NCBI RefSeq assembly: GCF_017744395.1
Contig: NZ_JAGIBI010000002.1
Coordinates: forward strand, 310,001-374,000
DNA from: Herbaspirillum sp.
GTDB lineage: Bacteria > Pseudomonadota > Gammaproteobacteria > Burkholderiales > Burkholderiaceae_D
Length of the DNA stretch: 64,000 nucleotides
Direction: 5' to 3'
In this document: piece after piece, positions 1 through 64,000 of the stretch
How the letters are laid out: each line of letters opens with the position of its first letter
How positions within the stretch are numbered: the stretch's first letter is position 1
Program-made: the position numbers and the translations under genes
Notes under the pieces: model-generated
What the model saw: only the letters and a program-made list of their open reading frames with translations
Told to the model about the DNA's origin: nothing
The model's database searches: none

Positions 1-275
1 ATGAAATGATTTGTTGTTGATGAAAGAGGCCTTGGCATGGTGAGCGGGCCTCGATTCCGTTGGCAGCAAGGCAATTCTGGTACTTGTCTTACGCTTGTCT
101 TGCTCCTATCCCGCCATATTTATGTAACGAGGATTAGATAATAGGAACACCAGGGAGTTTCTTCAAGAGCAATCCCCGATATTTTTGTAATGCAGATTAA
201 AATAAACTACACTGCGTTGTGCGGTTGCCACCGCGACGGCAAAGGAAATGAGTTCCAGGCAATGAAGGAGTACCG

Positions 276-959
276 ATGATACGAACACGCGGCCGCCCGC
301 GCAGTTTCGACCGCGAGCAGGCGCTGCAGCAGGCCATGCAGGTTTTCTGGAGCAAGGGCTACGAAGGCACCACCATGGCCGACCTGACAGAAGCGATCGG
401 CGTGAAGGCGCCTAGCTTGTACGCGGCCTTCGGCGACAAGAACGCCTTGTTCCGCGAGGCGGTGGATTTCTATTCGCGCACCGTCAGCGCCGGGCCGTTG
501 CGCGAGTTGCAGGCCGGCAACGGCATTTACGAGGATTTATACGCGATGCTGCGCGCCAGCGTGCAGATGTATTCGGGCAAGGGCGGCGTGGCCGGGCCAG
601 GATTGCCGGCGGGCAGGGGGTGCATGGTGGTGATCTCGGCGATCAATTGTGCGCCCGAGAATGCCGGGCATAGCGACGACCTTTCGCAGCGCCGCCACAA
701 ACGCCGCAACGAGATCCGCGCGCGTCTCCAGCAGGCGCAGCGCGATGGCGAGATTCGCGCCGATGCCGACGTCACGGCGCTGGGCGACTTCTATACCAGT
801 TTCCTGAACGGCATGGCGCTGGGCGCGCGCGACGGCGTGTCCAATGCGCGGCTGGCGGCCACCTTGCAGCATGCGATGTTGCCGCTGGAGAGCGTGTTGG
901 CCGTGCGCCGGAGCGAGGCCCCGCCAGTGCGGCGCAAGGCGGCGAAAAAGGCGGCCTGA
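276..959 (+). CDS. TetR/AcrR family transcriptional regulator
   Basis: N-terminal TetR HTH: RGRPRSFDREQALQQAMQVFWSKGYEGTTMADLTEAIGVKAPSLYAAFGDKNALFREAV. Confidence 0.93.
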   Translation: MIRTRGRPRSFDREQALQQAMQVFWSKGYEGTTMADLTEAIGVKAPSLYAAFGDKNALFREAVDFYSRTVSAGPLRELQAGNGIYEDLYAMLRASVQMYSGKGGVAGPGLPAGRGCMVVISAINCAPENAGHSDDLSQRRHKRRNEIRARLQQAQRDGEIRADADVTALGDFYTSFLNGMALGARDGVSNARLAATLQHAMLPLESVLAVRRSEAPPVRRKAAKKAA

Positions 960-981
960 GCGGCATCCGGATCGAGGCAAA

Positions 982-1014
982 GAAAAAGGGAGCAATGATT
1001 GCTCCCTTTTTTAT
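982..1014. terminator. Intrinsic terminator between convergent tetR-like gene and rdgC
   Basis: AAAAAGGGAGCAATGATTGCTCCCTTTTTT: 8 bp stem with A and T tracts on both sides. Confidence 0.85.
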
Positions 1015-1041
1015 TGGATGGATGGTTATTTCACCGGCAGC

Positions 1042-1968
1042 TTACGCCGCCCGCGCCATTGAGCCGTCGTTTTCCTTCAACTGGCCGCCCAGCGCGTCCA
1101 CCAGCGAGTCCAGCAGTTTCGACAGTTCGCCGCTCATCAGCATGAAGTCGCCGTCGAAGCGCTCATCTTCGTTCTTGCCGGTGAAGTCGGCGTCTTCCTT
1201 GAGCACGTCCAGCGGCGCGATGCGCTTGACCGACAGGTTCTCGGTCAGCACGAAGGACACCTTGTCGGCCCAGGTCATCGCCAGGCGCGTGCATTGCTTG
1301 CCGGATTCGATGTGGCGGCGCACGTCGTCCGGTTCCAGTGTGTGGCGCACATAGCGCACGGTGGCCTTGCTTTCGGCAGTGGAGCGCAGTTCGGTGTCCT
1401 GGTCCACGGTGAAGCCGTTGGGCGCTTCGTCGCTGGCCAGCCAGTCGGTCATGGCGGCCGCCGGCGACATCGCGGTGCGCAGGTTTTCCAGCGGGAACTT
1501 GGGGATCGCCTTGAACAGCAGCTTCAGCACTTCCTCGGCCTTGCCGGGGCTGCCGGCGTCGACCAGCAGCCAGCCGTTGACCGGGTCGATCCAGACCCAG
1601 GTGCTGCGCACGATGGAAAAGGCGCGCGGTAGCAGTTCGTCGGTGACCTGCTCCTTCAATTCCTTGGTCTGCTTGCGTCCCGGCGGGAAGCCTTGCTGCT
1701 CTTCCAGCTCGGCCGCGCGCGCCTTGGTGACCTGGTTGATCACGGTCGAGGGCAGCAGTTTCTTTTCGGTGGAGAGCTGCAGCAGCAACTGGCGGTTCAC
1801 CACGTGCACCAGCTTCTCGTTGTTGCGCGGCGAAACCCAGCCCTGGCTTTGCATTTCCAGGCTGGGGCAGGCGGTGAATGCCTGTGGGGCGAGATGGGAT
1901 TCGAGCTCGTCGGCGGTGATCGCCCACGGCGCGGGCAGGCGATAGATCTGGAGGTTCTTAAACCACAT
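1042..1968 (-). CDS. rdgC: Recombination-associated protein RdgC
   Basis: Starts [31 protein letters not shown]; RdgC-type protein of about 308 aa; start trimmed from the longer ORF. Confidence 0.93.
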
Positions 1969-2054
1969 AACGTTCCGGGCAAAAGCAGCCATTTTACACG
2001 CCTGGCCCCGGCCGGGCGATGCCGGATTGTCCACGCATGCATCGTGGCAACTTC

Positions 2055-3206
2055 TCAGGAGAAGGGCAGTTCGCCTTGCACCGCGCGCGGCGGTTCGATG
2101 GGTGCATCTTTGTGCGACAAGCTGCCCACCCGCACGCCCAGCAGGCGCAGCTTTTTGTCCAGCGGCACGCGCTTGAGGCATTCGCCGGCCGCCTGGCGGA
2201 TCGCGCCGGCATCGCCGGTCGGTTCCGGCAGCGTGACGTCGCGCGTGACGCCGCGGAAGTCCGCGTACTTCAGCTTGATGCCGATGGTGCGCCCGACATA
2301 GCCCTTGCGCTTCAAGTCGTCGGCCAGGCGCACGCACAGCGCGGTGAAGATTTCAGACAGGCGGGCGCGGTCGGCGCGCGCGTGCAGGTCGCGCTCGAAC
2401 GTGGTTTCGCGGCTGATCGACTTGGGTTCCGAGTAGGTCTGCACCGGCCGGTCGTCGATGCCTTGCGCCACCCGGCCCAGCCATTCGGAATAGCTGCGGC
2501 CGAAATGCGCGCGCAGCAGGTCGGGCGCGGCCCGCGCCAGGTCGGCCACGGTCTCGATGCCCAGTGCGGCGAGCTTCTCCGCCGCCTTGGGGCCGATGCC
2601 GTTGATCTTGCGCGCCGGCAGCGGCCAGATGCGGCGTTCGATGTCGCCGCGGGTGAGGATGGTGAGGCCGTCGGGTTTGTCCAGCTCGGAGGAAATCTTG
2701 GCCAGCATCTTGTTGGGCGCCACGCCGATCGAACAGGTCAGCGACGTGGCGGCATGCACCGCCGCCTTGATGCGGCGCGCGACCTCTTCCACGGTATCGG
2801 GCCAGGCCGAGAGGTCGATGTAGATCTCATCGATGCCGCGGTCTTCGATCTGCGGCGCGATGCTTGCCACGGCTTCCTTGAACAGGCGCGAATACTTGCG
2901 GTAGGACTCGAAGTCGGTCGGCAGCAGGATCGCGTCCGGCGCCAGTTGCGCCGCCTTCATGATGCCCATGGCGGAGAACACGCCCAGGGCGCGCGCCTCA
3001 TAGGTGGAGGTGGTGACCACCCCGCGCCCGACATAGTCGCGCATGCGGAAATATTGGCGGGAACCATCCGGCAGTTCGACCGGCTTGGTCGCCGAACCGC
3101 CGCCGATCACCACCGGCCGGCCGCGCAATTCGGGATAGCGCAGCAGTTCCACCGAGGCATAGAAGGCATCCATGTCCAGGTGGGCGATGCGGCGGTCGGC
3201 GTCCAT
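2055..3206 (-). CDS. dinB: DNA polymerase IV (Y-family)
   Basis: [64 protein letters not shown]. Confidence 0.95.
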
Positions 3207-3239
3207 GATGGAAGAAAACTGGCGCGGGCGGAGGAGGCG

Positions 3240-3449
3240 TCAGTAATGCGGCGGCTTCTCGTTGGCCGCCGCGCGGTCCTGGCTGGCGTCGGACAATTCG
3301 CGGAAACGCTTGGCCAGCGCGCCCAGCAGCATTTCCAGTTCGTCGATCTTCTTTTGCTGGCGATAGACGGCCTGGTTCAGCTCGTCTACCAGGTGTTCCT
3401 GGTGCGCCAGCTTGGTTTCGATGTCGATGATGCGGTCTTCGCTGCTCAC
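3240..3449 (-). CDS. slyX: SlyX family protein
   Basis: 69 aa coiled coil: IDIETKLAHQEHLVDELNQAVYRQQKKIDELEMLLGALAKRFREL, ends PPHY. Confidence 0.8.
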   Translation of the reverse strand: MSSEDRIIDIETKLAHQEHLVDELNQAVYRQQKKIDELEMLLGALAKRFRELSDASQDRAAANEKPPHY

Positions 3450-4720
3450 TTCTGTAGCTCCTGTTGGGCGGATAGCCAGTGTAATACACCGGCGCCGGCT
3501 GCGTGGCCGGTGGCGAAGCAGGCGGTCAGCAGGTAGCCGCCGGTGGGCGCTTCCCAGTCCAGCATTTCGCCGGCGCAGAACACGCCGGGCAGGGCGCGCA
3601 GCATCAGTGCGTCGTCCAGCGCTTCGAAACTGACGCCGCCGGCGCTGCTGATGGCTTCGGCGATCGGGCGCGGGCGCGTCGGCGCCAGCGGCAAGGCCTT
3701 GATGGCGCGCGCCAGTTTACCGGTATCGGCGAAGTCTTCCTTGCTGGCGAGTTCGCGCAGCAGGCCGGCCTTGACGCCCTTGAGGTGCAGGCGGCTTTGC
3801 AGGTGGCTGGACATGGAGCGCGCGCCGCGCGGATGGGCCAGTTCGGCCTGTACCTTTTCCAGCGGCCAGTCGGGCAGCAGATCAAGGTAGAGGTGCGCCT
3901 GGCCGTCGGCGGCGATGGCGTCGCGCAGGTCGGCCGACAAGGCGTAGACCAGGCTGCCTTCGATGCCGTCGGCGGTGACGATGAATTCGCCGCGGCGGGT
4001 GTGCATGCCGCCATTGGGCCGTGCCACGCTGGCCACCACCGGCTTGACCGGTTGGCCGGCGAAGCGTTCGCGGAAGTGTTCGCTCCAGGTGAGGTCGAAA
4101 CCGCAGTTGGAAGGCTGCAGCGGCGCCACTTCGACCTGCCGTTGCCGCAGCAGCGGCACCCAGGCGGCGTCCGAACCCAGGCGCGGCCAACTGCCGCCGC
4201 CCAGGGCCAGCACGACGGCATCGGCCTGCACGCCGGTTTCGCCCGCGGGCGCGGCCAGGCGCAGCGAGCCGTCCGGGTTCCAGCCCAGCCAGCGGTGCCG
4301 CATGTGCAGGCGCACGCCCGATTCGCGCAGGCGGTGCAGCCAGGCGCGCAGCAAGGGCGCCGCTTTCATCTCCAATGGGAAGACGCGGCCGGAGCTGCCG
4401 ACGAAGGTGTCGATGCCCAGCGCATGGATCCAGGCGCGCAGGCGCCCGGAATCGAAACGGCGGATGAAGGGGGCCAACTGCTCGCGGCGGTTGCCGTAGC
4501 GCGGCAGGAAGTCCGGCTGCGGCTCGGAATGGGTGATGTTCATGCCGCCGACGCCGGCCAGCAGGAACTTGCGTCCGGCCGACGGCATGGCGTCGTAGAC
4601 GTCGACGCTCGCGCCGTGCTGCGCCAGCACTTCGGCCGTCATCAGGCCGGCCGGGCCGGCGCCGATCACGGCCACGCGCGCGCCGGGGGATAGGGTGGGG
4701 AGGTTTTGCATCGTCGTCAT
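3446..4720 (-). CDS. NAD(P)/FAD-dependent flavoprotein (HI0933 / TIGR03862-like)
   Basis: VAVIGAGPAGLMTAEVLAQHGASVDVYDAMPSAGRKFLLAGVGGMNITHSE; C-terminal GVFCAGEMLDWEAPTGGYLLTACFATG. Confidence 0.88.
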   Translation of the reverse strand: MTTMQNLPTLSPGARVAVIGAGPAGLMTAEVLAQHGASVDVYDAMPSAGRKFLLAGVGGMNITHSEPQPDFLPRYGNRREQLAPFIRRFDSGRLRAWIHALGIDTFVGSSGRVFPLEMKAAPLLRAWLHRLRESGVRLHMRHRWLGWNPDGSLRLAAPAGETGVQADAVVLALGGGSWPRLGSDAAWVPLLRQRQVEVAPLQPSNCGFDLTWSEHFRERFAGQPVKPVVASVARPNGGMHTRRGEFIVTADGIEGSLVYALSADLRDAIAADGQAHLYLDLLPDWPLEKVQAELAHPRGARSMSSHLQSRLHLKGVKAGLLRELASKEDFADTGKLARAIKALPLAPTRPRPIAEAISSAGGVSFEALDDALMLRALPGVFCAGEMLDWEAPTGGYLLTACFATGHAAGAGVLHWLSAQQELQK

Positions 4721-4759
4721 GGCGGGATGATACCTCCCGCCACGGTGATTGAATCGGTT

Positions 4760-5506
4760 TCAGCGGCGGTGCGGCGCGCTGTACTTGTGTTCCAGGCGGG
4801 CTACCACCAGCGCCAGGCACACGGTCATGCTGAAGTAGATCACGGAAATGGTGATGTACGGTTCCCAATAGCGGGCATAGGTGCCGGCTACGGTGCGCGC
4901 GGCATAGGCCAGTTCGGCCAGGCCGATGGCCGAGACCAGCGAGGAATCCTTGAGCAGGGTGATGGCCTCGTTGCCCAGCGGCGGCAGCATGCGGCGGAAC
5001 GCCTGCGGCAGCACCACGTAGCGCATGGTCAGCCGGTAGTTCATGCCGAGGCTGGCGGCGGCGTAGGACTGGCCGCGCTCGATCGACTGGATGCCGGCGC
5101 GGAAGATTTCGGAGATATAGGCGCCGGCATTGAGCGAGAGCGCCACCGTTCCTGACAGGAAGGCGCCGTAGTCCTGCTTGATGACGCGCGCCAGGTCGCC
5201 GGAAATGAGCAGGCCGTATTCCTGGTGCACCAGCACCGGCATCACCGCGAAGTGGATCAGCATGATCTGCACGAACAGCGGCGTGCCGCGGAAGAAGGCG
5301 ACGTAGAAGCCGGCGATCCAGCGGCCCACGCGCAGCGGCCAGCGCCACGGGCCGTGGGCGACGTCGGACAGCCTGAGCATGCCGACCAGCAATCCGATGA
5401 GGATGCCGGCCAGCATCCCGATCAGCGAGACCTGCAAGGTCGTGATCAGGCCCTTGACGAACAAAGGGGCGTAGCCCTGGATGATGCTCCAGCGAAAATC
5501 CATCAT
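4760..5506 (-). CDS. Amino-acid ABC transporter permease (His/Glu/Gln/Arg type)
   Basis: AFFRGTPLFVQIMLIHFAVMP; SLNAGAYISEIFRAGIQSIERGQSYAAASLGMNYRLTMRYVVLPQAFRRMLPPLGNEAI. Confidence 0.93.
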   Translation of the reverse strand: MMDFRWSIIQGYAPLFVKGLITTLQVSLIGMLAGILIGLLVGMLRLSDVAHGPWRWPLRVGRWIAGFYVAFFRGTPLFVQIMLIHFAVMPVLVHQEYGLLISGDLARVIKQDYGAFLSGTVALSLNAGAYISEIFRAGIQSIERGQSYAAASLGMNYRLTMRYVVLPQAFRRMLPPLGNEAITLLKDSSLVSAIGLAELAYAARTVAGTYARYWEPYITISVIYFSMTVCLALVVARLEHKYSAPHRR

Positions 5507-5538
5507 ACGTTCAGCGGTTGTTCAGCAGTCCGGCTGCA

Positions 5539-6339
5539 TCAGGAGCCGAAATATTTCACCTTGAGTTTGTCGTAGGTGCCGTCGGCCTTGACCGCGGCCA
5601 GGCCGCGGTTGATCTTCTCCAGCAGCTCCTGCTCGCCCTTGCGCACGGCGATGCCGTAGTACTCTTTCTCGAAACCGTCGTCGCTGAGCAGGCGCAATGC
5701 CTTGCGGGCGTCGCCGACCTGGTTGTTATGGAGGAAGTGGCGCACCACCGTCTCGTCGCCGATGACGGCGTCGACGCCGCCCGACGCCAGTTCGGCCAGC
5801 GCCATCGGCATCGATTCGAAGCGCCGGATCGCCGGATTGCTGCCGCCGAGCAGTTTCTGCGCCATGAAGTCGCCGGTGGTGGCGCTTTGCACGCCGATCT
5901 TGAGCGGGATCAGGTCCTGCGCATTGTGGATATGCTGGTTCTCCTGGGTGGTCACGATCATCTGGCGCGCCTCGAAGTAGGGCTCCGAGAAATCGACCAT
6001 CTGGCGGCGCTTGTCGGTGATGGTGATGGAGGAGATCAGCACATCGCGGTCGTTCTGGGCCAGCGAATTGAAGATGCTCTCGAACGGCGTGTTGACGAAC
6101 TCCACTTCGAAGCCGCTTTTGGCGGCGATGGCGCGCAGCAGGTCGATATCGAAGCCGGTGATCTGCTTGTCGGCCGACACCATTTCCATCGGCGCATAGG
6201 CGGCATCGGTGCCGACCCGGTAGACCCGGTTGGCCTGGTTTTGCGGATCGTTCGATTGCTTGCCGCAGGCGCCGAGCAGCAATGCCGACAGCGTGGCCGA
6301 GAGCAGCAGGCGGCGGCGTGGATGGAATGGGGCTGGCAT
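5539..6339 (-). CDS. Amino-acid ABC transporter substrate-binding lipoprotein
   Basis: Lipobox-like LLLGACGK; YRVGTDAAYAPMEMVSADKQITGFDIDLLRAIAAKSG..NTPFESIFNSLAQ. Confidence 0.92.
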   Translation of the reverse strand: MPAPFHPRRRLLLSATLSALLLGACGKQSNDPQNQANRVYRVGTDAAYAPMEMVSADKQITGFDIDLLRAIAAKSGFEVEFVNTPFESIFNSLAQNDRDVLISSITITDKRRQMVDFSEPYFEARQMIVTTQENQHIHNAQDLIPLKIGVQSATTGDFMAQKLLGGSNPAIRRFESMPMALAELASGGVDAVIGDETVVRHFLHNNQVGDARKALRLLSDDGFEKEYYGIAVRKGEQELLEKINRGLAAVKADGTYDKLKVKYFGS

Positions 6340-6368
6340 GGGAATCCTCCGGATCGGGCTGTTGGGGC

Positions 6369-7178
6369 TTACTTGCCGAAGTATTGAGCGCTGATGGCGG
6401 CGAAGCTGCCGTCAGCCTTCATCTCGGCCAGGGCCTTGTTGACCTTGGCCAGCAGTTCCGGATCATCCTTGCGCACGGCGATGCCGTAGTCTTCCTTCGG
6501 GAAGGTCGGGTCGTTGACGGTGCGCAGCTTGCTGTTGGGGTTGTTGGCGATGTAGTTCTTCACCACCGGCTCATCGGCCACGACCGCATCGACGCCGCCG
6601 CCTTCCAGTTCCTTCAGCGCCAGCGGGGTCGATTCGAAGCGCTTGATCTTGGCGCTGTTCTTGCCCAGCACCTGCTGCACCAGCTCGTCGCCGGAGGTGC
6701 CGCTCTGGGTGCCCACGGCCAGCGTCTTCAGGTCGTCCATCTTGGTGACCTTGGTGTCATTGGCCGGCACGGCGATGGCCTGGGTCGCGACGAAGTAGGG
6801 ATCGGAGAAGCTGACCGACTTCTTGCGCTCGTCGGTGATGGTGATGGCCGAGATCAGCAGGTCGAGGTCGCCCTGGGCCAGGGAGTTGAAGATGCTTTCG
6901 AACGGGGTCGGAACGAACTTCACTTCGATGCCGATCTTCTTGGCCAGCACCTTCATGACGTCGATGTCGAAGCCGACCACGGTCTTCTGCTCGTTTTCCG
7001 ACGAGAACGGCGCATAGGCCGATTCCACGCCGACCAGGTAGACGCGCGGCTGGGCCGAGGCTTGCGGCGCGGCGGCGGTCTTGTCTTCTTGCTTGCCGCA
7101 ACCGGCCAGGCCCAGCAGGCCGATGAAACCGGCGGTCAGCGCGAACAGGCGCGCGCGGCGGAAAAACGTGTTGTTCAT
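6369..7178 (-). CDS. Amino-acid ABC transporter substrate-binding lipoprotein (paralogue of upstream copy)
   Basis: MNNTFFRRARLFALTAGFIGLLGLAGCGKQ; VVGFDIDVMKVLAKKIGIEVKFVPTPFESIFNSLAQGDLDLLISAITITDERK. Confidence 0.92.
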   Translation of the reverse strand: MNNTFFRRARLFALTAGFIGLLGLAGCGKQEDKTAAAPQASAQPRVYLVGVESAYAPFSSENEQKTVVGFDIDVMKVLAKKIGIEVKFVPTPFESIFNSLAQGDLDLLISAITITDERKKSVSFSDPYFVATQAIAVPANDTKVTKMDDLKTLAVGTQSGTSGDELVQQVLGKNSAKIKRFESTPLALKELEGGGVDAVVADEPVVKNYIANNPNSKLRTVNDPTFPKEDYGIAVRKDDPELLAKVNKALAEMKADGSFAAISAQYFGK

Positions 7179-7456
7179 CTTCAAAACCTTCGTCGTATGT
7201 GAAAAATGGATGGCATCGCCGCCCGTCGCGGCGGCCGGGCCGGTAGCGCGAAAGTGTTTCCTTGGTGAAACGGCGGGATTTTTTTGCAGGCGAGATTGTA
7301 AACTGCAGCGCCTCGGCAGCGGGCGATTGCACACAAAATCCGTAAATAAATTCCGCGGAAACCACGTTTTTTTGCTCCGGCGGCCTCGGGTTCCGGTGAA
7401 AGTTGCGAAAACGGAAAGCTTTGCGCGCAATTTCCGCCGTGGCGAGCAACCGTGGT

Positions 7457-9529
7457 TCAGACCGGATCTGGCGTCGCCCGCGGCTTTTGCAGCAGGGCCT
7501 TGAGGTTGGCCAGGCGCACCTGCGGCGTGATCTGTTCGGTTTCCTTGGGCACAGCGTCGCCTTCGTCCAGGCGCATTTCCTTGACGAAGCGCGAGATCTG
7601 GCACTCGATGATTTCCTTGGCGCGCTTGCGGCGCTTGCACCACGACAGGTGCAGCGAGCGCTGCGCGCGCGTGATGCCCACGTACATCAGGCGGCGTTCC
7701 TCTTCCACCCGAGCGGCGGCTTCTTCGGGCGGCGTGTCGGGGTCGCCCTTGTGCGGCAGGATGCCTTCTTCCACGCCGACCAGGAACACGTGCGGGAATT
7801 CCAGCCCCTTGGAGGCGTGCAGGGTCGACATGCGCACCGCGTCCTGCTCCTCGTCCTTGCCTTCGAGCATGCTCATCAGCGCCACCATCTGGGTGATTTC
7901 GAGCAGGTTTTTTTCCTCGCCGTCGCGGTCACGGCCGCCGCAGGCGCGTTCCTTGAGCCAGTTGGTGAAGTCCACCACGTTCTGCCAGCGGGCCTGGGCG
8001 GCGCGCTCTTCGAACGAGTCGTAGAGGTAGAACTCGTAGTTGATGGCTTCCATCATCTCGTCGAGCAGCTTGGCGGCATTCTCGCCGCTGCCGGAAGGGC
8101 CGGGGCGGGTGGCGCGCGACTCCATCGCATTGATGAAGTCGCAGAACTTGCGCAGCGGCAGCAACTGGCGGTCGGTCAGCTTGTCTTCCAGGCCGCCCTT
8201 GTAGACCGCCTCGAACAGCGAGCACTGCCACTGGCCGGCCAGCGTGCCCAATACTTCCAGCGTGGCCTGGCCGACGCCGCGGCGCGGCGTGGTGACGGCG
8301 CGGATGAAGGCGGGGTCGTCGTCCTGGTTGGCGATCAGGCGCAGGTAGGCGATGATGTCCTTGATCTCGGCGCGGTCGAAGTAGCTCTGGCCGCCCGACA
8401 TCACATAGGGGATGCGCTCGCGCCGCAGCGCTTTCTCGAAGATGCGGGCCTGGTGGTTGCCGCGGTACAGGATGGCGTAGTCGGAAAACTTGGCGTGGCG
8501 CTCGAAGCGGTGCGCCGACAGCGAGATCGCGATCTGGTCGGCCTCGGCCTCCTCGTCGTCCATCGCCATCACCTTGATCGGGTCGCCCAGGCCGTGTTCC
8601 GACCACAGGGTCTTGTCGAACAGCTTGGGGTTGTTGGAGATCACCGCGTTGGCCGCCTGCAGGATGCGCGTGCTGGAGCGGTAGTTCTGCTCCAGCTTGA
8701 TCAGGTGCAGGTTGGGGAAGTCCACGCCCAACAGCTTCAGGTTCTCGATGGTGGCGCCGCGCCAGGCGTAGATGGCCTGGTCGTCGTCGCCCACGGCGGT
8801 GAACATCGGTTTCTTGCCGATGCCGGTGACCAGCAGCTTGACCAGTTCGTACTGGCAGGTGTTGGTGTCCTGGTATTCGTCGATGAGCAGGTAGCGCAGC
8901 TTGCGCTGCCAGCGGTCGCGCACTTCCTCGTTGGTCTGGAACAACTCCACCGGCAGCCGGATCAGGTCGTCGAAGTCGACCGCCTGGTAGGCCTTGAGCG
9001 TGGCGACGTAGCTGCGGAAGATGCGCGCCGCCTGCGCCTCGTCTTCGGTGCGCGCGTTCTTCAGCGCCACCTCGGGATCGACCAGGCCGTTCTTCCACAG
9101 CGAGATGGAATTCTGGATGCCGCGGATGATGGCCTTGTCGGTGGTCACCGCCAGTTCTTGCACCAGGGAAAAGCAATCGTCGCTGTCCATGATTGAAAAG
9201 CGGTCCTTCAGCCCCAGATGCTTGGATTCCTGGCGCAGGATCTTCACGCCCAGCGAGTGGAAGGTCGACACCGTCAGGTGCTTGGCCTGCTTCGGGTCCT
9301 TGAGCAGCTTGGCGATGCGCTCCTGCATTTCCAGCGCGGCCTTGTTGGTGAAGGTCAGCGCCGCGATATTCTTCGATTCGTAGCCGCAGTTCTCGATCAG
9401 GTGGGCGATCTTCTGCGTGATGACGCGGGTCTTGCCCGAACCGGCGCCGGCCAGGACCAGGCAGGGCCCGGCCATGTAATGGACGGCTTCGCTTTGGGGC
9501 TTGTTCAGGCCGAAGGAGGGGGCGGACAT
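7457..9529 (-). CDS. UvrD/Rep family ATP-dependent DNA helicase
   Basis: LVLAGAGSGKTRVITQKIAHLI; LLIDEYQDTNTCQYELVKLL; VGDDDQAIYAWRGA; MYVGITRAQRSLHLSWCKRRK. Confidence 0.95.
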   Translation of the reverse strand: MSAPSFGLNKPQSEAVHYMAGPCLVLAGAGSGKTRVITQKIAHLIENCGYESKNIAALTFTNKAALEMQERIAKLLKDPKQAKHLTVSTFHSLGVKILRQESKHLGLKDRFSIMDSDDCFSLVQELAVTTDKAIIRGIQNSISLWKNGLVDPEVALKNARTEDEAQAARIFRSYVATLKAYQAVDFDDLIRLPVELFQTNEEVRDRWQRKLRYLLIDEYQDTNTCQYELVKLLVTGIGKKPMFTAVGDDDQAIYAWRGATIENLKLLGVDFPNLHLIKLEQNYRSSTRILQAANAVISNNPKLFDKTLWSEHGLGDPIKVMAMDDEEAEADQIAISLSAHRFERHAKFSDYAILYRGNHQARIFEKALRRERIPYVMSGGQSYFDRAEIKDIIAYLRLIANQDDDPAFIRAVTTPRRGVGQATLEVLGTLAGQWQCSLFEAVYKGGLEDKLTDRQLLPLRKFCDFINAMESRATRPGPSGSGENAAKLLDEMMEAINYEFYLYDSFEERAAQARWQNVVDFTNWLKERACGGRDRDGEEKNLLEITQMVALMSMLEGKDEEQDAVRMSTLHASKGLEFPHVFLVGVEEGILPHKGDPDTPPEEAAARVEEERRLMYVGITRAQRSLHLSWCKRRKRAKEIIECQISRFVKEMRLDEGDAVPKETEQITPQVRLANLKALLQKPRATPDPV

Positions 9530-9646
9530 ACGGATCGGGGGCGGGCAGGAACGAAAAGACGCGCCATTGTATCAGCCCCGATATGGACGCCCGATGTGGG
9601 ACAATGCCGTGGACGGCCAATCAAACACAGCAGAAGCATCATCGAT

Positions 9647-10123
9647 ATGAAATTCAATCACCTCATCCAGATCAACGATCCGCTCAATCCGCTGATCGAC
9701 TCCCTGACCCGCGAGGAACTGTGGCAGGGCCTGGTTCTGCGCGCCGAATCGCCCAAACTGTTCATGCCGCATCTGGACGACTGCCGTCTGACCGACAAGA
9801 GCATCGGCGGCGTGCAACGCGAACTGCGCTACGGCGGACTGGTGGTGCGCGACAAGGTCACTTACCTGCCGCAGATCCAGGTGCTGTACGAGGTGCCGAG
9901 CCAGGGCGACATCAACGCCTCGCGCATGAGCATGACCATCGAGGAGCCGCAGCCCGGGCAGTTGTTCGTGCGCTTCGAATACGACGACGGCCAGCCCGAG
10001 GTCGCCGGCAGCGAAGAAGCCTTCTACAACGAATTCCGCCGCTCGGCTTACCAGGAGGCCGACATCGATACCATACGCATCATCCGCGAGATAGCAGCCG
10101 GCGGTTCGGGTTCGGTGCATTGA
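9647..10123 (+). CDS. SRPBCC/DUF1857-like family protein
   Basis: MKFNHLIQINDPLNPLIDSLTREELWQGLVLRAESPKLFMPHLDDCRL; start trimmed to the ATG at 9647. Confidence 0.7.
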   Translation: MKFNHLIQINDPLNPLIDSLTREELWQGLVLRAESPKLFMPHLDDCRLTDKSIGGVQRELRYGGLVVRDKVTYLPQIQVLYEVPSQGDINASRMSMTIEEPQPGQLFVRFEYDDGQPEVAGSEEAFYNEFRRSAYQEADIDTIRIIREIAAGGSGSVH

Positions 10124-10162
10124 GGGCCGGTTCTCCGGGCGCGCGGAACCCATTGCGCCAAT

Positions 10163-10202
10163 AAAAACGCGGGCCGGTATTGCACCGGCCCGCGTTTTTT
10201 TC
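10163..10202. terminator. Intrinsic terminator between convergent genes
   Basis: AAAAACGCGGGCCGGTATTGCACCGGCCCGCGTTTTTTT: long GC stem and poly-T. Confidence 0.9.
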
Positions 10203-10209
10203 GGATGCT

Positions 10210-11265
10210 TCAGGCCAGCAGCCGGCCCAGCGCGCCGTTGACCAGCGCGCCGCCGATGACCAGCCAGGCGAACAGGATGGCGCCCAGGATCATCGGCTTC
10301 ATGCCGGCATTGCGGATCGCCGACAGGTGGGTGGTCAGGCCCAGCGCCGCCATGGCCATGGCCAGCAGCAGCGTATCGGCCTGCAGCACCAGTTGGGATA
10401 CGGCGGCTGGCAGCGGCATCACCGAGTTCAACAGCACCACGCCGATGAAGGCGAACGCGAACCAGGGGATGGACAGCTTGCCGCGCTGGCCGGAAGAGGA
10501 GGCCGGACCGGCCTTCATCGACAGCGCCAGCAGGAACGGCGCCAGCATCATCACCCGGACCATCTTGGTGATGACCGCGGTGTCGGCGGTGTGCTGGTCG
10601 ATCGAACGCGCGGCGGCCAGCACCTGCGCCACTTCATGCACGGTGGAGCCGATGTAGATGCCGAAGTCGGGCAGGCGCACGCCCCATGCCGGTTCCGCCT
10701 GCAGGGTGTGGAGCAGCGGATAGAGGAAGATCGCCAGCGAACCGAAGATGACCACGGTCGACACCGCCACCGTCACCTGTTCGCTGCGGGCGCGCAGCAC
10801 CGGCTCGGTCGCCATCACCGCCGCCGCGCCGCAGATCGAGCTGCCGGCGCCGATCAGCAGCGCCGCGTCGCGCTCCAGCTTCAGCAGTTTCACGCCCGCC
10901 AGCCAGGCCAGGCCGAAGGTGGACAGCAGCATCGCGGCATCGATCGCCACGCCGGCCAGGCCGACATGGGAGATGTCCTGCAGCGTCAGCCGGAAGCCGT
11001 ACAGGATGATGCCGGCGCGCAGCAGCGTCTGTTTGGAGAAGAGCACGCCGTCGCCGCAATGCGCGGCAACGCTCGGGTAAAGGGTATTGCCCAGCACGAT
11101 GCCCAGCACGATGGCCACGGTCAGCGCCGAGAAGCCGTGTTCTTGCAGCCAGGCGATGTCGCCCAGGCGCATCGCGGCCCAGGCGACGGCGGCCGACAGG
11201 GCCAGGCCGGGCAAAACCGGCGGGAGGGTTTGGGAACGGCTGGCGGTACGCATTTCGCTTTCCAC
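10210..11265 (-). CDS. YeiH family putative sulfate exporter (UPF0324)
   Basis: Hydrophobic 351 aa; GIVLGNTLYPSVAAHCGDGVLFSKQTLLRAGIILYGFRLTLQDISHVG; IGAGSSICGAAAVMATEPVL. Confidence 0.9.
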   Translation of the reverse strand: MESEMRTASRSQTLPPVLPGLALSAAVAWAAMRLGDIAWLQEHGFSALTVAIVLGIVLGNTLYPSVAAHCGDGVLFSKQTLLRAGIILYGFRLTLQDISHVGLAGVAIDAAMLLSTFGLAWLAGVKLLKLERDAALLIGAGSSICGAAAVMATEPVLRARSEQVTVAVSTVVIFGSLAIFLYPLLHTLQAEPAWGVRLPDFGIYIGSTVHEVAQVLAAARSIDQHTADTAVITKMVRVMMLAPFLLALSMKAGPASSSGQRGKLSIPWFAFAFIGVVLLNSVMPLPAAVSQLVLQADTLLLAMAMAALGLTTHLSAIRNAGMKPMILGAILFAWLVIGGALVNGALGRLLA

Positions 11266-11366
11266 TCGAGTGTTTTTGGGATGGGTGGACTTTACGCTCC
11301 CGTGGCATAAAAGAAAAACGCGTTATTTTGTTAATATCAACCTATTTAGTTGATTGATTGGCGATC

Positions 11367-12269
11367 ATGAAAATTACCCTGAGGCAGTTGCAGATCTTCC
11401 TGGCGGTGGCGCAGTCCGGCTCCACCACGGCCGCGGCCGGCATGGTCGCGCTGTCGCAGTCGGCCGCCAGCGCATCGCTCAACGAACTTGAAAACCTGCT
11501 CGGCGTGCAGCTGTTCGACCGTGTCGGCAAGCGCCTGGTCTTGAACGACAGCGGCCGGCTGCTGTTGCCGCAGGCGCGCCACATGCTGGATGCGGCGCAG
11601 ACCATCGAGCGCCAGTTCGCCGATCCGGCTGCGGGCAGCGAATTGCATATCGGCGCCTCCACCACCATCGGCAGCTACATGCTGCCGGCCATGATCTCGG
11701 CCTACCGCAAGCTGCATGCAGGGGCGCGCGTGCGCGCGCTGGTGGCCAACACGGCCGATATCGTCGACGCGGTGGTCAATTTCGAAGTCGACGCGGCGCT
11801 GATCGAGGGGCCGTGCCATGCCAGCGACGTCAACGTGGAGCCCTGGATGACCGATGAGCTGATCGTGGTGGCGGCGCCGCGCCACCCGATCGTAGCCGCC
11901 GGCCGCAAGATCAGCTTCAAGATGCTGCGCGAGGCTGACTGGCTGTTGCGCGAGACCGGCTCCGGCACGCGCGAGGCGGTCGAGCATGCGCTGATCCCTT
12001 ACCTGCACCACCTGCCTTCCTCGTTCGAATTCGGCAACTCGGAGGCGATCAAGCGCGCCACGGCCGAAGGCCTGGGCATCAGCTGCCTGTCGCGCGCGGT
12101 GGTGGAAGACCTGATCGAGTCGGGGAAGCTGGTGGAACTGGCCACGCCGCTGCCGGTGTTGCGCCGGCATTTCTACATGGTGGTGAGCAGCCACCGGGCG
12201 CCTTCGCCCAGCCTGGCGGCCTTGCTGGAATTCTGCCGCGAGTGGGCGCGCATGCATGAGCGCGCCTGA
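11367..12269 (+). CDS. LysR family transcriptional regulator
   Basis: MKITLRQLQIFLAVAQSGSTTAAAGMVALSQSAASASLNELENLLGVQLFDRVGKRLVLNDSGRLL; divergent from the YeiH-like exporter. Confidence 0.93.
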   Translation: MKITLRQLQIFLAVAQSGSTTAAAGMVALSQSAASASLNELENLLGVQLFDRVGKRLVLNDSGRLLLPQARHMLDAAQTIERQFADPAAGSELHIGASTTIGSYMLPAMISAYRKLHAGARVRALVANTADIVDAVVNFEVDAALIEGPCHASDVNVEPWMTDELIVVAAPRHPIVAAGRKISFKMLREADWLLRETGSGTREAVEHALIPYLHHLPSSFEFGNSEAIKRATAEGLGISCLSRAVVEDLIESGKLVELATPLPVLRRHFYMVVSSHRAPSPSLAALLEFCREWARMHERA

Positions 12270-12290
12270 GCGGCGCGCCTTCCTGGTTTG

Positions 12291-12776
12291 TCAGGTTTGT
12301 TCGAAGACGCCGGCGCTGCGGTTCTTGGCGACCTTGTCCCAGGCGAATACCCGGCCGTTCATGGCGACATGGACGCCGGGCGGCAGCACCTGCGCCACGC
12401 CGCAGGCGAAACCGAAGTTGAAAAGCGCGTCGGAGTTGGCGATTTCGTAGGGGATCATGGCACCGGTCAGGACGATGGTCTTGTCCAGTTGCGCCTGGCC
12501 CAGCACCTGGGCGGTCAGCTGCATGGTGTCGGTGCCGTGTACGATGACGATGGCGCCCTGGGGCGATTGCCGGCAGCTGGCGAGGATGCGCTGGCGGTCG
12601 GCGTCTTTCATTTCCAGCGAATCCAGCAGCGGCAATTCTTCCAGGGCCACTTCGGCGGTGATGCGCGCGCGGGCGATGACCTGCGGCAGGTGGCTGGCGC
12701 CGAAATCGAGCGTGCCGGCGATCTCGTCGTAATGCTTGTCGAAGGTGCCGCCGGTGGCGATGATGCGTAGGGTCAT
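12291..12776 (-). CDS. Asparaginase domain-containing protein, single N-terminal domain
   Basis: RIIATGGTFDKHYDE and AIVIVHGTDTMQLTAQVLGQ; TIVLTGAMIPYEIANSDA; only 161 aa. Confidence 0.85.
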   Translation of the reverse strand: MTLRIIATGGTFDKHYDEIAGTLDFGASHLPQVIARARITAEVALEELPLLDSLEMKDADRQRILASCRQSPQGAIVIVHGTDTMQLTAQVLGQAQLDKTIVLTGAMIPYEIANSDALFNFGFACGVAQVLPPGVHVAMNGRVFAWDKVAKNRSAGVFEQT

Positions 12777-12869
12777 GGTGGTCCTGTTGGAAGTAAAGAA
12801 GACGCCGCCCGTTATCTTACACGGACGGCGCCTCGCCCTTCCTCCAGGGACTTGCCGCAGCCCGGATTC

Positions 12870-15482
12870 TCATGCCGCCATGAGTTGCCTTTCTTCCGGC
12901 ATGGCCAGGTTGGCGGCATCCGCTTCCTGTACCGGCGGCAGCGCGATGATGCCGTCGACCACGTAGGCGAACAAGCGTTCGACCTCGATGGCCTGGATCA
13001 GCAGTTTGCCGCCATTGGCTTTGATCACTTGCGAAATCAGCATGGAGTCTCCCTGCATGGCCAGCGGCGTGTGGGTGATCTGCGACGGGCTGAACTGCGG
13101 CACGGCATGCAACTCGTCGACCAGCAAGCCGATGGTGTGCGCACCGTGGCGTACGATCATCACCTGGCTGCTGCTGGTCACCGCCGAGCGCGTGCCGCGG
13201 ATCAGGTGGCCGAGGTCGAATACCCAGATGAATTCCTTGTGCTGGTCGTCGCGGTTCAGGCCGATCATGCCGACCTGTCCGGGGCGGTTGCCCATCGAGG
13301 TCGGCAGTACGGAGGAGAACGGCACGGCTTCCATCACGTTGGCCGCCGGGAGGGCGAACAGGCTGTTGTCGGAAAAGAAGGTGGCGTATTCCAGGTCTTC
13401 CGGCGAGGTGGCGCCGCTCTCCAGCAGGAATTCGCTGGATGCGCTTTGCAGGCCGCCCTGGTTCACCGCGCCAAAGCACTGGAACACTACCGAGATCACA
13501 TCTTCCTTGTAGCCGTCGCTGACTTTGAATTCGCGATAGCCGTTGGAGGCGCTGCAAGCCACGATGGCGTATTGGCCGTCATGCAAGGTGACGCCGGAAC
13601 TGCACTGGCCATTGGCCAGCTGCAGCATGGCCAGGTCGATGTCCAGCGTGCCGCCTACCGGGCGGCTGTCGTCGGTGCTGGAGAGGATGCGCCCGTTGCG
13701 GCTGACGTAGAACGCGCTCATTTTTTCCTTGCCCGCCAGCCCTGCGCGCAGCATGTTGCGGAATTCCGGCGCGGCATCGAACACGATGCCGATGCCGCCC
13801 ACCACCTCGGCATCATTGTCCAGCGCCCGCACAGCCGCGTGGTAGATGTAAGTGTCCCGCCCGCCGTACAAGTCGCTGGGGCCGAAGGCGCTGACATGGT
13901 AGTGCTGCGGGCTGCGCAGGGAGCTCCCCTGCGCCAGCGTGGCATCATCGATGCTGCTGCCGACCACGCCACCTGGATCGTCGCCGGTGCTGGCGATGAT
14001 GCGGCCGTTGCGGTCATAGATGAACAGGCGGGTGTAGACCGTGTAGAGTCCGTTGATGTAGGCGAGGATCTCGGCCAACCTGGCCGTGGTGGCTTCGTCG
14101 ATCGCCGGCTGCGCCAGCGCCGCGCGCAGTTCCGGCGTGAGCGCCCACCAGCGGCAGTCGTCCGAGCGTTCGTAGAGGTTGCGGTCGAGCAGGTCGACCA
14201 GCAGGCTGGTCGTGAACTCCGCATCGCGCATGCTGGACGACAGCACGGTCTGGTACAGGTCGTGGATCGACTGCGCGAACAGCTCGTTGCTGCGGTTGCC
14301 GGTTTCGCTGATCTGGTCGAGGATGGTCTTGAGCTTGAGCATTTCGCCGCGCTGGCCGGCGGTCATCACCTGTCCGTTCCAGACGATGCGCTGGATGGTC
14401 TTGGCCGCCGTCATGATGTCGTGCAGCGGCGGGCAGAACGAATGCGCGTGCGACAGCAGCCCCTCCGCCAGCTCCGGCGACAGGCGCGAGAGCACGTCGC
14501 TGGCGATGCCGGTGAAGGCGACTTCGACCGGGACCATCACCTGGCCCTGCCAGCCGACGGGGCCCGGATAGCCCTGGTAGCCGTCGGAAGCGAAGGTGCG
14601 CACCAGGTATTCGCGGCCGCAGAACATCATCAGCCGCGGCTGGCCGCCGGTATTGACCGGGACCACGGTGCCTGGCGGGATCCACAGTTCGTCGGCGCTG
14701 GAGATGACGCGGTTGTCGCCGTCCAGCAGCAGCATGTTGGCGCGCGCTTCCGGATCGCGGTGGGCGGCGAAGATGCCGGCCATCTCTTCCTCGAAATGGA
14801 AGCACAGGCACAGCACGCCGATCACCGCACCGGTTTGGGGATGGTGCATGCGGCGCGAATAAATCAGTGCACGGTCCTTGGCCGGGCGCAGGTCGGTGGC
14901 GCGGAAGGTCTCGACGTAGGTATCGGACTCCAGCGTCTGCCTGATCAGCGGGTCGGTGCTGTGCTCCAGCGGCGTGGCCGGGTCGATCTGCACCAGCACA
15001 TTGCCTTCGGTGTCGGTCAGGATGATTTCGTCGTAGACGGTGTACTTGTTGCGGTATTCGCGCAGACGGTAGCGCGCCGCATCAACGGCATCGGCCGAGT
15101 CGGCGCCGCCCGCCACGAAGTTGCACAGCTCGCGGTCGGTCGCCAGGAAGCCGACGTCGGCGGTGCGCTCGAACAGGTTGCGTACCACGATGTCGATCAC
15201 GTATTGGGCCTTGGTGCCGATCCCGGCCAGCACGTTGCGTACCTTTTCCTCCACCAGGCTGTTCACCAGTTCGCGTTCCAGCCGGGAAAACCCCGAGCGG
15301 GTGGCGGCCATGGTCGGGAGGATGGTCTTGGCTTCCGTGGGGCAGTTCATCTTGGCCGAGGCCTCGATGACGCGCCACATCAGGTTAAGTTCCTGCAGCG
15401 ACTGTTCGCATTTGGCGACGTCGCGCATGTAGGGTAAAAAGGTTTCGGTGGGTACGGCTTCTGCTTGCGTGGCTTGTGGCAT
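12870..15482 (-). CDS. Large double-sensor (Cache-like) protein with C-terminal CheW domain
   Basis: Start MPQATQAEAVPTETF; two repeated sensor-like segments (VRNLFERTADVGFLATDREL / LDRNLYERSDDCRWWALTPEL); C-terminal CheW-like VMIVRHGAHTIGLLVDELHAVPQF. Confidence 0.8.
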   Translation of the reverse strand: MPQATQAEAVPTETFLPYMRDVAKCEQSLQELNLMWRVIEASAKMNCPTEAKTILPTMAATRSGFSRLERELVNSLVEEKVRNVLAGIGTKAQYVIDIVVRNLFERTADVGFLATDRELCNFVAGGADSADAVDAARYRLREYRNKYTVYDEIILTDTEGNVLVQIDPATPLEHSTDPLIRQTLESDTYVETFRATDLRPAKDRALIYSRRMHHPQTGAVIGVLCLCFHFEEEMAGIFAAHRDPEARANMLLLDGDNRVISSADELWIPPGTVVPVNTGGQPRLMMFCGREYLVRTFASDGYQGYPGPVGWQGQVMVPVEVAFTGIASDVLSRLSPELAEGLLSHAHSFCPPLHDIMTAAKTIQRIVWNGQVMTAGQRGEMLKLKTILDQISETGNRSNELFAQSIHDLYQTVLSSSMRDAEFTTSLLVDLLDRNLYERSDDCRWWALTPELRAALAQPAIDEATTARLAEILAYINGLYTVYTRLFIYDRNGRIIASTGDDPGGVVGSSIDDATLAQGSSLRSPQHYHVSAFGPSDLYGGRDTYIYHAAVRALDNDAEVVGGIGIVFDAAPEFRNMLRAGLAGKEKMSAFYVSRNGRILSSTDDSRPVGGTLDIDLAMLQLANGQCSSGVTLHDGQYAIVACSASNGYREFKVSDGYKEDVISVVFQCFGAVNQGGLQSASSEFLLESGATSPEDLEYATFFSDNSLFALPAANVMEAVPFSSVLPTSMGNRPGQVGMIGLNRDDQHKEFIWVFDLGHLIRGTRSAVTSSSQVMIVRHGAHTIGLLVDELHAVPQFSPSQITHTPLAMQGDSMLISQVIKANGGKLLIQAIEVERLFAYVVDGIIALPPVQEADAANLAMPEERQLMAA

Positions 15483-15830
15483 GTTGTTGTTCCCTCTGGT
15501 TGTGCCGCAAGACCAACGAACCGCGATGCTGGATCTTCCGACATCAGTTGTTGTTTGTTTTTGTGTTTTGCGCGGACCGAGCTGCAAGTTACGTGCCAAG
15601 GTTGGTCGCGAGATTTTTCTGTGTGGAAATTGTTTTATATCGTTTTGCGCGCTGCGGATTGTAGCCAGAACGGACGGTTATCTCTCGATGAAAAGCATGA
15701 AATCCGGCCTCCGTTCGCAGCTTTTCACATGAGAATTTTTAAATGATTCCGCGCGGCAATCCGGACTGATGCCGGCGGGAAATGCCGCGCTCCGGCCAGT
15801 CCGGCCAATGAGACTTATAATCGACCGGAT

Positions 15831-16595
15831 ATGAAACCACTGGCGCCCGGCACCGTCATCTTTCACCGTCATCGCGGTTATGGCGTGATCGTGCTCGTCA
15901 ATTTGCTGACGGGGTGGATTTCCGCCCGCTTCGGCAGCGAGGTGCGCACGCTCGACCTCAACCTGTCGTCCGACGAAGTGCAGCATGCCGACGGCACGCC
16001 GATCCTGTTCCGCCGCGCCCCGCCGGATCGCATGCCGCATGCGCGGCTCATGGCGATGGTGCGTGAACTGCACCGTACCGGTTACCAGCGGCTTTACCTC
16101 TATACCTGGCCCAAGCCTTCCGGGCTGCACTGGCGCTGGCATTTGTTCACCGGCCCGAGGCAATGGCTGGAACGGCCCTGGCGCGAAGGCTGGTACGGCT
16201 CGGGGGCCGACTACAACTTCAATCCGGTGCTGGGCTGGGGCGATACCCCCAGCGCGTCGCCGGAAGAACTGGCGCGGTTGCTGGCGCAGTTCGACCCGCA
16301 GGGGCTGGCGCAAGCGCTGGGCGAGGACGAAGAACACAGCAACTGGTTCGAGATGGTATGCGCCACGCTGCTGCCCGACTATGCGTTCAGCCTGGGCTGG
16401 CATGACAACGGTCGCATGCCGGAGCACCTGCCGGTGATCCCGATCCGCCGCAACGTGCCGGAATACGCGGGGCCGCCGCTGCCATGGCCGCCGGGCTGGC
16501 GGCATTTGTGGAGGGCTTCAGGCAAGTCGCCGGTATTGCCGTACGACCCGCCCGTGCGTACCACTTACCGTATTACTCCAGAACCTCAGGATTGA
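15831..16595 (+). CDS. Hypothetical protein
   Basis: 254 aa ORF, MKPLAPGTVIFHRHRGYGVIVLVNLLTGWISARFGSEVRTLDL; no family recognised. Confidence 0.7.
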   Translation: MKPLAPGTVIFHRHRGYGVIVLVNLLTGWISARFGSEVRTLDLNLSSDEVQHADGTPILFRRAPPDRMPHARLMAMVRELHRTGYQRLYLYTWPKPSGLHWRWHLFTGPRQWLERPWREGWYGSGADYNFNPVLGWGDTPSASPEELARLLAQFDPQGLAQALGEDEEHSNWFEMVCATLLPDYAFSLGWHDNGRMPEHLPVIPIRRNVPEYAGPPLPWPPGWRHLWRASGKSPVLPYDPPVRTTYRITPEPQD

Positions 16596-17559
16596 GGACA
16601 TTCTTGGGCGCGCCGGCGGCGTAGTCCAGGATGTTCTGGAAGGCGGCGCGGAAGTACAGCTCGTAGCCGTCTTTTTCCACGTAGCCCAGGTGCGGCGACG
16701 CCACCACGTTATCCATCTTCAGCAAGGGCGAGTTCACCGGCAGCGGTTCCTGTTCGTACACATCGAGTGCGGCCAGGCCGGGGCGGCCCTGGTTGAGCGC
16801 CGCTTCGAGCGCGCCGGGTTCGACCAGTTCGGCGCGGCTGGTGTTGACGAAGCAGGCGCTGGGCTTCATCAGCGCCAGGTCGGCCGCCGTGACGATGCCG
16901 CGGGTGGCGTCGTTCAGGCGCAGGTGCAGCGACAGCACGTCGGCCTGGCTGAAGAATTCTTCCTTGCCGGCGGCGGCCTCGTAGCCATCCTTGGCCGCCT
17001 GTTCGCGGCTGGCTTCCCGTCCCCAGACCACTACCTTCATGCCGAACGCGCGACCGTAGCCGGCGACCATGCGGCCGATCTTGCCATAGCCCCAGATGCC
17101 CAGTGTGCGGCCTTTCAGGGCGGTGCCGATCGTGTTGTGGTGGGGCGTGGCCGATACCTGCTGCCAGGCGCCGGCGCGCAGGGCGCCGCAGTATTGCGGT
17201 ACGCGGCGCATGGCGGCCATGACCAGCGCCCAGGTCAGTTCTGCCGGCGCGGTCGGGTCGCCCACGCCTTCGACGATGGCGATGCCGCGTTCGGTGGCGG
17301 CGGTCACGTCGACATGGCCGCTGACCTTGCCGGTTTGCGAAATCAGCTTCAGCAGCGGCAGTTTGTCCAGCAGCATCCGGTTCAGCGGCGTGCGCTCGCG
17401 GATCAGCACCAGCGCATCGAACGGCGCCAGCCGCGCGGCCAGTTGCCCGACGCCGCGGATGCTGTTGTTGAATACCTTGACGTCATGGCCGTCGAGCATG
17501 CGGAAGCAATCGAGGTGGCGGACGGCGTCCTGGTAGTCGTCGAGGATGGCAATTTTCAT
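16573..17559 (-). CDS. D-2-hydroxyacid dehydrogenase family protein
   Basis: MKIAILDDYQDAVRHL; GRTLGIWGYGKIGRMVAGYGRAFGMKVVVWGRE; VASPHLGYVEKDGYE. Confidence 0.9.
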   Translation of the reverse strand: MKIAILDDYQDAVRHLDCFRMLDGHDVKVFNNSIRGVGQLAARLAPFDALVLIRERTPLNRMLLDKLPLLKLISQTGKVSGHVDVTAATERGIAIVEGVGDPTAPAELTWALVMAAMRRVPQYCGALRAGAWQQVSATPHHNTIGTALKGRTLGIWGYGKIGRMVAGYGRAFGMKVVVWGREASREQAAKDGYEAAAGKEEFFSQADVLSLHLRLNDATRGIVTAADLALMKPSACFVNTSRAELVEPGALEAALNQGRPGLAALDVYEQEPLPVNSPLLKMDNVVASPHLGYVEKDGYELYFRAAFQNILDYAAGAPKNVLNPEVLE

Positions 17560-18050
17560 GAAGGTCTCCGTGGGCGCTGTCTTGTGAGTCTGCGCCGCCG
17601 CAAACGAGAGGAGAGCGGGCGAAGGCGCACTGGCGACATCATAAAGGGATTCCGCAGGCATTGGCGGCGGCGCCGGAGTCCTGCGGCCGGCTCGCATATC
17701 CGGCAAGTGTCGGCGATGCCAGGCTGGCCTGTCGATGCCGGAACCGTCGGTTCTGGCAGGGTAGAACGTGCGGGCGGGTGCGGCCGCGATCGGATCTTCG
17801 AGGTCCTGCGGCGAATGAGTTTGGAATGGAGATAAAGTGAAAATATTGCCGATTTTTAATCTAGATATTTCTTTGGTGAATATCTAAATCCCCGCAACAC
17901 CGCTAGAATCCAGCATTCATGCGGTTTTGGCGAGAAATGGTGTTATGCGCTTGAGTAATGAAAAAACATATTTTTTTTGATTTGTAATTACCTACTACAT
18001 AAGTCGGGTATTTTTCGCTACAAATTTTAGTGAATTCCCTTTTATCGGGG

Positions 18051-18095
18051 TACAATCGCTGCCACTTTTTCTCACTTTTAACTGTCGAAAAGTGA
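18051..18095 (+). promoter_or_regulatory. Candidate pckG promoter -10 box and adjacent inverted repeat
   Basis: TACAAT at 18051-18056 followed by TCACTTTT-N8-AAAAGTGA at 18072-18095. Confidence 0.4.
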
Positions 18096-18282
18096 CTGGA
18101 GCCCGCGCCCGACAAGGCTGCGGGCCTCGCGGCCGGCATCTCCGGATGCGCCGCTGTCGACAAGACCGCCGTATCGCTGGCTGGCGCGCCCTCTCCCGGC
18201 ATCCAACGCCAGTTACAAGCAGACGACGATCCTGCCGTGCCAAAACGAATTCTTTAACTTTGTGGCATTGGAGGTACAACCT

Positions 18283-20151
18283 ATGAATCAACCCCTCATG
18301 GCTGGCGTTCCCGCAGTCAACGCACCGGCGTACGTCAAACACCAGAAACTGATCAACTGGGTCGCGGAAATCGCCGCGCTGACCAAGCCGGCTCGCATTT
18401 ACTGGTGCGACGGTTCCCAGGAAGAATACGACCGCCTGTGCGCCGAGATGGTCGCCGCCGGCACCATGAAGAAACTGAACCAGGAAAAGCGCCCAAACAG
18501 CTACCTGGCCTGCTCCGACCCGTCCGACGTGGCGCGCGTGGAAGACCGCACCTTCATCTGCTCGCAGAAGAAGGAAGACGCCGGCCCGACCAACAACTGG
18601 ACCGACCCGGCCGAAATGCGCCAGACCCTGCACGGCCTGTTCGACGGCTGCATGGCCGGCCGTACCCTGTATGTGGTGCCGTTCTCGATGGGCCCGCTGG
18701 GTTCGCCGATCGCCCACATCGGCGTCGAGCTGTCCGACTCGCCCTATGTGGCGGTCAACATGCGCATCATGACCCGCATGGGCAAGGCCGTGTATGACGT
18801 GCTGGGCGCCGACGGCGAGTTCGTGCCTTGCGTGCACAGCGTGGGCGCGCCGCTGGCTGCAGGCCAGAAGGACGTGGCATGGCCGTGCAACGCCACCAAG
18901 TACATCGTGCACTACCCGGAAACCCGCGAAATCTGGTCCTACGGTTCGGGCTACGGCGGCAACGCGCTGCTGGGCAAGAAATGCTTCGCGCTGCGCATCG
19001 CCTCCACCATGGGCCGCGCCCAGGGCTGGCTGGCCGAGCACATGCTGATCCTCGGCGTGGAATCGCCCGAAGGCAAGAAGCACTACGTCGCGGCGGCCTT
19101 CCCGTCGGCCTGCGGCAAGACCAACTTCGCCATGCTGATCCCGCCCAAGGCCTTCGGCGGCTGGAAGGTCACCACCATCGGCGACGACATCGCCTGGATC
19201 AAGCCGGGCGCCGACGGCCGCCTGTATGCGATCAACCCGGAAGCCGGCTACTTCGGCGTGGCCCCGGGCACCAACGAAAAGAGCAACTACAACTGCATGG
19301 CGTCGGTCTCGGCCAACACCATCTTCACCAACGTCGCGCTGACCGATGACGGCGATGTCTGGTGGGAAGGCATGACCAAGGAAGCGCCGGCGCACCTGAT
19401 CGACTGGCAAGGCAAGGACTGGACTCCGGAAATCGGAAAGGAAACCGGCCGCAAGGCGGCCCACCCGAACGCGCGCTTCACCGTGGCCGCGACCCAGAAC
19501 CCGGTGATCGACCCGGCCTGGGACGATCCGGCCGGCGTGCCGATCTCGGCCTTCATCTTCGGCGGCCGCCGCTCCACCACCGTGCCGCTGGTGACCGAAG
19601 CCCGCAACTGGGTGGAAGGCGTCTACATGGCCGCCACCATGGGTTCGGAAACCACCGCCGCGGCCGTCGGCCAGCAAGGCGTGGTGCGCCGCGACCCGTT
19701 CGCGATGCTGCCGTTCGCCGGCTACAACATGAGCGAGTACTTCCAGCATTGGCTGGATATCGGCAAGAAGATCGCCGCTTCGCCGGCCGAGCTGCCCAAG
19801 ATCTACTGCGTCAACTGGTTCCGTACCGACGAGAACGGCAAGTTCGTCTGGCCCGGCTTCGGCGACAACATGCGCGTGCTGAAGTGGATGCTGGACCGCA
19901 TCGAAGATCCGCAAGGCGTGAAGACCGGCGGCGTCGAGCACCTGTTCGGCATCACCCCGCGCTTCAACGACCTGCAGTGGGATGGCCTGGACTTCACCGC
20001 CGAGCAGTTCGCCACCATCACTTCCATCGATAAGGCCGCATGGAAGAAGGAGCTGGAACTGCACGCCGAGCTGTTCGAAAAGCTCGCGCACAAGCTGCCG
20101 GCCGAGCTGGTGGGCGTCAAGGGCAAGCTGGAGAAGCAACTGGCTGCCTGA
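18283..20151 (+). CDS. pckG: Phosphoenolpyruvate carboxykinase (GTP)
   Basis: [63 protein letters not shown]. Confidence 0.97.
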
Positions 20152-20187
20152 GCCTGAAGTCTCGTTGAAGTCGAAGTAATCGAAATA

Positions 20188-20226
20188 AGAAAACGCCTGC
20201 CGCAGCAATGCGGCGGGCGTTTTCAT
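20188..20226. terminator. Intrinsic terminator between convergent pckG and thioesterase gene
   Basis: AAGAAAACGCCTGCCGCAGCAATGCGGCGGGCGTTTTCATTT. Confidence 0.85.
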
Positions 20227-20238
20227 TTGGGCGGCAGC

Positions 20239-20688
20239 TTATTGGCTAACGACAGCGATGCGCGCCAATGCCGCCCGCATCGGCGCGGGAATATCCACCG
20301 GACGGCGCGAGGCCCGATCCACATAGACGTGGACGAAGTGTCCCTGCGCGGCGGCGCTGTCTTCTCCGGCCTTGAAGATGCCGATCTCGTAGCGCACGCT
20401 GCTGCGCCCCATGTGCGCCACCCGCACGCCGACTTCCACCTGCTCGGGAAACGCCACCGAGGCGAAGTAGTTGCAGCGGGTTTCGATCACCAGGCCGATC
20501 ACCGGGCTATGCTCGATTTCCAGCACGCCGCCGGCGACCAGGTAATGGTTCACCGCCGTGTCGAACCAACTGTAGTAGACCACGTTGTTCACGTGACCAT
20601 AGACGTCGTTGTCCATCCAGCGCGTCTGGATCGGATGGAAGTGGCGGTAATCGGCGCGGCGGCCGGGGCTGGGTTTGTGTTCGCTCAT
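20239..20688 (-). CDS. Acyl-CoA thioesterase (hotdog fold)
   Basis: YRHFHPIQTRWMDNDVYGHVNNVVYYSWFDTAVNHYL, 4HBT-like motif. Confidence 0.88.
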   Translation of the reverse strand: MSEHKPSPGRRADYRHFHPIQTRWMDNDVYGHVNNVVYYSWFDTAVNHYLVAGGVLEIEHSPVIGLVIETRCNYFASVAFPEQVEVGVRVAHMGRSSVRYEIGIFKAGEDSAAAQGHFVHVYVDRASRRPVDIPAPMRAALARIAVVSQ

Positions 20689-20955
20689 GCGGGTTGTCGT
20701 TGTGCCGGATGTGTGGATGGTCGATGGCGCAGTGCGCAAGAAATGCATGCTTGCAGTAACATTGTTGCGGGATCTCCATCCTGCGGCATCGCTACCGTGT
20801 TGTTGAGCTTCAGGCGGCGCCGCTTCCATGTTAAGCGATCGCGATCGGAATTTGACGGCGGCCGGCTTGCAGAAATGCGAGGCGGCGCCATGTGGTTCAA
20901 GCAGGCGCTTGATTGCCCGTTTGCAACCCTGCCGATAGCATCGCCCTCAATATCG

Positions 20956-20996
20956 ATAGTTAAATCCAATCAAAAATATTGATTAAATAAAATTGA
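20956..20996 (+). promoter_or_regulatory. Candidate OxyR-type operator upstream of ahpC
   Basis: ATAG-N7-CAAT-N7-ATTG spacing resembles the OxyR half-site periodicity; contains AATCAA-AAATA-TTGATT dyad at 20968-20984. Confidence 0.35.
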
Positions 20997-21063
20997 TCTA
21001 TTTGATTCGGCGCTTTACTATTCATACCACTGCTTTACTCAACCCCCTAAAAAGGAAATAGAC

Positions 21064-21627
21064 ATGTCCCTGATCAACACCACTATCAAACCGTTCAAGG
21101 CAACTGCATACCACGATGGCAAGTTCGTCGACATCACCGAAGCGACCCTGAAGGGCAAATGGTCCGTGTTCGTGTTCTATCCGGCCGACTTCACCTTCGT
21201 CTGCCCGACCGAACTGGAAGATCTGGCGAACAACTACGCTGAGTTCAAGAAGCTGGGCGTTGAAATCTACGGCATCTCGACCGACACCCACTTCGCCCAC
21301 AAGGCATGGCACGACACTTCGGAAGCCATCAAGAAGGTGCAATACCCGCTGGTCGGCGACCCGACCGCTACCCTGGCGCGCAACTTCGAAGTGCTGATCG
21401 AAGAAGAAGGCCTGGCGCTGCGCGGCACCTTCGTGATCAACCCGGAAGGCCAGATCAAGGTCCTGGAAATCCACGACAACGGCATCGGCCGCGACGCTTC
21501 CGAACTGCTGCGCAAGGTCAAGGCTGCCCAGTACGTCGCTTCGCACCCGGGCGAAGTCTGCCCCGCCAAGTGGGAAGAAGGCGCTGCCACCCTGAAGCCG
21601 AGCCTGGATCTGGTCGGCAAGATTTAA
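21064..21627 (+). CDS. ahpC: Alkyl hydroperoxide reductase subunit C (peroxiredoxin)
   Basis: [49 protein letters not shown]. Confidence 0.97.
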
Positions 21628-21746
21628 TTACCGATTGGGCTACTGCGCGGACCGATCTCTGCGCTGCGATGCTCGCCGTACTTTCGTACGGCTGCGCTTC
21701 TCCCGCAGACCTCGGACCGCTCGCTACGCCCACTCGGCAATTAAAT
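21622..21746. repeat. 125 bp imperfect inverted repeat in the ahpC-ahpF gap
   Basis: Outer arms ATTTAATT / AATTAAAT exact; apex GCCGTAC-TTTC-GTACGGC; intermediate segments largely complementary with mismatches. Confidence 0.8.
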
Positions 21747-21865
21747 GCGTTAAAGACTTAAAAGAAGTACACGTCCGAGCCTGCCCTGGCAAGCGGCTGA
21801 AACCCACAAGGCGGATGCCGCGGCCCGGACGCTATGAAATCTCTCAACAGAGGAAGTGAATCACC

Positions 21866-23461
21866 ATGCTTGATGCCAATCTCAAGACCCAATTGAAGGC
21901 CTACCTGGAAAAGGTCACCCAGCCGATCGAGATCGTCGCATCGCTGGATGATGGCGCCAAATCCCGTGAGATGCAGGAGCTCCTGCAGGAAATCGCGCAG
22001 TTGTCGGACCGCATCCAGCTGGTCGAGCAACGCGATGCCGCCAACGCACGTACCCCGTCGTTCAAACTGAACCGCCCCGGAACCGATGTCAGCATCGAAT
22101 TTGCCGCCATTCCGATGGGCCACGAATTTACCTCGCTGGTGCTGGCCTTGCTGCAGGTCGGCGGCCACCCGATCAAGCTCGACGACAAGGTGATCGAGCA
22201 GATCAAGAATCTCGACGGCGACTACAGCTTTGAGACCTATGTCTCGCTGACTTGCCAGAACTGCCCGGAGGTGGTGCAGGCGCTGAACGTGATGTCGATC
22301 ATCAACCCGCGCATCCGCTCGGTGACCATCGACGGCGCGCTGTTCCAGGGCGAAGTCGAGCAGCGCCAGATCATGGCCGTGCCGACCGTCTACATGAACG
22401 GCGAAGTGTTCGGCCAGGGCCGCACCGGCGTCGAGGAAATCCTCGCCAAGCTGGACACCGGCGCCGCCGCCCGCAAGGGCGAAGAGTTGAGCGCCAAGGA
22501 GCCGTACGACGTGCTGATCGTCGGCGGCGGCCCGGCCGGCGCGGCCGCCGCGATCTACGCGGCGCGCAAGGGCATCCGCACCGGCGTGGTCGCCGAGCGT
22601 TTCGGCGGCCAGGTGCTGGACACTTTGGCGATCGAGAACTTCATCTCCGTCAAGGAAACCGAAGGCCCGCAGTTCGCCACCGCGCTGGAGCAGCACGTCA
22701 AGGCGTATGACGTCGACATCATGAACGTGCAGCGCGCCGAGCAACTGGTGGCCGGCGACAAGCTGGTCGAAGTCAAGCTGGCCAACGGCGGCGTGTTGAA
22801 GGGCAAGACCGTGATCCTGTCCACCGGCGCCCGCTGGCGCGAAGTCAACGTGCCGGGCGAACGCGAATACCGCAACCACGGCGTGGCCTACTGCCCGCAC
22901 TGCGATGGCCCGCTGTTCAAGGGCAAGCGCGTGTCGGTGATCGGCGGCGGCAACTCCGGCGTGGAAGCGGCGATCGACCTGGCCGGCATCGTCAGCCATG
23001 TCACGCTGCTGGAATTTGCTGCCGAACTGAAGGCTGACGCGGTGCTGGTGAAGAAGCTGAAGAGCCTGCCCAATGTGACCATCGTCACCTCGGCGCAGAC
23101 CACCGAAATCACCGGCGACGGCAAGAAGGTCAACGGCATCAGCTACAAGGAACGCGACAGCGGCGAGATCAGGCATGTCGAACTGGAAGGCGTGTTCGTC
23201 CAGATCGGCCTGGTGCCCAACACCGAATGGCTCAAGGGTACGGTCGCATTGAGCAAGCATGGCGAGATCGAGATCGATGCCCGCGGCCAGACCTCGATCC
23301 CCGGCGTGTTCGCCGCCGGCGACGTGACCACGGTGCCGTACAAGCAGATCGTGATCGCCGTGGGTGCGGGCGCGACCGCGGCGCTGTCGGCCTTCGATCA
23401 CCTGATCCGCTCGTCGGTGGAAGACGAGGCGCCGGCTGCCAAGGAAGCGGTTGCAGCTTAA
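21866..23461 (+). CDS. ahpF: Alkyl hydroperoxide reductase subunit F
   Basis: [82 protein letters not shown]. Confidence 0.97.
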
Positions 23462-23493
23462 GTAACGTTTGCCTCAGCTAACAAGCAGCAAGT

Positions 23494-23525
23494 AAAACGC
23501 CACCGGGAAACCGGTGGCGTTTTTG
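23494..23525 (+). terminator. Intrinsic terminator downstream of ahpF
   Basis: AAAACGCCACCGGGAAACCGGTGGCGTTTTTG. Confidence 0.88.
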
Positions 23526-23569
23526 TTTGCGGCGGATGCTGCGGGCGCATGCGAGGCGCGACGAAAGAC

Positions 23570-23653
23570 ACTGGGTCCCGGCCTGCGCCGGGACGACAGG
23601 CCGGAGGAAGTCACTCACTTCTCCGTCATCCCGGCGCAGGCCGGGATCCAGCG
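23570..23653. repeat. REP-like inverted pair of 27 bp elements
   Basis: CTGGGTCCCGGCCTGCGCCGGGACGAC and, inverted, GTCATCCCGGCGCAGGCCGGGATCCAG: 25/27 identical after reverse complementing. Confidence 0.8.
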
Positions 23654-23677
23654 GCGTTCAACGGACGTTTCGGCCAT

Positions 23678-23711
23678 AAAAAAACGCCACCGGTTTCCCG
23701 GTGGCGTTTTC
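23678..23711 (-). terminator. Intrinsic terminator downstream of the carboxypeptidase gene
   Basis: AAAAAAACGCCACCGGTTTCCCGGTGGCGTTTTC; reverse-complement copy of the ahpF terminator. Confidence 0.85.
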
Positions 23712-23730
23712 GTTTGAAGCAGGCGGCTGA

Positions 23731-24885
23731 TTACTTGAACATCAAGCGCAGCGAATCCCATGCGCGGCCGAAGAAGCCGGCCGGGCCGACCGATTCCAGC
23801 GCGACCACCGGCAATTCGGCGACGGTCTTGTCGTCGATGGTGACCTTCAGGGTGCCGACCTTGGCGTTTTCCGAGATCGGGGCGATCAGCGGGTCGTTGC
23901 GATCCAGGTGGGTCTTGACGCGGTCAGCGGTGCCCTTGGGGATGGTGATGTACAGGTCGTTCTTGAAGCCGACCTTGATCTTGCCCTGCGAACCCTTCCA
24001 CACGTCAGGCGTATCGACCGGCTGGCCCTTGGCGTACAGCTTCACGGCATCGAAGTTCTGGAAGCCCCAGTTCAGCAGCTTCTGGCTTTCCTGCGTGCGC
24101 ACCTGGTCGGAGACGGTGCCGATCACCACCGAGATCAGGCGGCGTTCGCCGTTGGGTACCGGGCGGTGGGCCGAGGTGATCAGCGAGTAGCCGGCGCTGG
24201 AGGTGTGGCCGGTCTTCATGCCGTCCACGGTCGGATCCAGCCACAGCAGGCGGTTGCGGTTGGGCTGGGTGATGTTGTTGTAGGTGAATTTCTTCACCGA
24301 GTAATACTTCTTGTAGTACTCGGGGAAGTCGTTGATCAGGTTGCGGCACAGGATGGCCAGGTCGCGCGCGGTGGTGTAGGTGTCCGCGCTGGGCAGGCCG
24401 TGCGGGTTGGAGAAGTGGGTGTTGCTCAGGCCCTGGCGCTGCGACTCGCGGTTCATCAGTTGCACGAAGGCATCTTCGGTGCCCGACACGGCTTCGGCGA
24501 CAGCCACCGCGGCATCGTTGCCCGAGACCGAGATCAGGCCGTACAGCAGGTTTTCGATCGACACCGGCTTGTTCGGTTCGATGAACATCTTGGAGCTGCT
24601 CGGATCGACCTTCCAGGCGTTCACCGAGACGCTGACTTCCTGCGATTCGCTCAGGCGCTTGTCGCGCAGGGCGGCGAAGGCCAGGTAGGCGGTCATCAGC
24701 TTGGTCAGCGAGGCCGGTTCGACGCGCATGTCCGGGTCAGCCGAGGCGATCACCTGGTTGGCCGAGGCGTCCAGCAACATCCAGGACTTGGCGGCCACGG
24801 TCGGCGGCGGCAAGGTTTGCGCGGAGGCGGTCAGGGCGGAAATCGAAAGGACGGTGGCGGCGAAGGCCGCAAGTATTTTTTTCAT
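23731..24885 (-). CDS. D-alanyl-D-alanine carboxypeptidase (PBP5/6 type)
   Basis: MKKILAAFAATVLSISALTASAQ signal; EPASLTKLMTAYLAF (SxxK), SGNDAAVAVAEAVSG (SxN), KTGHTSSAGYSL (KTG). Confidence 0.94.
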   Translation of the reverse strand: MKKILAAFAATVLSISALTASAQTLPPPTVAAKSWMLLDASANQVIASADPDMRVEPASLTKLMTAYLAFAALRDKRLSESQEVSVSVNAWKVDPSSSKMFIEPNKPVSIENLLYGLISVSGNDAAVAVAEAVSGTEDAFVQLMNRESQRQGLSNTHFSNPHGLPSADTYTTARDLAILCRNLINDFPEYYKKYYSVKKFTYNNITQPNRNRLLWLDPTVDGMKTGHTSSAGYSLITSAHRPVPNGERRLISVVIGTVSDQVRTQESQKLLNWGFQNFDAVKLYAKGQPVDTPDVWKGSQGKIKVGFKNDLYITIPKGTADRVKTHLDRNDPLIAPISENAKVGTLKVTIDDKTVAELPVVALESVGPAGFFGRAWDSLRLMFK

Positions 24886-25101
24886 CGGTGCCAAGGAAAA
24901 AATGCCAGCAGGGGGAAACATCGTTGCTGTGGTTTGAAAAAGAAGGCGGATTCGCTTGCTGTCGCAGAGTGGTAGGCCATCCGCTGGAGCCGCATGACGA
25001 ATTGCACGCCCGGAATTATAAACGCCGCGCGGCTTGCCCTCCCAATTTGCGGGGCCGGCTTCCCAACCGGTCCCCGCGCGGAAAGCCTTGTGCGGCGGCG
25101 T

Positions 25102-25758
25102 TCACCCCATCGCCGGACGGCGATGCCACATTTCGACCACCACGTTCTTGATATGTTGCAGCTTGCGGTGAAAAAAGTGGTCCGAGCCGGGAATGACGAC
25201 CACTGGCAGCTCCTGCGGGCGCGCCCAGTCGAGCACCGCCGACAGCGGAATGGTGTCGTCCTGTTCGCCGTGGATCAGGATGGTGTTGGCCGGTGCCGGC
25301 GGCATCGGCCACTTGCCGGCGGCGGTGCCGACCAGCACCAGGCGTTCGGCGGCCGCGGCGGCGTCTTGCTGCAGCAGGCGCTGCTGCAGTTGCGCCTGCA
25401 CGAAGGTGCCGAAGGAGAAACCGCCCAGCGCCAGCGGCAGGCCGGGATACTGGGCGCGCATGTGCTGCAGCAGCAGCGCCATGTCATCGGTCTCGCCGGC
25501 GCCGTGGTCGTGCGCGCCCTCGGACTTGCCGACGCCGCGGAAATTCATGCGCACGGCCACGTAGCCCAGCGCGAGGAAGGTGCGCGCCAGCGTCTGCGCC
25601 ACCTTGTTGTCCATGGTGCCGCCGAACAGCGGATGCGGGTGGGCCACCAGCGCCAGGCCGACCGGCGCCGGGAAATTGTCCGGATCCGGCAGGTCCAGCG
25701 CGCATTCGAGCTGGCCGACGGCGCCGGCAATCGTGAAATTCTGGGTATGTGCGTTCAT
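25102..25758 (-). CDS. Alpha/beta hydrolase
   Basis: VGLALVAHPHPLFGGTMDNKVAQTLARTFLALGYVAVRMNFRGVGKSEG; LALGGFSFGTFVQ; ILIHGEQDDTIPL. Confidence 0.88.
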   Translation of the reverse strand: MNAHTQNFTIAGAVGQLECALDLPDPDNFPAPVGLALVAHPHPLFGGTMDNKVAQTLARTFLALGYVAVRMNFRGVGKSEGAHDHGAGETDDMALLLQHMRAQYPGLPLALGGFSFGTFVQAQLQQRLLQQDAAAAAERLVLVGTAAGKWPMPPAPANTILIHGEQDDTIPLSAVLDWARPQELPVVVIPGSDHFFHRKLQHIKNVVVEMWHRRPAMG

Positions 25759-25784
25759 TGCTTTTGCGTATCGCGTATCGGGGA

Positions 25785-26105
25785 TCAGATCTTGAGGCGG
25801 TCGACGACCTTGCCGCCGACGATGTGGGTGTCGATGATTTCGTCGATATCGTCCTGGTCGACGTAGGTATACCAGGTGCCTTGCGGATAGATCACGATCA
25901 CCGGCCCTTCCTCGCAGCGCTCCAGGCAGCCGGCCTTGTTGATGCGCACCTTGCCTTCGCCGGCCAGGCCGAGCTGCTTGATGCGTTTCTTGGCGTGCTC
26001 CTGCGCGGCTTGCGCGCCCTTGTCGGCGCAGCAGGTGCGCTCGCCGGGCTGGCGCTGGTTCAGGCAGAAGAAAACGTGGTGCTCGTAGAATGGTTTGTCG
26101 CTCAT
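25785..26105 (-). CDS. Thioredoxin-like [2Fe-2S] ferredoxin
   Basis: HHVFFCLNQRQPGERTCCADKG..INKAGCLERCEEGPVIVIYPQGTWYTYVDQDDIDEIIDTHIVGG. Confidence 0.88.
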   Translation of the reverse strand: MSDKPFYEHHVFFCLNQRQPGERTCCADKGAQAAQEHAKKRIKQLGLAGEGKVRINKAGCLERCEEGPVIVIYPQGTWYTYVDQDDIDEIIDTHIVGGKVVDRLKI

Positions 26106-26202
26106 GTGCAGGTTCGCCCGAGAGAAGGATTGCGTGTACCGCGCAGCCCGGTCAGCCTTGATGCGCGTGCTGTTGCGGCAAAAGCGTAATGATACACCCC
26201 GC

Positions 26203-27357
26203 TCATTTTTGTTTCCGGTGCACCGGATGGTAGAGGAACCAGATCGCCAGGAACGGCCACAGCACGGACAGGAATTGCGCGGCGCCGTCGAAGTTGAGGA
26301 ACTTGCCCTGCACCCAGGTCTCCAGCGTGGAGATGTAATACGGGTTGGCCGGTACCGCGTTGGTGACCGCCAGGCTCAGGATCAGCGCCAGCGCCGCCAG
26401 CCGCCGCTGCGCCGTGGGCGGCGCGAACGACAGGCCGGTGACCATCATGGCGCCGATCAGGATGCCGCCGGCCGAACTGGGCGAGACCCAGACGAAGGCG
26501 TTCTGCGGCGCGAAAAACAGCGCGCAGGCCAGCGATTTCACGGCGATGCAGCCGAGCAGGTAGCACAGCACCAGCGCCCGGCGCGGGGCCTGCTTGCGCA
26601 GCAGCACCAACAGCAGCAGCGCGGCGCCGGTCAGGCCGCAGGCGGTGACGATGACGTCGGCCAGCCAGTATTGCTCGGCGCGGAGCTGGGCGTTGTTGAT
26701 CCAGGCGGTGGCCAGGTCGATCGGGGTGTCGAACAGATAGGAAAAGAAGGCCGACAGCGGCGGCACCAGGTGGCCCAGCCCGAACAGGTGGTTTTGCGGA
26801 TAGACCAGCGCCAGCGGCCACAGCCCGGCCACGACCAGCCCGCGGCTGGCTTCGCCGGAGAACCAGCGCCGCCGCATGGAAAGCAAGCGGCTCTCGCGCA
26901 GGAAATAGCGGCTGCAGGCCGCGCCAAGCAATGCGCCGATGAACACGCCGGCGGAGTTGGTGAGCAGGTCGAGGTTGGACGGCACGCGCGTAGGCAGATA
27001 GGTCTGTACCGCCTCCATGCAAGCCGACAGCAAGATACCGGCGGCCGTAGCCGGCCAGATGGCCCACGCCGGCGCGATGCGCGGATGCATGGCGAATACC
27101 AGCAGCATGCCCAGCGGGGCGTAGCCGGCGATGTTGGTCCAGACATCGAAACCGGTCCAGTAATACGGCAGGCGCGCCCACAGGTAATCGAACGGCCCCA
27201 GGCCCATGTCGCGCCAGCCCGAAAACGGATACCAGCTGGCATAGACGATCAGCAGCGCGTACACCAGCAGGCTCACGCGCGCGAAGGCGGAGGCGGCGGG
27301 AACGGCTGTGGGCGGCTGGGCGGGCGGCGGCGCCGTGGTGTTGGGCTTGGCTTCCAT
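26203..27357 (-). CDS. VanZ family membrane protein
   Basis: Multi-TM; FDVWTNIAGYAPLGMLLVFAMHP; ACMEAVQTYLPTRVPSNLDLLTNSAGVFIGALLG. Confidence 0.82.
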   Translation of the reverse strand: MEAKPNTTAPPPAQPPTAVPAASAFARVSLLVYALLIVYASWYPFSGWRDMGLGPFDYLWARLPYYWTGFDVWTNIAGYAPLGMLLVFAMHPRIAPAWAIWPATAAGILLSACMEAVQTYLPTRVPSNLDLLTNSAGVFIGALLGAACSRYFLRESRLLSMRRRWFSGEASRGLVVAGLWPLALVYPQNHLFGLGHLVPPLSAFFSYLFDTPIDLATAWINNAQLRAEQYWLADVIVTACGLTGAALLLLVLLRKQAPRRALVLCYLLGCIAVKSLACALFFAPQNAFVWVSPSSAGGILIGAMMVTGLSFAPPTAQRRLAALALILSLAVTNAVPANPYYISTLETWVQGKFLNFDGAAQFLSVLWPFLAIWFLYHPVHRKQK

Positions 27358-27444
27358 GGGGCAGAGGGTAACCGATTTCACTTGCGGTCGCAGCTGCGCG
27401 CGCCGGGCGGCGGTTCGGGGCCGACTGCCGTTACAATGCGCTCT

Positions 27445-28332
27445 ATGAACATGACTTCCAATTCGCTGGCGGCAGCCTCGTCGGCCTCGTCCGAAGCGCC
27501 CGCCGAGGGACGCGGCGACGGCGATATGCCGATCCATGGCGAGCGCATCGCCATGCTGCTGGCCGGCTCCGATAACGCCAACGCCAGGCGCATCGTGGTC
27601 GAGGCCGTGGCGCGCACGGGCTCGACCAACGTCGACCTGATGCAGCGCCTGCACAGCCTGGAGCAACCGGTGCTGCGCGTGGCCGAGCGCCAGACCGCCG
27701 GCCGCGGCCGCGCCGGCCGGCCGTGGCGCACCACGCCGCAGACGTCGCTGACCTTTTCGCTGGCCTGGCGTTTCCGGCGGCCATTGCATGCGTTGCTGGG
27801 TTTGCCGCTGGCGGTGGGCGTGGCGCTGGCCGAAGCGCTCCAGGTGCTGGGCGTGCAGGCGCAATTGAAGTGGCCCAACGACTTGCTGCGCGACGGCGCC
27901 AAGCTCGCCGGGGTGCTGATCGAAACCGCCGCCGACATCGGTTCCAGCGACGCCACCTGGGCGGTCATCGGGATCGGCCTGAACCTGGGCGTGCCGCCCG
28001 AACTGGAGGCCGAGCTGGGCCGCGCCATCGGCGCCGCGCCTGAATTGCAGAAGCAGCCGCGCGAGACGGTGCTGGCGATCATCACCAGCGCGCTGGCCGA
28101 TGTATTGGCGGAGTTCGAACAGTACGGTTTCGGCGCTTTCATCGCGCGTTGGCAAGCATTCCATTCGTATGCCGGGCAACCGGTGAAAATCATCGATAAC
28201 GGCCGTATCGTGCAGGAGGGTATCGCCGTCGGCGTGGATATGATGGGACGCTTCCTGATCGATACCGGCGCCGGCCAGGTGGCGGTGCTGGCGGGCGACG
28301 TGTCGTTGCGTTTGCAGGAACAGGCATCGTGA
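27445..28332 (+). CDS. birA: Biotin-[acetyl-CoA-carboxylase] ligase
   Basis: GSTNVDLMQRL; AERQTAGRGRAGRPWRTTPQTSLTFSLAW; LKWPNDLLRDGAKLAGVLIE; no N-terminal DNA-binding HTH evident. Confidence 0.92.
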   Translation: MNMTSNSLAAASSASSEAPAEGRGDGDMPIHGERIAMLLAGSDNANARRIVVEAVARTGSTNVDLMQRLHSLEQPVLRVAERQTAGRGRAGRPWRTTPQTSLTFSLAWRFRRPLHALLGLPLAVGVALAEALQVLGVQAQLKWPNDLLRDGAKLAGVLIETAADIGSSDATWAVIGIGLNLGVPPELEAELGRAIGAAPELQKQPRETVLAIITSALADVLAEFEQYGFGAFIARWQAFHSYAGQPVKIIDNGRIVQEGIAVGVDMMGRFLIDTGAGQVAVLAGDVSLRLQEQAS

Positions 28333-29099
28333 GCATGCTGCTGGTCGACGCCGGCAATACCCGGATCAAATGGGCGGTGGCCGACGCCGGCGGCCGCTGG
28401 CTGCATCAGGGCGCGGTGGCGCGCGGCGAGGCCGCATCGCTGGCGGTCGCATGGGGCCAACTGGCATCGGGGGTGGAGCGCGTGTGCGTATCCAACGTCG
28501 CGGGACAGGCGCTGCGCGAGACGCTGGACGGCATGTTGGCGCAGGTCTTCGGCGCCGCTGTCGTCGTCGAATGGTTCGCATCGGTTCCGGAGCGCGCCGG
28601 CCTGCGCAATGGCTACCGCCATCCCGGCCAGCTCGGTTGCGACCGTTTCGCCGCCGCGATCGGCGCGCGCAGCCTGTTTCCGGGGCAGGAGCTGGTGGTG
28701 GCCACTTGCGGCACGGCAACCACGATCGACGCCGTCAGCGCGCAAGGCGTGTTCGTCGGCGGCATGATCCTGCCGGGGCTGGGGACGATGGCGACTTCGC
28801 TGGCCTTGTCGACCGCGCAGTTGCCGCAGATCGAGGCCATTGCGCCGCTGCGGGAGCCATTTGCCGACAATACGGTGGATGCCATCGTATCCGGCTGTAT
28901 CGCCGCCCAGGCCGGGGCCATCGAACATGCGCTGGACGAGCGCCGCCGTCAGGCGCCGGGATGCCCCTTGCGCTGCGTGCTGGCCGGCGGCGCCGGCGCG
29001 GTGCTGGCGCCGTACCTGAAACTGGGGGATACGCCGCTGGAAAAAGTGGATAATCTGGTCTTGACCGGCCTGCATGCGGCCATGGTTGCCGGCGGCTGA
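28329..29099 (+). CDS. coaX: Type III pantothenate kinase
   Basis: MLLVDAGNTRIKWAV; RNGYRHPGQLGCDRFAAAIGA; VVATCGTATTIDAVSAQGVFVGGMILPGL; 4 nt overlap with birA. Confidence 0.93.
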   Translation: MSMLLVDAGNTRIKWAVADAGGRWLHQGAVARGEAASLAVAWGQLASGVERVCVSNVAGQALRETLDGMLAQVFGAAVVVEWFASVPERAGLRNGYRHPGQLGCDRFAAAIGARSLFPGQELVVATCGTATTIDAVSAQGVFVGGMILPGLGTMATSLALSTAQLPQIEAIAPLREPFADNTVDAIVSGCIAAQAGAIEHALDERRRQAPGCPLRCVLAGGAGAVLAPYLKLGDTPLEKVDNLVLTGLHAAMVAGG

Positions 29100-29150
29100 A
29101 CAGGTTCTTGCGGAACAAGGCGACTCGGGAAAAGGAAGACGAAAGCGCGG

Positions 29151-29933
29151 ATGAAGCTGAAATTGATTTTTTGGCTACTGCTGATTGGCAATGGCATCCT
29201 GTTCGGGATGCAGCACGGCTATTTGGGCGCCGCCACCTCGGAACGCCATGAGCCGCAGCGCCTGGCCGGGCAGTTGCGCCCGGAGGCCTTGTCCATCCTG
29301 CCGCCCAACAGCGAGAAACTGGTGCCGCAGGCGCGCACGCAAGACGCGTCGCCGCAGCCGGATACTTCCGGCAAGCAGGACCCGGCCGCCGCTCCGGCGC
29401 CCGCTGCGTCCGTTCCCACCACCGCTGCACCCGCTCCGGTGTCCCAGAAGACGGCCGCTGTCGCGTCTTCCTGCACTGAAGTCGGCAATTTCAGCGCCGC
29501 CGATGCACGCCGCTTTTCGTCGCAACTGGCCAGCCTCAACCTGGGCGACAAGATGGTGCAGAAGCTGACGCAGGACATCACCAGCTACATGGTCTATATC
29601 CCGCCGCAGGATGGCCGCGACGGCGCCGAGCGCCGCAAGGCCGAACTGCGCCGCCTGGGCATCGGCGACGTCTACATGATTCCCGAGAGCTCCCCCAACC
29701 CGGCGCTGCGCTACGGCATCTCGCTGGGCATCTTCCGTACCGAGGAGGCGGCCAAGGCCTATATCGGCCAGCTGATCGGGCAGGGCGTGCGCAGCGCGCG
29801 CATCATCGCCCGCCGCTCCGGCGCCGGCAAGCAGGTGTTCCAGCTGCACGACCTGACTCCGGATGCGCGCGCCGCGCTCGACAAGATCAAGGGCGCCTTC
29901 CCGGACCAGGAAGTCCGCGCCTGCTCAGCCTGA
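29151..29933 (+). CDS. SPOR domain-containing protein
   Basis: N-terminal TM segment, Pro/Ala-rich linker, C-terminal SPOR-like MVYIPPQDGRDGAERRKAELRRLGIGDVYMIPESSPNPALRYGISLGIFRTEEAAKAYIGQL. Confidence 0.82.
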   Translation: MKLKLIFWLLLIGNGILFGMQHGYLGAATSERHEPQRLAGQLRPEALSILPPNSEKLVPQARTQDASPQPDTSGKQDPAAAPAPAASVPTTAAPAPVSQKTAAVASSCTEVGNFSAADARRFSSQLASLNLGDKMVQKLTQDITSYMVYIPPQDGRDGAERRKAELRRLGIGDVYMIPESSPNPALRYGISLGIFRTEEAAKAYIGQLIGQGVRSARIIARRSGAGKQVFQLHDLTPDARAALDKIKGAFPDQEVRACSA

Positions 29934-30041
29934 GCGTTGCGCGGCCGGTGCGTTGCCATTAACGCACAGCCGCGCGAACGGATCGTTCTTTCCATGTAAA
30001 ATCGCGTACCCAAGAACCCACCTCCATCCACAGGACTTGCC

Positions 30042-30935
30042 ATGACCACCGACCTGACCAACGTAGCGCCGCAGATCAAAGCCGAAATCCTGGCTGAGGC
30101 GCTGCCTTACATCCGTAAATTCCACGGCAAGACCATCGTCGTCAAGTATGGCGGCAATGCGATGACCGAGGAAAGCCTGAAGCACGGCTTCGCGCGCGAT
30201 GTGATCCTGTTGAAGCTGGTCGGCATGAACCCGGTGGTGGTGCACGGCGGCGGCCCGCAGATCGATGCCGCGCTGAAGAAGATCGGCAAGCAAGGCACCT
30301 TCGTGCAAGGCATGCGCATTACCGACGAAGAAACCATGGAAGTGGTGGAATGGGTGCTGGGCGGCGAGGTGCAGCAGGATATCGTGATGCTGATCAACCA
30401 TTACGGCGGCCAGGCGGTGGGCCTGACCGGCAAGGATGGCGGCCTGATCCGCGCGCGCCGCATGCAGATGCCGGACAAGGAGAAGCCGGGCCAGTTCCTG
30501 GACATCGGTTTCGTGGGCGAGATCGAGGCGATCAATCCGGCGGTGGTCAAGGCGCTGCAGGACGACGCCTTCATCCCCATCATCTCGCCGATCGGCTTCG
30601 GCGACGACGGCCAGGCCTACAACATTAACGCCGACGTGGTGGCCGGCAAGATCGCCGAGATCCTGCATGCCGAGAAGCTGATCATGATGACCAATATCGC
30701 CGGTGTGCAGGACAAGGCCGGCAACCTGCTGACCGACCTGTCGGCGCGCGAGATCGACGAGATGTTCGCCGACGGCACCATCTCCGGCGGCATGCTGCCG
30801 AAGATTTCCTCGGCGCTGGACGCGGCCAAGTCGGGCGTGAATACCGTGCACATCATCGATGGCCGCATCGAGCACTCGCTGTTGCTGGAAGTGCTGACCG
30901 AGCAGGCGTTCGGCACCATGATCCGCTCGCACTGA
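30042..30935 (+). CDS. argB: Acetylglutamate kinase
   Basis: [62 protein letters not shown]. Confidence 0.97.
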
Positions 30936-30956
30936 TCGCGCAGGACAGCAGTAAAG

Positions 30957-30987
30957 CAAAAGGGATGAGCATGCTCATCCCTTTTTG
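30957..30987 (+). terminator. Intrinsic terminator downstream of argB
   Basis: AAAAGGGATGAGCATGCTCATCCCTTTTTG palindrome with T tract. Confidence 0.88.
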
Positions 30988-31017
30988 TTTGTCCGGCGTG
31001 TTGTGTTGGCGCGATTC

Positions 31018-31956
31018 TTAGTAGATTTGCTCCACGCGTAATCCCTTTTTCTTCAGCAGCGCCGGCACGCTGCCCGGCCCCACCAGATGGAGGATGCCGA
31101 TGGCGGCCACGGCCTTGTCCTGTTTCGCCAGCAGCGCGGCGATGCCGTCAGCCAGGCCGGGGTTGCGTTCATCCAGCAATGCGTGGCGGGCAAACCGGCT
31201 GGCAAAGGACTTGTCGTCATCCATCTCCTTGAGCGCCTGGTCGAAACCGTTGCTGTCGGCGTGACGCCAGGCGCCCACCAGTTCGTCGAGCTTACGCTTG
31301 AGGTCGGCATCGTCCAGTTCGTCCAATGTATCGCCCAGGAATTGCGCCTGCTGGGCCGCATTCAGGCGGCTGAAGATCGCCATCTGGCGCTCGGCGCTTT
31401 CCAATTCGATGATCTTGCCGCCGTGGCCGCGCACTGCGTCGGCCAAGTGGTTGTCCACGGCCAGTTCCGGCCGGTAGCCGCTGCTGGCGTATTCCTGCAC
31501 GGTGAGCGCGGTGGCCAGCATCCAGGGGCGGAAATTCTGCAGCCGTTCGGCCGGGAGCTGGTAGCGCCTGAGCGCGGCGAGCGTGCGTTGGGCCAGCGCC
31601 GGATCGAGTTGCTGCTCGAAGCGTTGGCCGTCGGGATAGATGCCGTGGCGCTGCACCGCCGCCTGCAGCGCTCCGGCATTTTGCGGATCCAGCTCCAGGG
31701 CCAGCGTCGGCGCCGCGGCGAGCGCGCGCGTGATGCGGGGTTCCAGCGGATAGAAATCGGGGGCGCCGACGTGGATGGTGCCGAACAGGTGCATCGTGTG
31801 GCGGCCGTCGGAGACGCGGTACAGGGCGCCGCGATTGGGAACCGTCTGGTTGGCGGTATCCGGCGCGGAGATCGGGGCGGCCGATGCCTGCGGCAGGTAA
31901 AAGCAGAACAGCAGGGCCAATGTCACTATAATCAATCGTTTTGCAAAACCTTTCAC
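31018..31956 (-). CDS. TraB/GumN family protein (probable GTG start)
   Basis: GRHTMHLFGTIHVGAPDFYPLEPRITRALAAAPTLALELDP; C-terminal VAAIGILHLVGPGSVPALLKKKGLRVEQI. Confidence 0.87.
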   Translation of the reverse strand: MKGFAKRLIIVTLALLFCFYLPQASAAPISAPDTANQTVPNRGALYRVSDGRHTMHLFGTIHVGAPDFYPLEPRITRALAAAPTLALELDPQNAGALQAAVQRHGIYPDGQRFEQQLDPALAQRTLAALRRYQLPAERLQNFRPWMLATALTVQEYASSGYRPELAVDNHLADAVRGHGGKIIELESAERQMAIFSRLNAAQQAQFLGDTLDELDDADLKRKLDELVGAWRHADSNGFDQALKEMDDDKSFASRFARHALLDERNPGLADGIAALLAKQDKAVAAIGILHLVGPGSVPALLKKKGLRVEQIY

Positions 31957-32016
31957 TGCTTGCCTTTCTTTCGTTGCTTCATGGTTCCCGCCCGATGGGC
32001 GCGGCCGGTCTGATTT

Positions 32017-32751
32017 ATGGCGTCCAATACTACACCGCTCTGGCTGTTCGATCTCGACAACACCTTGCATAACGCGTCGCACGCGATCTTCCCCGCCATC
32101 AACGCCAACATGAACCGCTACATCACACGCGTGCTGGAGCAGGGCGGGCATCCGTGCGACGAGGCGGCGGTCAACCACCTGCGCCGCCATTACTGGAAGC
32201 TGTATGGCGCGACGCTGCTTGGCATGGTGCGCCATCATGGCGTGCGCATCGAAGATTTCCTGCATGAAGCGCACCTGTTCGACGACCTGCCGGGCATGGT
32301 GCGCGCCGAGCGCGGCATCGGCCGCTGGCTGCGGCAACTGCCGGGGCGCAAGATCCTGCTGACCAACGCGCCGCGCCGCTATTCGCGCGAGCTGGTGCGC
32401 CATCTCGGCTTGCAGCGCCATTTCTCGCACCACATCTCGATCGAAGCGATGCGCGTGCATCGCCAGTTGCGCCCCAAGCCTTCGCGCCAGATGCTGCGCA
32501 AGCTGCTGGCGCGCGAGAAGGTTAACCCGCGCCGCTGCATCCTGGTGGAGGACACGGTGGACAATCTCAAGACGGCGCGGGAACTGGGGGTACGTACCGC
32601 CTGGGTGACGCAATACCTGGTCGGCAATACGATGCTGGGCCATCTGGCGGCGCAGCGCGTGCGCAGCCGCTTGCCGGCCTATGTCGATGTCAAGGTGAGT
32701 TCGGTGCGGCAATTGCCGCGGCGGCTGGCGAAGCTGGGCGCCGTACGTTAA
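32017..32751 (+). CDS. HAD-superfamily pyrimidine 5'-nucleotidase
   Basis: WLFDLDNTLHNASHAIFPAINANMNRYITR; ILLTNAPRRYSRELV; ILVEDTVDNLKTARELGVRTAWV. Confidence 0.9.
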   Translation: MASNTTPLWLFDLDNTLHNASHAIFPAINANMNRYITRVLEQGGHPCDEAAVNHLRRHYWKLYGATLLGMVRHHGVRIEDFLHEAHLFDDLPGMVRAERGIGRWLRQLPGRKILLTNAPRRYSRELVRHLGLQRHFSHHISIEAMRVHRQLRPKPSRQMLRKLLAREKVNPRRCILVEDTVDNLKTARELGVRTAWVTQYLVGNTMLGHLAAQRVRSRLPAYVDVKVSSVRQLPRRLAKLGAVR

Positions 32752-32752
32752 T

Positions 32753-33346
32753 TTAGTCTGCGCAGTCCGCGCACCAGCCCTTGATGGTCAATTCCACTTC
32801 GTGGCTCTGGAAGCCCTTGCCCAGCGTCTTGCGCAGGGCCGACTGCAGTTGCGCGGCGGTGGAGCGGTGCTTGTCGGCGTCCGGCAGCACGGTGGCCAGG
32901 AAGTCGGTGCCGTCGCTGGCATCCAGGCAGAATACGCGCGCGCAGCGGGTGCATTTGAAATGGCCGTGCTGGTGTTGCTTGCCGTGCGTGTGGTCGTGCA
33001 GGCCGTGCTCGGGATGGTCGGCGCCGGCGCTGTAGCGGAAGATGCGGTCGTCGCTGGAGATCTTATGGGCCAGGCCGGCTTCGGTCAGGCAGTCCAGCGC
33101 GCGGTACAGGGTGACGCGATCCATGCCGGCGAAGCGGTCCTGGATATCCTGGTGCGAGGCGGCGCTGCGGGTTTCCAGCAACGCGCCCAATACGTTCACG
33201 CGCGCCTGCGTCACGCGCACGCCGGCCTCGCGCAGTTGCGCTTCCGCCAACGCGGTCATGGCGGCAGCCTGGAGGCTGTGGCTGCTGGCGGGGAGATCGG
33301 CGGCTTTGGCTTTCATGGACGGCATTAACGAAGCGACTTGGGACAA
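32753..33346 (-). CDS. Fur family transcriptional regulator (Zur-like)
   Basis: LREAGVRVTQARVNVLGALLETRSAASHQDIQDRFAGMDRVTLYRALDCLTEAGLAHKI; His-rich HDHTHGKQHQHGHFKCTRCARVFCLD. Confidence 0.9.
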   Translation of the reverse strand: MSQVASLMPSMKAKAADLPASSHSLQAAAMTALAEAQLREAGVRVTQARVNVLGALLETRSAASHQDIQDRFAGMDRVTLYRALDCLTEAGLAHKISSDDRIFRYSAGADHPEHGLHDHTHGKQHQHGHFKCTRCARVFCLDASDGTDFLATVLPDADKHRSTAAQLQSALRKTLGKGFQSHEVELTIKGWCADCAD

Positions 33347-33458
33347 CTAGGGCAATTCGGTTTGCCGGGGGCTGGCGAAGAAAGAAGCGGCGCGCCAACT
33401 CCCGATTCAGCTTCTATTTTAGCCGATGCATGGCGGCGTTTCCTGCCGGCGGCAAGGC

Positions 33459-34448
33459 CTATTTCGGGCCGTTCTTCTTGGCGCGGGGGTGGGCCTGGTC
33501 GTAGACCTGCGCCAGCCGCTGGAAATCGAGGGCAGTATAGACCTGGGTGGCGGTGATGGAGGCATGGCCCAGCATTTCCTGCACCGCGCGCAGGTCGCCG
33601 GAGCTCTGCAGCACATGGGAGGCGAACGAGTGGCGCAGCATGTGCGGATGCACATCGCTGGCCATGCCCAGCGCCTGGCCGTGGGTTTTCAGGCGCAGCT
33701 GGGTGACGCGCGGCGACATGCGCGTGCCGCGTTCGCTCAGGAACAGGGCATGCCGGTCGGGGCCGGCATCGGGCCTGACCAGCGCGGCGCGGATCGGCAG
33801 CCAGTCGGCGATGGCTTGCAGGGCGGCTTGCCCCACCGGCACCTTGCGCTTTTTGCCGCCCTTGCCGGTGACGGTGACTTCGGCATTCTCCTGGTCGATC
33901 CAGCCGGCCGACTCGTAAGCGCCTTCCCGGGTATCGGCAATGTCGAGCGTTCCCAGTTCGGACACGCGCAGCCCGCTCGAATACAGCAGCTCGAACATGG
34001 CGCGGTTGCAGGCGGCCATCGTGGAAGAGGGATCCTTGCCCGGATCGGTTTGCGACACCAGCCGGATGGCGTCATCGGCGGCCAGCGCCTTGGGCAGCGG
34101 CTTGCTTTTCTTGGGCGGCTTCACGCCGTCCACCGGATTGGCCTTGAGCTCGACTTCCATCGACAGCCAGGCGAAAAAGCCGCGCCAGGCCGACAATTTG
34201 CGCGAGATCGAGCGCGCATTCAGGCCGCGCGCGTGCAACTGCGCGGCGCATTTGCGGATCTGGAATTGGCTGATGCTGCGGAAATCGAGGGGCGGGGCGC
34301 CGGTTGCCGTGCCGGACGGCGCGGACAGCATGCTGTGCAGTTCCTGCAGGTCGCGGCCGTAGTTTTCCGTCGTATGGGCGGACAGTTTGCGCTGGGTGCG
34401 CAAGGTGGCGAGGTATTGTTGAATCAACGATTGCGGGGCGGTATCCAT
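33459..34448 (-). CDS. xerC: Tyrosine recombinase XerC
   Basis: LATLRTQRKLSAHTTENYGRDLQEL; HMLRHSFASHVLQSSGDLRAVQEMLGHASITATQVYTALDFQRLAQVYDQAHPRA. Confidence 0.94.
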   Translation of the reverse strand: MDTAPQSLIQQYLATLRTQRKLSAHTTENYGRDLQELHSMLSAPSGTATGAPPLDFRSISQFQIRKCAAQLHARGLNARSISRKLSAWRGFFAWLSMEVELKANPVDGVKPPKKSKPLPKALAADDAIRLVSQTDPGKDPSSTMAACNRAMFELLYSSGLRVSELGTLDIADTREGAYESAGWIDQENAEVTVTGKGGKKRKVPVGQAALQAIADWLPIRAALVRPDAGPDRHALFLSERGTRMSPRVTQLRLKTHGQALGMASDVHPHMLRHSFASHVLQSSGDLRAVQEMLGHASITATQVYTALDFQRLAQVYDQAHPRAKKNGPK

Positions 34449-34524
34449 CGACGCTCATTCTTCAGGCTGTGCCACGCCGCCCGGGCGTGGCGAAACGGCG
34501 GACAAGGGCCCGCGCGCCGGGTCG

Positions 34525-35193
34525 TCAGCGCAGCAGGCAGGCCAATGCCGCGCTGGCGGTCTCACCGATGCGGGAGAGGAAATCGGTGCCCATGTCCGAC
34601 GTGAAGCGGTTGGGATCGGCCGATCCCAGCACCAGCAGGCCGAACGAGTCCGGCGAGGCGCCCACGCGCAGCGGCAGGATCGCGACCGACTTGACCGAAG
34701 CCGGGTCTTCCAGCCATGCGGCCGCTTCAAAGTCCTTGTTGGGGCCGCAAAACGGCGCGGAAAGGCCGTTGGCGAAAATCTGCGCGTCTTCCGACACCGA
34801 TTGCGTGAACCATTGCGCGGCATGCGCTTCGGCCAGGTTCCACAGGCGCACGGTGACCTGCGGCACGTGGAAGGTTTCCTTCAACTGCTCGGCCAGCGTG
34901 CGCGGCAGGTCTTGTTCATTGCGCGCCAGCAGCAGGGTACGGGTCCATGCCTGGAACTTGCTGGTGATCTCGTCGTTTTCCTGGGCGATGCGCATCAGGT
35001 CGGCCATGTGCAGCTCCTGCACCTTGATCTTTTCGCGCAGGACTTCCATCTGGCGTTCCTGCAGGGAAACGGCGCGGCCCATGACCGGGCTGGTCAATTT
35101 GATGGTCGACAGCAACTCTGCATGCTCTTCGAAGAAGCCGGGGTGGTCAAGCAGGTATTCGGCAATCAGATTGGAGTCCAGTTGGGTGGTCAT
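34525..35193 (-). CDS. DUF484 family protein (GAF-like)
   Basis: LIAEYLLDHPGFFEEHAELLSTIKLTSPVMGRAVSLQERQMEVLREKIKVQELHMADLMRIAQEND; LVLGSADPNRFTSDMGTDFLSRIGE. Confidence 0.92.
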   Translation of the reverse strand: MTTQLDSNLIAEYLLDHPGFFEEHAELLSTIKLTSPVMGRAVSLQERQMEVLREKIKVQELHMADLMRIAQENDEITSKFQAWTRTLLLARNEQDLPRTLAEQLKETFHVPQVTVRLWNLAEAHAAQWFTQSVSEDAQIFANGLSAPFCGPNKDFEAAAWLEDPASVKSVAILPLRVGASPDSFGLLVLGSADPNRFTSDMGTDFLSRIGETASAALACLLR

Positions 35194-35404
35194 CGCTAGT
35201 GTGTTCGTATGAGTGTTGCGGCAGTTTGCGGGCGGGGATGCTGAAGTTGCGTGCCGACCGGCAATGCCTGAATTATCGCGAGATTATCCTCGCTATCGGA
35301 AATGATGACAATCGCTGGGAGGGGCTCTTCCGGAGTTACAGGCGGGATATTGTCGGGGTAGAATCAGTGGCGTGAGGCCAAGGGGATAAAGCGGCGGGGC
35401 ATAA

Positions 35405-35440
35405 GAAACGGGCTTGCATGATTGCTCATGCAAGCCCGAA
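35405..35440 (-). terminator. Probable terminator downstream of porin gene
   Basis: Strong stem GGGCTTGCATGA / TCATGCAAGCCC; T tract on minus strand is interrupted (TTTCTTAT). Confidence 0.65.
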
Positions 35441-35499
35441 TCGGTTTTAACTCAAGTATTGAACACCGGCATTTTCATGCCGGGGATCAGGTCCTTAAA

Positions 35500-36726
35500 T
35501 TAGAACTTGTGGCGGATACCAACTGCCAGAGCGGTCTGGTTGCTGTCGGAACCGGTGGTGCCACCCGAGATGCCCGGGTTCAGGGTGTCCTTGGCGGACA
35601 GGAAGCCCAACATGGCATACAGGTCGGTGCGCTTCGACAGGAAGTAGTCTGCGCCCAGGCTGTACTGGATCAGACGGCCCTTCGACGGGTCAGCTGCGAC
35701 CGGGCTTGCAACGTAGTTGATACGCGAGTAATCAATAGCGGCCATCAGCTTCAGAGCCGGGCTCACGTTGTAGGAACCACCCAGTTCGAAGGTGTCGGTC
35801 TTGTCGTTGTTCAGGCCGCCAATGATGTAGGTGGTCGGCTTGGTAACGTCAGCAATTGCAGCCACGCTCGAGCCGGTAGCCCAAGGTTGCTTAGTGCGGC
35901 TCCAGCCACCGTACACTGCAGCGTTGCCGAAGGTGTACTTCGCATTCAGGGCGAAGGTCTTGACACCGATATCACCGGCGTGGATGCCAGCGACGTTATC
36001 AGCGACGATGTTAAGGTTGGTGTTGTTCAGCAGCGAAGTGTCGGAAGCGGTCTTGCCGACCTTGGCTTGGTAGTATGCGGCGCCCAGAGCCAGAGGACCG
36101 TTTTCATACTTCAGGCCAGCACCGAACGATTGACCAGCGGAGGTCTGGCCAGCGGTTTCGCCGAAGCCGTAGATCAGGCTGCCGGTGAAGCCACCCAGGT
36201 TGTTGGTGTTGTAACGGATCGAGTTGTTGGTACGGGTACCTTCCAGACGGTTCAGGTTGTTGCCAACGTTACCGGTCCAGCCGCCGAAATCGCCAACGGA
36301 GGTCAGCGCGCCGCCCAAGTCGTCCAGGAAGTCGGTTTGACGACCCAGCAGAACAGCACCGAAGCCGCCTTGCAGGCCGACCACGGACTTACGACGGAAC
36401 AGGTTGGTGGTGCCAGCGGGGCTCTTGTCTTGGCCGTTCAGGGCGCCGGTGTCGTTGTCGAAACCGGTTTCCAGGTTGAACACGGCGCTCAGGCCACCGC
36501 CCAGATCTTCAACGCCCTTGAAGCCGATGCGCGAGCCTTGGACGTTGCCGGAGGACAGTTGGAAACGGCTGCCAGTGGCAACATTGCCAACGGTGCCGCC
36601 GGTGGCGACTTTGCTGGAGTAAACGATACCGGTATCAACGATACCGTAGATAGTAACGGAGCTTTGTGCTTGAGCAGCACCTGCGAACGCGCCGAGGACG
36701 GCCAGTGCCAGCAGAGATTTTTTCAT
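35500..36726 (-). CDS. Gram-negative (betaproteobacterial) outer membrane porin
   Basis: MKKSLLALAVLGAFAGAAQAQSSVTIYGIVDTGIVYSSKVA; SRIGFKGVEDLGGGLSAVFNLETGF; C-terminal aromatic VGIRHKF. Confidence 0.95.
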   Translation of the reverse strand: MKKSLLALAVLGAFAGAAQAQSSVTIYGIVDTGIVYSSKVATGGTVGNVATGSRFQLSSGNVQGSRIGFKGVEDLGGGLSAVFNLETGFDNDTGALNGQDKSPAGTTNLFRRKSVVGLQGGFGAVLLGRQTDFLDDLGGALTSVGDFGGWTGNVGNNLNRLEGTRTNNSIRYNTNNLGGFTGSLIYGFGETAGQTSAGQSFGAGLKYENGPLALGAAYYQAKVGKTASDTSLLNNTNLNIVADNVAGIHAGDIGVKTFALNAKYTFGNAAVYGGWSRTKQPWATGSSVAAIADVTKPTTYIIGGLNNDKTDTFELGGSYNVSPALKLMAAIDYSRINYVASPVAADPSKGRLIQYSLGADYFLSKRTDLYAMLGFLSAKDTLNPGISGGTTGSDSNQTALAVGIRHKF

Positions 36727-37093
36727 TTGACATCCTTCTATAAAAATAGTCTTGAGGATCCGTACTTCTGGTCGGATGGTGAGACATTAAGGGTTCTCAT
36801 TTGGCATGGCCGCAGATTGGTCGTTTGGCGGCTGGAATTTTGGTTGAAAGCGCAAAACTCGTTCCCGAGTGTTGTTTTTTTCAAACGCTTTCTATGCGAA
36901 AGATGCTCTGGAGGCAGGTTTTCGCTTGCGGAGGACATCTTATTATCGACTGCCGTAGGCGAAACTTGATCTGTTACCTCGCGTATGCTGGTTTGTTGCT
37001 AAAACGATGCATTTATGTGGTTTCCCTTCAAATTTTAAAAAAATATGATTTGTAGGGCATAATTTTGGTTTTCTGATCTATCGCGGAAGGCTG

Positions 37094-38713
37094 ATGGCAA
37101 ATCGAGAGGATCTCGCAATCATCCGTGCTGCGCGGGCCGGTCAGGCTGAGGCGCAGCTTGCTTTGGGCAAGCGTTACCTGTTTGGCGGCAACGGCTTGCC
37201 CCAAAGTCCGGGTACGGCATTTCACTGGCTGGAGCGTGCCGCGCGCCAGGGCCTGGCGGATGCATGGATGTTGATCGCCCAGCATATCCCCTATGAGGTG
37301 GTGGCTCCCTTGGCCAAGCCGCAGGAGGCGGCTGTCTGGTACGAGCGGGCATTTGATGCCGGGCTGGGCAAGGCCGGCTTGGTGTTTGCCCGGCTGGTAT
37401 TGGGCAATGCTGCGCAGGCCGGTGCAGATATCAAGAACAAGGCAATCCGGGCATTGGAAGCGGTGGCGCGCGACGGCGACCCGGATGCCCAGTGGCTGCT
37501 GGCCCAGCAAAGCCATGAAGTGCAGCCGTTGTCATCGGGGAGCGCAGAAGCGGCAGCCAGTGCGCAAGCGCTGCCTCGGGCGGCTGAGGTCGCCCAGCCG
37601 CAAGATGAAATTCGGCAGTGGACCCAACGGGCGGCCGATGCCGGTATCGAGCAGGCTCAGCAGGCCTTGGCCGACGCCGCGTGGCGTCAGTCGGATATCC
37701 CGGGCTTTCTCCAGCGCGCCCAGCCTTTGGCTGACGCATTGCTGCGGCAATATGAGCCGTTGGCCGCCCAATTGAATGCGCCGGCCGAGATGCTTGCCTC
37801 CAGCCTCGGCGGGCAGAACATACAGTTGTTGCGGCGCCTGGCGCAGGCGCGCCTGGAAGAGGCACAGCCCAACCTGTTGTATGTCCAGCAATTGCTGGAG
37901 CTGGCCGCTTTGGCCGGGGACCGCGACGCCCAATTGGGATTGGGGTTGCTGTACGGGCGGATGGACGAGCAAGGCGAACGGCGCTTCCCGGGGCGCGGCT
38001 CCGCTAACTATAAGAAGGCGATCCGCTGGCTGACGCTGGCCGGAGAGCAAGGGATGGCCGCCGCCTGGTACGCCCTCTCGCGTATCTACCTGAAGCCGGA
38101 GTTTTCCCAGCGCAACCTGGCCGATGTGCAGCATTACCTGGAGCGTGCGGCGGAGATGGGGCACATGGCGGCGCAGCTGGAGTGCGGCGTGACGGCCTGG
38201 CGCAACCGCCGCGACGACCCGGCCAACGATGTGCGCGCCCTGTACTGGCTGCAGAAGGCGGCGACCCAGGGCAGCGCCCAGGCGCAGTCCCTGCTGGAAA
38301 AGATCGCCGACCGCCCCGGCAGCGCGCCATGGGCGGTGCTGGCGCGTGCGCAACTGACGCGCGAGCAGGTCAATGCCTATCCCTTCCTGGCCGCGCGCAT
38401 CGAATTGGCGACCGTGTTCGGCCTGACGCGGCCGGAAGCCTTGTTGATCGACCTCAAGCAGGCCGATTGCGGGCATTGCCTGATGGTGGACATCCGCGCC
38501 CAGTATGCGCGCAGCAAGCGCCGCCTGATCATGGTCGAGACCGGCGAAGAGCGCGGCGCGCTCAACCGCATCGGCCGCTTGTTCGAAGACGTGGACTGCG
38601 GGCCGCTCGGGCCGGAGGGCAATTACCGGCAGCGCTTGTACCGTCTGAAGACAGTGTTGCCGGATGCAGAGTCTGGCGCGGAAGAGATGGACGAGCAAAG
38701 CGCGGAAGTCTGA
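37094..38713 (+). CDS. Sel1/TPR-like repeat protein
   Basis: Repeated Sel1-like units: AEAQLALGKRYLFGGNGLPQSPGTAFHWLERAARQGLADAWMLIA; AIRWLTLAGEQGMAAAWYALSRIYL; distinct C-terminal region from about residue 430. Confidence 0.82.
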   Translation: MANREDLAIIRAARAGQAEAQLALGKRYLFGGNGLPQSPGTAFHWLERAARQGLADAWMLIAQHIPYEVVAPLAKPQEAAVWYERAFDAGLGKAGLVFARLVLGNAAQAGADIKNKAIRALEAVARDGDPDAQWLLAQQSHEVQPLSSGSAEAAASAQALPRAAEVAQPQDEIRQWTQRAADAGIEQAQQALADAAWRQSDIPGFLQRAQPLADALLRQYEPLAAQLNAPAEMLASSLGGQNIQLLRRLAQARLEEAQPNLLYVQQLLELAALAGDRDAQLGLGLLYGRMDEQGERRFPGRGSANYKKAIRWLTLAGEQGMAAAWYALSRIYLKPEFSQRNLADVQHYLERAAEMGHMAAQLECGVTAWRNRRDDPANDVRALYWLQKAATQGSAQAQSLLEKIADRPGSAPWAVLARAQLTREQVNAYPFLAARIELATVFGLTRPEALLIDLKQADCGHCLMVDIRAQYARSKRRLIMVETGEERGALNRIGRLFEDVDCGPLGPEGNYRQRLYRLKTVLPDAESGAEEMDEQSAEV

Positions 38714-38734
38714 CCGGGTTTCCTTGCTCCAATG

Positions 38735-38768
38735 CAAAACGGCTTGCCGATGTGGCAAGCCGTTTTGT
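38735..38768. terminator. Intrinsic terminator between convergent Sel1-like gene and dapF
   Basis: CAAAACGGCTTGCCGATGTGGCAAGCCGTTTTG. Confidence 0.85.
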
Positions 38769-38797
38769 TATCCGGAATCGGTTTATGGCTGCTGTGG

Positions 38798-39658
38798 TTA
38801 TTGGTCCGGCAAGTCGATCTCGCCTTCGAACACCGACACCGCCGGACCGGTCATCATCACCGGCTGGCCGGGGCCTTGCCAGGCGATGCTCAGCACGCCG
38901 CCATGGGTTTGCACGGCGACGGGCGAATCCAGCAGGCCGCGGCGAATCCCTGCCACTACCGCGGCGCAGGCGCCAGTGCCGCAGGCCAGCGTTTCGCCGG
39001 CGCCGCGCTCATACACGCGCAGATTCACATGGTGGCGGTCGACGATTTGCATGAAACCGGCGTTGACCCGCCGCGGGAAACGCGGGTGATGCTCGATCAG
39101 CGGGCCGTCCTGCAGCACCGGCGCCGCTTCGCTGTCGGCAACCACCTGCACCGCGTGTGGGTTGCCCATCGACACTACCGAAATCCAGTTTGTCTTGCCG
39201 GCAACATCCAGCGGCCAGAGCGCATCCTGGCCTTCCTGGCGGCTTTCCAGACCGGCGCTGTCAAACGGCACGTCGGCCGGCGCCAGGATCGGGGCGCCCA
39301 TGTCCACCGTGATGCGGCCATCGTCCTCCAGCCGGGGCTCGATGATGCCGGACATGGTTTCGACGCGGATCGAGCGCTTGCCGGTCAGGCCCTTGTCGGT
39401 CACGAACTTGACGAAGGCGCGCGCGCCGTTGCCGCATTGCTCGACCTCGCCGCCATCGGCGTTGTAGATGCGGTAACGGAAATCCACGCCGGCGCCGGCG
39501 GCCTTTTCGACCACCAGCATCTGGTCGGCGCCGATGCCGAAGCGGCGGTCGGCGATGAACTGCCACTGCGCGGGCGTGAGGGAAATCTCTTGATTGATGG
39601 CATCGAGCACGACGAAGTCGTTGCCGGCGCCATGCATCTTGGTGAATTTGATCTTCAT
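38798..39658 (-). CDS. dapF: Diaminopimelate epimerase
   Basis: [54 protein letters not shown]. Confidence 0.97.
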
Positions 39659-39687
39659 GACAGCATTATATGGACAGGGCCGCTTCT

Positions 39688-40575
39688 TTACAGGGGCGCG
39701 TCGCGGCGATAAGGGTCCGGTTCGCCGGGAGGGCGGGTCTTGAAGCGCTTGTGCGCCCAGAAATACTCGGATGGGGCTTCGCGCACGCGCTCTTCGATGA
39801 AGGCGTTCATGCGGCGGGTGGCGGCCACGATGTCGTCGCCGGGGTAATCTTTCCAGGCCGGGTAGAAAGTGGTCTTCCAGCCGCGGTAGTTAGGCAGGAA
39901 GGTGGTGATGACCGGCACTACATTGGCGCCGGTGGCGGCGGCGATGCGCGCCGTGGCGGTCAGGGTGGCGGCCGGCACGCCGAAGAACGGGACGAATTCG
40001 GCGTCGCGGATGCCGAAATCCATGTCCGGCAGCATGATGAAGGGCAGGCCGTCGCGCATGGCGCGGATGATGGGCTTGACGCCTTTCTCTCGGGACAGCA
40101 GCGTCACCGGCCGGAAGCGCGAACGGCCCTTGAGCAGCGCATCGTCGACGATCTTGTTCTGCTGGCGGGCGTAGATGGTGCAGACGGAATAGTCCGAATT
40201 GAGCACCAGGGCGATGCCGGGAATTTCCAGGCAGACGAAATGCGGGCACAGCAGGATGGTGGGGCCGCTGTTGAGCGTATCGAATGGCACGCCGGGTTCG
40301 ACCTGGATCAGGCGCTTCAGGCGCGCCTCGGAAGCCCACCACAGCACGCCGCGCTCCAGCGCGCTGCGGGCATAGGCCTGGAAATGCCCGCGCGCGATCC
40401 GGCGGCGCTCTTCTTCGGTCTTGTCGGGAAAGCACATGCGCAGGTTGACCAGCGTGATGCGCCGGCGCGGCCGCATATACATATAGAGCAGCGTACCCAA
40501 TGCCTTGCCCAGGCGGCCGAGGATGGGCAGCGGCAGCCAGTGCAGCAGCCACATGAGTCCGATCAGGGCCCTCAT
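39688..40575 (-). CDS. Lipid A biosynthesis lauroyl/myristoyl acyltransferase (LpxL/HtrB family)
   Basis: [65 protein letters not shown]. Confidence 0.92.
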
Positions 40576-41426
40576 TGCTTGCTCTCCGTCTCTTCCGGCT
40601 TGGCCACGCCCTGCGGCACCTTGTAGCGGTTATAACTCCAGATGTATTGCGCCGGGCACTGGGCGATCAGCGCTTCCATCGCTGCATTGATGGCGCGCGC
40701 CTGTTGTTGCGGGGTATCGCCCAGTTCGCCTTCGAAAGGCACGAAGCGCACGGCGTAGCCGCGTCCCCATGACAGCCGCTCGGCATAGACCAGGACGATG
40801 GGCGCGCCGCTCATCTGGTGCAGCTTGGCCGACAAGGTCATCGTGTAGGCCGGTTTGCCGAAGAATTCGGCCCAGACGCCTTCCCCGTTCTGCGGCACCT
40901 GGTCGGGCAGCAGGCCGATCGCCTCGCCGTTCTTGAGCGCCTTGAGCAGGATGCGCACTCCGGCCAGGTTGGCTGGGGCCAGATGCAGGTTGGCGCGCGC
41001 CCGGGCACCTTCGATCAGCGGCTTGAGCGCATCCTTGCGCGGCGGGCGGTACAGCGCGCTGAGCCGGGTATGCAGCGCCACGGCTTGCGCGGTGATCTCG
41101 AAGCATCCCAGGTGCGGGGTGAGCAGAATCAGGCCGGATTTGGCGTCCAGCGCCTTCCCGGCCAGTTCCCAGCCCTCGATACGGGCCGTGCGCAGCACCC
41201 GGCCGGGGGTGGCGCACCAGATGAAGGGCAGTTCGAACATGCCTTTCCCGGCTTCGCCGACTGCTTTATATAGATGGGCACGATGGCCGGCCCGTTCGAT
41301 GTTGTCGATGAAACGGCGCCGGTAGGAGGGCGAGGCCAGGAATACCAGCCAGCCCATCGCCAGCCCGATGGCGTGCAAAACCGGCAACGGAAAAAAAGAC
41401 AGCAGGCGGAATAAAGAAACGAGCAT
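40572..41426 (-). CDS. Lipid A biosynthesis acyltransferase (LpxL/HtrB family), second copy
   Basis: GLILLTPHLGCFEITAQAVALHTRLSALYRPPRKDALKPLIEGARAR; IGLLPDQVPQNGEGVWAEFFGKPAYTMTL; 4 nt overlap with neighbour. Confidence 0.92.
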   Translation of the reverse strand: MLVSLFRLLSFFPLPVLHAIGLAMGWLVFLASPSYRRRFIDNIERAGHRAHLYKAVGEAGKGMFELPFIWCATPGRVLRTARIEGWELAGKALDAKSGLILLTPHLGCFEITAQAVALHTRLSALYRPPRKDALKPLIEGARARANLHLAPANLAGVRILLKALKNGEAIGLLPDQVPQNGEGVWAEFFGKPAYTMTLSAKLHQMSGAPIVLVYAERLSWGRGYAVRFVPFEGELGDTPQQQARAINAAMEALIAQCPAQYIWSYNRYKVPQGVAKPEETESKQ

Positions 41427-41629
41427 ACTTGCCGATAACAGGGACAGGAGCGTGAACAGGCTCTGAAAACAACCGTCAAATTGCAGAAAATTGCAAGAGG
41501 CGTAAAATAGCACATGCCGTCGAGTTAATGACAACTTGCGAGACGGGGTACAAATATCGCTAAAGCGTCGCAGGCTCGACAAAGGATTGGCCGCGACTGG
41601 GTTTAATCACTAATGTTAGAGGCTGCAGC

Positions 41630-42793
41630 ATGTCCAACGAATATCTCTTCACCTCCGAATCCGTCTCCGAAGGCCATCCCGACAAGGTGGCCGACCAGAT
41701 TTCCGACGCGATCCTGGATGCCATCTTCACCCAAGACCCGCAATCCCGCGTCGCCGCGGAAACCCTGTGCAACACCGGTCTGGTGGTGCTGGCCGGTGAA
41801 ATCACCACCCGCGCCAACGTCGACTACATCGACGTCGCCCGCGAGACCATCAAGCGCATCGGCTACGACAACGCCGATTTCGGCATCGACTACAAGAGCT
41901 GCGCCGTGCTGGTCGCCTACGACAAGCAATCCCCAGACATCGCCCAGGGCGTGGATGAAGGCAAGGGCATCGACCTCGACCAGGGCGCCGGCGACCAGGG
42001 CCTGATGTTCGGCTACGCCTGCAACGAAACCCCGGAACTGATGCCGGCCGCGATCTACTACGCGCACCGCATCGTCGAGCGCCAGTCGCAACTGCGCAAG
42101 GACGGCCGCCTGCCCTGGCTGCGTCCGGACGCCAAGTCGCAGGTCACGCTGAAGTACGTCGACGGCAAGCCGGTGGGAATCGACACTATCGTGCTGTCTA
42201 CCCAGCATTCGCCCGAGATGCAGCACAAAGCCATCGAGGAAGCCGCGATCGAAGACATCATCCGCCCGGTGCTGCCGGCCGAGTGGCTGAAGAACACCCG
42301 CTACCTGATCAACCCGACCGGCCGCTTCGTCATCGGCGGCCCGCAGGGCGACTGCGGCCTGACCGGCCGCAAGATCATCGTCGACACCTACGGCGGCGCA
42401 GCCCCGCACGGCGGCGGCGCGTTCTCCGGCAAGGATCCGTCCAAGGTCGACCGTTCGGCGGCCTACGCCGGCCGTTACGTGGCCAAGAACATCGTGGCCG
42501 CCGGCCTGGCCGAGCGCTGCCAGATCCAGGTGTCCTACGCCATCGGCATCGCCAAGCCGACCTCGGTGATGGTTACTACCTTCGGCACCGGCAAGATTTC
42601 CGACGAGCAGCTGGAGCACTTGGTGCGCGAGCACTTCGACCTGCGTCCGAAGGGCATCGTGCAGATGCTGGACCTGCTGCGCCCCATCTATTCGAAGACC
42701 GCCGCTTACGGCCACTTTGGCCGCGAAGAGCCGGAATTCACCTGGGAGCGCACCGACAAGGCCGCAGCACTGCGCGCCGCCGCCGGCCTGTAA
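41630..42793 (+). CDS. metK: S-adenosylmethionine synthetase
   Basis: [82 protein letters not shown]. Confidence 0.98.
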
Positions 42794-42960
42794 TTCCCGA
42801 CCGGCGAGGGGCAGGCGGCCAAGCGGCGAATCCCGGAAGGGGTTTGCCGAATGCCTGCCCCGCGCTACAATGCACCTCCCGCGGATTTCCATCCGCACGA
42901 AGCCTGGATGTGGGCATTGCGCCCAGGCCCGACAGTAAAACCTCACAATGCCTCACCGCG

Positions 42961-43052
42961 GCAAGGAGCGTTGCGACAGGGAAATCCCTGCCAGGCTTGC
43001 TCGTGGTGAACAGGCGCCCGCCAGGGGCCTGGCAACCGCGCTCACGTTACTT
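42961..43052 (+). ncRNA. S-adenosylhomocysteine (SAH) riboswitch upstream of ahcY
   Basis: AAGGAGCGTTGCGACAGGGAAATCCCTGCCAGGCTTGCTCG...GGCAACCGCGCTCACGTTA matches the SAH riboswitch core; closing pairing GAGCG/TTGC with GCAA/CGCTC; followed by ahcY. Confidence 0.9.
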
Positions 43053-43078
43053 TTTTTCTGATTCTATGAAAGGAGGGC

Positions 43079-44500
<1,422 letters not shown>

Positions 44501-44507
44501 TCGGCGG

Positions 44508-44547
44508 CGGAGCCCGGCCTGTCTGTTGCCGGGCTCCTTCTTATTTT
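44508..44547 (+). terminator. Probable terminator/attenuator after ahcY
   Basis: GGAGCCCGGCCTGTCTGTTGCCGGGCTCCTTCTTATTTTT. Confidence 0.75.
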
Positions 44548-44581
44548 TGCGACAAGGCCCGAACCGAAAGGAATTGCCATC

Positions 44582-44935
44582 ATGATGCTGTTGCTGACCT
44601 GGCTGATCAATGCCCTGGCCCTGCTGGCCGTTCCCTACCTGATGCACTCGGTGCAGGTCGACAGTTTCGGCTCGGCGCTGGTGGCCGCGCTGATCCTCGG
44701 TTTCGTCAACACCATCGTGCGCCCGATCCTGGTGGTGCTGACGCTGCCGGTGACCCTGCTCACGCTGGGCCTGTTCATCCTCATCATCAACGGCCTGATG
44801 TTCTGGGTGGTGGCGCAACTGGTGGGCGGTTTCCATGTCGCCGGTTTCTGGTCGGCGGTCGGCGGCGCGCTGCTCTACAGCATCGTGTCCTGGGCCTTGT
44901 CCACGCTGTTGCTGAAATCCGGATCGAATAAATAA
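44582..44935 (+). CDS. Phage holin family 4 / YvlD-like membrane protein
   Basis: 117 aa, hydrophobic: LLTWLINALALLAVPYLMHSVQVDSFGSALVAALILGFVNTIVRPILVVLTLPVTLLTLGLFILIINGLMFWVVA. Confidence 0.85.
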   Translation: MMLLLTWLINALALLAVPYLMHSVQVDSFGSALVAALILGFVNTIVRPILVVLTLPVTLLTLGLFILIINGLMFWVVAQLVGGFHVAGFWSAVGGALLYSIVSWALSTLLLKSGSNK

Positions 44936-45777
44936 TGAGCAAGCATAATTTCAGTATCGAGTTCTTCCCGCCCAAGACGCCGGAGGGGACGGAAAAGCTG
45001 CGCGCCACGCGCGCCAAGCTGGCTGAATTGCAGCCCAAGTACTTCTCGGTGACCTTCGGCGCCGGCGGCTCGACCCAGCAGGGTACCCGCGACACCGTGC
45101 TGGACATCATCGGCGAAGGCCACGATGCGGCGCCGCACCTGTCCTGCATCGGCAGCTCGCGCGACAGCCTGCGCGCCATCCTGAACGACTACAAGGCCAA
45201 CGGCGTCAAGCGCCTGGTGGCGCTGCGCGGCGATTTGCCCAGCGGCTATGGCGCGCTGAGCCAGGAAGCCGGCGCATTCCGTTACGCCAACGAACTGGTC
45301 GAGTTCGTGCGGGCCGAGACCGGCGACTGGTTCCACATCGAAGTGGCGGCCTATCCCGAGATGCACCCGCAGGCCAAGTCGCCGCAGGACGATGTGCAGA
45401 ACTACGCGCGCAAGGTGAAGGCCGGCGCCGATTCGGCCATCACGCAATACTTCTACAACGCGGATGCCTATTTCCGCTTCGTGGAAGATGCCGCCAAGCT
45501 GGGCGCCGATGTGCCGGTCATCGCCGGCATCATGCCCATCACCAACTACTCGCAACTGGTGCGTTTCTCGGACATGTGCGGCACGGAAATCCCGCGCTGG
45601 ATACGCCTGAAGCTAGCCAGCTACGGCGACGACGTCGACTCGATCCGCGCTTTCGGGCTGGATGTGGTGAGCCAGTTGTGCGAACGCCTGCTGGCCGGCG
45701 GCGCGCCTGGCCTGCATTTCTATTCGCTCAACCAGGCCGCGCCGACGCAGGCGATCTGGCAACGCCTGGTCAAGTAA
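44935..45777 (+). CDS. metF: Methylenetetrahydrofolate reductase
   Basis: FSIEFFPPKTPEGTEKLRATRAKLAELQPKYFSVTFGAGGSTQQGT; VKAGADSAITQYFYNADAYFRFV; 1 nt overlap with upstream gene. Confidence 0.95.
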   Translation: MSKHNFSIEFFPPKTPEGTEKLRATRAKLAELQPKYFSVTFGAGGSTQQGTRDTVLDIIGEGHDAAPHLSCIGSSRDSLRAILNDYKANGVKRLVALRGDLPSGYGALSQEAGAFRYANELVEFVRAETGDWFHIEVAAYPEMHPQAKSPQDDVQNYARKVKAGADSAITQYFYNADAYFRFVEDAAKLGADVPVIAGIMPITNYSQLVRFSDMCGTEIPRWIRLKLASYGDDVDSIRAFGLDVVSQLCERLLAGGAPGLHFYSLNQAAPTQAIWQRLVK

Positions 45778-45800
45778 GGCTGGCGGGAAACTGAAGTAGC

Positions 45801-45838
45801 AATAAAAAATCCGGACAGATGTCCGGATTTTTTTATTG
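45801..45838. terminator. Intrinsic terminator between convergent metF and cyclo-ligase gene
   Basis: AATAAAAAATCCGGACAGATGTCCGGATTTTTTTATT. Confidence 0.88.
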
Positions 45839-45856
45839 CCGTTTCATCCGCCGTGC

Positions 45857-46480
45857 CTATTCGACGGCATCGGTCAGCACCAGGTCGAGCGGCATGTCAT
45901 GCGCTTCGGCAGCGAACTCGACCAATCCGAAGCCATAACACACCCCTACCGCCAGCGGACGGTGCGGGCCTGCCAGCGTACGGTCGTAATATCCGCCGCC
46001 ATAACCCAGGCGCATGCCGGCGGCATTGAAACCGACGCAGGGCACCAACAGCGCCTGCGGCTGTACCAGCGGCGCCTCTTCGCCGGGCACCAGCGTTCCC
46101 AGCGCATCTTTTTTCAGTGGTTCTCCTGGCAGCCAGCGGCGAAATTCCAGGGGCGCCTCCCGGGCGGCCACAATCGGCAACGACAAGTGCACCCCGCGCG
46201 CGACCAGCGCGTTATAAGCGGCAAGGAGATCCGGTTCCCCGCGGATGGGATGGTAGACGCCGAGGCTGGCGATGCCGTGCGACAGGCACCAGGCCAGCAC
46301 GCGGCGGCCGATCAGTTCGTCCGAGACCGCCTTGCCGTGCGTATCCAAGGCTTTGCGGCGCGCCAGCAGGTCGGCGCGCAAGGCGGTCTTGAACTGCTTT
46401 TCCAGGGCTTTTTCCCGGTCCGGCGCGTGGGTGCCGCATGCTATGCTTGGCGTCGTCATCTGTTCCGTTGTCTTATTCAC
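45857..46480 (-). CDS. 5-formyltetrahydrofolate cyclo-ligase
   Basis: KTALRADLLARRKAL; LLVPCVGFNAAGMRLGYGGGYYDRTLAGPHRPLAVGVCYGFGLVEF. Confidence 0.92.
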   Translation of the reverse strand: MNKTTEQMTTPSIACGTHAPDREKALEKQFKTALRADLLARRKALDTHGKAVSDELIGRRVLAWCLSHGIASLGVYHPIRGEPDLLAAYNALVARGVHLSLPIVAAREAPLEFRRWLPGEPLKKDALGTLVPGEEAPLVQPQALLVPCVGFNAAGMRLGYGGGYYDRTLAGPHRPLAVGVCYGFGLVEFAAEAHDMPLDLVLTDAVE

Positions 46481-46496
46481 AGTAGGTTGTACAAGA

Positions 46497-48479
46497 ATGC
46501 GCCTGAAGAATTATTTGTTCGGCAAATGCCTGCGTCCGCTGGCAGTTTCCCTGGCCGTGGCCATCGGCGCGGGCTTCGGCCTCGTTCCCGAAGCCCAGGC
46601 GCAGAAGCGCCTTGCGCCCGACGCTTCCCCGGACGACATCTTCCTGGCGCTGCGCCAGGCCGCCGCCAGCGACAACGGAGCGCTGGCGCAGGACCTGGCG
46701 GGGCGCCTGTCGGGTTACGAGCTGCAGTCGTACGTCGACTATTATCGGCTCAAACCGCGCGTGCGTGACTATTCCGCCAGCGAGCAGGAGATCCGCGACT
46801 TCATGGCCCGCTACGAAGGCCAGGCCCTGGTCGACCGCCTGCGCAACGATTGGCTGCTGGCGCTGGGCAAGACCGGCAACTGGGCCTTGTTCGACGAGCA
46901 ATATCCGAAGTTCGTACTGGACGACGACGTGCAGGTCAAATGCTTCGCCCTCAACTCGCGCGCGCTCAAGGGAGCCAACGTCGCCGACGAGGCGCGCGCG
47001 CTGCTGGTGACGCCCAAGGATTACGGCCAGGGCTGCAGCGACCTGATCGCCACGCTGGCGCAGAACGGCCAGTTCAGCGACGCCGACGTCTGGTTCCAGA
47101 TCCGCCAGGCCGCCGAGAATGGCAACACCACTGTCGCGCGCCGCGCCTCGGTGCTGGTCGACAGCGGCGACGCCACCGTGCAGCAGGTCATGGACAAGCC
47201 CGCGCTGATGCTGGCCAAGGGCCCCGGCAGCGGCGCCGCCAACCATCAGCTCTATATTATCGCGCTGGGCCGTATCGCCAAGAGCAATCCGGCCCAGGCC
47301 GCGAGCTATCTCAGCGACCGCGGGCGCCAGATGACGGCGCAGGAAATCGCGCAAGGCTGGGCGCAGATCGCGCTGGCGGCTTCCTACAAGCTGGCGCCGG
47401 AAGCGCTGGACTACTGGCGCCGCGCCAAGGATGCGCCGCTGACGCAGGACGCGATGCAATGGAAGGCGCGCATGGCGCTGCGCGCAGGAGACTGGAAGAC
47501 CGTGCGCAGCACCATCGAAGGCATGCCCGCGGCGCTGCGCAACGACATCACCTGGGTCTACTGGCTCGGCCGCGCGCTGAAAGAGGACGGCCAGAACGAG
47601 GCCGCGCGCCGCCTGTTCGAATCGATCTCCGCCAACTTCAGTTTCTACGGCCAGCTGGCGCTGGAGGAGCTGGGCCAGAAGATCACCATCCCGCCCGGCC
47701 CGACGCCGCCGACGGCCGGCGAGATCGCCGTCTATTCGCAAAATGCCGGTTTCAAGCGTTCGCTCAAGTTCTACCAGCTCAACCTGCGCTACGAGGCGAT
47801 CCGCGAATGGAACTGGGAACTGCGCAAGATGAGCGACCGCCAGCTGCTGGCCGTGGCCGAGTATGCGCGCCAGAACGACGTGCTGGACCGTATGGTCAAT
47901 ACGTCCGACCGCACCCGTTCCGAGTTCGACTTCACTCAGCGCTTCCCGGCGCCGCACCTGACCGAGATGAACGCGGCCACGCGTCCGCTGGGGATGGAGA
48001 ATGCCTGGGTCTACGGCCTGATCCGCCAGGAGTCGCGCTTCATCAAGAGCGCTCGTTCGCACGTCGGCGCTTCCGGCCTGATGCAATTGATGCCGGCTAC
48101 CGCCAAGTTCGTCGCCAAGAAGATCGGCATGACCGAATTCACCTCCGACCAGGTCAACGACATCAATACCAACCTGCTGTTGGGCACCAGCTATCTCGGC
48201 ATGGTGCTGAACAACCTGGACGGCTCGGAAACGCTGGCCACCGCCGGCTACAACGCCGGGCCGGGCCGCCCGCGCACCTGGCGCTCGACGCTGCCGCGCA
48301 CGGTCGAGGGGGCGATCTTCGCCGAGATCATCCCGTTCAACGAAACCCGGGGCTATGTCAAGAACGTGATGTCCAATGCGACGTACTATGCGGCCATGTT
48401 CGAGAACCGTCCGCAATCGCTCAAGCAACGCATGGGCACGGTGGCGCCTAATTCCAACGTAGCCACCGACCTGCCCTGA
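46497..48479 (+). CDS. Soluble lytic murein transglycosylase
   Basis: Signal-like N-terminus; GLIRQESRFIKSARSHVGASGLMQLMPATAKFVAKKIG; ETLATAGYNAGPGRPRTWR. Confidence 0.93.
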   Translation: MRLKNYLFGKCLRPLAVSLAVAIGAGFGLVPEAQAQKRLAPDASPDDIFLALRQAAASDNGALAQDLAGRLSGYELQSYVDYYRLKPRVRDYSASEQEIRDFMARYEGQALVDRLRNDWLLALGKTGNWALFDEQYPKFVLDDDVQVKCFALNSRALKGANVADEARALLVTPKDYGQGCSDLIATLAQNGQFSDADVWFQIRQAAENGNTTVARRASVLVDSGDATVQQVMDKPALMLAKGPGSGAANHQLYIIALGRIAKSNPAQAASYLSDRGRQMTAQEIAQGWAQIALAASYKLAPEALDYWRRAKDAPLTQDAMQWKARMALRAGDWKTVRSTIEGMPAALRNDITWVYWLGRALKEDGQNEAARRLFESISANFSFYGQLALEELGQKITIPPGPTPPTAGEIAVYSQNAGFKRSLKFYQLNLRYEAIREWNWELRKMSDRQLLAVAEYARQNDVLDRMVNTSDRTRSEFDFTQRFPAPHLTEMNAATRPLGMENAWVYGLIRQESRFIKSARSHVGASGLMQLMPATAKFVAKKIGMTEFTSDQVNDINTNLLLGTSYLGMVLNNLDGSETLATAGYNAGPGRPRTWRSTLPRTVEGAIFAEIIPFNETRGYVKNVMSNATYYAAMFENRPQSLKQRMGTVAPNSNVATDLP

Positions 48480-48532
48480 TTCGAACCTGTTCCGCCGCGA
48501 CGCCGGCGGTGCAGGGCTACAGGAGGTGCAGC

Positions 48533-49501
48533 ATGGCAGTACGCAAGATTCTCGTCGTCGGCGGCTCAGGCTTCATCGGCACGCGGCTGGTGCAACTGCT
48601 GGGCGGCGCCACCGATTGCCGCGTCATGGTGCCGACCCGCCGCTACGAGCGCGCCAAGCACCTGCTGGTGTCGCCGGTAGTGTCGGTGGTGCAGGCGGAT
48701 ATCCACGATGACGCGATGCTGTCGCAACTGGTGGCCGAGGCGGACGTGGTGATCAACCTGGTGGGCATCCTGCATTCGCGCCCGGCGCGCGGCGGCCAGC
48801 CTTACGGCGCGGATTTCGAGCGGCAGCATGTGATCCTGCCGCGCCGCATCGCCGCCGCTTGCGCGCGGCATGGCGTGCCGCGCTACCTGCACATGAGCGC
48901 GCTGGGCGCCGATGCGAACGGGCCGTCGATGTACCTGCGTTCCAAGGCGGCCGGCGAGCGCGAGGCGCTGGCGGCGCCCGGGGTGGAAGTCGCCGTCTTC
49001 CGGCCTTCGGTCGTGTTCGGCGAGGGCGACCATTTCCTCAACCTGTTCGCCGGCCTGCAGAAGCGCTTCCCGGTGATCCCGCTGGGCAGTGCGCAGGCGC
49101 GCTTCCAGCCGGTGTACGTGGGCGACGTTGCGCAGGCTTTTGGCAAGGCGGTTACACTGCCGCATGTGGGCGGCAAGATATATGAGCTGGGCGGACCGCG
49201 GCAGTACAGCTTGCGCGAACTGGTGCAACTGGCGGGCTGGTACAGCGGACATCGGCGTCCCATCGTGGCTTTGCCGCCGGCGCTGGGCCTGTTGCAGGCC
49301 TGGATGCTGGAACGCTTGCCGGGCAAGCTGATGAGCCGCGACAATGTCGCCTCGATGCGGGTGGACAATGTCATGTCCACCCGCATCGCGCCGGAATTGG
49401 AGCTGGTCCCGACGGCGCTGGAAGCGGTCGCGCCGGCCTGCCTGGCGCCGTACAATCCGCAGCGCCAGTTCGATACGTTCCGCAGCAACGCAAGGCGCTA
49501 A
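48533..49501 (+). CDS. NAD(P)-binding epimerase-like protein (complex I NDUFA9 subunit family)
   Basis: MAVRKILVVGGSGFIGTRLVQLLGG; ADVVINLVGILHSRP; VAVFRPSVVFGEGDHFLNLFAGL. Confidence 0.9.
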   Translation: MAVRKILVVGGSGFIGTRLVQLLGGATDCRVMVPTRRYERAKHLLVSPVVSVVQADIHDDAMLSQLVAEADVVINLVGILHSRPARGGQPYGADFERQHVILPRRIAAACARHGVPRYLHMSALGADANGPSMYLRSKAAGEREALAAPGVEVAVFRPSVVFGEGDHFLNLFAGLQKRFPVIPLGSAQARFQPVYVGDVAQAFGKAVTLPHVGGKIYELGGPRQYSLRELVQLAGWYSGHRRPIVALPPALGLLQAWMLERLPGKLMSRDNVASMRVDNVMSTRIAPELELVPTALEAVAPACLAPYNPQRQFDTFRSNARR

Positions 49502-49554
49502 GAACAGGTTCCAAAACGTTCGCGCCATTTTTCGATCCCAAGAAAAGAGCCTTT

Positions 49555-50256
49555 ATGCAAGACACAGAACTCGATCCGGTATTGTCCGAAACGCTGCGCA
49601 AGGCCGGCCGCCATATGCCGACGCTGGTGATCGGCAACAAGAATTACTCGTCGTGGTCGATGCGCCCGTGGGTGGCGATGACTGCGTTCGACATCCCTTT
49701 CAAGGAAGTGCGGGTGCTGCTGGACCAGCCCGACACCGCTGCCGAGATCGCCCGCTATAGCGGCTCTGGCCGGGTGCCGGTCTTGCTGGACGGTGACATG
49801 GCGATCTGGGATTCGCTGTCCATCTGCGAATACCTGGCCGAGCAGTTTCCCGAGCGCGGCCTGTGGCCGGCGCGCACCGACGCGCGCGCCATCGCGCGCA
49901 GCATCAGCGCCGAGATGCACTCCGGTTTCACCGGCCTGCGCAGCGCCATGAGCATGGACATCCGCGGCCGCTATCCGGGCCAGGGACGCACGCCCGAGGC
50001 GCAGGCCGACATCGGCCGCGTCTGCGAGATCTGGGAAGAGTGCCTGTCGCAGTTCGGCCACCATGAATTCCTGTTCGGCGACTTCTCGATCGCCGACGCC
50101 TTCTATGCGCCGGTGGTGATGCGCTTCACCAGCTACCAGGTGCCGCTGGCGCCGGCGCTGCAAGCCTATGCCGACCGCGTCAGGGAGCATCCGGCCGTGG
50201 CGCGCTGGATTGCCGAGGCCCTGGCCGAGAAGGAAATCCTGCCCGGCCACAAATGA
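49555..50256 (+). CDS. Glutathione S-transferase family protein
   Basis: TLVIGNKNYSSWSMRPWVAMTAFDIPFKEVRVLLDQPDTAAEIARYSGSGRVPVLLDGDMAIWDSLSICEYLAEQFPE. Confidence 0.93.
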   Translation: MQDTELDPVLSETLRKAGRHMPTLVIGNKNYSSWSMRPWVAMTAFDIPFKEVRVLLDQPDTAAEIARYSGSGRVPVLLDGDMAIWDSLSICEYLAEQFPERGLWPARTDARAIARSISAEMHSGFTGLRSAMSMDIRGRYPGQGRTPEAQADIGRVCEIWEECLSQFGHHEFLFGDFSIADAFYAPVVMRFTSYQVPLAPALQAYADRVREHPAVARWIAEALAEKEILPGHK

Positions 50257-51494
50257 TGAAGACCTACACCGTCGGCGGCGCAGTGCGCGACGGCCTGCTC
50301 GGCCTGCCGGTGAAGGACCGCGACCACGTGGTGGTCGGCGCCACGCCCGAAGAGATGCTGGCGCAGGGCTTCCGTCCGGTGGGCAAGGATTTCCCGGTAT
50401 TCCTGCATCCCGATACCCACGAGGAGTACGCGCTGGCGCGCACCGAGCGCAAGACCGCGCCCGGTTACAAGGGGTTCGCTTTCCATGCCGCGCCCGACGT
50501 TACTCTGGAAGATGACCTGGCGCGGCGTGACCTCACCATCAACGCCATCGCCCAGGACGAGGATGGCACGCTGGTCGATCCTTATCACGGCCAGGCGGAT
50601 ATCGAACGCCGCATCTTCCGCCATGTCTCCGACGCCTTCATCGAGGATCCGGTACGCATCCTGCGCGTGGCGCGTTTCGCCGCCCGTTTCGCCGATTTCA
50701 CCGTGGCGCCGGAAACCAATGCGCTGATGCGGCGCATGGTGGAGGAGGGCGAGGTCGATGCGCTGGTGCCGGAGCGTGTCTGGCAGGAAATCGCGCGCGG
50801 CTTGATGGAGGCGAAACCCTCGCGCATGTTCGAGGTGCTGCGTGGCTGCGGCGCGCTGGCGCGCATCATCCCCGAGCTGGATGCCCTGTGGGGCGTGCCG
50901 CAACCGGAAAAATGGCATCCCGAGATCGACACCGGCGTGCATGTGATGCTGGCCATCGACTGGGCCGCAGCGCAAGGCCATGCCTTGCCGATCCGTTTCG
51001 CCGTATTGATGCACGACCTCGGCAAAGGCGCCACGCCGCCCGAAATGTGGCCGCGCCACCATGGCCACGAAGCGCGTAGCGTGCAACTGGCCGAACAGGT
51101 CTGCGCGCGCCTGAAGGCGCCGGGCGACTGCCGCGACCTGGCGCTGATGACCGCGCGCGAACACGGCAATGTCGGCCGCGCCTTCGAGATGCGCCCGGCC
51201 ACGCTGGTGACGCTGTTCTCGCGCTGCGACGCCTTCCGCAAGCCGCAGCGCTTCGTCGACATGCTGCGCGCATCCGAATGCGACCACCGCGGCCGCACCG
51301 GTTTCGAAGACGAGCCCTTTCCGCAGGCCGCTTACCTGGAGGGGGCGCTGAAGGCGGCGCAAGGCATCGATGCCGGCGCCATCGCGAGCCAGCACCAGGC
51401 GCAGCCGCAAAAGATTCCCGAAGCGATCCATGCCGCGCGCAGCGCGCAAGTGGAAGCGTTCGTTACCACCCATCGGCCAGCGGAGCCGGACTGA
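50253..51494 (+). CDS. cca: Multifunctional CCA tRNA nucleotidyltransferase / phosphohydrolase
   Basis: MKTYTVGGAVRDGLLGLPVKDRDHVVVGATPEEMLAQGF; LARRDLTINAIAQDEDG; VLMHDLGKGATPPEMWPRHHGHE. Confidence 0.96.
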   Translation: MMKTYTVGGAVRDGLLGLPVKDRDHVVVGATPEEMLAQGFRPVGKDFPVFLHPDTHEEYALARTERKTAPGYKGFAFHAAPDVTLEDDLARRDLTINAIAQDEDGTLVDPYHGQADIERRIFRHVSDAFIEDPVRILRVARFAARFADFTVAPETNALMRRMVEEGEVDALVPERVWQEIARGLMEAKPSRMFEVLRGCGALARIIPELDALWGVPQPEKWHPEIDTGVHVMLAIDWAAAQGHALPIRFAVLMHDLGKGATPPEMWPRHHGHEARSVQLAEQVCARLKAPGDCRDLALMTAREHGNVGRAFEMRPATLVTLFSRCDAFRKPQRFVDMLRASECDHRGRTGFEDEPFPQAAYLEGALKAAQGIDAGAIASQHQAQPQKIPEAIHAARSAQVEAFVTTHRPAEPD

Positions 51495-51496
51495 AT

Positions 51497-52222
51497 ATGG
51501 CCAATTCCCTTTTCTCCTGGCTCAAGCGCCTGGGCGGCAGGCCGGATGCCGGCGGCGACGCGCCGCTCAAGGCCGAGCGGCCGATGGTGTTCGTCAAGGA
51601 GTTGTCGCCGAAGTCGCGCCGCCACCTGCTGCGCCATTTCCTGGCGCTGGAAGACCCGGACCGGCTGCTGCGCTTCGGCTCCAAGCTGTCCGACGACATG
51701 GTGACCCGCTACGTGGAGAACATCGACTTCGCGCGCGACACCGTGTTCGGCGTGTACGACCGCAGGCTGCGCCTGCTGGGCGTAGGCCACCTGGCCTTCG
51801 CGCCGCGCGAGAGTTCGCGCATCAGCGGCGCCACCATCAAGCCGGTGGTGGCCGAGTTCGGCGTCTCCGTTTCGGCCGCCGCGCGTGGCCTGGGCGTGGG
51901 CACCAAATTGTTCCAGCGCGCGGCCATGCATTGCCGCAATGCCGACGTCGATACGCTCTACATGCACTGCCTGTCGTCCAACAAGGTGATGCTGCACATC
52001 GCCAAGAAGGCCGGCATGGACATCCACCGCGACTATGGCGAGGCTGATGCCTACCTCAAGATCAGCCCCGCCAATTCGGCCACCGTGTTCCAGGAAGCGA
52101 TGGAGGAGCAGGCCGCCATGCTGGACTACATCGTCAAGGCCAACTTCAAGGCATTGCTCAAATGGGGAGCGCGCGTGACGGGCATCGGCGGCAAGGGAAA
52201 CGGGAGCGGCGGCAAGCCTTGA
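51497..52222 (+). CDS. GNAT family N-acetyltransferase
   Basis: GVYDRRLRLLGVGHLAFAPRESSRISGATIKPVVAEFGVSVSAAARGLGVGTKLFQRAAMHCRNADVDTLYMHCLSSNKVMLHIAKKAGM. Confidence 0.86.
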   Translation: MANSLFSWLKRLGGRPDAGGDAPLKAERPMVFVKELSPKSRRHLLRHFLALEDPDRLLRFGSKLSDDMVTRYVENIDFARDTVFGVYDRRLRLLGVGHLAFAPRESSRISGATIKPVVAEFGVSVSAAARGLGVGTKLFQRAAMHCRNADVDTLYMHCLSSNKVMLHIAKKAGMDIHRDYGEADAYLKISPANSATVFQEAMEEQAAMLDYIVKANFKALLKWGARVTGIGGKGNGSGGKP

Positions 52223-52306
52223 TCCGGCCCGCACAAGGCCTTGCCCACATGACCTGTGGCGCAATGCGGCGCATAATATGCGTCTCACCTTGAAAACGGA
52301 TTTGCC

Positions 52307-53188
52307 ATGAGCACCAATCCCAACACCGACGACTTTTTCGCCACTGTCGCGACAAAATCCGACAGCGGCGCATTGCGCGGCGACTACAGCCAGGCTGACG
52401 CCAACTACGTGGTGGCGCAGAGCTGGAACAGCTATACCCCGGAGCAGCATGCCCGCTGGCGCCGCCTGTACGAACGCCAGGCCAGGCTGATCCCGGGCCG
52501 CGCCTGCGACGTCTTCATCGACAGCCTGAAGGCGCTCGACGTCGCGCAAGGCATCCCGCGTTTCGACCGCACCACCGAAGCCTTGTACAAGGCCACCGGC
52601 TGGCAGCTGGTGGCGGTGCCCGGCCTGGTGCCGGACCAGACCTTCTTCGAGCACCTGGCCAACCGCCGCTTTCCGGTGACGGTCTGGCTGCGCGAAGAGC
52701 ATGAGTTCGACTACATCGTCGAACCCGATGTGTTCCACGACTTTTTCGGCCATGTGCCGCTGCTGTTCAACCCGATCTTCGCCGATCACCTGCAGGAATA
52801 CGGCAAGGGCGGCCTGAAGGCGCTCAAGCTGGACGGCCTTGCCTACCTGGCGCGCCTGTACTGGTACACCATCGAGTTTGGCCTGATCCAGAGCGAGCAG
52901 GGGCTACGCATCTACGGCGCCGGCATCCTGTCTTCGGGCGGCGAGGTCGAGTATTGCCTCTCCAGCGGCCAGCCGCGCCGCATCCCGTTCCAGGTCGAGC
53001 GCATCATGCGTACGCTGTACAAGATCGATTCGTACCAGGAAACCTATTTCGTGATCCGTGATTTCGAGCAACTGTTCCACGACACCGCGCCCGACTTCAC
53101 GCCGCTTTACGATCGGCTGAAAGCGCAGGAGGCGCTGCCGGCCGATACCTTGCTGGCGGGCGAGACCAACCTGCCGGCCAATCGCTGA
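52307..53188 (+). CDS. phhA: Phenylalanine 4-monooxygenase
   Basis: GWQLVAVPGLVPDQTFFEHLANRRFPVTVWLREEHEFDYIVEPDVFHDFFGHVPLL; YWYTIEFGLIQSEQGLRIYGAGILSSGGEVEYCL. Confidence 0.96.
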   Translation: MSTNPNTDDFFATVATKSDSGALRGDYSQADANYVVAQSWNSYTPEQHARWRRLYERQARLIPGRACDVFIDSLKALDVAQGIPRFDRTTEALYKATGWQLVAVPGLVPDQTFFEHLANRRFPVTVWLREEHEFDYIVEPDVFHDFFGHVPLLFNPIFADHLQEYGKGGLKALKLDGLAYLARLYWYTIEFGLIQSEQGLRIYGAGILSSGGEVEYCLSSGQPRRIPFQVERIMRTLYKIDSYQETYFVIRDFEQLFHDTAPDFTPLYDRLKAQEALPADTLLAGETNLPANR

Positions 53189-53196
53189 ACTTGTGC

Positions 53197-53241
53197 CATC
53201 CGCTACCACCGCCATCCCGGCTTTCGCCGGGGTGGCGGATG
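53197..53241. repeat. REP-like palindrome downstream of phhA
   Basis: CATCCGCTACCACCGCCATCCCGGCTTTCGCCGGGGTGGCGGATG: near-perfect stem of the CATCCCGGC...GCCGGG type. Confidence 0.6.
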
Positions 53242-53262
53242 CGTGCGTTCAGCGAAGGGGAA

Positions 53263-53340
53263 TAAAAAAACGGATCTGACAGGGGAGGCCAGATCCGTTG
53301 AGCTAGTGGTGCTTTCAACACTAGAGGGGAGGAACCTTGC
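53263..53340 (-). ncRNA. Putative small RNA with two CCUCCCCU motifs and its own terminator
   Basis: Minus strand GCAAGGTTCCTCCCCTCTAGTGTTGAAAGCACCACTAGCTCAACGGATCTGGCCTCCCCTGTCAGATCCGTTTTTTTATT: two hairpins, second followed by U7; flanking genes are both on the plus strand; 5' end not defined. Confidence 0.6.
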
Positions 53341-53770
53341 ACAGAGAATGGATACCAATCAATCGCTGTTCAAGTGAGTCTTATTAAACGCCCGCCGCGC
53401 CGCCAGTCCAATTCCTTTTACCGGTTGTTACATTCGCGCTTCGCTTGTAACACCCCGCCTGTTTTTTGACAGCCGGAAATATTGTTGTTTGGCCCTTTCC
53501 GGCATTTTCTTCTTTGCAAACTCCTTCTTTCCGCAGGACTTGCGGAATTGTTTCCGGCTTGCCAAAAGAACGCCCAAAACCGCCGGAAGCCCTGCTGCGA
53601 CGCGCGTAGCGGGCCTCCCATCGTTGTGCTACCTTGATTTCATAAATAGAAATAAAACCAGCGCCCACAAGGCGCCGGCGTTTTGATTGCCAGCGCGGCC
53701 AGGCCCACACTAAGCCCGGCAGCACGGGCGCATGTGAAACCAAGAACACGATTTTTGGCACGGAGACCGC

Positions 53771-56700
53771 ATGAACGCACCCCTACCATCCAGCCAGCGG
53801 CTATTGCTGGAAGACGTCTCGCTGGACGACAAATACACCCTTGAACGCGGCCGCGTCTTCATGACCGGCATCCAGGCGCTGGTGCGCCTGCCGATGCTGC
53901 AGCGTGAGGCTGACCGCCGTGCCGGCCTCAATACCGCCGGCTTCATCACCGGTTATCGCGGCTCGCCGCTGGGCACGGTCGACCAGACCGCCGAGAAGGC
54001 GAAGAAATACCTCGACGCCCACCAGATCAAATTCCATCCGGGCATGAACGAAGACCTGGCCGCCACCAGCGTGTGGGGCACGCAGCAGGTCAACCTGTTC
54101 CCCGGCGCGCAATATGACGGCGTGTTCTCGCTGTGGTACGGCAAGGGGCCGGGCGTGGACCGCTGCGGCGACGTCTTCAAGCACGCCAACATGGCCGGCA
54201 CTTCGCAGCACGGCGGCGTGCTGGTGATCGCCGGCGACGACCATGCGGCCAAGTCCTCCACCACCGCGCACCAGAGCGAACACATCCTCAAGGCCTGCGG
54301 CATCCCGGTGCTGTATCCGTCCTCGGTGCAGGAATACCTCGACTACGGCCTGCATGGCTGGGCCATGAGCCGCTACACCGGCTTGTGGGTGGCGATGAAA
54401 TGCGTGACCGACCTGGTCGAGTCAGGCATGTCGGTGATGATCGATCCGGACCGCGTGCAGATCCAGTTGCCGCAAGACTTCGCGCTGCCGCCGGACGGCC
54501 TCAACATCCGCCAGCCCGACACCGTGCTCGCGCAGGAAGCGCGGATGAACAACTACAAGTGGTATGCCGCGCTGGCCTACGCGCGTGTCAACAAGCTCAA
54601 CCAGATCGTGTGGGACAGCCCGCACGCCAAGATCGGCATCATCACCGCCGGCAAGTCCTACCTCGACACGCGCCAGGCGCTGGACGACCTCGGCATCGAC
54701 GAGCAGGTCGCGCGCGACATCGGCATCCGCCTCTACAAGGTCGGCATGACCTGGCCGCTGGAAGCCGAAGGCGTGCGCGAGTTCGCGCAGGGACTGGAAG
54801 AAATCCTGGTGGTGGAAGAGAAGCGCCAGATCCTCGAATACCAGTTGAAGGAAGAACTCTACAACTGGCGCGACGACGTGCGTCCGCGCGTGGTTGGCAA
54901 GTTCGACGACACCGGCGAATGGAGCGGCTCGCAGCGCGAAGGCCACGGCAACTGGCTGCTGCCGGCGACCTATGAACTGAATCCGGCGCAGATCGCGCGC
55001 GCGATTGCCACCCGCATCTCGCGCTACTTTGCCGGCCATCCGGTCGAGCAACGCGTGCGCGCCCGCATCGCCTTCCTCGAAGCCAAGGAAGCCGCGCTCA
55101 ACATCAGCAGCAAGCCGGACCCGAACAAGGACCGCATCCCGCATTTCTGCTCGGGCTGCCCGCACAATACCTCGACCAAACTGCCGGACGGCAGCCGAGG
55201 CCTGGCCGGCATCGGCTGCCACTACATGGTGACCTGGATGGACCGCGAGTCCAGCATCTTCACCCACATGGGCGGCGAAGGCGTGACCTGGGTCGGGCAG
55301 GCGCCGTTCACCAGCGAGAAGCATGTGTTCGCCAACCTCGGCGACGGCACCTATTTCCACTCGGGTTTGCTGGCGGTGCGCGCCTCGGTCGCGGCCAAGG
55401 TCAACATTACCTACAAGATCCTCTACAACGATGCGGTGGCCATGACCGGCGGCCAGGAATTCGACGGCCCGCTCGATCCGGCGATGATCTCGCGGCAGCT
55501 GGCGGCGGAAAACGTCAATCCGATCATCGTCGTCACCGATGAACCCGACAAGTATCCGGCCGGCACCCGCTGGGCTGAAGGCGTCACCATCCGCCACCGT
55601 AGCGAACTCGACGCCGTGCAGCGCGAATTGCGCGAAGTGGCCGGCGTCTCGGCCATGATCTACGACCAGACCTGCGCCTCGGAAAAGCGCCGCCGCCGCA
55701 AACGCAACGCCTATCCCGACCCCGCCAAGCGCGCCGTGATCAATGAAGCGGTGTGCGAAGGCTGCGGCGACTGCAGCGTGCAGTCGAACTGCCTGTCGGT
55801 CGAACCGCTGGAAACCGAATTCGGCCGCAAGCGCCAGATCAACCAGTCCTCGTGCAACAAGGACTACTCCTGCGTCACCGGCTTCTGCCCCAGCTTCGTC
55901 ACCGTCGAAGGCGGCAAGCTGAAGAAACCGGCGCGGGTGCAGCCGGGTGCGGATGCGTCGCCGGCAATGCCGGCATTGCCAGAGCCGGTATTGCCGTCCT
56001 TGGCCGATCCCTACGGCATCCTGGTCACCGGCGTGGGCGGCACCGGCGTCATCACTATCGGCCAGATCATTGCCATGGCCGCGCACGTGGAAGGGCGCGT
56101 GTGCTCGGTATTGGACATGAGCGGCCTGGCGCAGAAGGGCGGGCCGGTGATGTCGCACGTGCGCGTGGCCGACAAGGCCGACCACCTGTATTCGACCCGC
56201 GTGGGCACCGGCGCGGCCGACCTGGTGATCGGCTGCGACGTGATCGTCACCGCCGGGCGCGACGCCTTGTCGCGCATGGGCGAAGGGCGTACGCGCGCGG
56301 CCGTCAACTCGACCCAGATGCCGACCGCCGCTTTCGTGCGCAACCCCGACTGGCAATTCCCGGCCGCTTCCAGCGAAGGCGAGATCGCCAAGGCCTGCGG
56401 GCGCGACAACGTGGCGCTGGTCGATGCCGGCCATATAGCCACCGCGCTGATGGGCGACGCCATCGCCACCAACATGTTCATGCTGGGCTATGCCTGGCAG
56501 AAGGGTTGGGTGCCGCTGTCGGAAGCCGCCTTGCTGCGCGCCATCGAGCTCAATGCGTTGCAGGTGGACTTCAACAAGCAGGCGTTCGCCTGGGGCCGCG
56601 TGGCCGCGCACGATATCGACACGGTACTCAACGCCGCCAAGCGCAACGGCATGACGGCGCAGGTGATCGAGTTCAAGCGCACGCCGACGCTGGAGCAGAC

Positions 56701-57391
56701 CGTGGAGCGCCGCGTCGGTTTCCTGACCTCCTACCAGAACGCCGCCTACGCGCGCCGCTACAGCGATTTCGTGCAGCAGGTGCGCGCCGCCGAAAGCGCT
56801 CTGGGCGAAGCCGGGAAAGGGCTGAAGTTGACCCAGGCCGTGGCGCAATACCTGTTCAAGCTGATGGCCTACAAGGACGAGTACGAGGTCGCGCGGCTCT
56901 ATACCGATGGTGCTTTCCGCGACAAGATCGCCTCCATGTTCGAGGGCGACTACCAGATCAAATTCCACCTGGCGCCGCCGCTGCTGGCCAAGCATGACGA
57001 CAAGGGCCATCTGGTCAAGAAGCAGTACGGCTCATGGATGATGCCGGCCTTCGGCGTATTGGCGAAGCTGCGCTTCCTGCGCGGCACCGCCTTCGATCCC
57101 TTCGGTTATACCGGGGAGCGCAAGCAGGAGCGGGCCTTGATCGAAGAGTACCGGACGACCGTGTCGCGCCTGCTGGGCAAGCTCACGGCGGACAACCTGC
57201 AGCAGGTCATCGCGGTGGCGCGCATTCCGGAGGATATCCGTGGCTACGGGCATGTGAAGGAGCGCCATTTGCAGGCGGCCAAGCAGAAGGAGGCTTCACT
57301 GCTGAAGATGATCGAGCAGCCGGAATTGCAAGGCATTACGGCGGCGGATGTGCCGTCCGGGCCGGGAGGTGGAGGAAAGAAAGCGGCGTGA
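53771..57391 (+). CDS. Indolepyruvate ferredoxin oxidoreductase family protein (fused alpha/gamma subunits)
   Basis: FITGYRGSPLGTVDQTAEKAKKYLDAHQIKFHPGMNEDLAATSVWGTQQ; CSGCPHNTSTKLPDGSRGLAGIGCHYM; VCEGCGDCSVQSNCLSVEP; GVGGTGVITIGQIIAMAAHVEGR. Confidence 0.95.
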   Translation: MNAPLPSSQRLLLEDVSLDDKYTLERGRVFMTGIQALVRLPMLQREADRRAGLNTAGFITGYRGSPLGTVDQTAEKAKKYLDAHQIKFHPGMNEDLAATSVWGTQQVNLFPGAQYDGVFSLWYGKGPGVDRCGDVFKHANMAGTSQHGGVLVIAGDDHAAKSSTTAHQSEHILKACGIPVLYPSSVQEYLDYGLHGWAMSRYTGLWVAMKCVTDLVESGMSVMIDPDRVQIQLPQDFALPPDGLNIRQPDTVLAQEARMNNYKWYAALAYARVNKLNQIVWDSPHAKIGIITAGKSYLDTRQALDDLGIDEQVARDIGIRLYKVGMTWPLEAEGVREFAQGLEEILVVEEKRQILEYQLKEELYNWRDDVRPRVVGKFDDTGEWSGSQREGHGNWLLPATYELNPAQIARAIATRISRYFAGHPVEQRVRARIAFLEAKEAALNISSKPDPNKDRIPHFCSGCPHNTSTKLPDGSRGLAGIGCHYMVTWMDRESSIFTHMGGEGVTWVGQAPFTSEKHVFANLGDGTYFHSGLLAVRASVAAKVNITYKILYNDAVAMTGGQEFDGPLDPAMISRQLAAENVNPIIVVTDEPDKYPAGTRWAEGVTIRHRSELDAVQRELREVAGVSAMIYDQTCASEKRRRRKRNAYPDPAKRAVINEAVCEGCGDCSVQSNCLSVEPLETEFGRKRQINQSSCNKDYSCVTGFCPSFVTVEGGKLKKPARVQPGADASPAMPALPEPVLPSLADPYGILVTGVGGTGVITIGQIIAMAAHVEGRVCSVLDMSGLAQKGGPVMSHVRVADKADHLYSTRVGTGAADLVIGCDVIVTAGRDALSRMGEGRTRAAVNSTQMPTAAFVRNPDWQFPAASSEGEIAKACGRDNVALVDAGHIATALMGDAIATNMFMLGYAWQKGWVPLSEAALLRAIELNALQVDFNKQAFAWGRVAAHDIDTVLNAAKRNGMTAQVIEFKRTPTLEQTVERRVGFLTSYQNAAYARRYSDFVQQVRAAESALGEAGKGLKLTQAVAQYLFKLMAYKDEYEVARLYTDGAFRDKIASMFEGDYQIKFHLAPPLLAKHDDKGHLVKKQYGSWMMPAFGVLAKLRFLRGTAFDPFGYTGERKQERALIEEYRTTVSRLLGKLTADNLQQVIAVARIPEDIRGYGHVKERHLQAAKQKEASLLKMIEQPELQGITAADVPSGPGGGGKKAA

Positions 57392-57410
57392 GATTGATAC
57401 ACCGTTGAAA

Positions 57411-57446
57411 GACACTGGGTCCTGACGAAGGTCAGGACCCAGTGTC
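57411..57446. repeat. Perfect palindrome (terminator or REP-like) downstream of the oxidoreductase gene
   Basis: GACACTGGGTCCTGAC-GAAG-GTCAGGACCCAGTGTC: 16 bp perfect arms, 4 nt loop. Confidence 0.8.
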
Positions 57447-57455
57447 GTTTGCCAG

Positions 57456-58292
57456 TCAAGCGAACCGGCCACCGCTGACCCGTTCTATGCCCGCCAGATC
57501 CCGCCAGCTTTGCACCTCGCCGAATCCCGTGCCCGACAACAGCGCCCGTACCGCCGTCGCCTGGTCGTAGCCATGTTCCATCAACAGCCAGCCGCCGCGC
57601 TTGAGATGCGCATGCGCGCCATCGATGATGTTGCGCAACGCCGATAAGCCATCGGCATGGTCGGTCAGCGCATCGATCGGTTCGAAGCGCAGGTCGCCTT
57701 GCGAGAGATGCGCATCGCCATCGACGATGTAGGGCGGGTTGGAGGCGATGACATCGAAGGCCGGCGTGGAAGCGTCCAATCCCTGATACCAGTCGCTCAA
57801 GGTGAATTCGACATTGACGCCGTTGGCGGCGGCATTGGCGCGCGCCACTTCCAGCGCCGCCGGGCTGGCGTCGAGTGCGGCCACCGAGGCATCGGGCCGT
57901 GTGTGCGCGATGGCTACGGCGATGGCGCCCGAGCCGGTGCCCATGTCCAGCAGGCGTCCGCCTTGCGGCAAGCGTTCGATGGACAACTCCACCAGCAATT
58001 CGGTATCGGGACGGGGAATCAGTACGTCCGGCGTGACGCGGAAATCGAGGCCGTAGAATTCGCGCGCGCCGACGATGTAGGCGATCGGTTCTCCGCGCAG
58101 GCGCCGTTCGAACAGGGCCGCCAGCGCATCGGCCTCGGCGAGGTCGAGCCGGCGTTCAGACTGGGTGATCAGCTGCACCCGCGTCAGCCGCAGCGCGTGG
58201 CACAGCAGGATGCGGTTTTCCAGCGCATCCAGTGGCGCCGTCTTCAATACCGTTGCCAGCGTGCAGCCGGCGAAGCTGGATACGAGGGCCAT
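57456..58292 (-). CDS. prmC: Peptide chain release factor N5-glutamine methyltransferase
   Basis: RVTPDVLIPRPDTELLVELSIERLPQGGRLLDMGTGSGAIAVAIAHTRPDA; DVIASNPPYIVDGDAHL. Confidence 0.95.
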   Translation of the reverse strand: MALVSSFAGCTLATVLKTAPLDALENRILLCHALRLTRVQLITQSERRLDLAEADALAALFERRLRGEPIAYIVGAREFYGLDFRVTPDVLIPRPDTELLVELSIERLPQGGRLLDMGTGSGAIAVAIAHTRPDASVAALDASPAALEVARANAAANGVNVEFTLSDWYQGLDASTPAFDVIASNPPYIVDGDAHLSQGDLRFEPIDALTDHADGLSALRNIIDGAHAHLKRGGWLLMEHGYDQATAVRALLSGTGFGEVQSWRDLAGIERVSGGRFA

Positions 58293-58293
58293 T

Positions 58294-58767
58294 TCAGGCG
58301 CGCTTGAAGACCTGGCGCAGAAGCACCAGCGCCAGCACCGCGAACCAGATCAGCGACCAGGTCGGAATCTGCAAACCGAACACCGGCGGCCAGGGCGCCG
58401 CGCAGAAACCGTCGGCGGTAAACACCTGCGGCAGCAGTTTGGCGGTAGGGAGCTGGTTGAGCGCGGTTTCCAGCGGATCGGTGGTGCAGGATACGCCCGG
58501 ATGCGCCTTCACATACAGGTGCCAGACGGCGGTGCCGGCGCCGCCCAGCGCCGCCAGTACGCCCAGCGCGGCGCTGCCGCGGCGAGCCGGGGCAGGCATG
58601 CAATAGCCGATCAGCGCGAATGCCGCCACCAGCACGAACATGTAGCGCTGGATCACGCACAGCGGGCAGGGCTGCATCTCTTCGACGATCTGCAGGTACA
58701 TGGCGAAACCGAGCAGCGCGATACATACCAGCGCCACCAGCAGGAAGACCGATTTGGATGATTTCAT
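58294..58767 (-). CDS. dsbB: Disulfide bond formation protein B
   Basis: Four TM segments; EEMQPCPLCVIQRYMFVLVA; AHPGVSCTTDPLE; GFCAAPWPPVFGLQIPTWSLIWF. Confidence 0.94.
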   Translation of the reverse strand: MKSSKSVFLLVALVCIALLGFAMYLQIVEEMQPCPLCVIQRYMFVLVAAFALIGYCMPAPARRGSAALGVLAALGGAGTAVWHLYVKAHPGVSCTTDPLETALNQLPTAKLLPQVFTADGFCAAPWPPVFGLQIPTWSLIWFAVLALVLLRQVFKRA

Positions 58768-58921
58768 GAGTTATTCGCTTTGGTTGGATTGAGGCCGACT
58801 CAGGCAGTGCTGCCATGACGGATTGTAGTGGAGAGTCCTGCTCGCTTGCATGCCGCCCCCTCAGGCGGCTACCGCGATGCAAGCCTTTCAGAGCTGCTAG
58901 GGCCGTATTTGGTTCCTGTCG

Positions 58922-60001
58922 TCAGTCGTCGCCCAGTTCCGCCAGCAATTCCGCCTGGTGCTCGGTGATCAGGGCGCTGGTCAGTTCTTCCAGGTCGCCG
59001 TCCATGATGAAATCCAGCTTGTACAGCGTCAGGTTGATGCGGTGGTCGGTCATGCGCCCCTGCGGGAAATTATAGGTGCGGATACGTTCGCTGCGGTCGC
59101 CCGAGCCGATCAGCGACTTGCGGGTGGCCGCTTCCTTCGACTGCTGCTCGCGCAGTTGCACGTCCTTGATGCGCGCGGCCAGCACCTTCAGCGCCGAAGC
59201 CTTGTTCTTGTGCTGGCTGCGGTCGTCCTGGCATTCCACCACGATGCCGGTCGGCATGTGGGTGATGCGCACCGCCGAGTCGGTCTTGTTGATGTGCTGG
59301 CCGCCGGCGCCGGAGGCGCGGAAGGTGTCGATGCGGATGTCGGCCGGATTGATCTCGACATCCTCGACCTCGTCGGCTTCCGGCATCACGGCCACCGTGC
59401 AGGCCGAGGTGTGGATGCGGCCCTGGGTTTCGGTAGCCGGTACACGCTGCACGCGGTGGCCGCCGGATTCGAACTTCAGGCGCGAATAGGCGCCGAAACC
59501 GGCGATGCGCGCGATCACTTCCTTGTAGCCACCGAGTTCCGATTCGGAGGAGGAAACGATCTCCACCTGCCAGCGGTTGCGTTCGGCATAGCGCGTGTAC
59601 ATGCGCAGCAGGTCGCCGGCGAACAGCGCCGATTCGTCGCCGCCGGTACCGGCGCGGATTTCCAGGAAGATGTTGCGCTCGTCGTTCGGGTCCTTGGGCA
59701 GCAGCATCTTCTGCAGGTCGCCTTCCAGCGCTTCCATGCGGCTCTTGGCGCCGTTGATCTCTTCCTGCGCGAACTCCTTCATGTCCGGATCGGCCAGCAG
59801 TTCCTGCGCGGTCCTGATGTCGTTGCCGGCTTGCACGTAGTTCTGGTACAGCGCCACCAATGGGCCCAGTTCGGCGTGCTCGCGGGTCATCTTGCGGAAG
59901 TTGTCCATGTTGGCCGTGGCGTCTTCCTGCGCCAGCAGGCTGTTGAGCTCTTCCAGCCGTTCGGCTAGCTGGTCGAGTTTGGCGAGCATCGATGGTTTCA
60001 T
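58922..60001 (-). CDS. prfA: Peptide chain release factor 1
   Basis: [92 protein letters not shown]. Confidence 0.97.
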
Positions 60002-60114
60002 GTGCGGGTCGGTAAAGAAGGGTCTTGCGGAACCGTCGGCGCTGCGGGGCAGGCCACGGCAAGGCGATGCCCATGCCCATGCACGAAGAGCACGGGCATG
60101 AAGAGAGAGGGACG

Positions 60115-61404
60115 CTAACGCTTGGTGCGGAACAGTTGCGGCAGCAGCGAAACCAGCTGGGTGCGTTGCTCGCCCTGGGCATGGTGCAAGGCCTGTTGCG
60201 GGCCGTGCAGGAACTTGGCGGTCAGGCCCTTGGAAAGGGCTTCCATCACCGCCTCGACATCGTCGCCCTTGGCCAGCATCTTGCGGGCGCGTTCCAGTTC
60301 GGCCAGGCGCAGGGCCTCGCCGGTCTCGTGCAGGTCCTGGATCAGCGGCACCATGGCGCGGCTGTCGATCCAGTGCATGAAGGACTGCACGCGGGTTTCG
60401 ATGATGGCCTCGGCCTGCGCCACCGCGGCTTGGCGGTTTTCGACGCCGCTTTGCACCACCGAGGCCAGGTCGTCCACGGTGTACAGGAAGACGTCGTCCA
60501 GGCGCGCGACTTCGGATTCGATATCGCGCGGCACGGCCAGGTCGACCATGAAGATAGGCTTGTGGCGGCGCGCCTTGACCGCGCGCTCGACCAGCCCCAG
60601 GCCGATGATCGGCAGCGAGGAAGCGGTGCACGACACCACGATGTCGAAGCGGGCCAGTTGCGCCGGCAGGTCGGCCAGGCGGATCGCGTTGCCGTTGAAG
60701 CGGTGCGCCAGCGTCTCGCCGCGCTCCATGGTGCGGTTGGCCACCGTCAGGGTCTTGGGGTTCTGCGCGGCGAAATGGGTGGCGCACAGCTCGATCATTT
60801 CGCCGGCGCCGATGAACAGCACGTTCTGCCCCGAGATGGAATCGAAGATGCGCTGCGACAGGCGCACCGCGGCGGCGGCCATTGATACGCTGTGGGCGCC
60901 GATCTCGGTGGTAGTCCGCACTTCCTTGGCCACCGCGAAGGTGCGCTGGAACAGCTGGTGCAGGTAGGTGCCCAGGCCGCCGGCGGCCTCCGCCTGGCGC
61001 ACCGCGTCCTTCATCTGGCCCAGGATCTGCGGCTCGCCCAGCACCATCGAGTCCAGCCCGGAGGCGACGCGGAAGGCGTGGCGCACGGCATTGTCCTGTG
61101 GCAGCGCATAGAGGAAGGGGCGCAGGTCGGCGTAGGGGATCCGGTGGTACTCGGCCAGGAACTGCGCGGTGCGGTCGATGGCGAAATCGACGCCATCCTG
61201 GCCGGCCGCCGCCGCGTACAGCTCGGTGCGGTTGCAGGTGGAGAGGATGGCGGCTTCGCCGGAGGAAATGATCTGGTCGTTGCCGCCGAACCAGGCGCGC
61301 GCCGTCGCCACCGCCTGGCCGATCTGGTCAGCGGGGAAGGCCACTTTTTCGCGCAGCGAAACCGGCGCGGTAGTGTGGTTGAGTCCGACGGCGAGCAAAT
61401 GCAT
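60115..61404 (-). CDS. hemA: Glutamyl-tRNA reductase
   Basis: [74 protein letters not shown]. Confidence 0.97.
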
Positions 61405-61604
61405 GGAATGACGCGGCTTTCAATGCCGCTGGGCTTAAATTCGGGGCCAAAAGCGGCCAAAACTGGCCTTTTACAACGAGGCTATTATACCCGCTGTGCA
61501 ATAAGGGGTTTGGCAGCGGGCTGATAAGCGGTATTCATTCCTGATATGGGGCAGCTTTTGGCATTGGCTGCCGCCGGAATACAACAGGATTTCCCTGGGG
61601 AAAT

Positions 61605-62318
61605 TCAGGCGGGCGACGAGCCCAGTCGTTCCAGTTGATAGCCATAGCCGTAGACCGTGGCCAGCTTGTAGCCATGTTCCGGTTTCAGCTTGAGCTTGGT
61701 GCGCACGCGCGAGACGTGGGTATCGATGGTGCGCGTCGGCACCTCGGGTTCGGCGCCCCAGATGCGCTCCTGGATGAAGGCGCGCGACAGCGGGCGGCCC
61801 AAGTGTTCCAGCAGCAGCAGCGCTAGCTCTGCCTCCTTGCGCGTGAGGGCGGCGTCCAGCGCCGGATGTTCCTGGCTGGAGACGCGCAGGCGGTCGAGGT
61901 CGAACACGAAGCCGCCGCTGCGCACCACGTGCGCCGCCTGCGGATCGGCCGCTTGCAGCAGCAATTCCAGCCGCAGCGCCAGTTCGCCGCGGCGGATGGG
62001 CTTGACCAGGTAATCGTCGGCACCGGCTGCGCGCAGCGTTTGCAGCAAGGCTTTTTGCGCCGGGGCGGCCAGCAGCAGCACCGCGGGGACGGCGTCGCCA
62101 TCCTGCGCCGGTTGCGCAAGCAAGGCGCGCAGGCCGGCCGCGGTTTGCGCGACCTGTTGTTCCAGCCCATCCAGATCCGCCACCAGCAGGCCGACGCCAT
62201 CCTCGCGCGCGGCGGCGAAGCCTTCCACGCCGGCATAGCTTGCGCAGTCGCGCCCGGCCAGCAGCTGGCGCAGCAGGGTCGCGCAGTCGGCGGAGAAGGA
62301 GAGAATCCCGATCTTCAT
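61605..62318 (-). CDS. Response regulator with OmpR-type winged-helix output and atypical receiver
   Basis: C-terminal LTRKEAELALLLLEHLGRPLSRAFIQERIWGAEPEVPTRTIDTHVSRVRTKLKLKPEHGYKLATVYGYGYQLE; receiver retains LVADLDG and DYLVKP but lacks N-terminal acidic pair. Confidence 0.87.
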   Translation of the reverse strand: MKIGILSFSADCATLLRQLLAGRDCASYAGVEGFAAAREDGVGLLVADLDGLEQQVAQTAAGLRALLAQPAQDGDAVPAVLLLAAPAQKALLQTLRAAGADDYLVKPIRRGELALRLELLLQAADPQAAHVVRSGGFVFDLDRLRVSSQEHPALDAALTRKEAELALLLLEHLGRPLSRAFIQERIWGAEPEVPTRTIDTHVSRVRTKLKLKPEHGYKLATVYGYGYQLERLGSSPA

Positions 62319-62340
62319 GGCATCGAGGCCGTCAAAGATG

Positions 62341-62370
62341 GAAAAAAGGGCAGCCGGGCTGCCCTTTTTC
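62341..62370. terminator. Intrinsic terminator of the min operon (minus strand)
   Basis: GAAAAAAGGGCAGCCGGGCTGCCCTTTTTC; A/T tracts on both sides. Confidence 0.88.
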
Positions 62371-62388
62371 CAATGGTTCCGAGCTGCG

Positions 62389-62658
62389 TCAGACCGGCGC
62401 CGAATCGGCGTCCGGCAGCACCACGTTCACATCCAGCACTTCCAGGTTGCCCTGGCGGTCCAGCGAGATCTTGATGTCGTCGGCATTGACCTTGGTGTAC
62501 TTGGAGATCACCTCGATCAGTTCCTTGTGCAAGGCCGGCAGGAAGTCCGGGCCCTGGCGGCCGTTGGAGCGTTCGCGGGCGATGATGATCTGCAGCCGTT
62601 CCTTTGCTGCAACCGCGCTCTTGGGCTTGGCCGGGAACAGGAATGAAAGCAGGGACAT
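62389..62658 (-). CDS. minE: Cell division topological specificity factor MinE
   Basis: [64 protein letters not shown]. Confidence 0.96.
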
Positions 62659-62659
62659 A

Positions 62660-63475
62660 TTACTTACCTCCGAAAATGCGCTGCAGGAAGCCAGGCTTTT
62701 CGTAGTTGGTGAAGCGCAGCTCGACGTTCTCGCCAAGGAAGCGCGACACCACGTCCTGGTAGGCCAGGGCCACGTCGCTGTCCTTCATGTGGATCGCGGG
62801 GCTGCCCTGGTTGGAAGCGGCCAGCACCGATTCCGACTCGGGGATGATGCCGATCAGGGGAATGCGCAGGATCTCCTGGACGTCGGTGTACGACAGCATT
62901 TCGCCGCCTTCCACGCGCTTGGGCGCGTAGCGGGTGATCAGCAGGTGTTCCTTGACCGGTTCGCCGCCGCTTGATGCGCGGCGCGACTTGGCCTGGATGA
63001 TGCCGAGGATGCGGTCGGAGTCGCGCACCGAGGACACTTCCGGGTTGGTCACCACGATCGCCTCGTCGGCGAAGGTCAGCGCCATCACCGCGCCGTGCTC
63101 GATGCCGGCGGGCGAGTCGCAGATGATGTATTCGAAGTCCATCTTGGACAGGTCGTCCAGCACGCGCTCCACGCCTGCCTCGGTCAGCGCGTCCTTGTCG
63201 CGGGTCTGCGAGGCCGGCAGGATGAACAGGTTGTCGCAGTGCTTGTCCTTGATCAGGGCCTGGTTCAGCGTGGCTTCCTTGTTGATGACATTGATCAGGT
63301 CGTACACCACGCGGCGTTCGCAGCCCATGATCAGGTCGAGGTTGCGCAAGCCGACGTCGAAGTCGATCACAGCCGTCTTGTGGCCGCGCATTGCCAGGCC
63401 CGATGCGAAACTGGCGCTCGACGTCGTTTTGCCGACGCCGCCCTTACCGGAAGTCACAACGATGATTTTTGCCAC
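62660..63475 (-). CDS. minD: Septum site-determining protein MinD
   Basis: [64 protein letters not shown]-terminal LQRIFGGK. Confidence 0.98.
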
Positions 63476-63546
63476 AAAAAACTCCTTAGAAAAACAGTGC
63501 GCTGATGCGATTGGATTGGGTTACGTATTCGGTTTGCGATTTGGGT

Positions 63547-64000
63547 TCAGGCCGCCTGCATCGCCAGCACGTCGATGCGTTCGCCATTGAGGCGCACCTG
63601 CACCTGCTTGCCCGCGATCTCCGCCGGGTGGCCGTTCTCGAAGGTTCGATAGACCCCGGCGATGGAAACCAGTTCCGCCTCCAGCGAGGCGGTGAAGATG
63701 CGCGCCTCGGTGTTGCCGGAGGCGCCGGCCAGCGCCCGTCCGCGCAGCGGCGCGTAGACGTGGATGCTGCCGTCGGCGATGATCTCGGCGCCATTGTTGA
63801 CCGCCGCCATCACCACCAGGTCGGCGCCGCGCGCATAAATGCGCTGGCCGGCGCGCACCGGGGTGTCGACGATCATGGTGCGCGCCGCCGGGGCCGGTGC
63901 TGCGGCCGGAGCGGGCGCAGGGGCGGGCTCCGGTTGCGGCGCCGGCTTGGCGGCGGGGGCTTCCTGCAGCGCGGCTTCCTGCGCGCGCGCATTGGCGGCG
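63547..64000 (-). CDS. minC: Septum site-determining protein MinC (5' end beyond window)
   Basis: [71 protein letters not shown]; open reading frame continues through the window edge. Confidence 0.93.

Follow-up and report, generated by a model that had tools for sequence, protein, structure and literature searches.

CheW, the adaptor domain through which receptors are connected to the chemotaxis machinery, is regarded as a passive coupler. In CheV, CheW is joined to a receiver domain. The CheWS protein of Treponema denticola, which combines CheW with a CheR-like SAM sensor, is anchored to arrays, and CheW-CZB proteins have been named in the same work (PMC10653840). Cache domains are mainly extracellular (78%), and only two small families are mostly intracellular (PMC4822843). 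CheV, CheW-CZB, and CheWS are the nearest in concept to the protein described here, and none of them carries Cache sensors. No paper on a Cache-CheW fusion was found in a literature search, although the bare architecture may stand in Fig. S10 of PMC10653840 among unstudied CheW architectures. The dCache-CheW family is thus apparently undescribed.

The protein of this locus resembles CheWS in that CheW is fused to a cytosolic sensor domain, while it differs in having two dCache copies as the sensor, no CheR-like domain in Pfam, and a CheW without the NLRG motif. Like CheV, it is a soluble multi-domain CheW adaptor, but it carries sensors instead of a receiver domain (no Response_reg match in Pfam). 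With the CheW-CZB proteins it has in common the combination of CheW and a sensory domain, and it contains no CZB domain. The dCache fold is that of the membrane chemoreceptors PctA, TlpA, and Mlp37 (Z 17-18). Unlike them, the protein has no transmembrane helices, is predicted to be cytosolic, lacks the MCP signalling domain, and ends in CheW. A separate 322-aa CheV-like gene, identified by eye, lies at C4:1026220 of the same genome.

Domain architecture of the 870-aa protein

The window, the whole stretch of 64,000 nucleotides of Herbaspirillum sp. DNA that was analysed, contains the gene on the minus strand with the following features.

12870..15482, minus strand: coding sequence of 870 aa, starting with ATG at 15482 and reading hairpin-dCache, hairpin-dCache, CheW (ORF call, Pfam, AlphaFold model)
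15491..15497, minus strand: Shine-Dalgarno sequence AGAGGGA, read from the sequence
15144..15449, minus strand: helical hairpin of module 1, residues 12-113 (helices 20-46 and 55-113; AlphaFold secondary structure), at the position of the MCP tip of relatives
15135..15182, minus strand: motif RNLFERTADVGFLATD, residues 101-116, invariant at 13 of its 16 columns across the alignment of 47 sequences
14508..15134, minus strand: dCache domain 1, residues 117-325 (Pfam dCache_1 at 136-268; fold match of 78-324 to the KinD sensor)
14145..14432, minus strand: helical hairpin of module 2, residues 351-446 (AlphaFold secondary structure), whose second helix aligns with the MCP-tip relatives
14133..14186, minus strand: motif DRNLYERSDDCRWWALTP, residues 433-450, with 12 of 18 columns invariant
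13467..14144, minus strand: dCache domain 2, residues 447-672 (fold matches of 405-672 to dCache structures, Z 17-19)
12948..13400, minus strand: CheW domain, residues 695-845 (Pfam PF01584; Z 18 to CheW 2ch4_W), NLRG motif absent

The sequence-only reading had described a protein of about 870 aa without a transmembrane helix or any HAMP, methyl-accepting or kinase domain, and this description held. The top 19-residue Kyte-Doolittle mean in the transmembrane scan was 1.45, so the protein is predicted to be soluble with no transmembrane segment. A few family relatives reached 1.8-2.0, where the peak was mostly a core Cache strand. CheW and dCache_1 were the only two families matched in Pfam, and no HAMP, kinase or MCP domain was detected at E 1. 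Searches with the 870-aa protein gave no match in PDB sequences at E 1 and none in NCBIfam. The AlphaFold model, which was built from 47 aligned sequences and had a mean pLDDT of 82, showed two repeats of a helical hairpin whose long second helix (residues 380-446 in module 2) leads into a dCache fold, and then CheW.

Two internal segments with a common motif had been noticed from the sequence. This motif is part of a full-length duplication, because the halves align over their whole length: residues 13-338 matched residues 347-685 in blastp with an E value of 2e-12, and the profile-profile comparison of the two halves gave 2e-18. The Cache-like segment suspected after each motif was assigned to the dCache subtype by the profile and AlphaFold check that had been proposed for the domain boundaries. 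PF02743 (dCache_1) matched in two stretches with an E value of 4e-11 and 43.3 bits, just below the cut-off of 45, which the relative L141 clears with 57.6 bits. In the structure comparison of the AlphaFold model, residues 78-324 matched the dCache of the sensor kinase KinD with Z 17, and the dCache fold, a long helix with two PAS-like subdomains, was present in both halves. Unlike typical Cache domains, these modules do not lie between two transmembrane helices. Pfam, the AlphaFold model, and the fold searches agree that the protein consists of two homologous halves, each with a hairpin and a dCache domain, followed by CheW.

Six cysteines (residues 25, 47, 120, 225, 227, and 443) were at least 96% conserved in 47 close relatives, and no known metal or heme motif was found around them. 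The heme motif CXXCH, which would have fitted the redox input considered in the first reading, and the amino-acid-type dCache motif R-x-W-Y were both absent from the protein.

The CheW-like C-terminus of the earlier reading was confirmed as a CheW domain. PF01584 matched residues 699-838 with 47.4 bits against a curated cut-off of 23.5, and residues 695-843 of the model aligned with CheW 2ch4_W over 138 residues with Z 18.2 and an rmsd of 2.1. The NLRG motif, which is intact in both standalone CheW proteins of the same genome, is replaced by GLNRDDQH, a sequence that varies across the family, and CheW was the least conserved domain, with a mean column conservation of 0.61 compared to 0.67-0.84 in the hairpins and dCache domains. 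On these two grounds, it appears doubtful that the fused domain behaves as an ordinary ring CheW, and the altered domain may leave room for one-sided docking or competition. The protein could then inhibit array assembly or CheA under the control of a ligand, its altered CheW binding CheA P5 or receptors and displacing the normal CheW. The loss of NLRG alongside a kept V-x-E-A segment (VMEA, the counterpart of VQEI in CheW) is in line with such a competitor, and induction from a sigma-54 promoter, described below, fits a switch. However, those relatives that have a real MCP tip should become part of arrays, and we consider the competitor rather unlikely.

Single-module relatives with an MCP tip

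When the family profile was searched against all Pseudomonadota, proteins of roughly 265-440 aa matched the sensor module only. These relatives are soluble, have one module and no CheW, and carry a short MCP signalling tip ahead of the dCache domain. PF00015 (MCPsignal) matched the tip above the cut-off with E values of 1e-13 to 7e-24, mostly covering no more than the middle of the profile, whereas it was not detected in the 870-aa protein. The profile of the single-module proteins matched module 1 with an E value of 2e-25 and module 2 with 2e-31, and their motif RNLYER(T/S)(C/A)DVRWWATD is common to both RNLFERTADVGFLATD and DRNLYERSDDCRWWALTP. The two kinds of protein are therefore alike in a homologous module with this motif, a long helix in front of it, and solubility, and they differ in the single module, the real MCP tip, and the lack of CheW in L150-L163. 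In a tree whose drawing root is arbitrary, the single-module proteins formed one group, and modules 1 and 2 formed one each.

Of the 398 Pseudomonadota genomes searched, about 29 encode a protein with an MCP tip and dCache; these are mainly other Proteobacteria, with a few Burkholderia relatives. Those at L150-L163 (e.g., L155:1111-2190) come from several proteobacterial families and combine the short tip with a C-terminal dCache and no membrane helices in apparently orphan genes. Sigma-54-like sites were seen upstream of some such genes (L171, L172, L174, L179, and L181). Some copies, in Methylobacterium, Burkholderia stagnalis, and Caballeronia, lie on plasmids and bear the annotation methyl-accepting chemotaxis protein. 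As judged from their sequences, these proteins apparently represent a minimal cytosolic type of chemoreceptor.

The hairpins of the 870-aa protein are like MCP tips in position and topology, which suggests that they may descend from the tip. Sequence homology between them was not supported, since hhalign with the hairpins only gave an E value of about 0.1. The best argument that the output of the sensor module is the array comes from the comparison of the two families: the same sensor sits on two unrelated array-docking parts.

Distribution and gene neighbourhood

Among the matches listed in a scan of GTDB genomes, relatives of the dCache-CheW protein had 47-92% identity, the closest being that of H. 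chlorophenolicum (92%), and the hosts were Herbaspirillum, Noviherbaspirillum, Herminiimonas, Oxalicibacterium, Curvibacter, Methylotenera, others, and one Methylococcaceae MAG. In a profile search of 399 Burkholderiales genomes, 49 carried a family member; 47 of these matched the 849-position profile past position 800 and the other two matched over 10-723 and 57-610, and the remaining matches were short or covered the CheW region only. The family is conserved and is not an oddity of one genome. No paralogue was found in the own genome and no plasmid-borne copy of the family was found. Noviherbaspirillum malthae has two copies on different scaffolds (L033 and L082). A stop codon inside the G269 copy and the truncation of one MAG copy, L092, might be taken as signs that the gene is a decaying or inactive remnant. 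Dozens of intact orthologues, invariant motifs, and a conserved promoter make this extremely improbable.

CheA was present in 48 of the 49 genomes that carry a family member compared to 23 of 30 negatives (Fisher p 0.004); the exception, G075, which is 94% complete, has no CheA match. The own genome has four CheA matches, nine CheW matches including this gene, and about 42 MCP-tip matches. Every CheA and every other CheW match is on another contig and no MCP-tip match lies beside the gene, which is located away from any che operon, as the first reading had it. In four other loci, an MCP gene is adjacent to the family gene: 83-106 nt upstream in two MAGs and 488 nt upstream in a same-genus genome, and 137 nt downstream in the Methylococcaceae MAG (L089, L090, L131, and L096).

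A GAF-GGDEF-EAL gene lies directly upstream in five genomes, with a gap of -8 to +32 nt, and forms a compact operon with the family gene. These five genes are orthologues with 49-87% identity, and the copy at a contig end is without its start. In Methylotenera, a different gene, encoding PAS-GGDEF-EAL, is divergent from the family gene. Both arrangements would suit a protein whose main output is c-di-GMP rather than CheA, with CheW docking the sensor onto the GGDEF-EAL enzyme or another partner. But such a neighbour is missing beside most family genes, including the one of this locus, the own genome has no clear orthologue of the GAF-GGDEF-EAL enzyme (37-39% identity at best, over the GGDEF-EAL part), and the co-occurrence with CheA is nearly complete. 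We therefore regard a main output through c-di-GMP as distinctly unlikely.

Other neighbours were also observed. In Noviherbaspirillum and a Herbaspirillum-named strain (L033, L034, L037, L038, L041, and L082), an ORF of 166-183 aa with weak Rrf2 similarity overlaps the end of the family gene by 4 nt and is possibly a translationally coupled regulator. A divergent gene of 254 aa at 15831-16595 of the window, which matches no Pfam family, is an upstream neighbour conserved across Oxalobacteraceae. Downstream lie the following features.

12799..12834, minus strand: terminator-like hairpin of 14 pairs past the gene (consensus scan only)
12291..12776, minus strand: half-size asparaginase gene with the N-terminal domain only (Pfam PF00710), a conserved neighbour in the same place in 25 Oxalobacteraceae loci

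The asparaginase gene was considered as an operon partner and rejected: it lies 71-689 nt downstream across the 25 loci and here the terminator-like hairpin stands between the two genes. It is taken as a neighbour and is probably outside the system.

Promoter and predicted role in chemosensory arrays

A predicted promoter was located upstream of the start codon.

15583..15598, minus strand: sigma-54 (-24/-12) promoter TGGCACGTAACTTGCA, GG-N10-GC, an exact consensus that is conserved in the family

Allowing one mismatch, no other site matched in the window. As shuffled sequences gave a mean of 1.07 such matches, the argument for the promoter rests on position and conservation. A site of at least 10/12 was found upstream of 55 of 95 family genes compared to 52 of 1065 other genes in the same loci, and among the 22 divergent members kept after thinning, 13 had it (p 3e-12). 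In the upstream alignment of the Herbaspirillum group, conservation was confined to the promoter core, with no conserved enhancer site. No sigma-70 promoter was found for the gene. Family genes preceded by a GGDEF-EAL gene have no good site directly ahead; ahead of the GGDEF-EAL gene itself, a site of 10-11/12 was present in two of the five and one of only 9/12, a level reached by 19% of controls, in two more, while the fifth lies at a contig end. These results indicate that the gene is expressed from a predicted sigma-54 promoter conserved in the family. The own genome has 10 exact sigma-54 sites compared to none in the reversed control. Others of these are ahead of genes read by eye as flhA and methylisocitrate lyase. 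The former (G000:C4:958114-958129) is 207 nt upstream of the flhA-like gene in a genome that has FlhDC-like genes, and is a possible sigma-54 input into motility.

The co-occurrence with CheA, the MCP neighbours, and the relatives with an MCP tip point to chemosensory arrays, and solubility, two Cache modules, and a C-terminal CheW point to a sensor-adaptor. The protein is therefore probably a cytosolic sensor-adaptor of chemosensory arrays. This is close to the cytoplasmic two-sensor adaptor for a CheA array that had been proposed from the sequence; the two sensors and the solubility stood, a link to CheA is suggested by co-occurrence, and the CheW without NLRG weakens the docking part. Not part of that proposal were the hairpin helices, the full length of the duplication, the sigma-54 promoter, the operons with a GGDEF-EAL gene, and the relatives that carry an MCP tip. 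Ligand binding, array docking, and the direction of signalling are what we infer. The two tandem dCache modules on their long helices would respond to one or two small molecules or conditions inside the cell, the C-terminal CheW would attach the protein to the CheA/receptor array or to CheA P5, and movement of the helices driven by the ligand would alter CheA output. From the sigma-54 promoter, the protein would be made on demand, so that sensing is probably tied to the state of nutrition or metabolism; the co-transcribed GGDEF-EAL protein may link the output to c-di-GMP in several lineages. Counted against the sensor-adaptor are the low conservation of CheW and its missing NLRG, the lack of a recognisable MCP-tip sequence in the hairpins and of che neighbours in the own genome, G075 without CheA, and the failure to find a ligand motif.

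A wider proposal is slightly less likely than not. Proteins with the cytosolic dCache module may be a class of their own that feeds CheA arrays without a receptor, with two interchangeable connectors, namely the MCP tip in single-module proteins, mainly outside this class of bacteria with a few in Burkholderia relatives, or, after the duplication, CheW in Burkholderiales. Sigma-54 would add an internal metabolic input when it is needed, and some lineages would add a c-di-GMP enzyme along with it. If this is true, soluble sensors could address arrays with no membrane receptor involved, either through two cytosolic dCache domains on CheW or through the same module joined to an MCP tip. When the protein acts and what it controls could be approached directly through the sigma-54 promoter and the operons with GGDEF-EAL genes.

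Follow-up and report, generated by a model that had tools for sequence, protein, structure and literature searches.

The interval between phhA and the gene for an indolepyruvate/2-oxoacid ferredoxin oxidoreductase (IOR) in Herbaspirillum sp. carries on its minus strand a predicted small RNA (sRNA) of ~113 nt, which we consider likely (probability of roughly 0.7) to act in trans. Transcribed from its own promoter, probably one under an activator, and ended by an intrinsic terminator, it would pair through an unpaired linker with the Shine-Dalgarno (SD) sequences of several mRNAs and block ribosomes. The minus-strand RNA is supported by comparative evidence on RNA-level structure, strand, conservation, and synteny; we infer the transcription start, the regulator, the anti-SD action, and the targets. 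The features are collected in Table 1, with positions referring to the window, that is, the whole 64,000-nucleotide stretch of DNA that was analyzed.

Table 1. Features of the predicted sRNA and of its neighboring genes in the window
Feature	Position	Strand	Basis or remark
Predicted full sRNA, ~113 nt, three hairpins	53264..53376	-	Fold and conservation, from -10 box to T-run
Stretch first described: linker, second hairpin, and terminator (3′ two thirds)	53263..53340	-	
5′ hairpin P1, CUUGAACAG...CUGUGCAAG	53336..53374	-	Absent from the earlier note
Linker CCUCCCCU, unpaired, nearly invariant anti-SD motif	53325..53332	-	
Hairpin P2, CUAGUG...CACUAG	53303..53324	-	Pairing in alignment
Terminator hairpin P3, loop CCUCCCC	53269..53299	-	Fold, terminator scan, covariation
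U7 tail of terminator	53264..53270	-	Sequence
Candidate -10 box TTTAAT (TGTAAT in sister genera)	53383..53388	-	Conservation
Direct repeat GTAAC-N5-GTAAA, candidate activator site, 5′ of -10 box	53417..53431	-	Conserved
phhA, phenylalanine 4-hydroxylase	52307..53188	+	PF00351, E=7e-46; convergent with sRNA
IOR, fused indolepyruvate/2-oxoacid ferredoxin oxidoreductase, 1206 aa	53771..57391	+	PF01558, PF02775, PF20169; divergent from sRNA

Folding of the 113-nt RNA (53376-53264) gave -35.0 kcal/mol and three hairpins, the first two separated by the unpaired CCUCCCCU. The 78-nt stretch folded at -25.3 kcal/mol (z = -4.4), and none of 200 shuffled sequences was equally stable. P3 was identified in a terminator scan as a 12-pair terminator stem with a T-run. 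The minus-strand sequence, the two hairpins, the U7 tail, and both copies of CCUCCCCU that the earlier note had placed here were all confirmed in the sequence, the fold, and the terminator scan. However, its 5′ boundary at 53340 proved too short and missed P1: relatives are conserved well 5′ of this position and the GCAAGG at the 5′ edge of the 53263-53340 stretch forms the 3′ arm of P1, so the predicted RNA start lies near 53376. Both strands of the 64 kb together contain two copies of CCTCCCCT, both at the sRNA locus, 44 bases apart and on one strand, compared to a chance expectation of 1.5 scattered copies.

A consensus scan upstream of the sRNA found no full promoter and no good -35 element, which points to an activator-dependent promoter. 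Between the -10 box and IOR, an inverted repeat TGTTACA...TGTAACA (53426-53452, minus strand) overlaps the GTAAC-N5-GTAAA repeat, and this element resembles in its letters a response-regulator direct-repeat site. Directly after phhA lies a GC-rich hairpin, GGCTTTCGCCGGGG (53208-53238). A similar CCCGGCATTCGCCGGG stretch flanks L006, a copy resembling the Rfam family RF02278, so the post-phhA hairpin may be a dispersed REP-like repeat.

Conservation of the stems was examined in alignments of the relatives. For P2 and P3 together, 98.2% of the alignment cells pair, as against 24-43% with slid partners, and in nine pairs both partners have changed. Eight of these nine belong to P3, which has 11 pairs in all and is by itself 98.6% paired. 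Support for P2 (97.4% of cells paired) is thinner, since a single pair has changed on both sides and several others have become G-U. RNAalifold recovered the terminator alone from the mixed full-length alignment; the other stems were missed because the 5′ hairpins differ in length, and P1 was therefore tested in the sister genera alone, where the equivalent stem is 97.7% paired in nine sequences and 6 of its 15 pairs have changed on both sides. The minus strand was chosen because the wobble cells read on it comprise 45 G-U and one A-C. This ratio also bears on the idea of a plus-strand RNA with GGGGAGG loops that bind CsrA/RsmA like CsrB-type sponges. GGA does occur in comparable loops on the plus strand, but there the structure-keeping G-U changes become A-C mismatches, and the terminator and the -10 box indicate the minus strand as well, which makes such a sponge scarcely credible. 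We also regard it as very unlikely that the interval holds a mere terminator and conserved IOR promoter DNA with no RNA regulator. Part of the conserved interval may indeed serve the divergent IOR promoter; however, there is no minus-strand gene in need of a terminator, and plain intergenic DNA would not be expected to show covariation in three hairpins together with an unpaired motif that hardly varies.

The linker CCUCC is kept in nearly all copies, with ACUCC in two metagenome copies and CCCUCC in one, and in those predicted folds that were examined the motif stays unpaired. Most relatives have a CU-rich terminator loop; in others it reads UUCCCC, GCU, CCUG, or something unrelated. Sister genera (Glaciimonas-type L139; L128-L137) carry a CCUCCCC-type stretch in the P1 loop, giving three CU motifs. 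Given that the linker motif is near-invariant and the loop copies vary, the linker is taken as the conserved working part, and the loop copies look like helpers, with the terminator-loop copy common but dispensable. Thus, of the duplicated motif in the earlier note, the linker copy holds across relatives, whereas in several of them the copy in the terminator loop varies or is lacking. The same split applies to the covariance and conservation analysis that the note had proposed, in which the stems and the 5′ motif are kept but the copy in the second loop is not strictly so. Conservation, compensatory changes, strand bias, and synteny together give good support to its central proposal, a free-standing sRNA with an exposed anti-SD motif.

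In order to follow the RNA beyond the window, BLAST searches were combined with a covariance model, R1, built from 15 sequences. Judged by its named relatives, the Herbaspirillum of the window stands close to H. chlorophenolicum and strain SJZ106. BLAST identified homologs in 20 of 34 Herbaspirillum genomes, and diverged syntenic copies were present in H. autotrophicum, Glaciimonas, and Oxalobacteraceae metagenome bins. At E <= 0.001, R1 matched 57 of 295 genomes of the family (Oxalobacteraceae) in six genera. All 30 top loci tested lie between phhA and IOR in constant orientation, as do 8 of 18 weaker loci. Less certain relatives in a genus of the family with small genomes (L148-L153) lie near IOR with phhA out of reach; they carry CCUCCUCU or CGUCUCC motifs, and GAUCAACCC replaces the CU-rich terminator loop. 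The sRNA is missing from several Herbaspirillum genomes, including close relatives at the same locus. R1 matches outside the family were chance-like terminators without the linker motif and were discarded, and the sRNA was not found at IOR genes of other families of the order. Additionally, Rfam gave no match at 13 phhA loci that do not have the sRNA. As far as searched, the sRNA is confined to Oxalobacteraceae. A second IOR-type gene in the same genome (C4:474357-477854, L214), 60% identical to the IOR of the window, has no such sRNA.

One alternative is an action in cis, either as an RNA antisense to the phhA transcript at its 3′ end or as an insulator of IOR from phhA read-through. The sRNA is convergent with phhA, no good plus-strand phhA terminator precedes it, and phhA and IOR are neighbors across much of Oxalobacteraceae. 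However, the probable relatives L148-L153 are not within reach of phhA, and a cis role would need neither the conserved linker motif nor the compensatory changes in the stems. Moreover, genomes without the RNA simply have the two genes closer together (mostly 127-285 bp apart, compared to mostly 395-690 bp with the RNA). We therefore consider cis action unlikely.

The earlier note had suggested a scan for a toxic betaproteobacterial sRNA family in Rfam. Rfam release 15 gave no gathering match at the sRNA locus, and RF02278 (gathering cut-off 50 bits) gave none even at E <= 10. The sole gathering match in the 64-kb window is an SAH riboswitch (RF01057, 42957-43050, plus strand, 45.4 bits, above its cut-off). 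Weak matches in the interval (BSnc120, SNORA43, CC0196, sX11, and sR17) were below gathering scores and were rejected, that to BSnc120 being the GC-rich hairpin outside the sRNA. RF02278 copies are present in every Herbaspirillum genome; in the genome of the window, four score above the cut-off and another two fall just short of it, and the phhA-IOR locus is not among the 20 places listed in the search of that genome. RF02278 had no match at IOR genes of the other families of the order among those scanned.

Members of RF02278 are the double-hairpin RNAs ncS03, ncS05, ncS27, and ncS62 of Burkholderia cenocepacia (PMC5688073), to which S17 of Bordetella pertussis is homologous (PMC11722255). Like the phhA-IOR sRNA, they are short RNAs with a CU-rich anti-SD stretch and two 3′ hairpins, the last of which is an intrinsic terminator. 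RF02278 RNAs occur in several copies per genome, and a longer precursor form is known for ncS27 and S17. The phhA-IOR sRNA differs by its additional 5′ hairpin, its stem sequences, and its fixed place between phhA and IOR. The second CU motif of RF02278 lies in the loop of the first hairpin; in the phhA-IOR sRNA only the 5′ stretch is present in that arrangement, as CCUCC is absent from the P2 loop and the second motif occupies the terminator loop instead. Because the model does not match and the second motif lies elsewhere, the sRNA was not filed under RF02278.

That the sRNA is nevertheless a diverged RF02278 paralog that moved into the phhA-IOR interval, and not a separate family, is quite possible, if short of an even chance. 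Both share the order of parts, namely a CU-rich unpaired stretch, a short hairpin, and a terminator, and when R1 was run on 462 kb, the best matches after the window and the syntenic L052 fell on RF02278-type copies in the same genome, aligned end to end. However, these matches were not themselves significant (E=0.06 for L008, 0.63 for L006/L007, which are overlapping loci with one place listed twice, and 0.76 for L004), the RF02278 model is silent at the locus, the hairpin sequences and the position of the second CU motif differ, and convergence is possible for short CU-rich hairpin RNAs. The comparison suggests a common design and possibly common descent, and the best reading is that of a separate variant of the anti-SD double-hairpin kind, acting in trans. 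L008 (C5:306709-306780, 3.2 kb outside the window) matches RF02278 weakly (32.9 bits), carries CUCCCCCUCC at the 5′ end and, as the best R1 match outside the syntenic family, is a possible intermediate form. L006/L007 (C8, ~103.4/~104.2 kb) are RF02278-like, slightly below the gathering score, and form a tandem pair ~750 bases apart on one strand.

CU-rich loops are also known from the alphaproteobacterial CcsR or "cuckoo" RNAs. The comparison with CcsR in the earlier note stands as an analogy, but there is no tandem cluster behind a DUF1127 gene here, the neighbors being phhA and IOR. CcsR1-4 form a tandem series downstream of ccaF1, a DUF1127 gene, and are released by cleavage of a shared precursor (PMC10253847). 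Compared by description, the phhA-IOR sRNA is single, has its own candidate -10 box, and has no such protein gene.

In H. seropedicae, 117 sRNAs have been cataloged (PMC7011215). Four of these are RF02278 RNAs (Hsnc059, 063, 086, and 107), which are expressed in the same genus and have a similar general design, although they lie at other loci. The phhA-linked RNA is not within the Rfam-matched set given there. Primer and probe sequences listed there for the Northern-tested Hsnc028, 042, 073, and 082 had no match to the locus, and Hsnc073 (~78 nt on Northern) was thereby rejected as a candidate. The sRNA may be an unnamed entry among the 117, whose positions are in the supplement of the article. 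Apart from that supplementary list, the literature searched contained no paper describing a phhA-linked sRNA, and the locus, judged from sequence comparisons, is real and conserved and apparently uncharacterized.

By analogy with the RF02278 RNAs, the sRNA probably switches off the translation of other messages through its unpaired anti-SD motif. Its transcription, probably dependent on an activator, would begin at its own promoter between phhA and IOR and stop at the intrinsic terminator. The unpaired CCUCCC(C/U) linker would then pair with strong purine-rich SD sequences of several mRNAs, helped by the CU-rich terminator loop in most relatives and by the CCUCCCC loop of the 5′ hairpin in sister genera. 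Such pairing would keep ribosomes from loading, an action already reported for double-hairpin RNAs of betaproteobacteria. For ncS27, 55-80% of the predicted interactions are at start regions, and its overexpression slows growth, with the opposite effect for an anti-CU construct (PMC5688073). S17 directly represses BP2158, and S17S showed no toxicity in E. coli in exponential growth (PMC11722255), so growth inhibition is not universal among RF02278-type RNAs. The position of the sRNA beside two genes of aromatic amino acid catabolism suggests that it is made when such catabolism is adjusted.

Targets were sought through duplex energies at the two neighboring start regions and through exact sites before ATG. 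The start regions of phhA (-7.4 kcal/mol) and IOR (-9.2 kcal/mol) were rejected as direct targets, as their pairing is no better than background (median -8.0 kcal/mol). Only 12 exact AGGGGAGG sites precede an ATG in the genome; these are few and mostly intragenic, and a broad regulon is therefore not evident. When exact AGGGGAGG or GGGAGGAA sites preceding an ATG were listed as targets, the list was likewise discarded, since most entries were intragenic or tiny frames; petB alone stood out. Within the main group carrying the RNA, 18 of 18 readable genomes keep the petB AGGGGAGG site through a GGG glycine codon of the upstream gene, compared to GGC in 8 of 9 genomes without the sRNA. Exceptions are G008, which has GGGG without the RNA, and G013 and G023, which have a diverged RNA and GGT. 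The association is confounded by descent, and shared descent or simply a better SD sequence could explain it. We regard as improbable the more specific proposal that the sRNA forms a distinct family of Oxalobacteraceae, masks petB (bc1 cytochrome b) at its ribosome-binding site, and so links aromatic amino acid catabolism to respiration, with coevolution of RNA and target. If the petB lead is true, the petB start region with AGGGGAGG would be repressed and the AGGCGAGG form would not.

Finally, the sRNA touches on a general puzzle of anti-SD sRNAs, namely how such an RNA, bearing the recognition sequence of the ribosome itself, selects particular messages. The phhA-IOR sRNA, which forms a second group at a place of its own and carries the CU motif on different hairpins, offers a natural comparison for the question of target choice. 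ncS27 of Burkholderia is reported to affect phenylalanine and tyrosine catabolism (reviewed in PMC10987360), and the phhA-IOR sRNA would set an RNA regulator beside phenylalanine breakdown in plant-associated bacteria.
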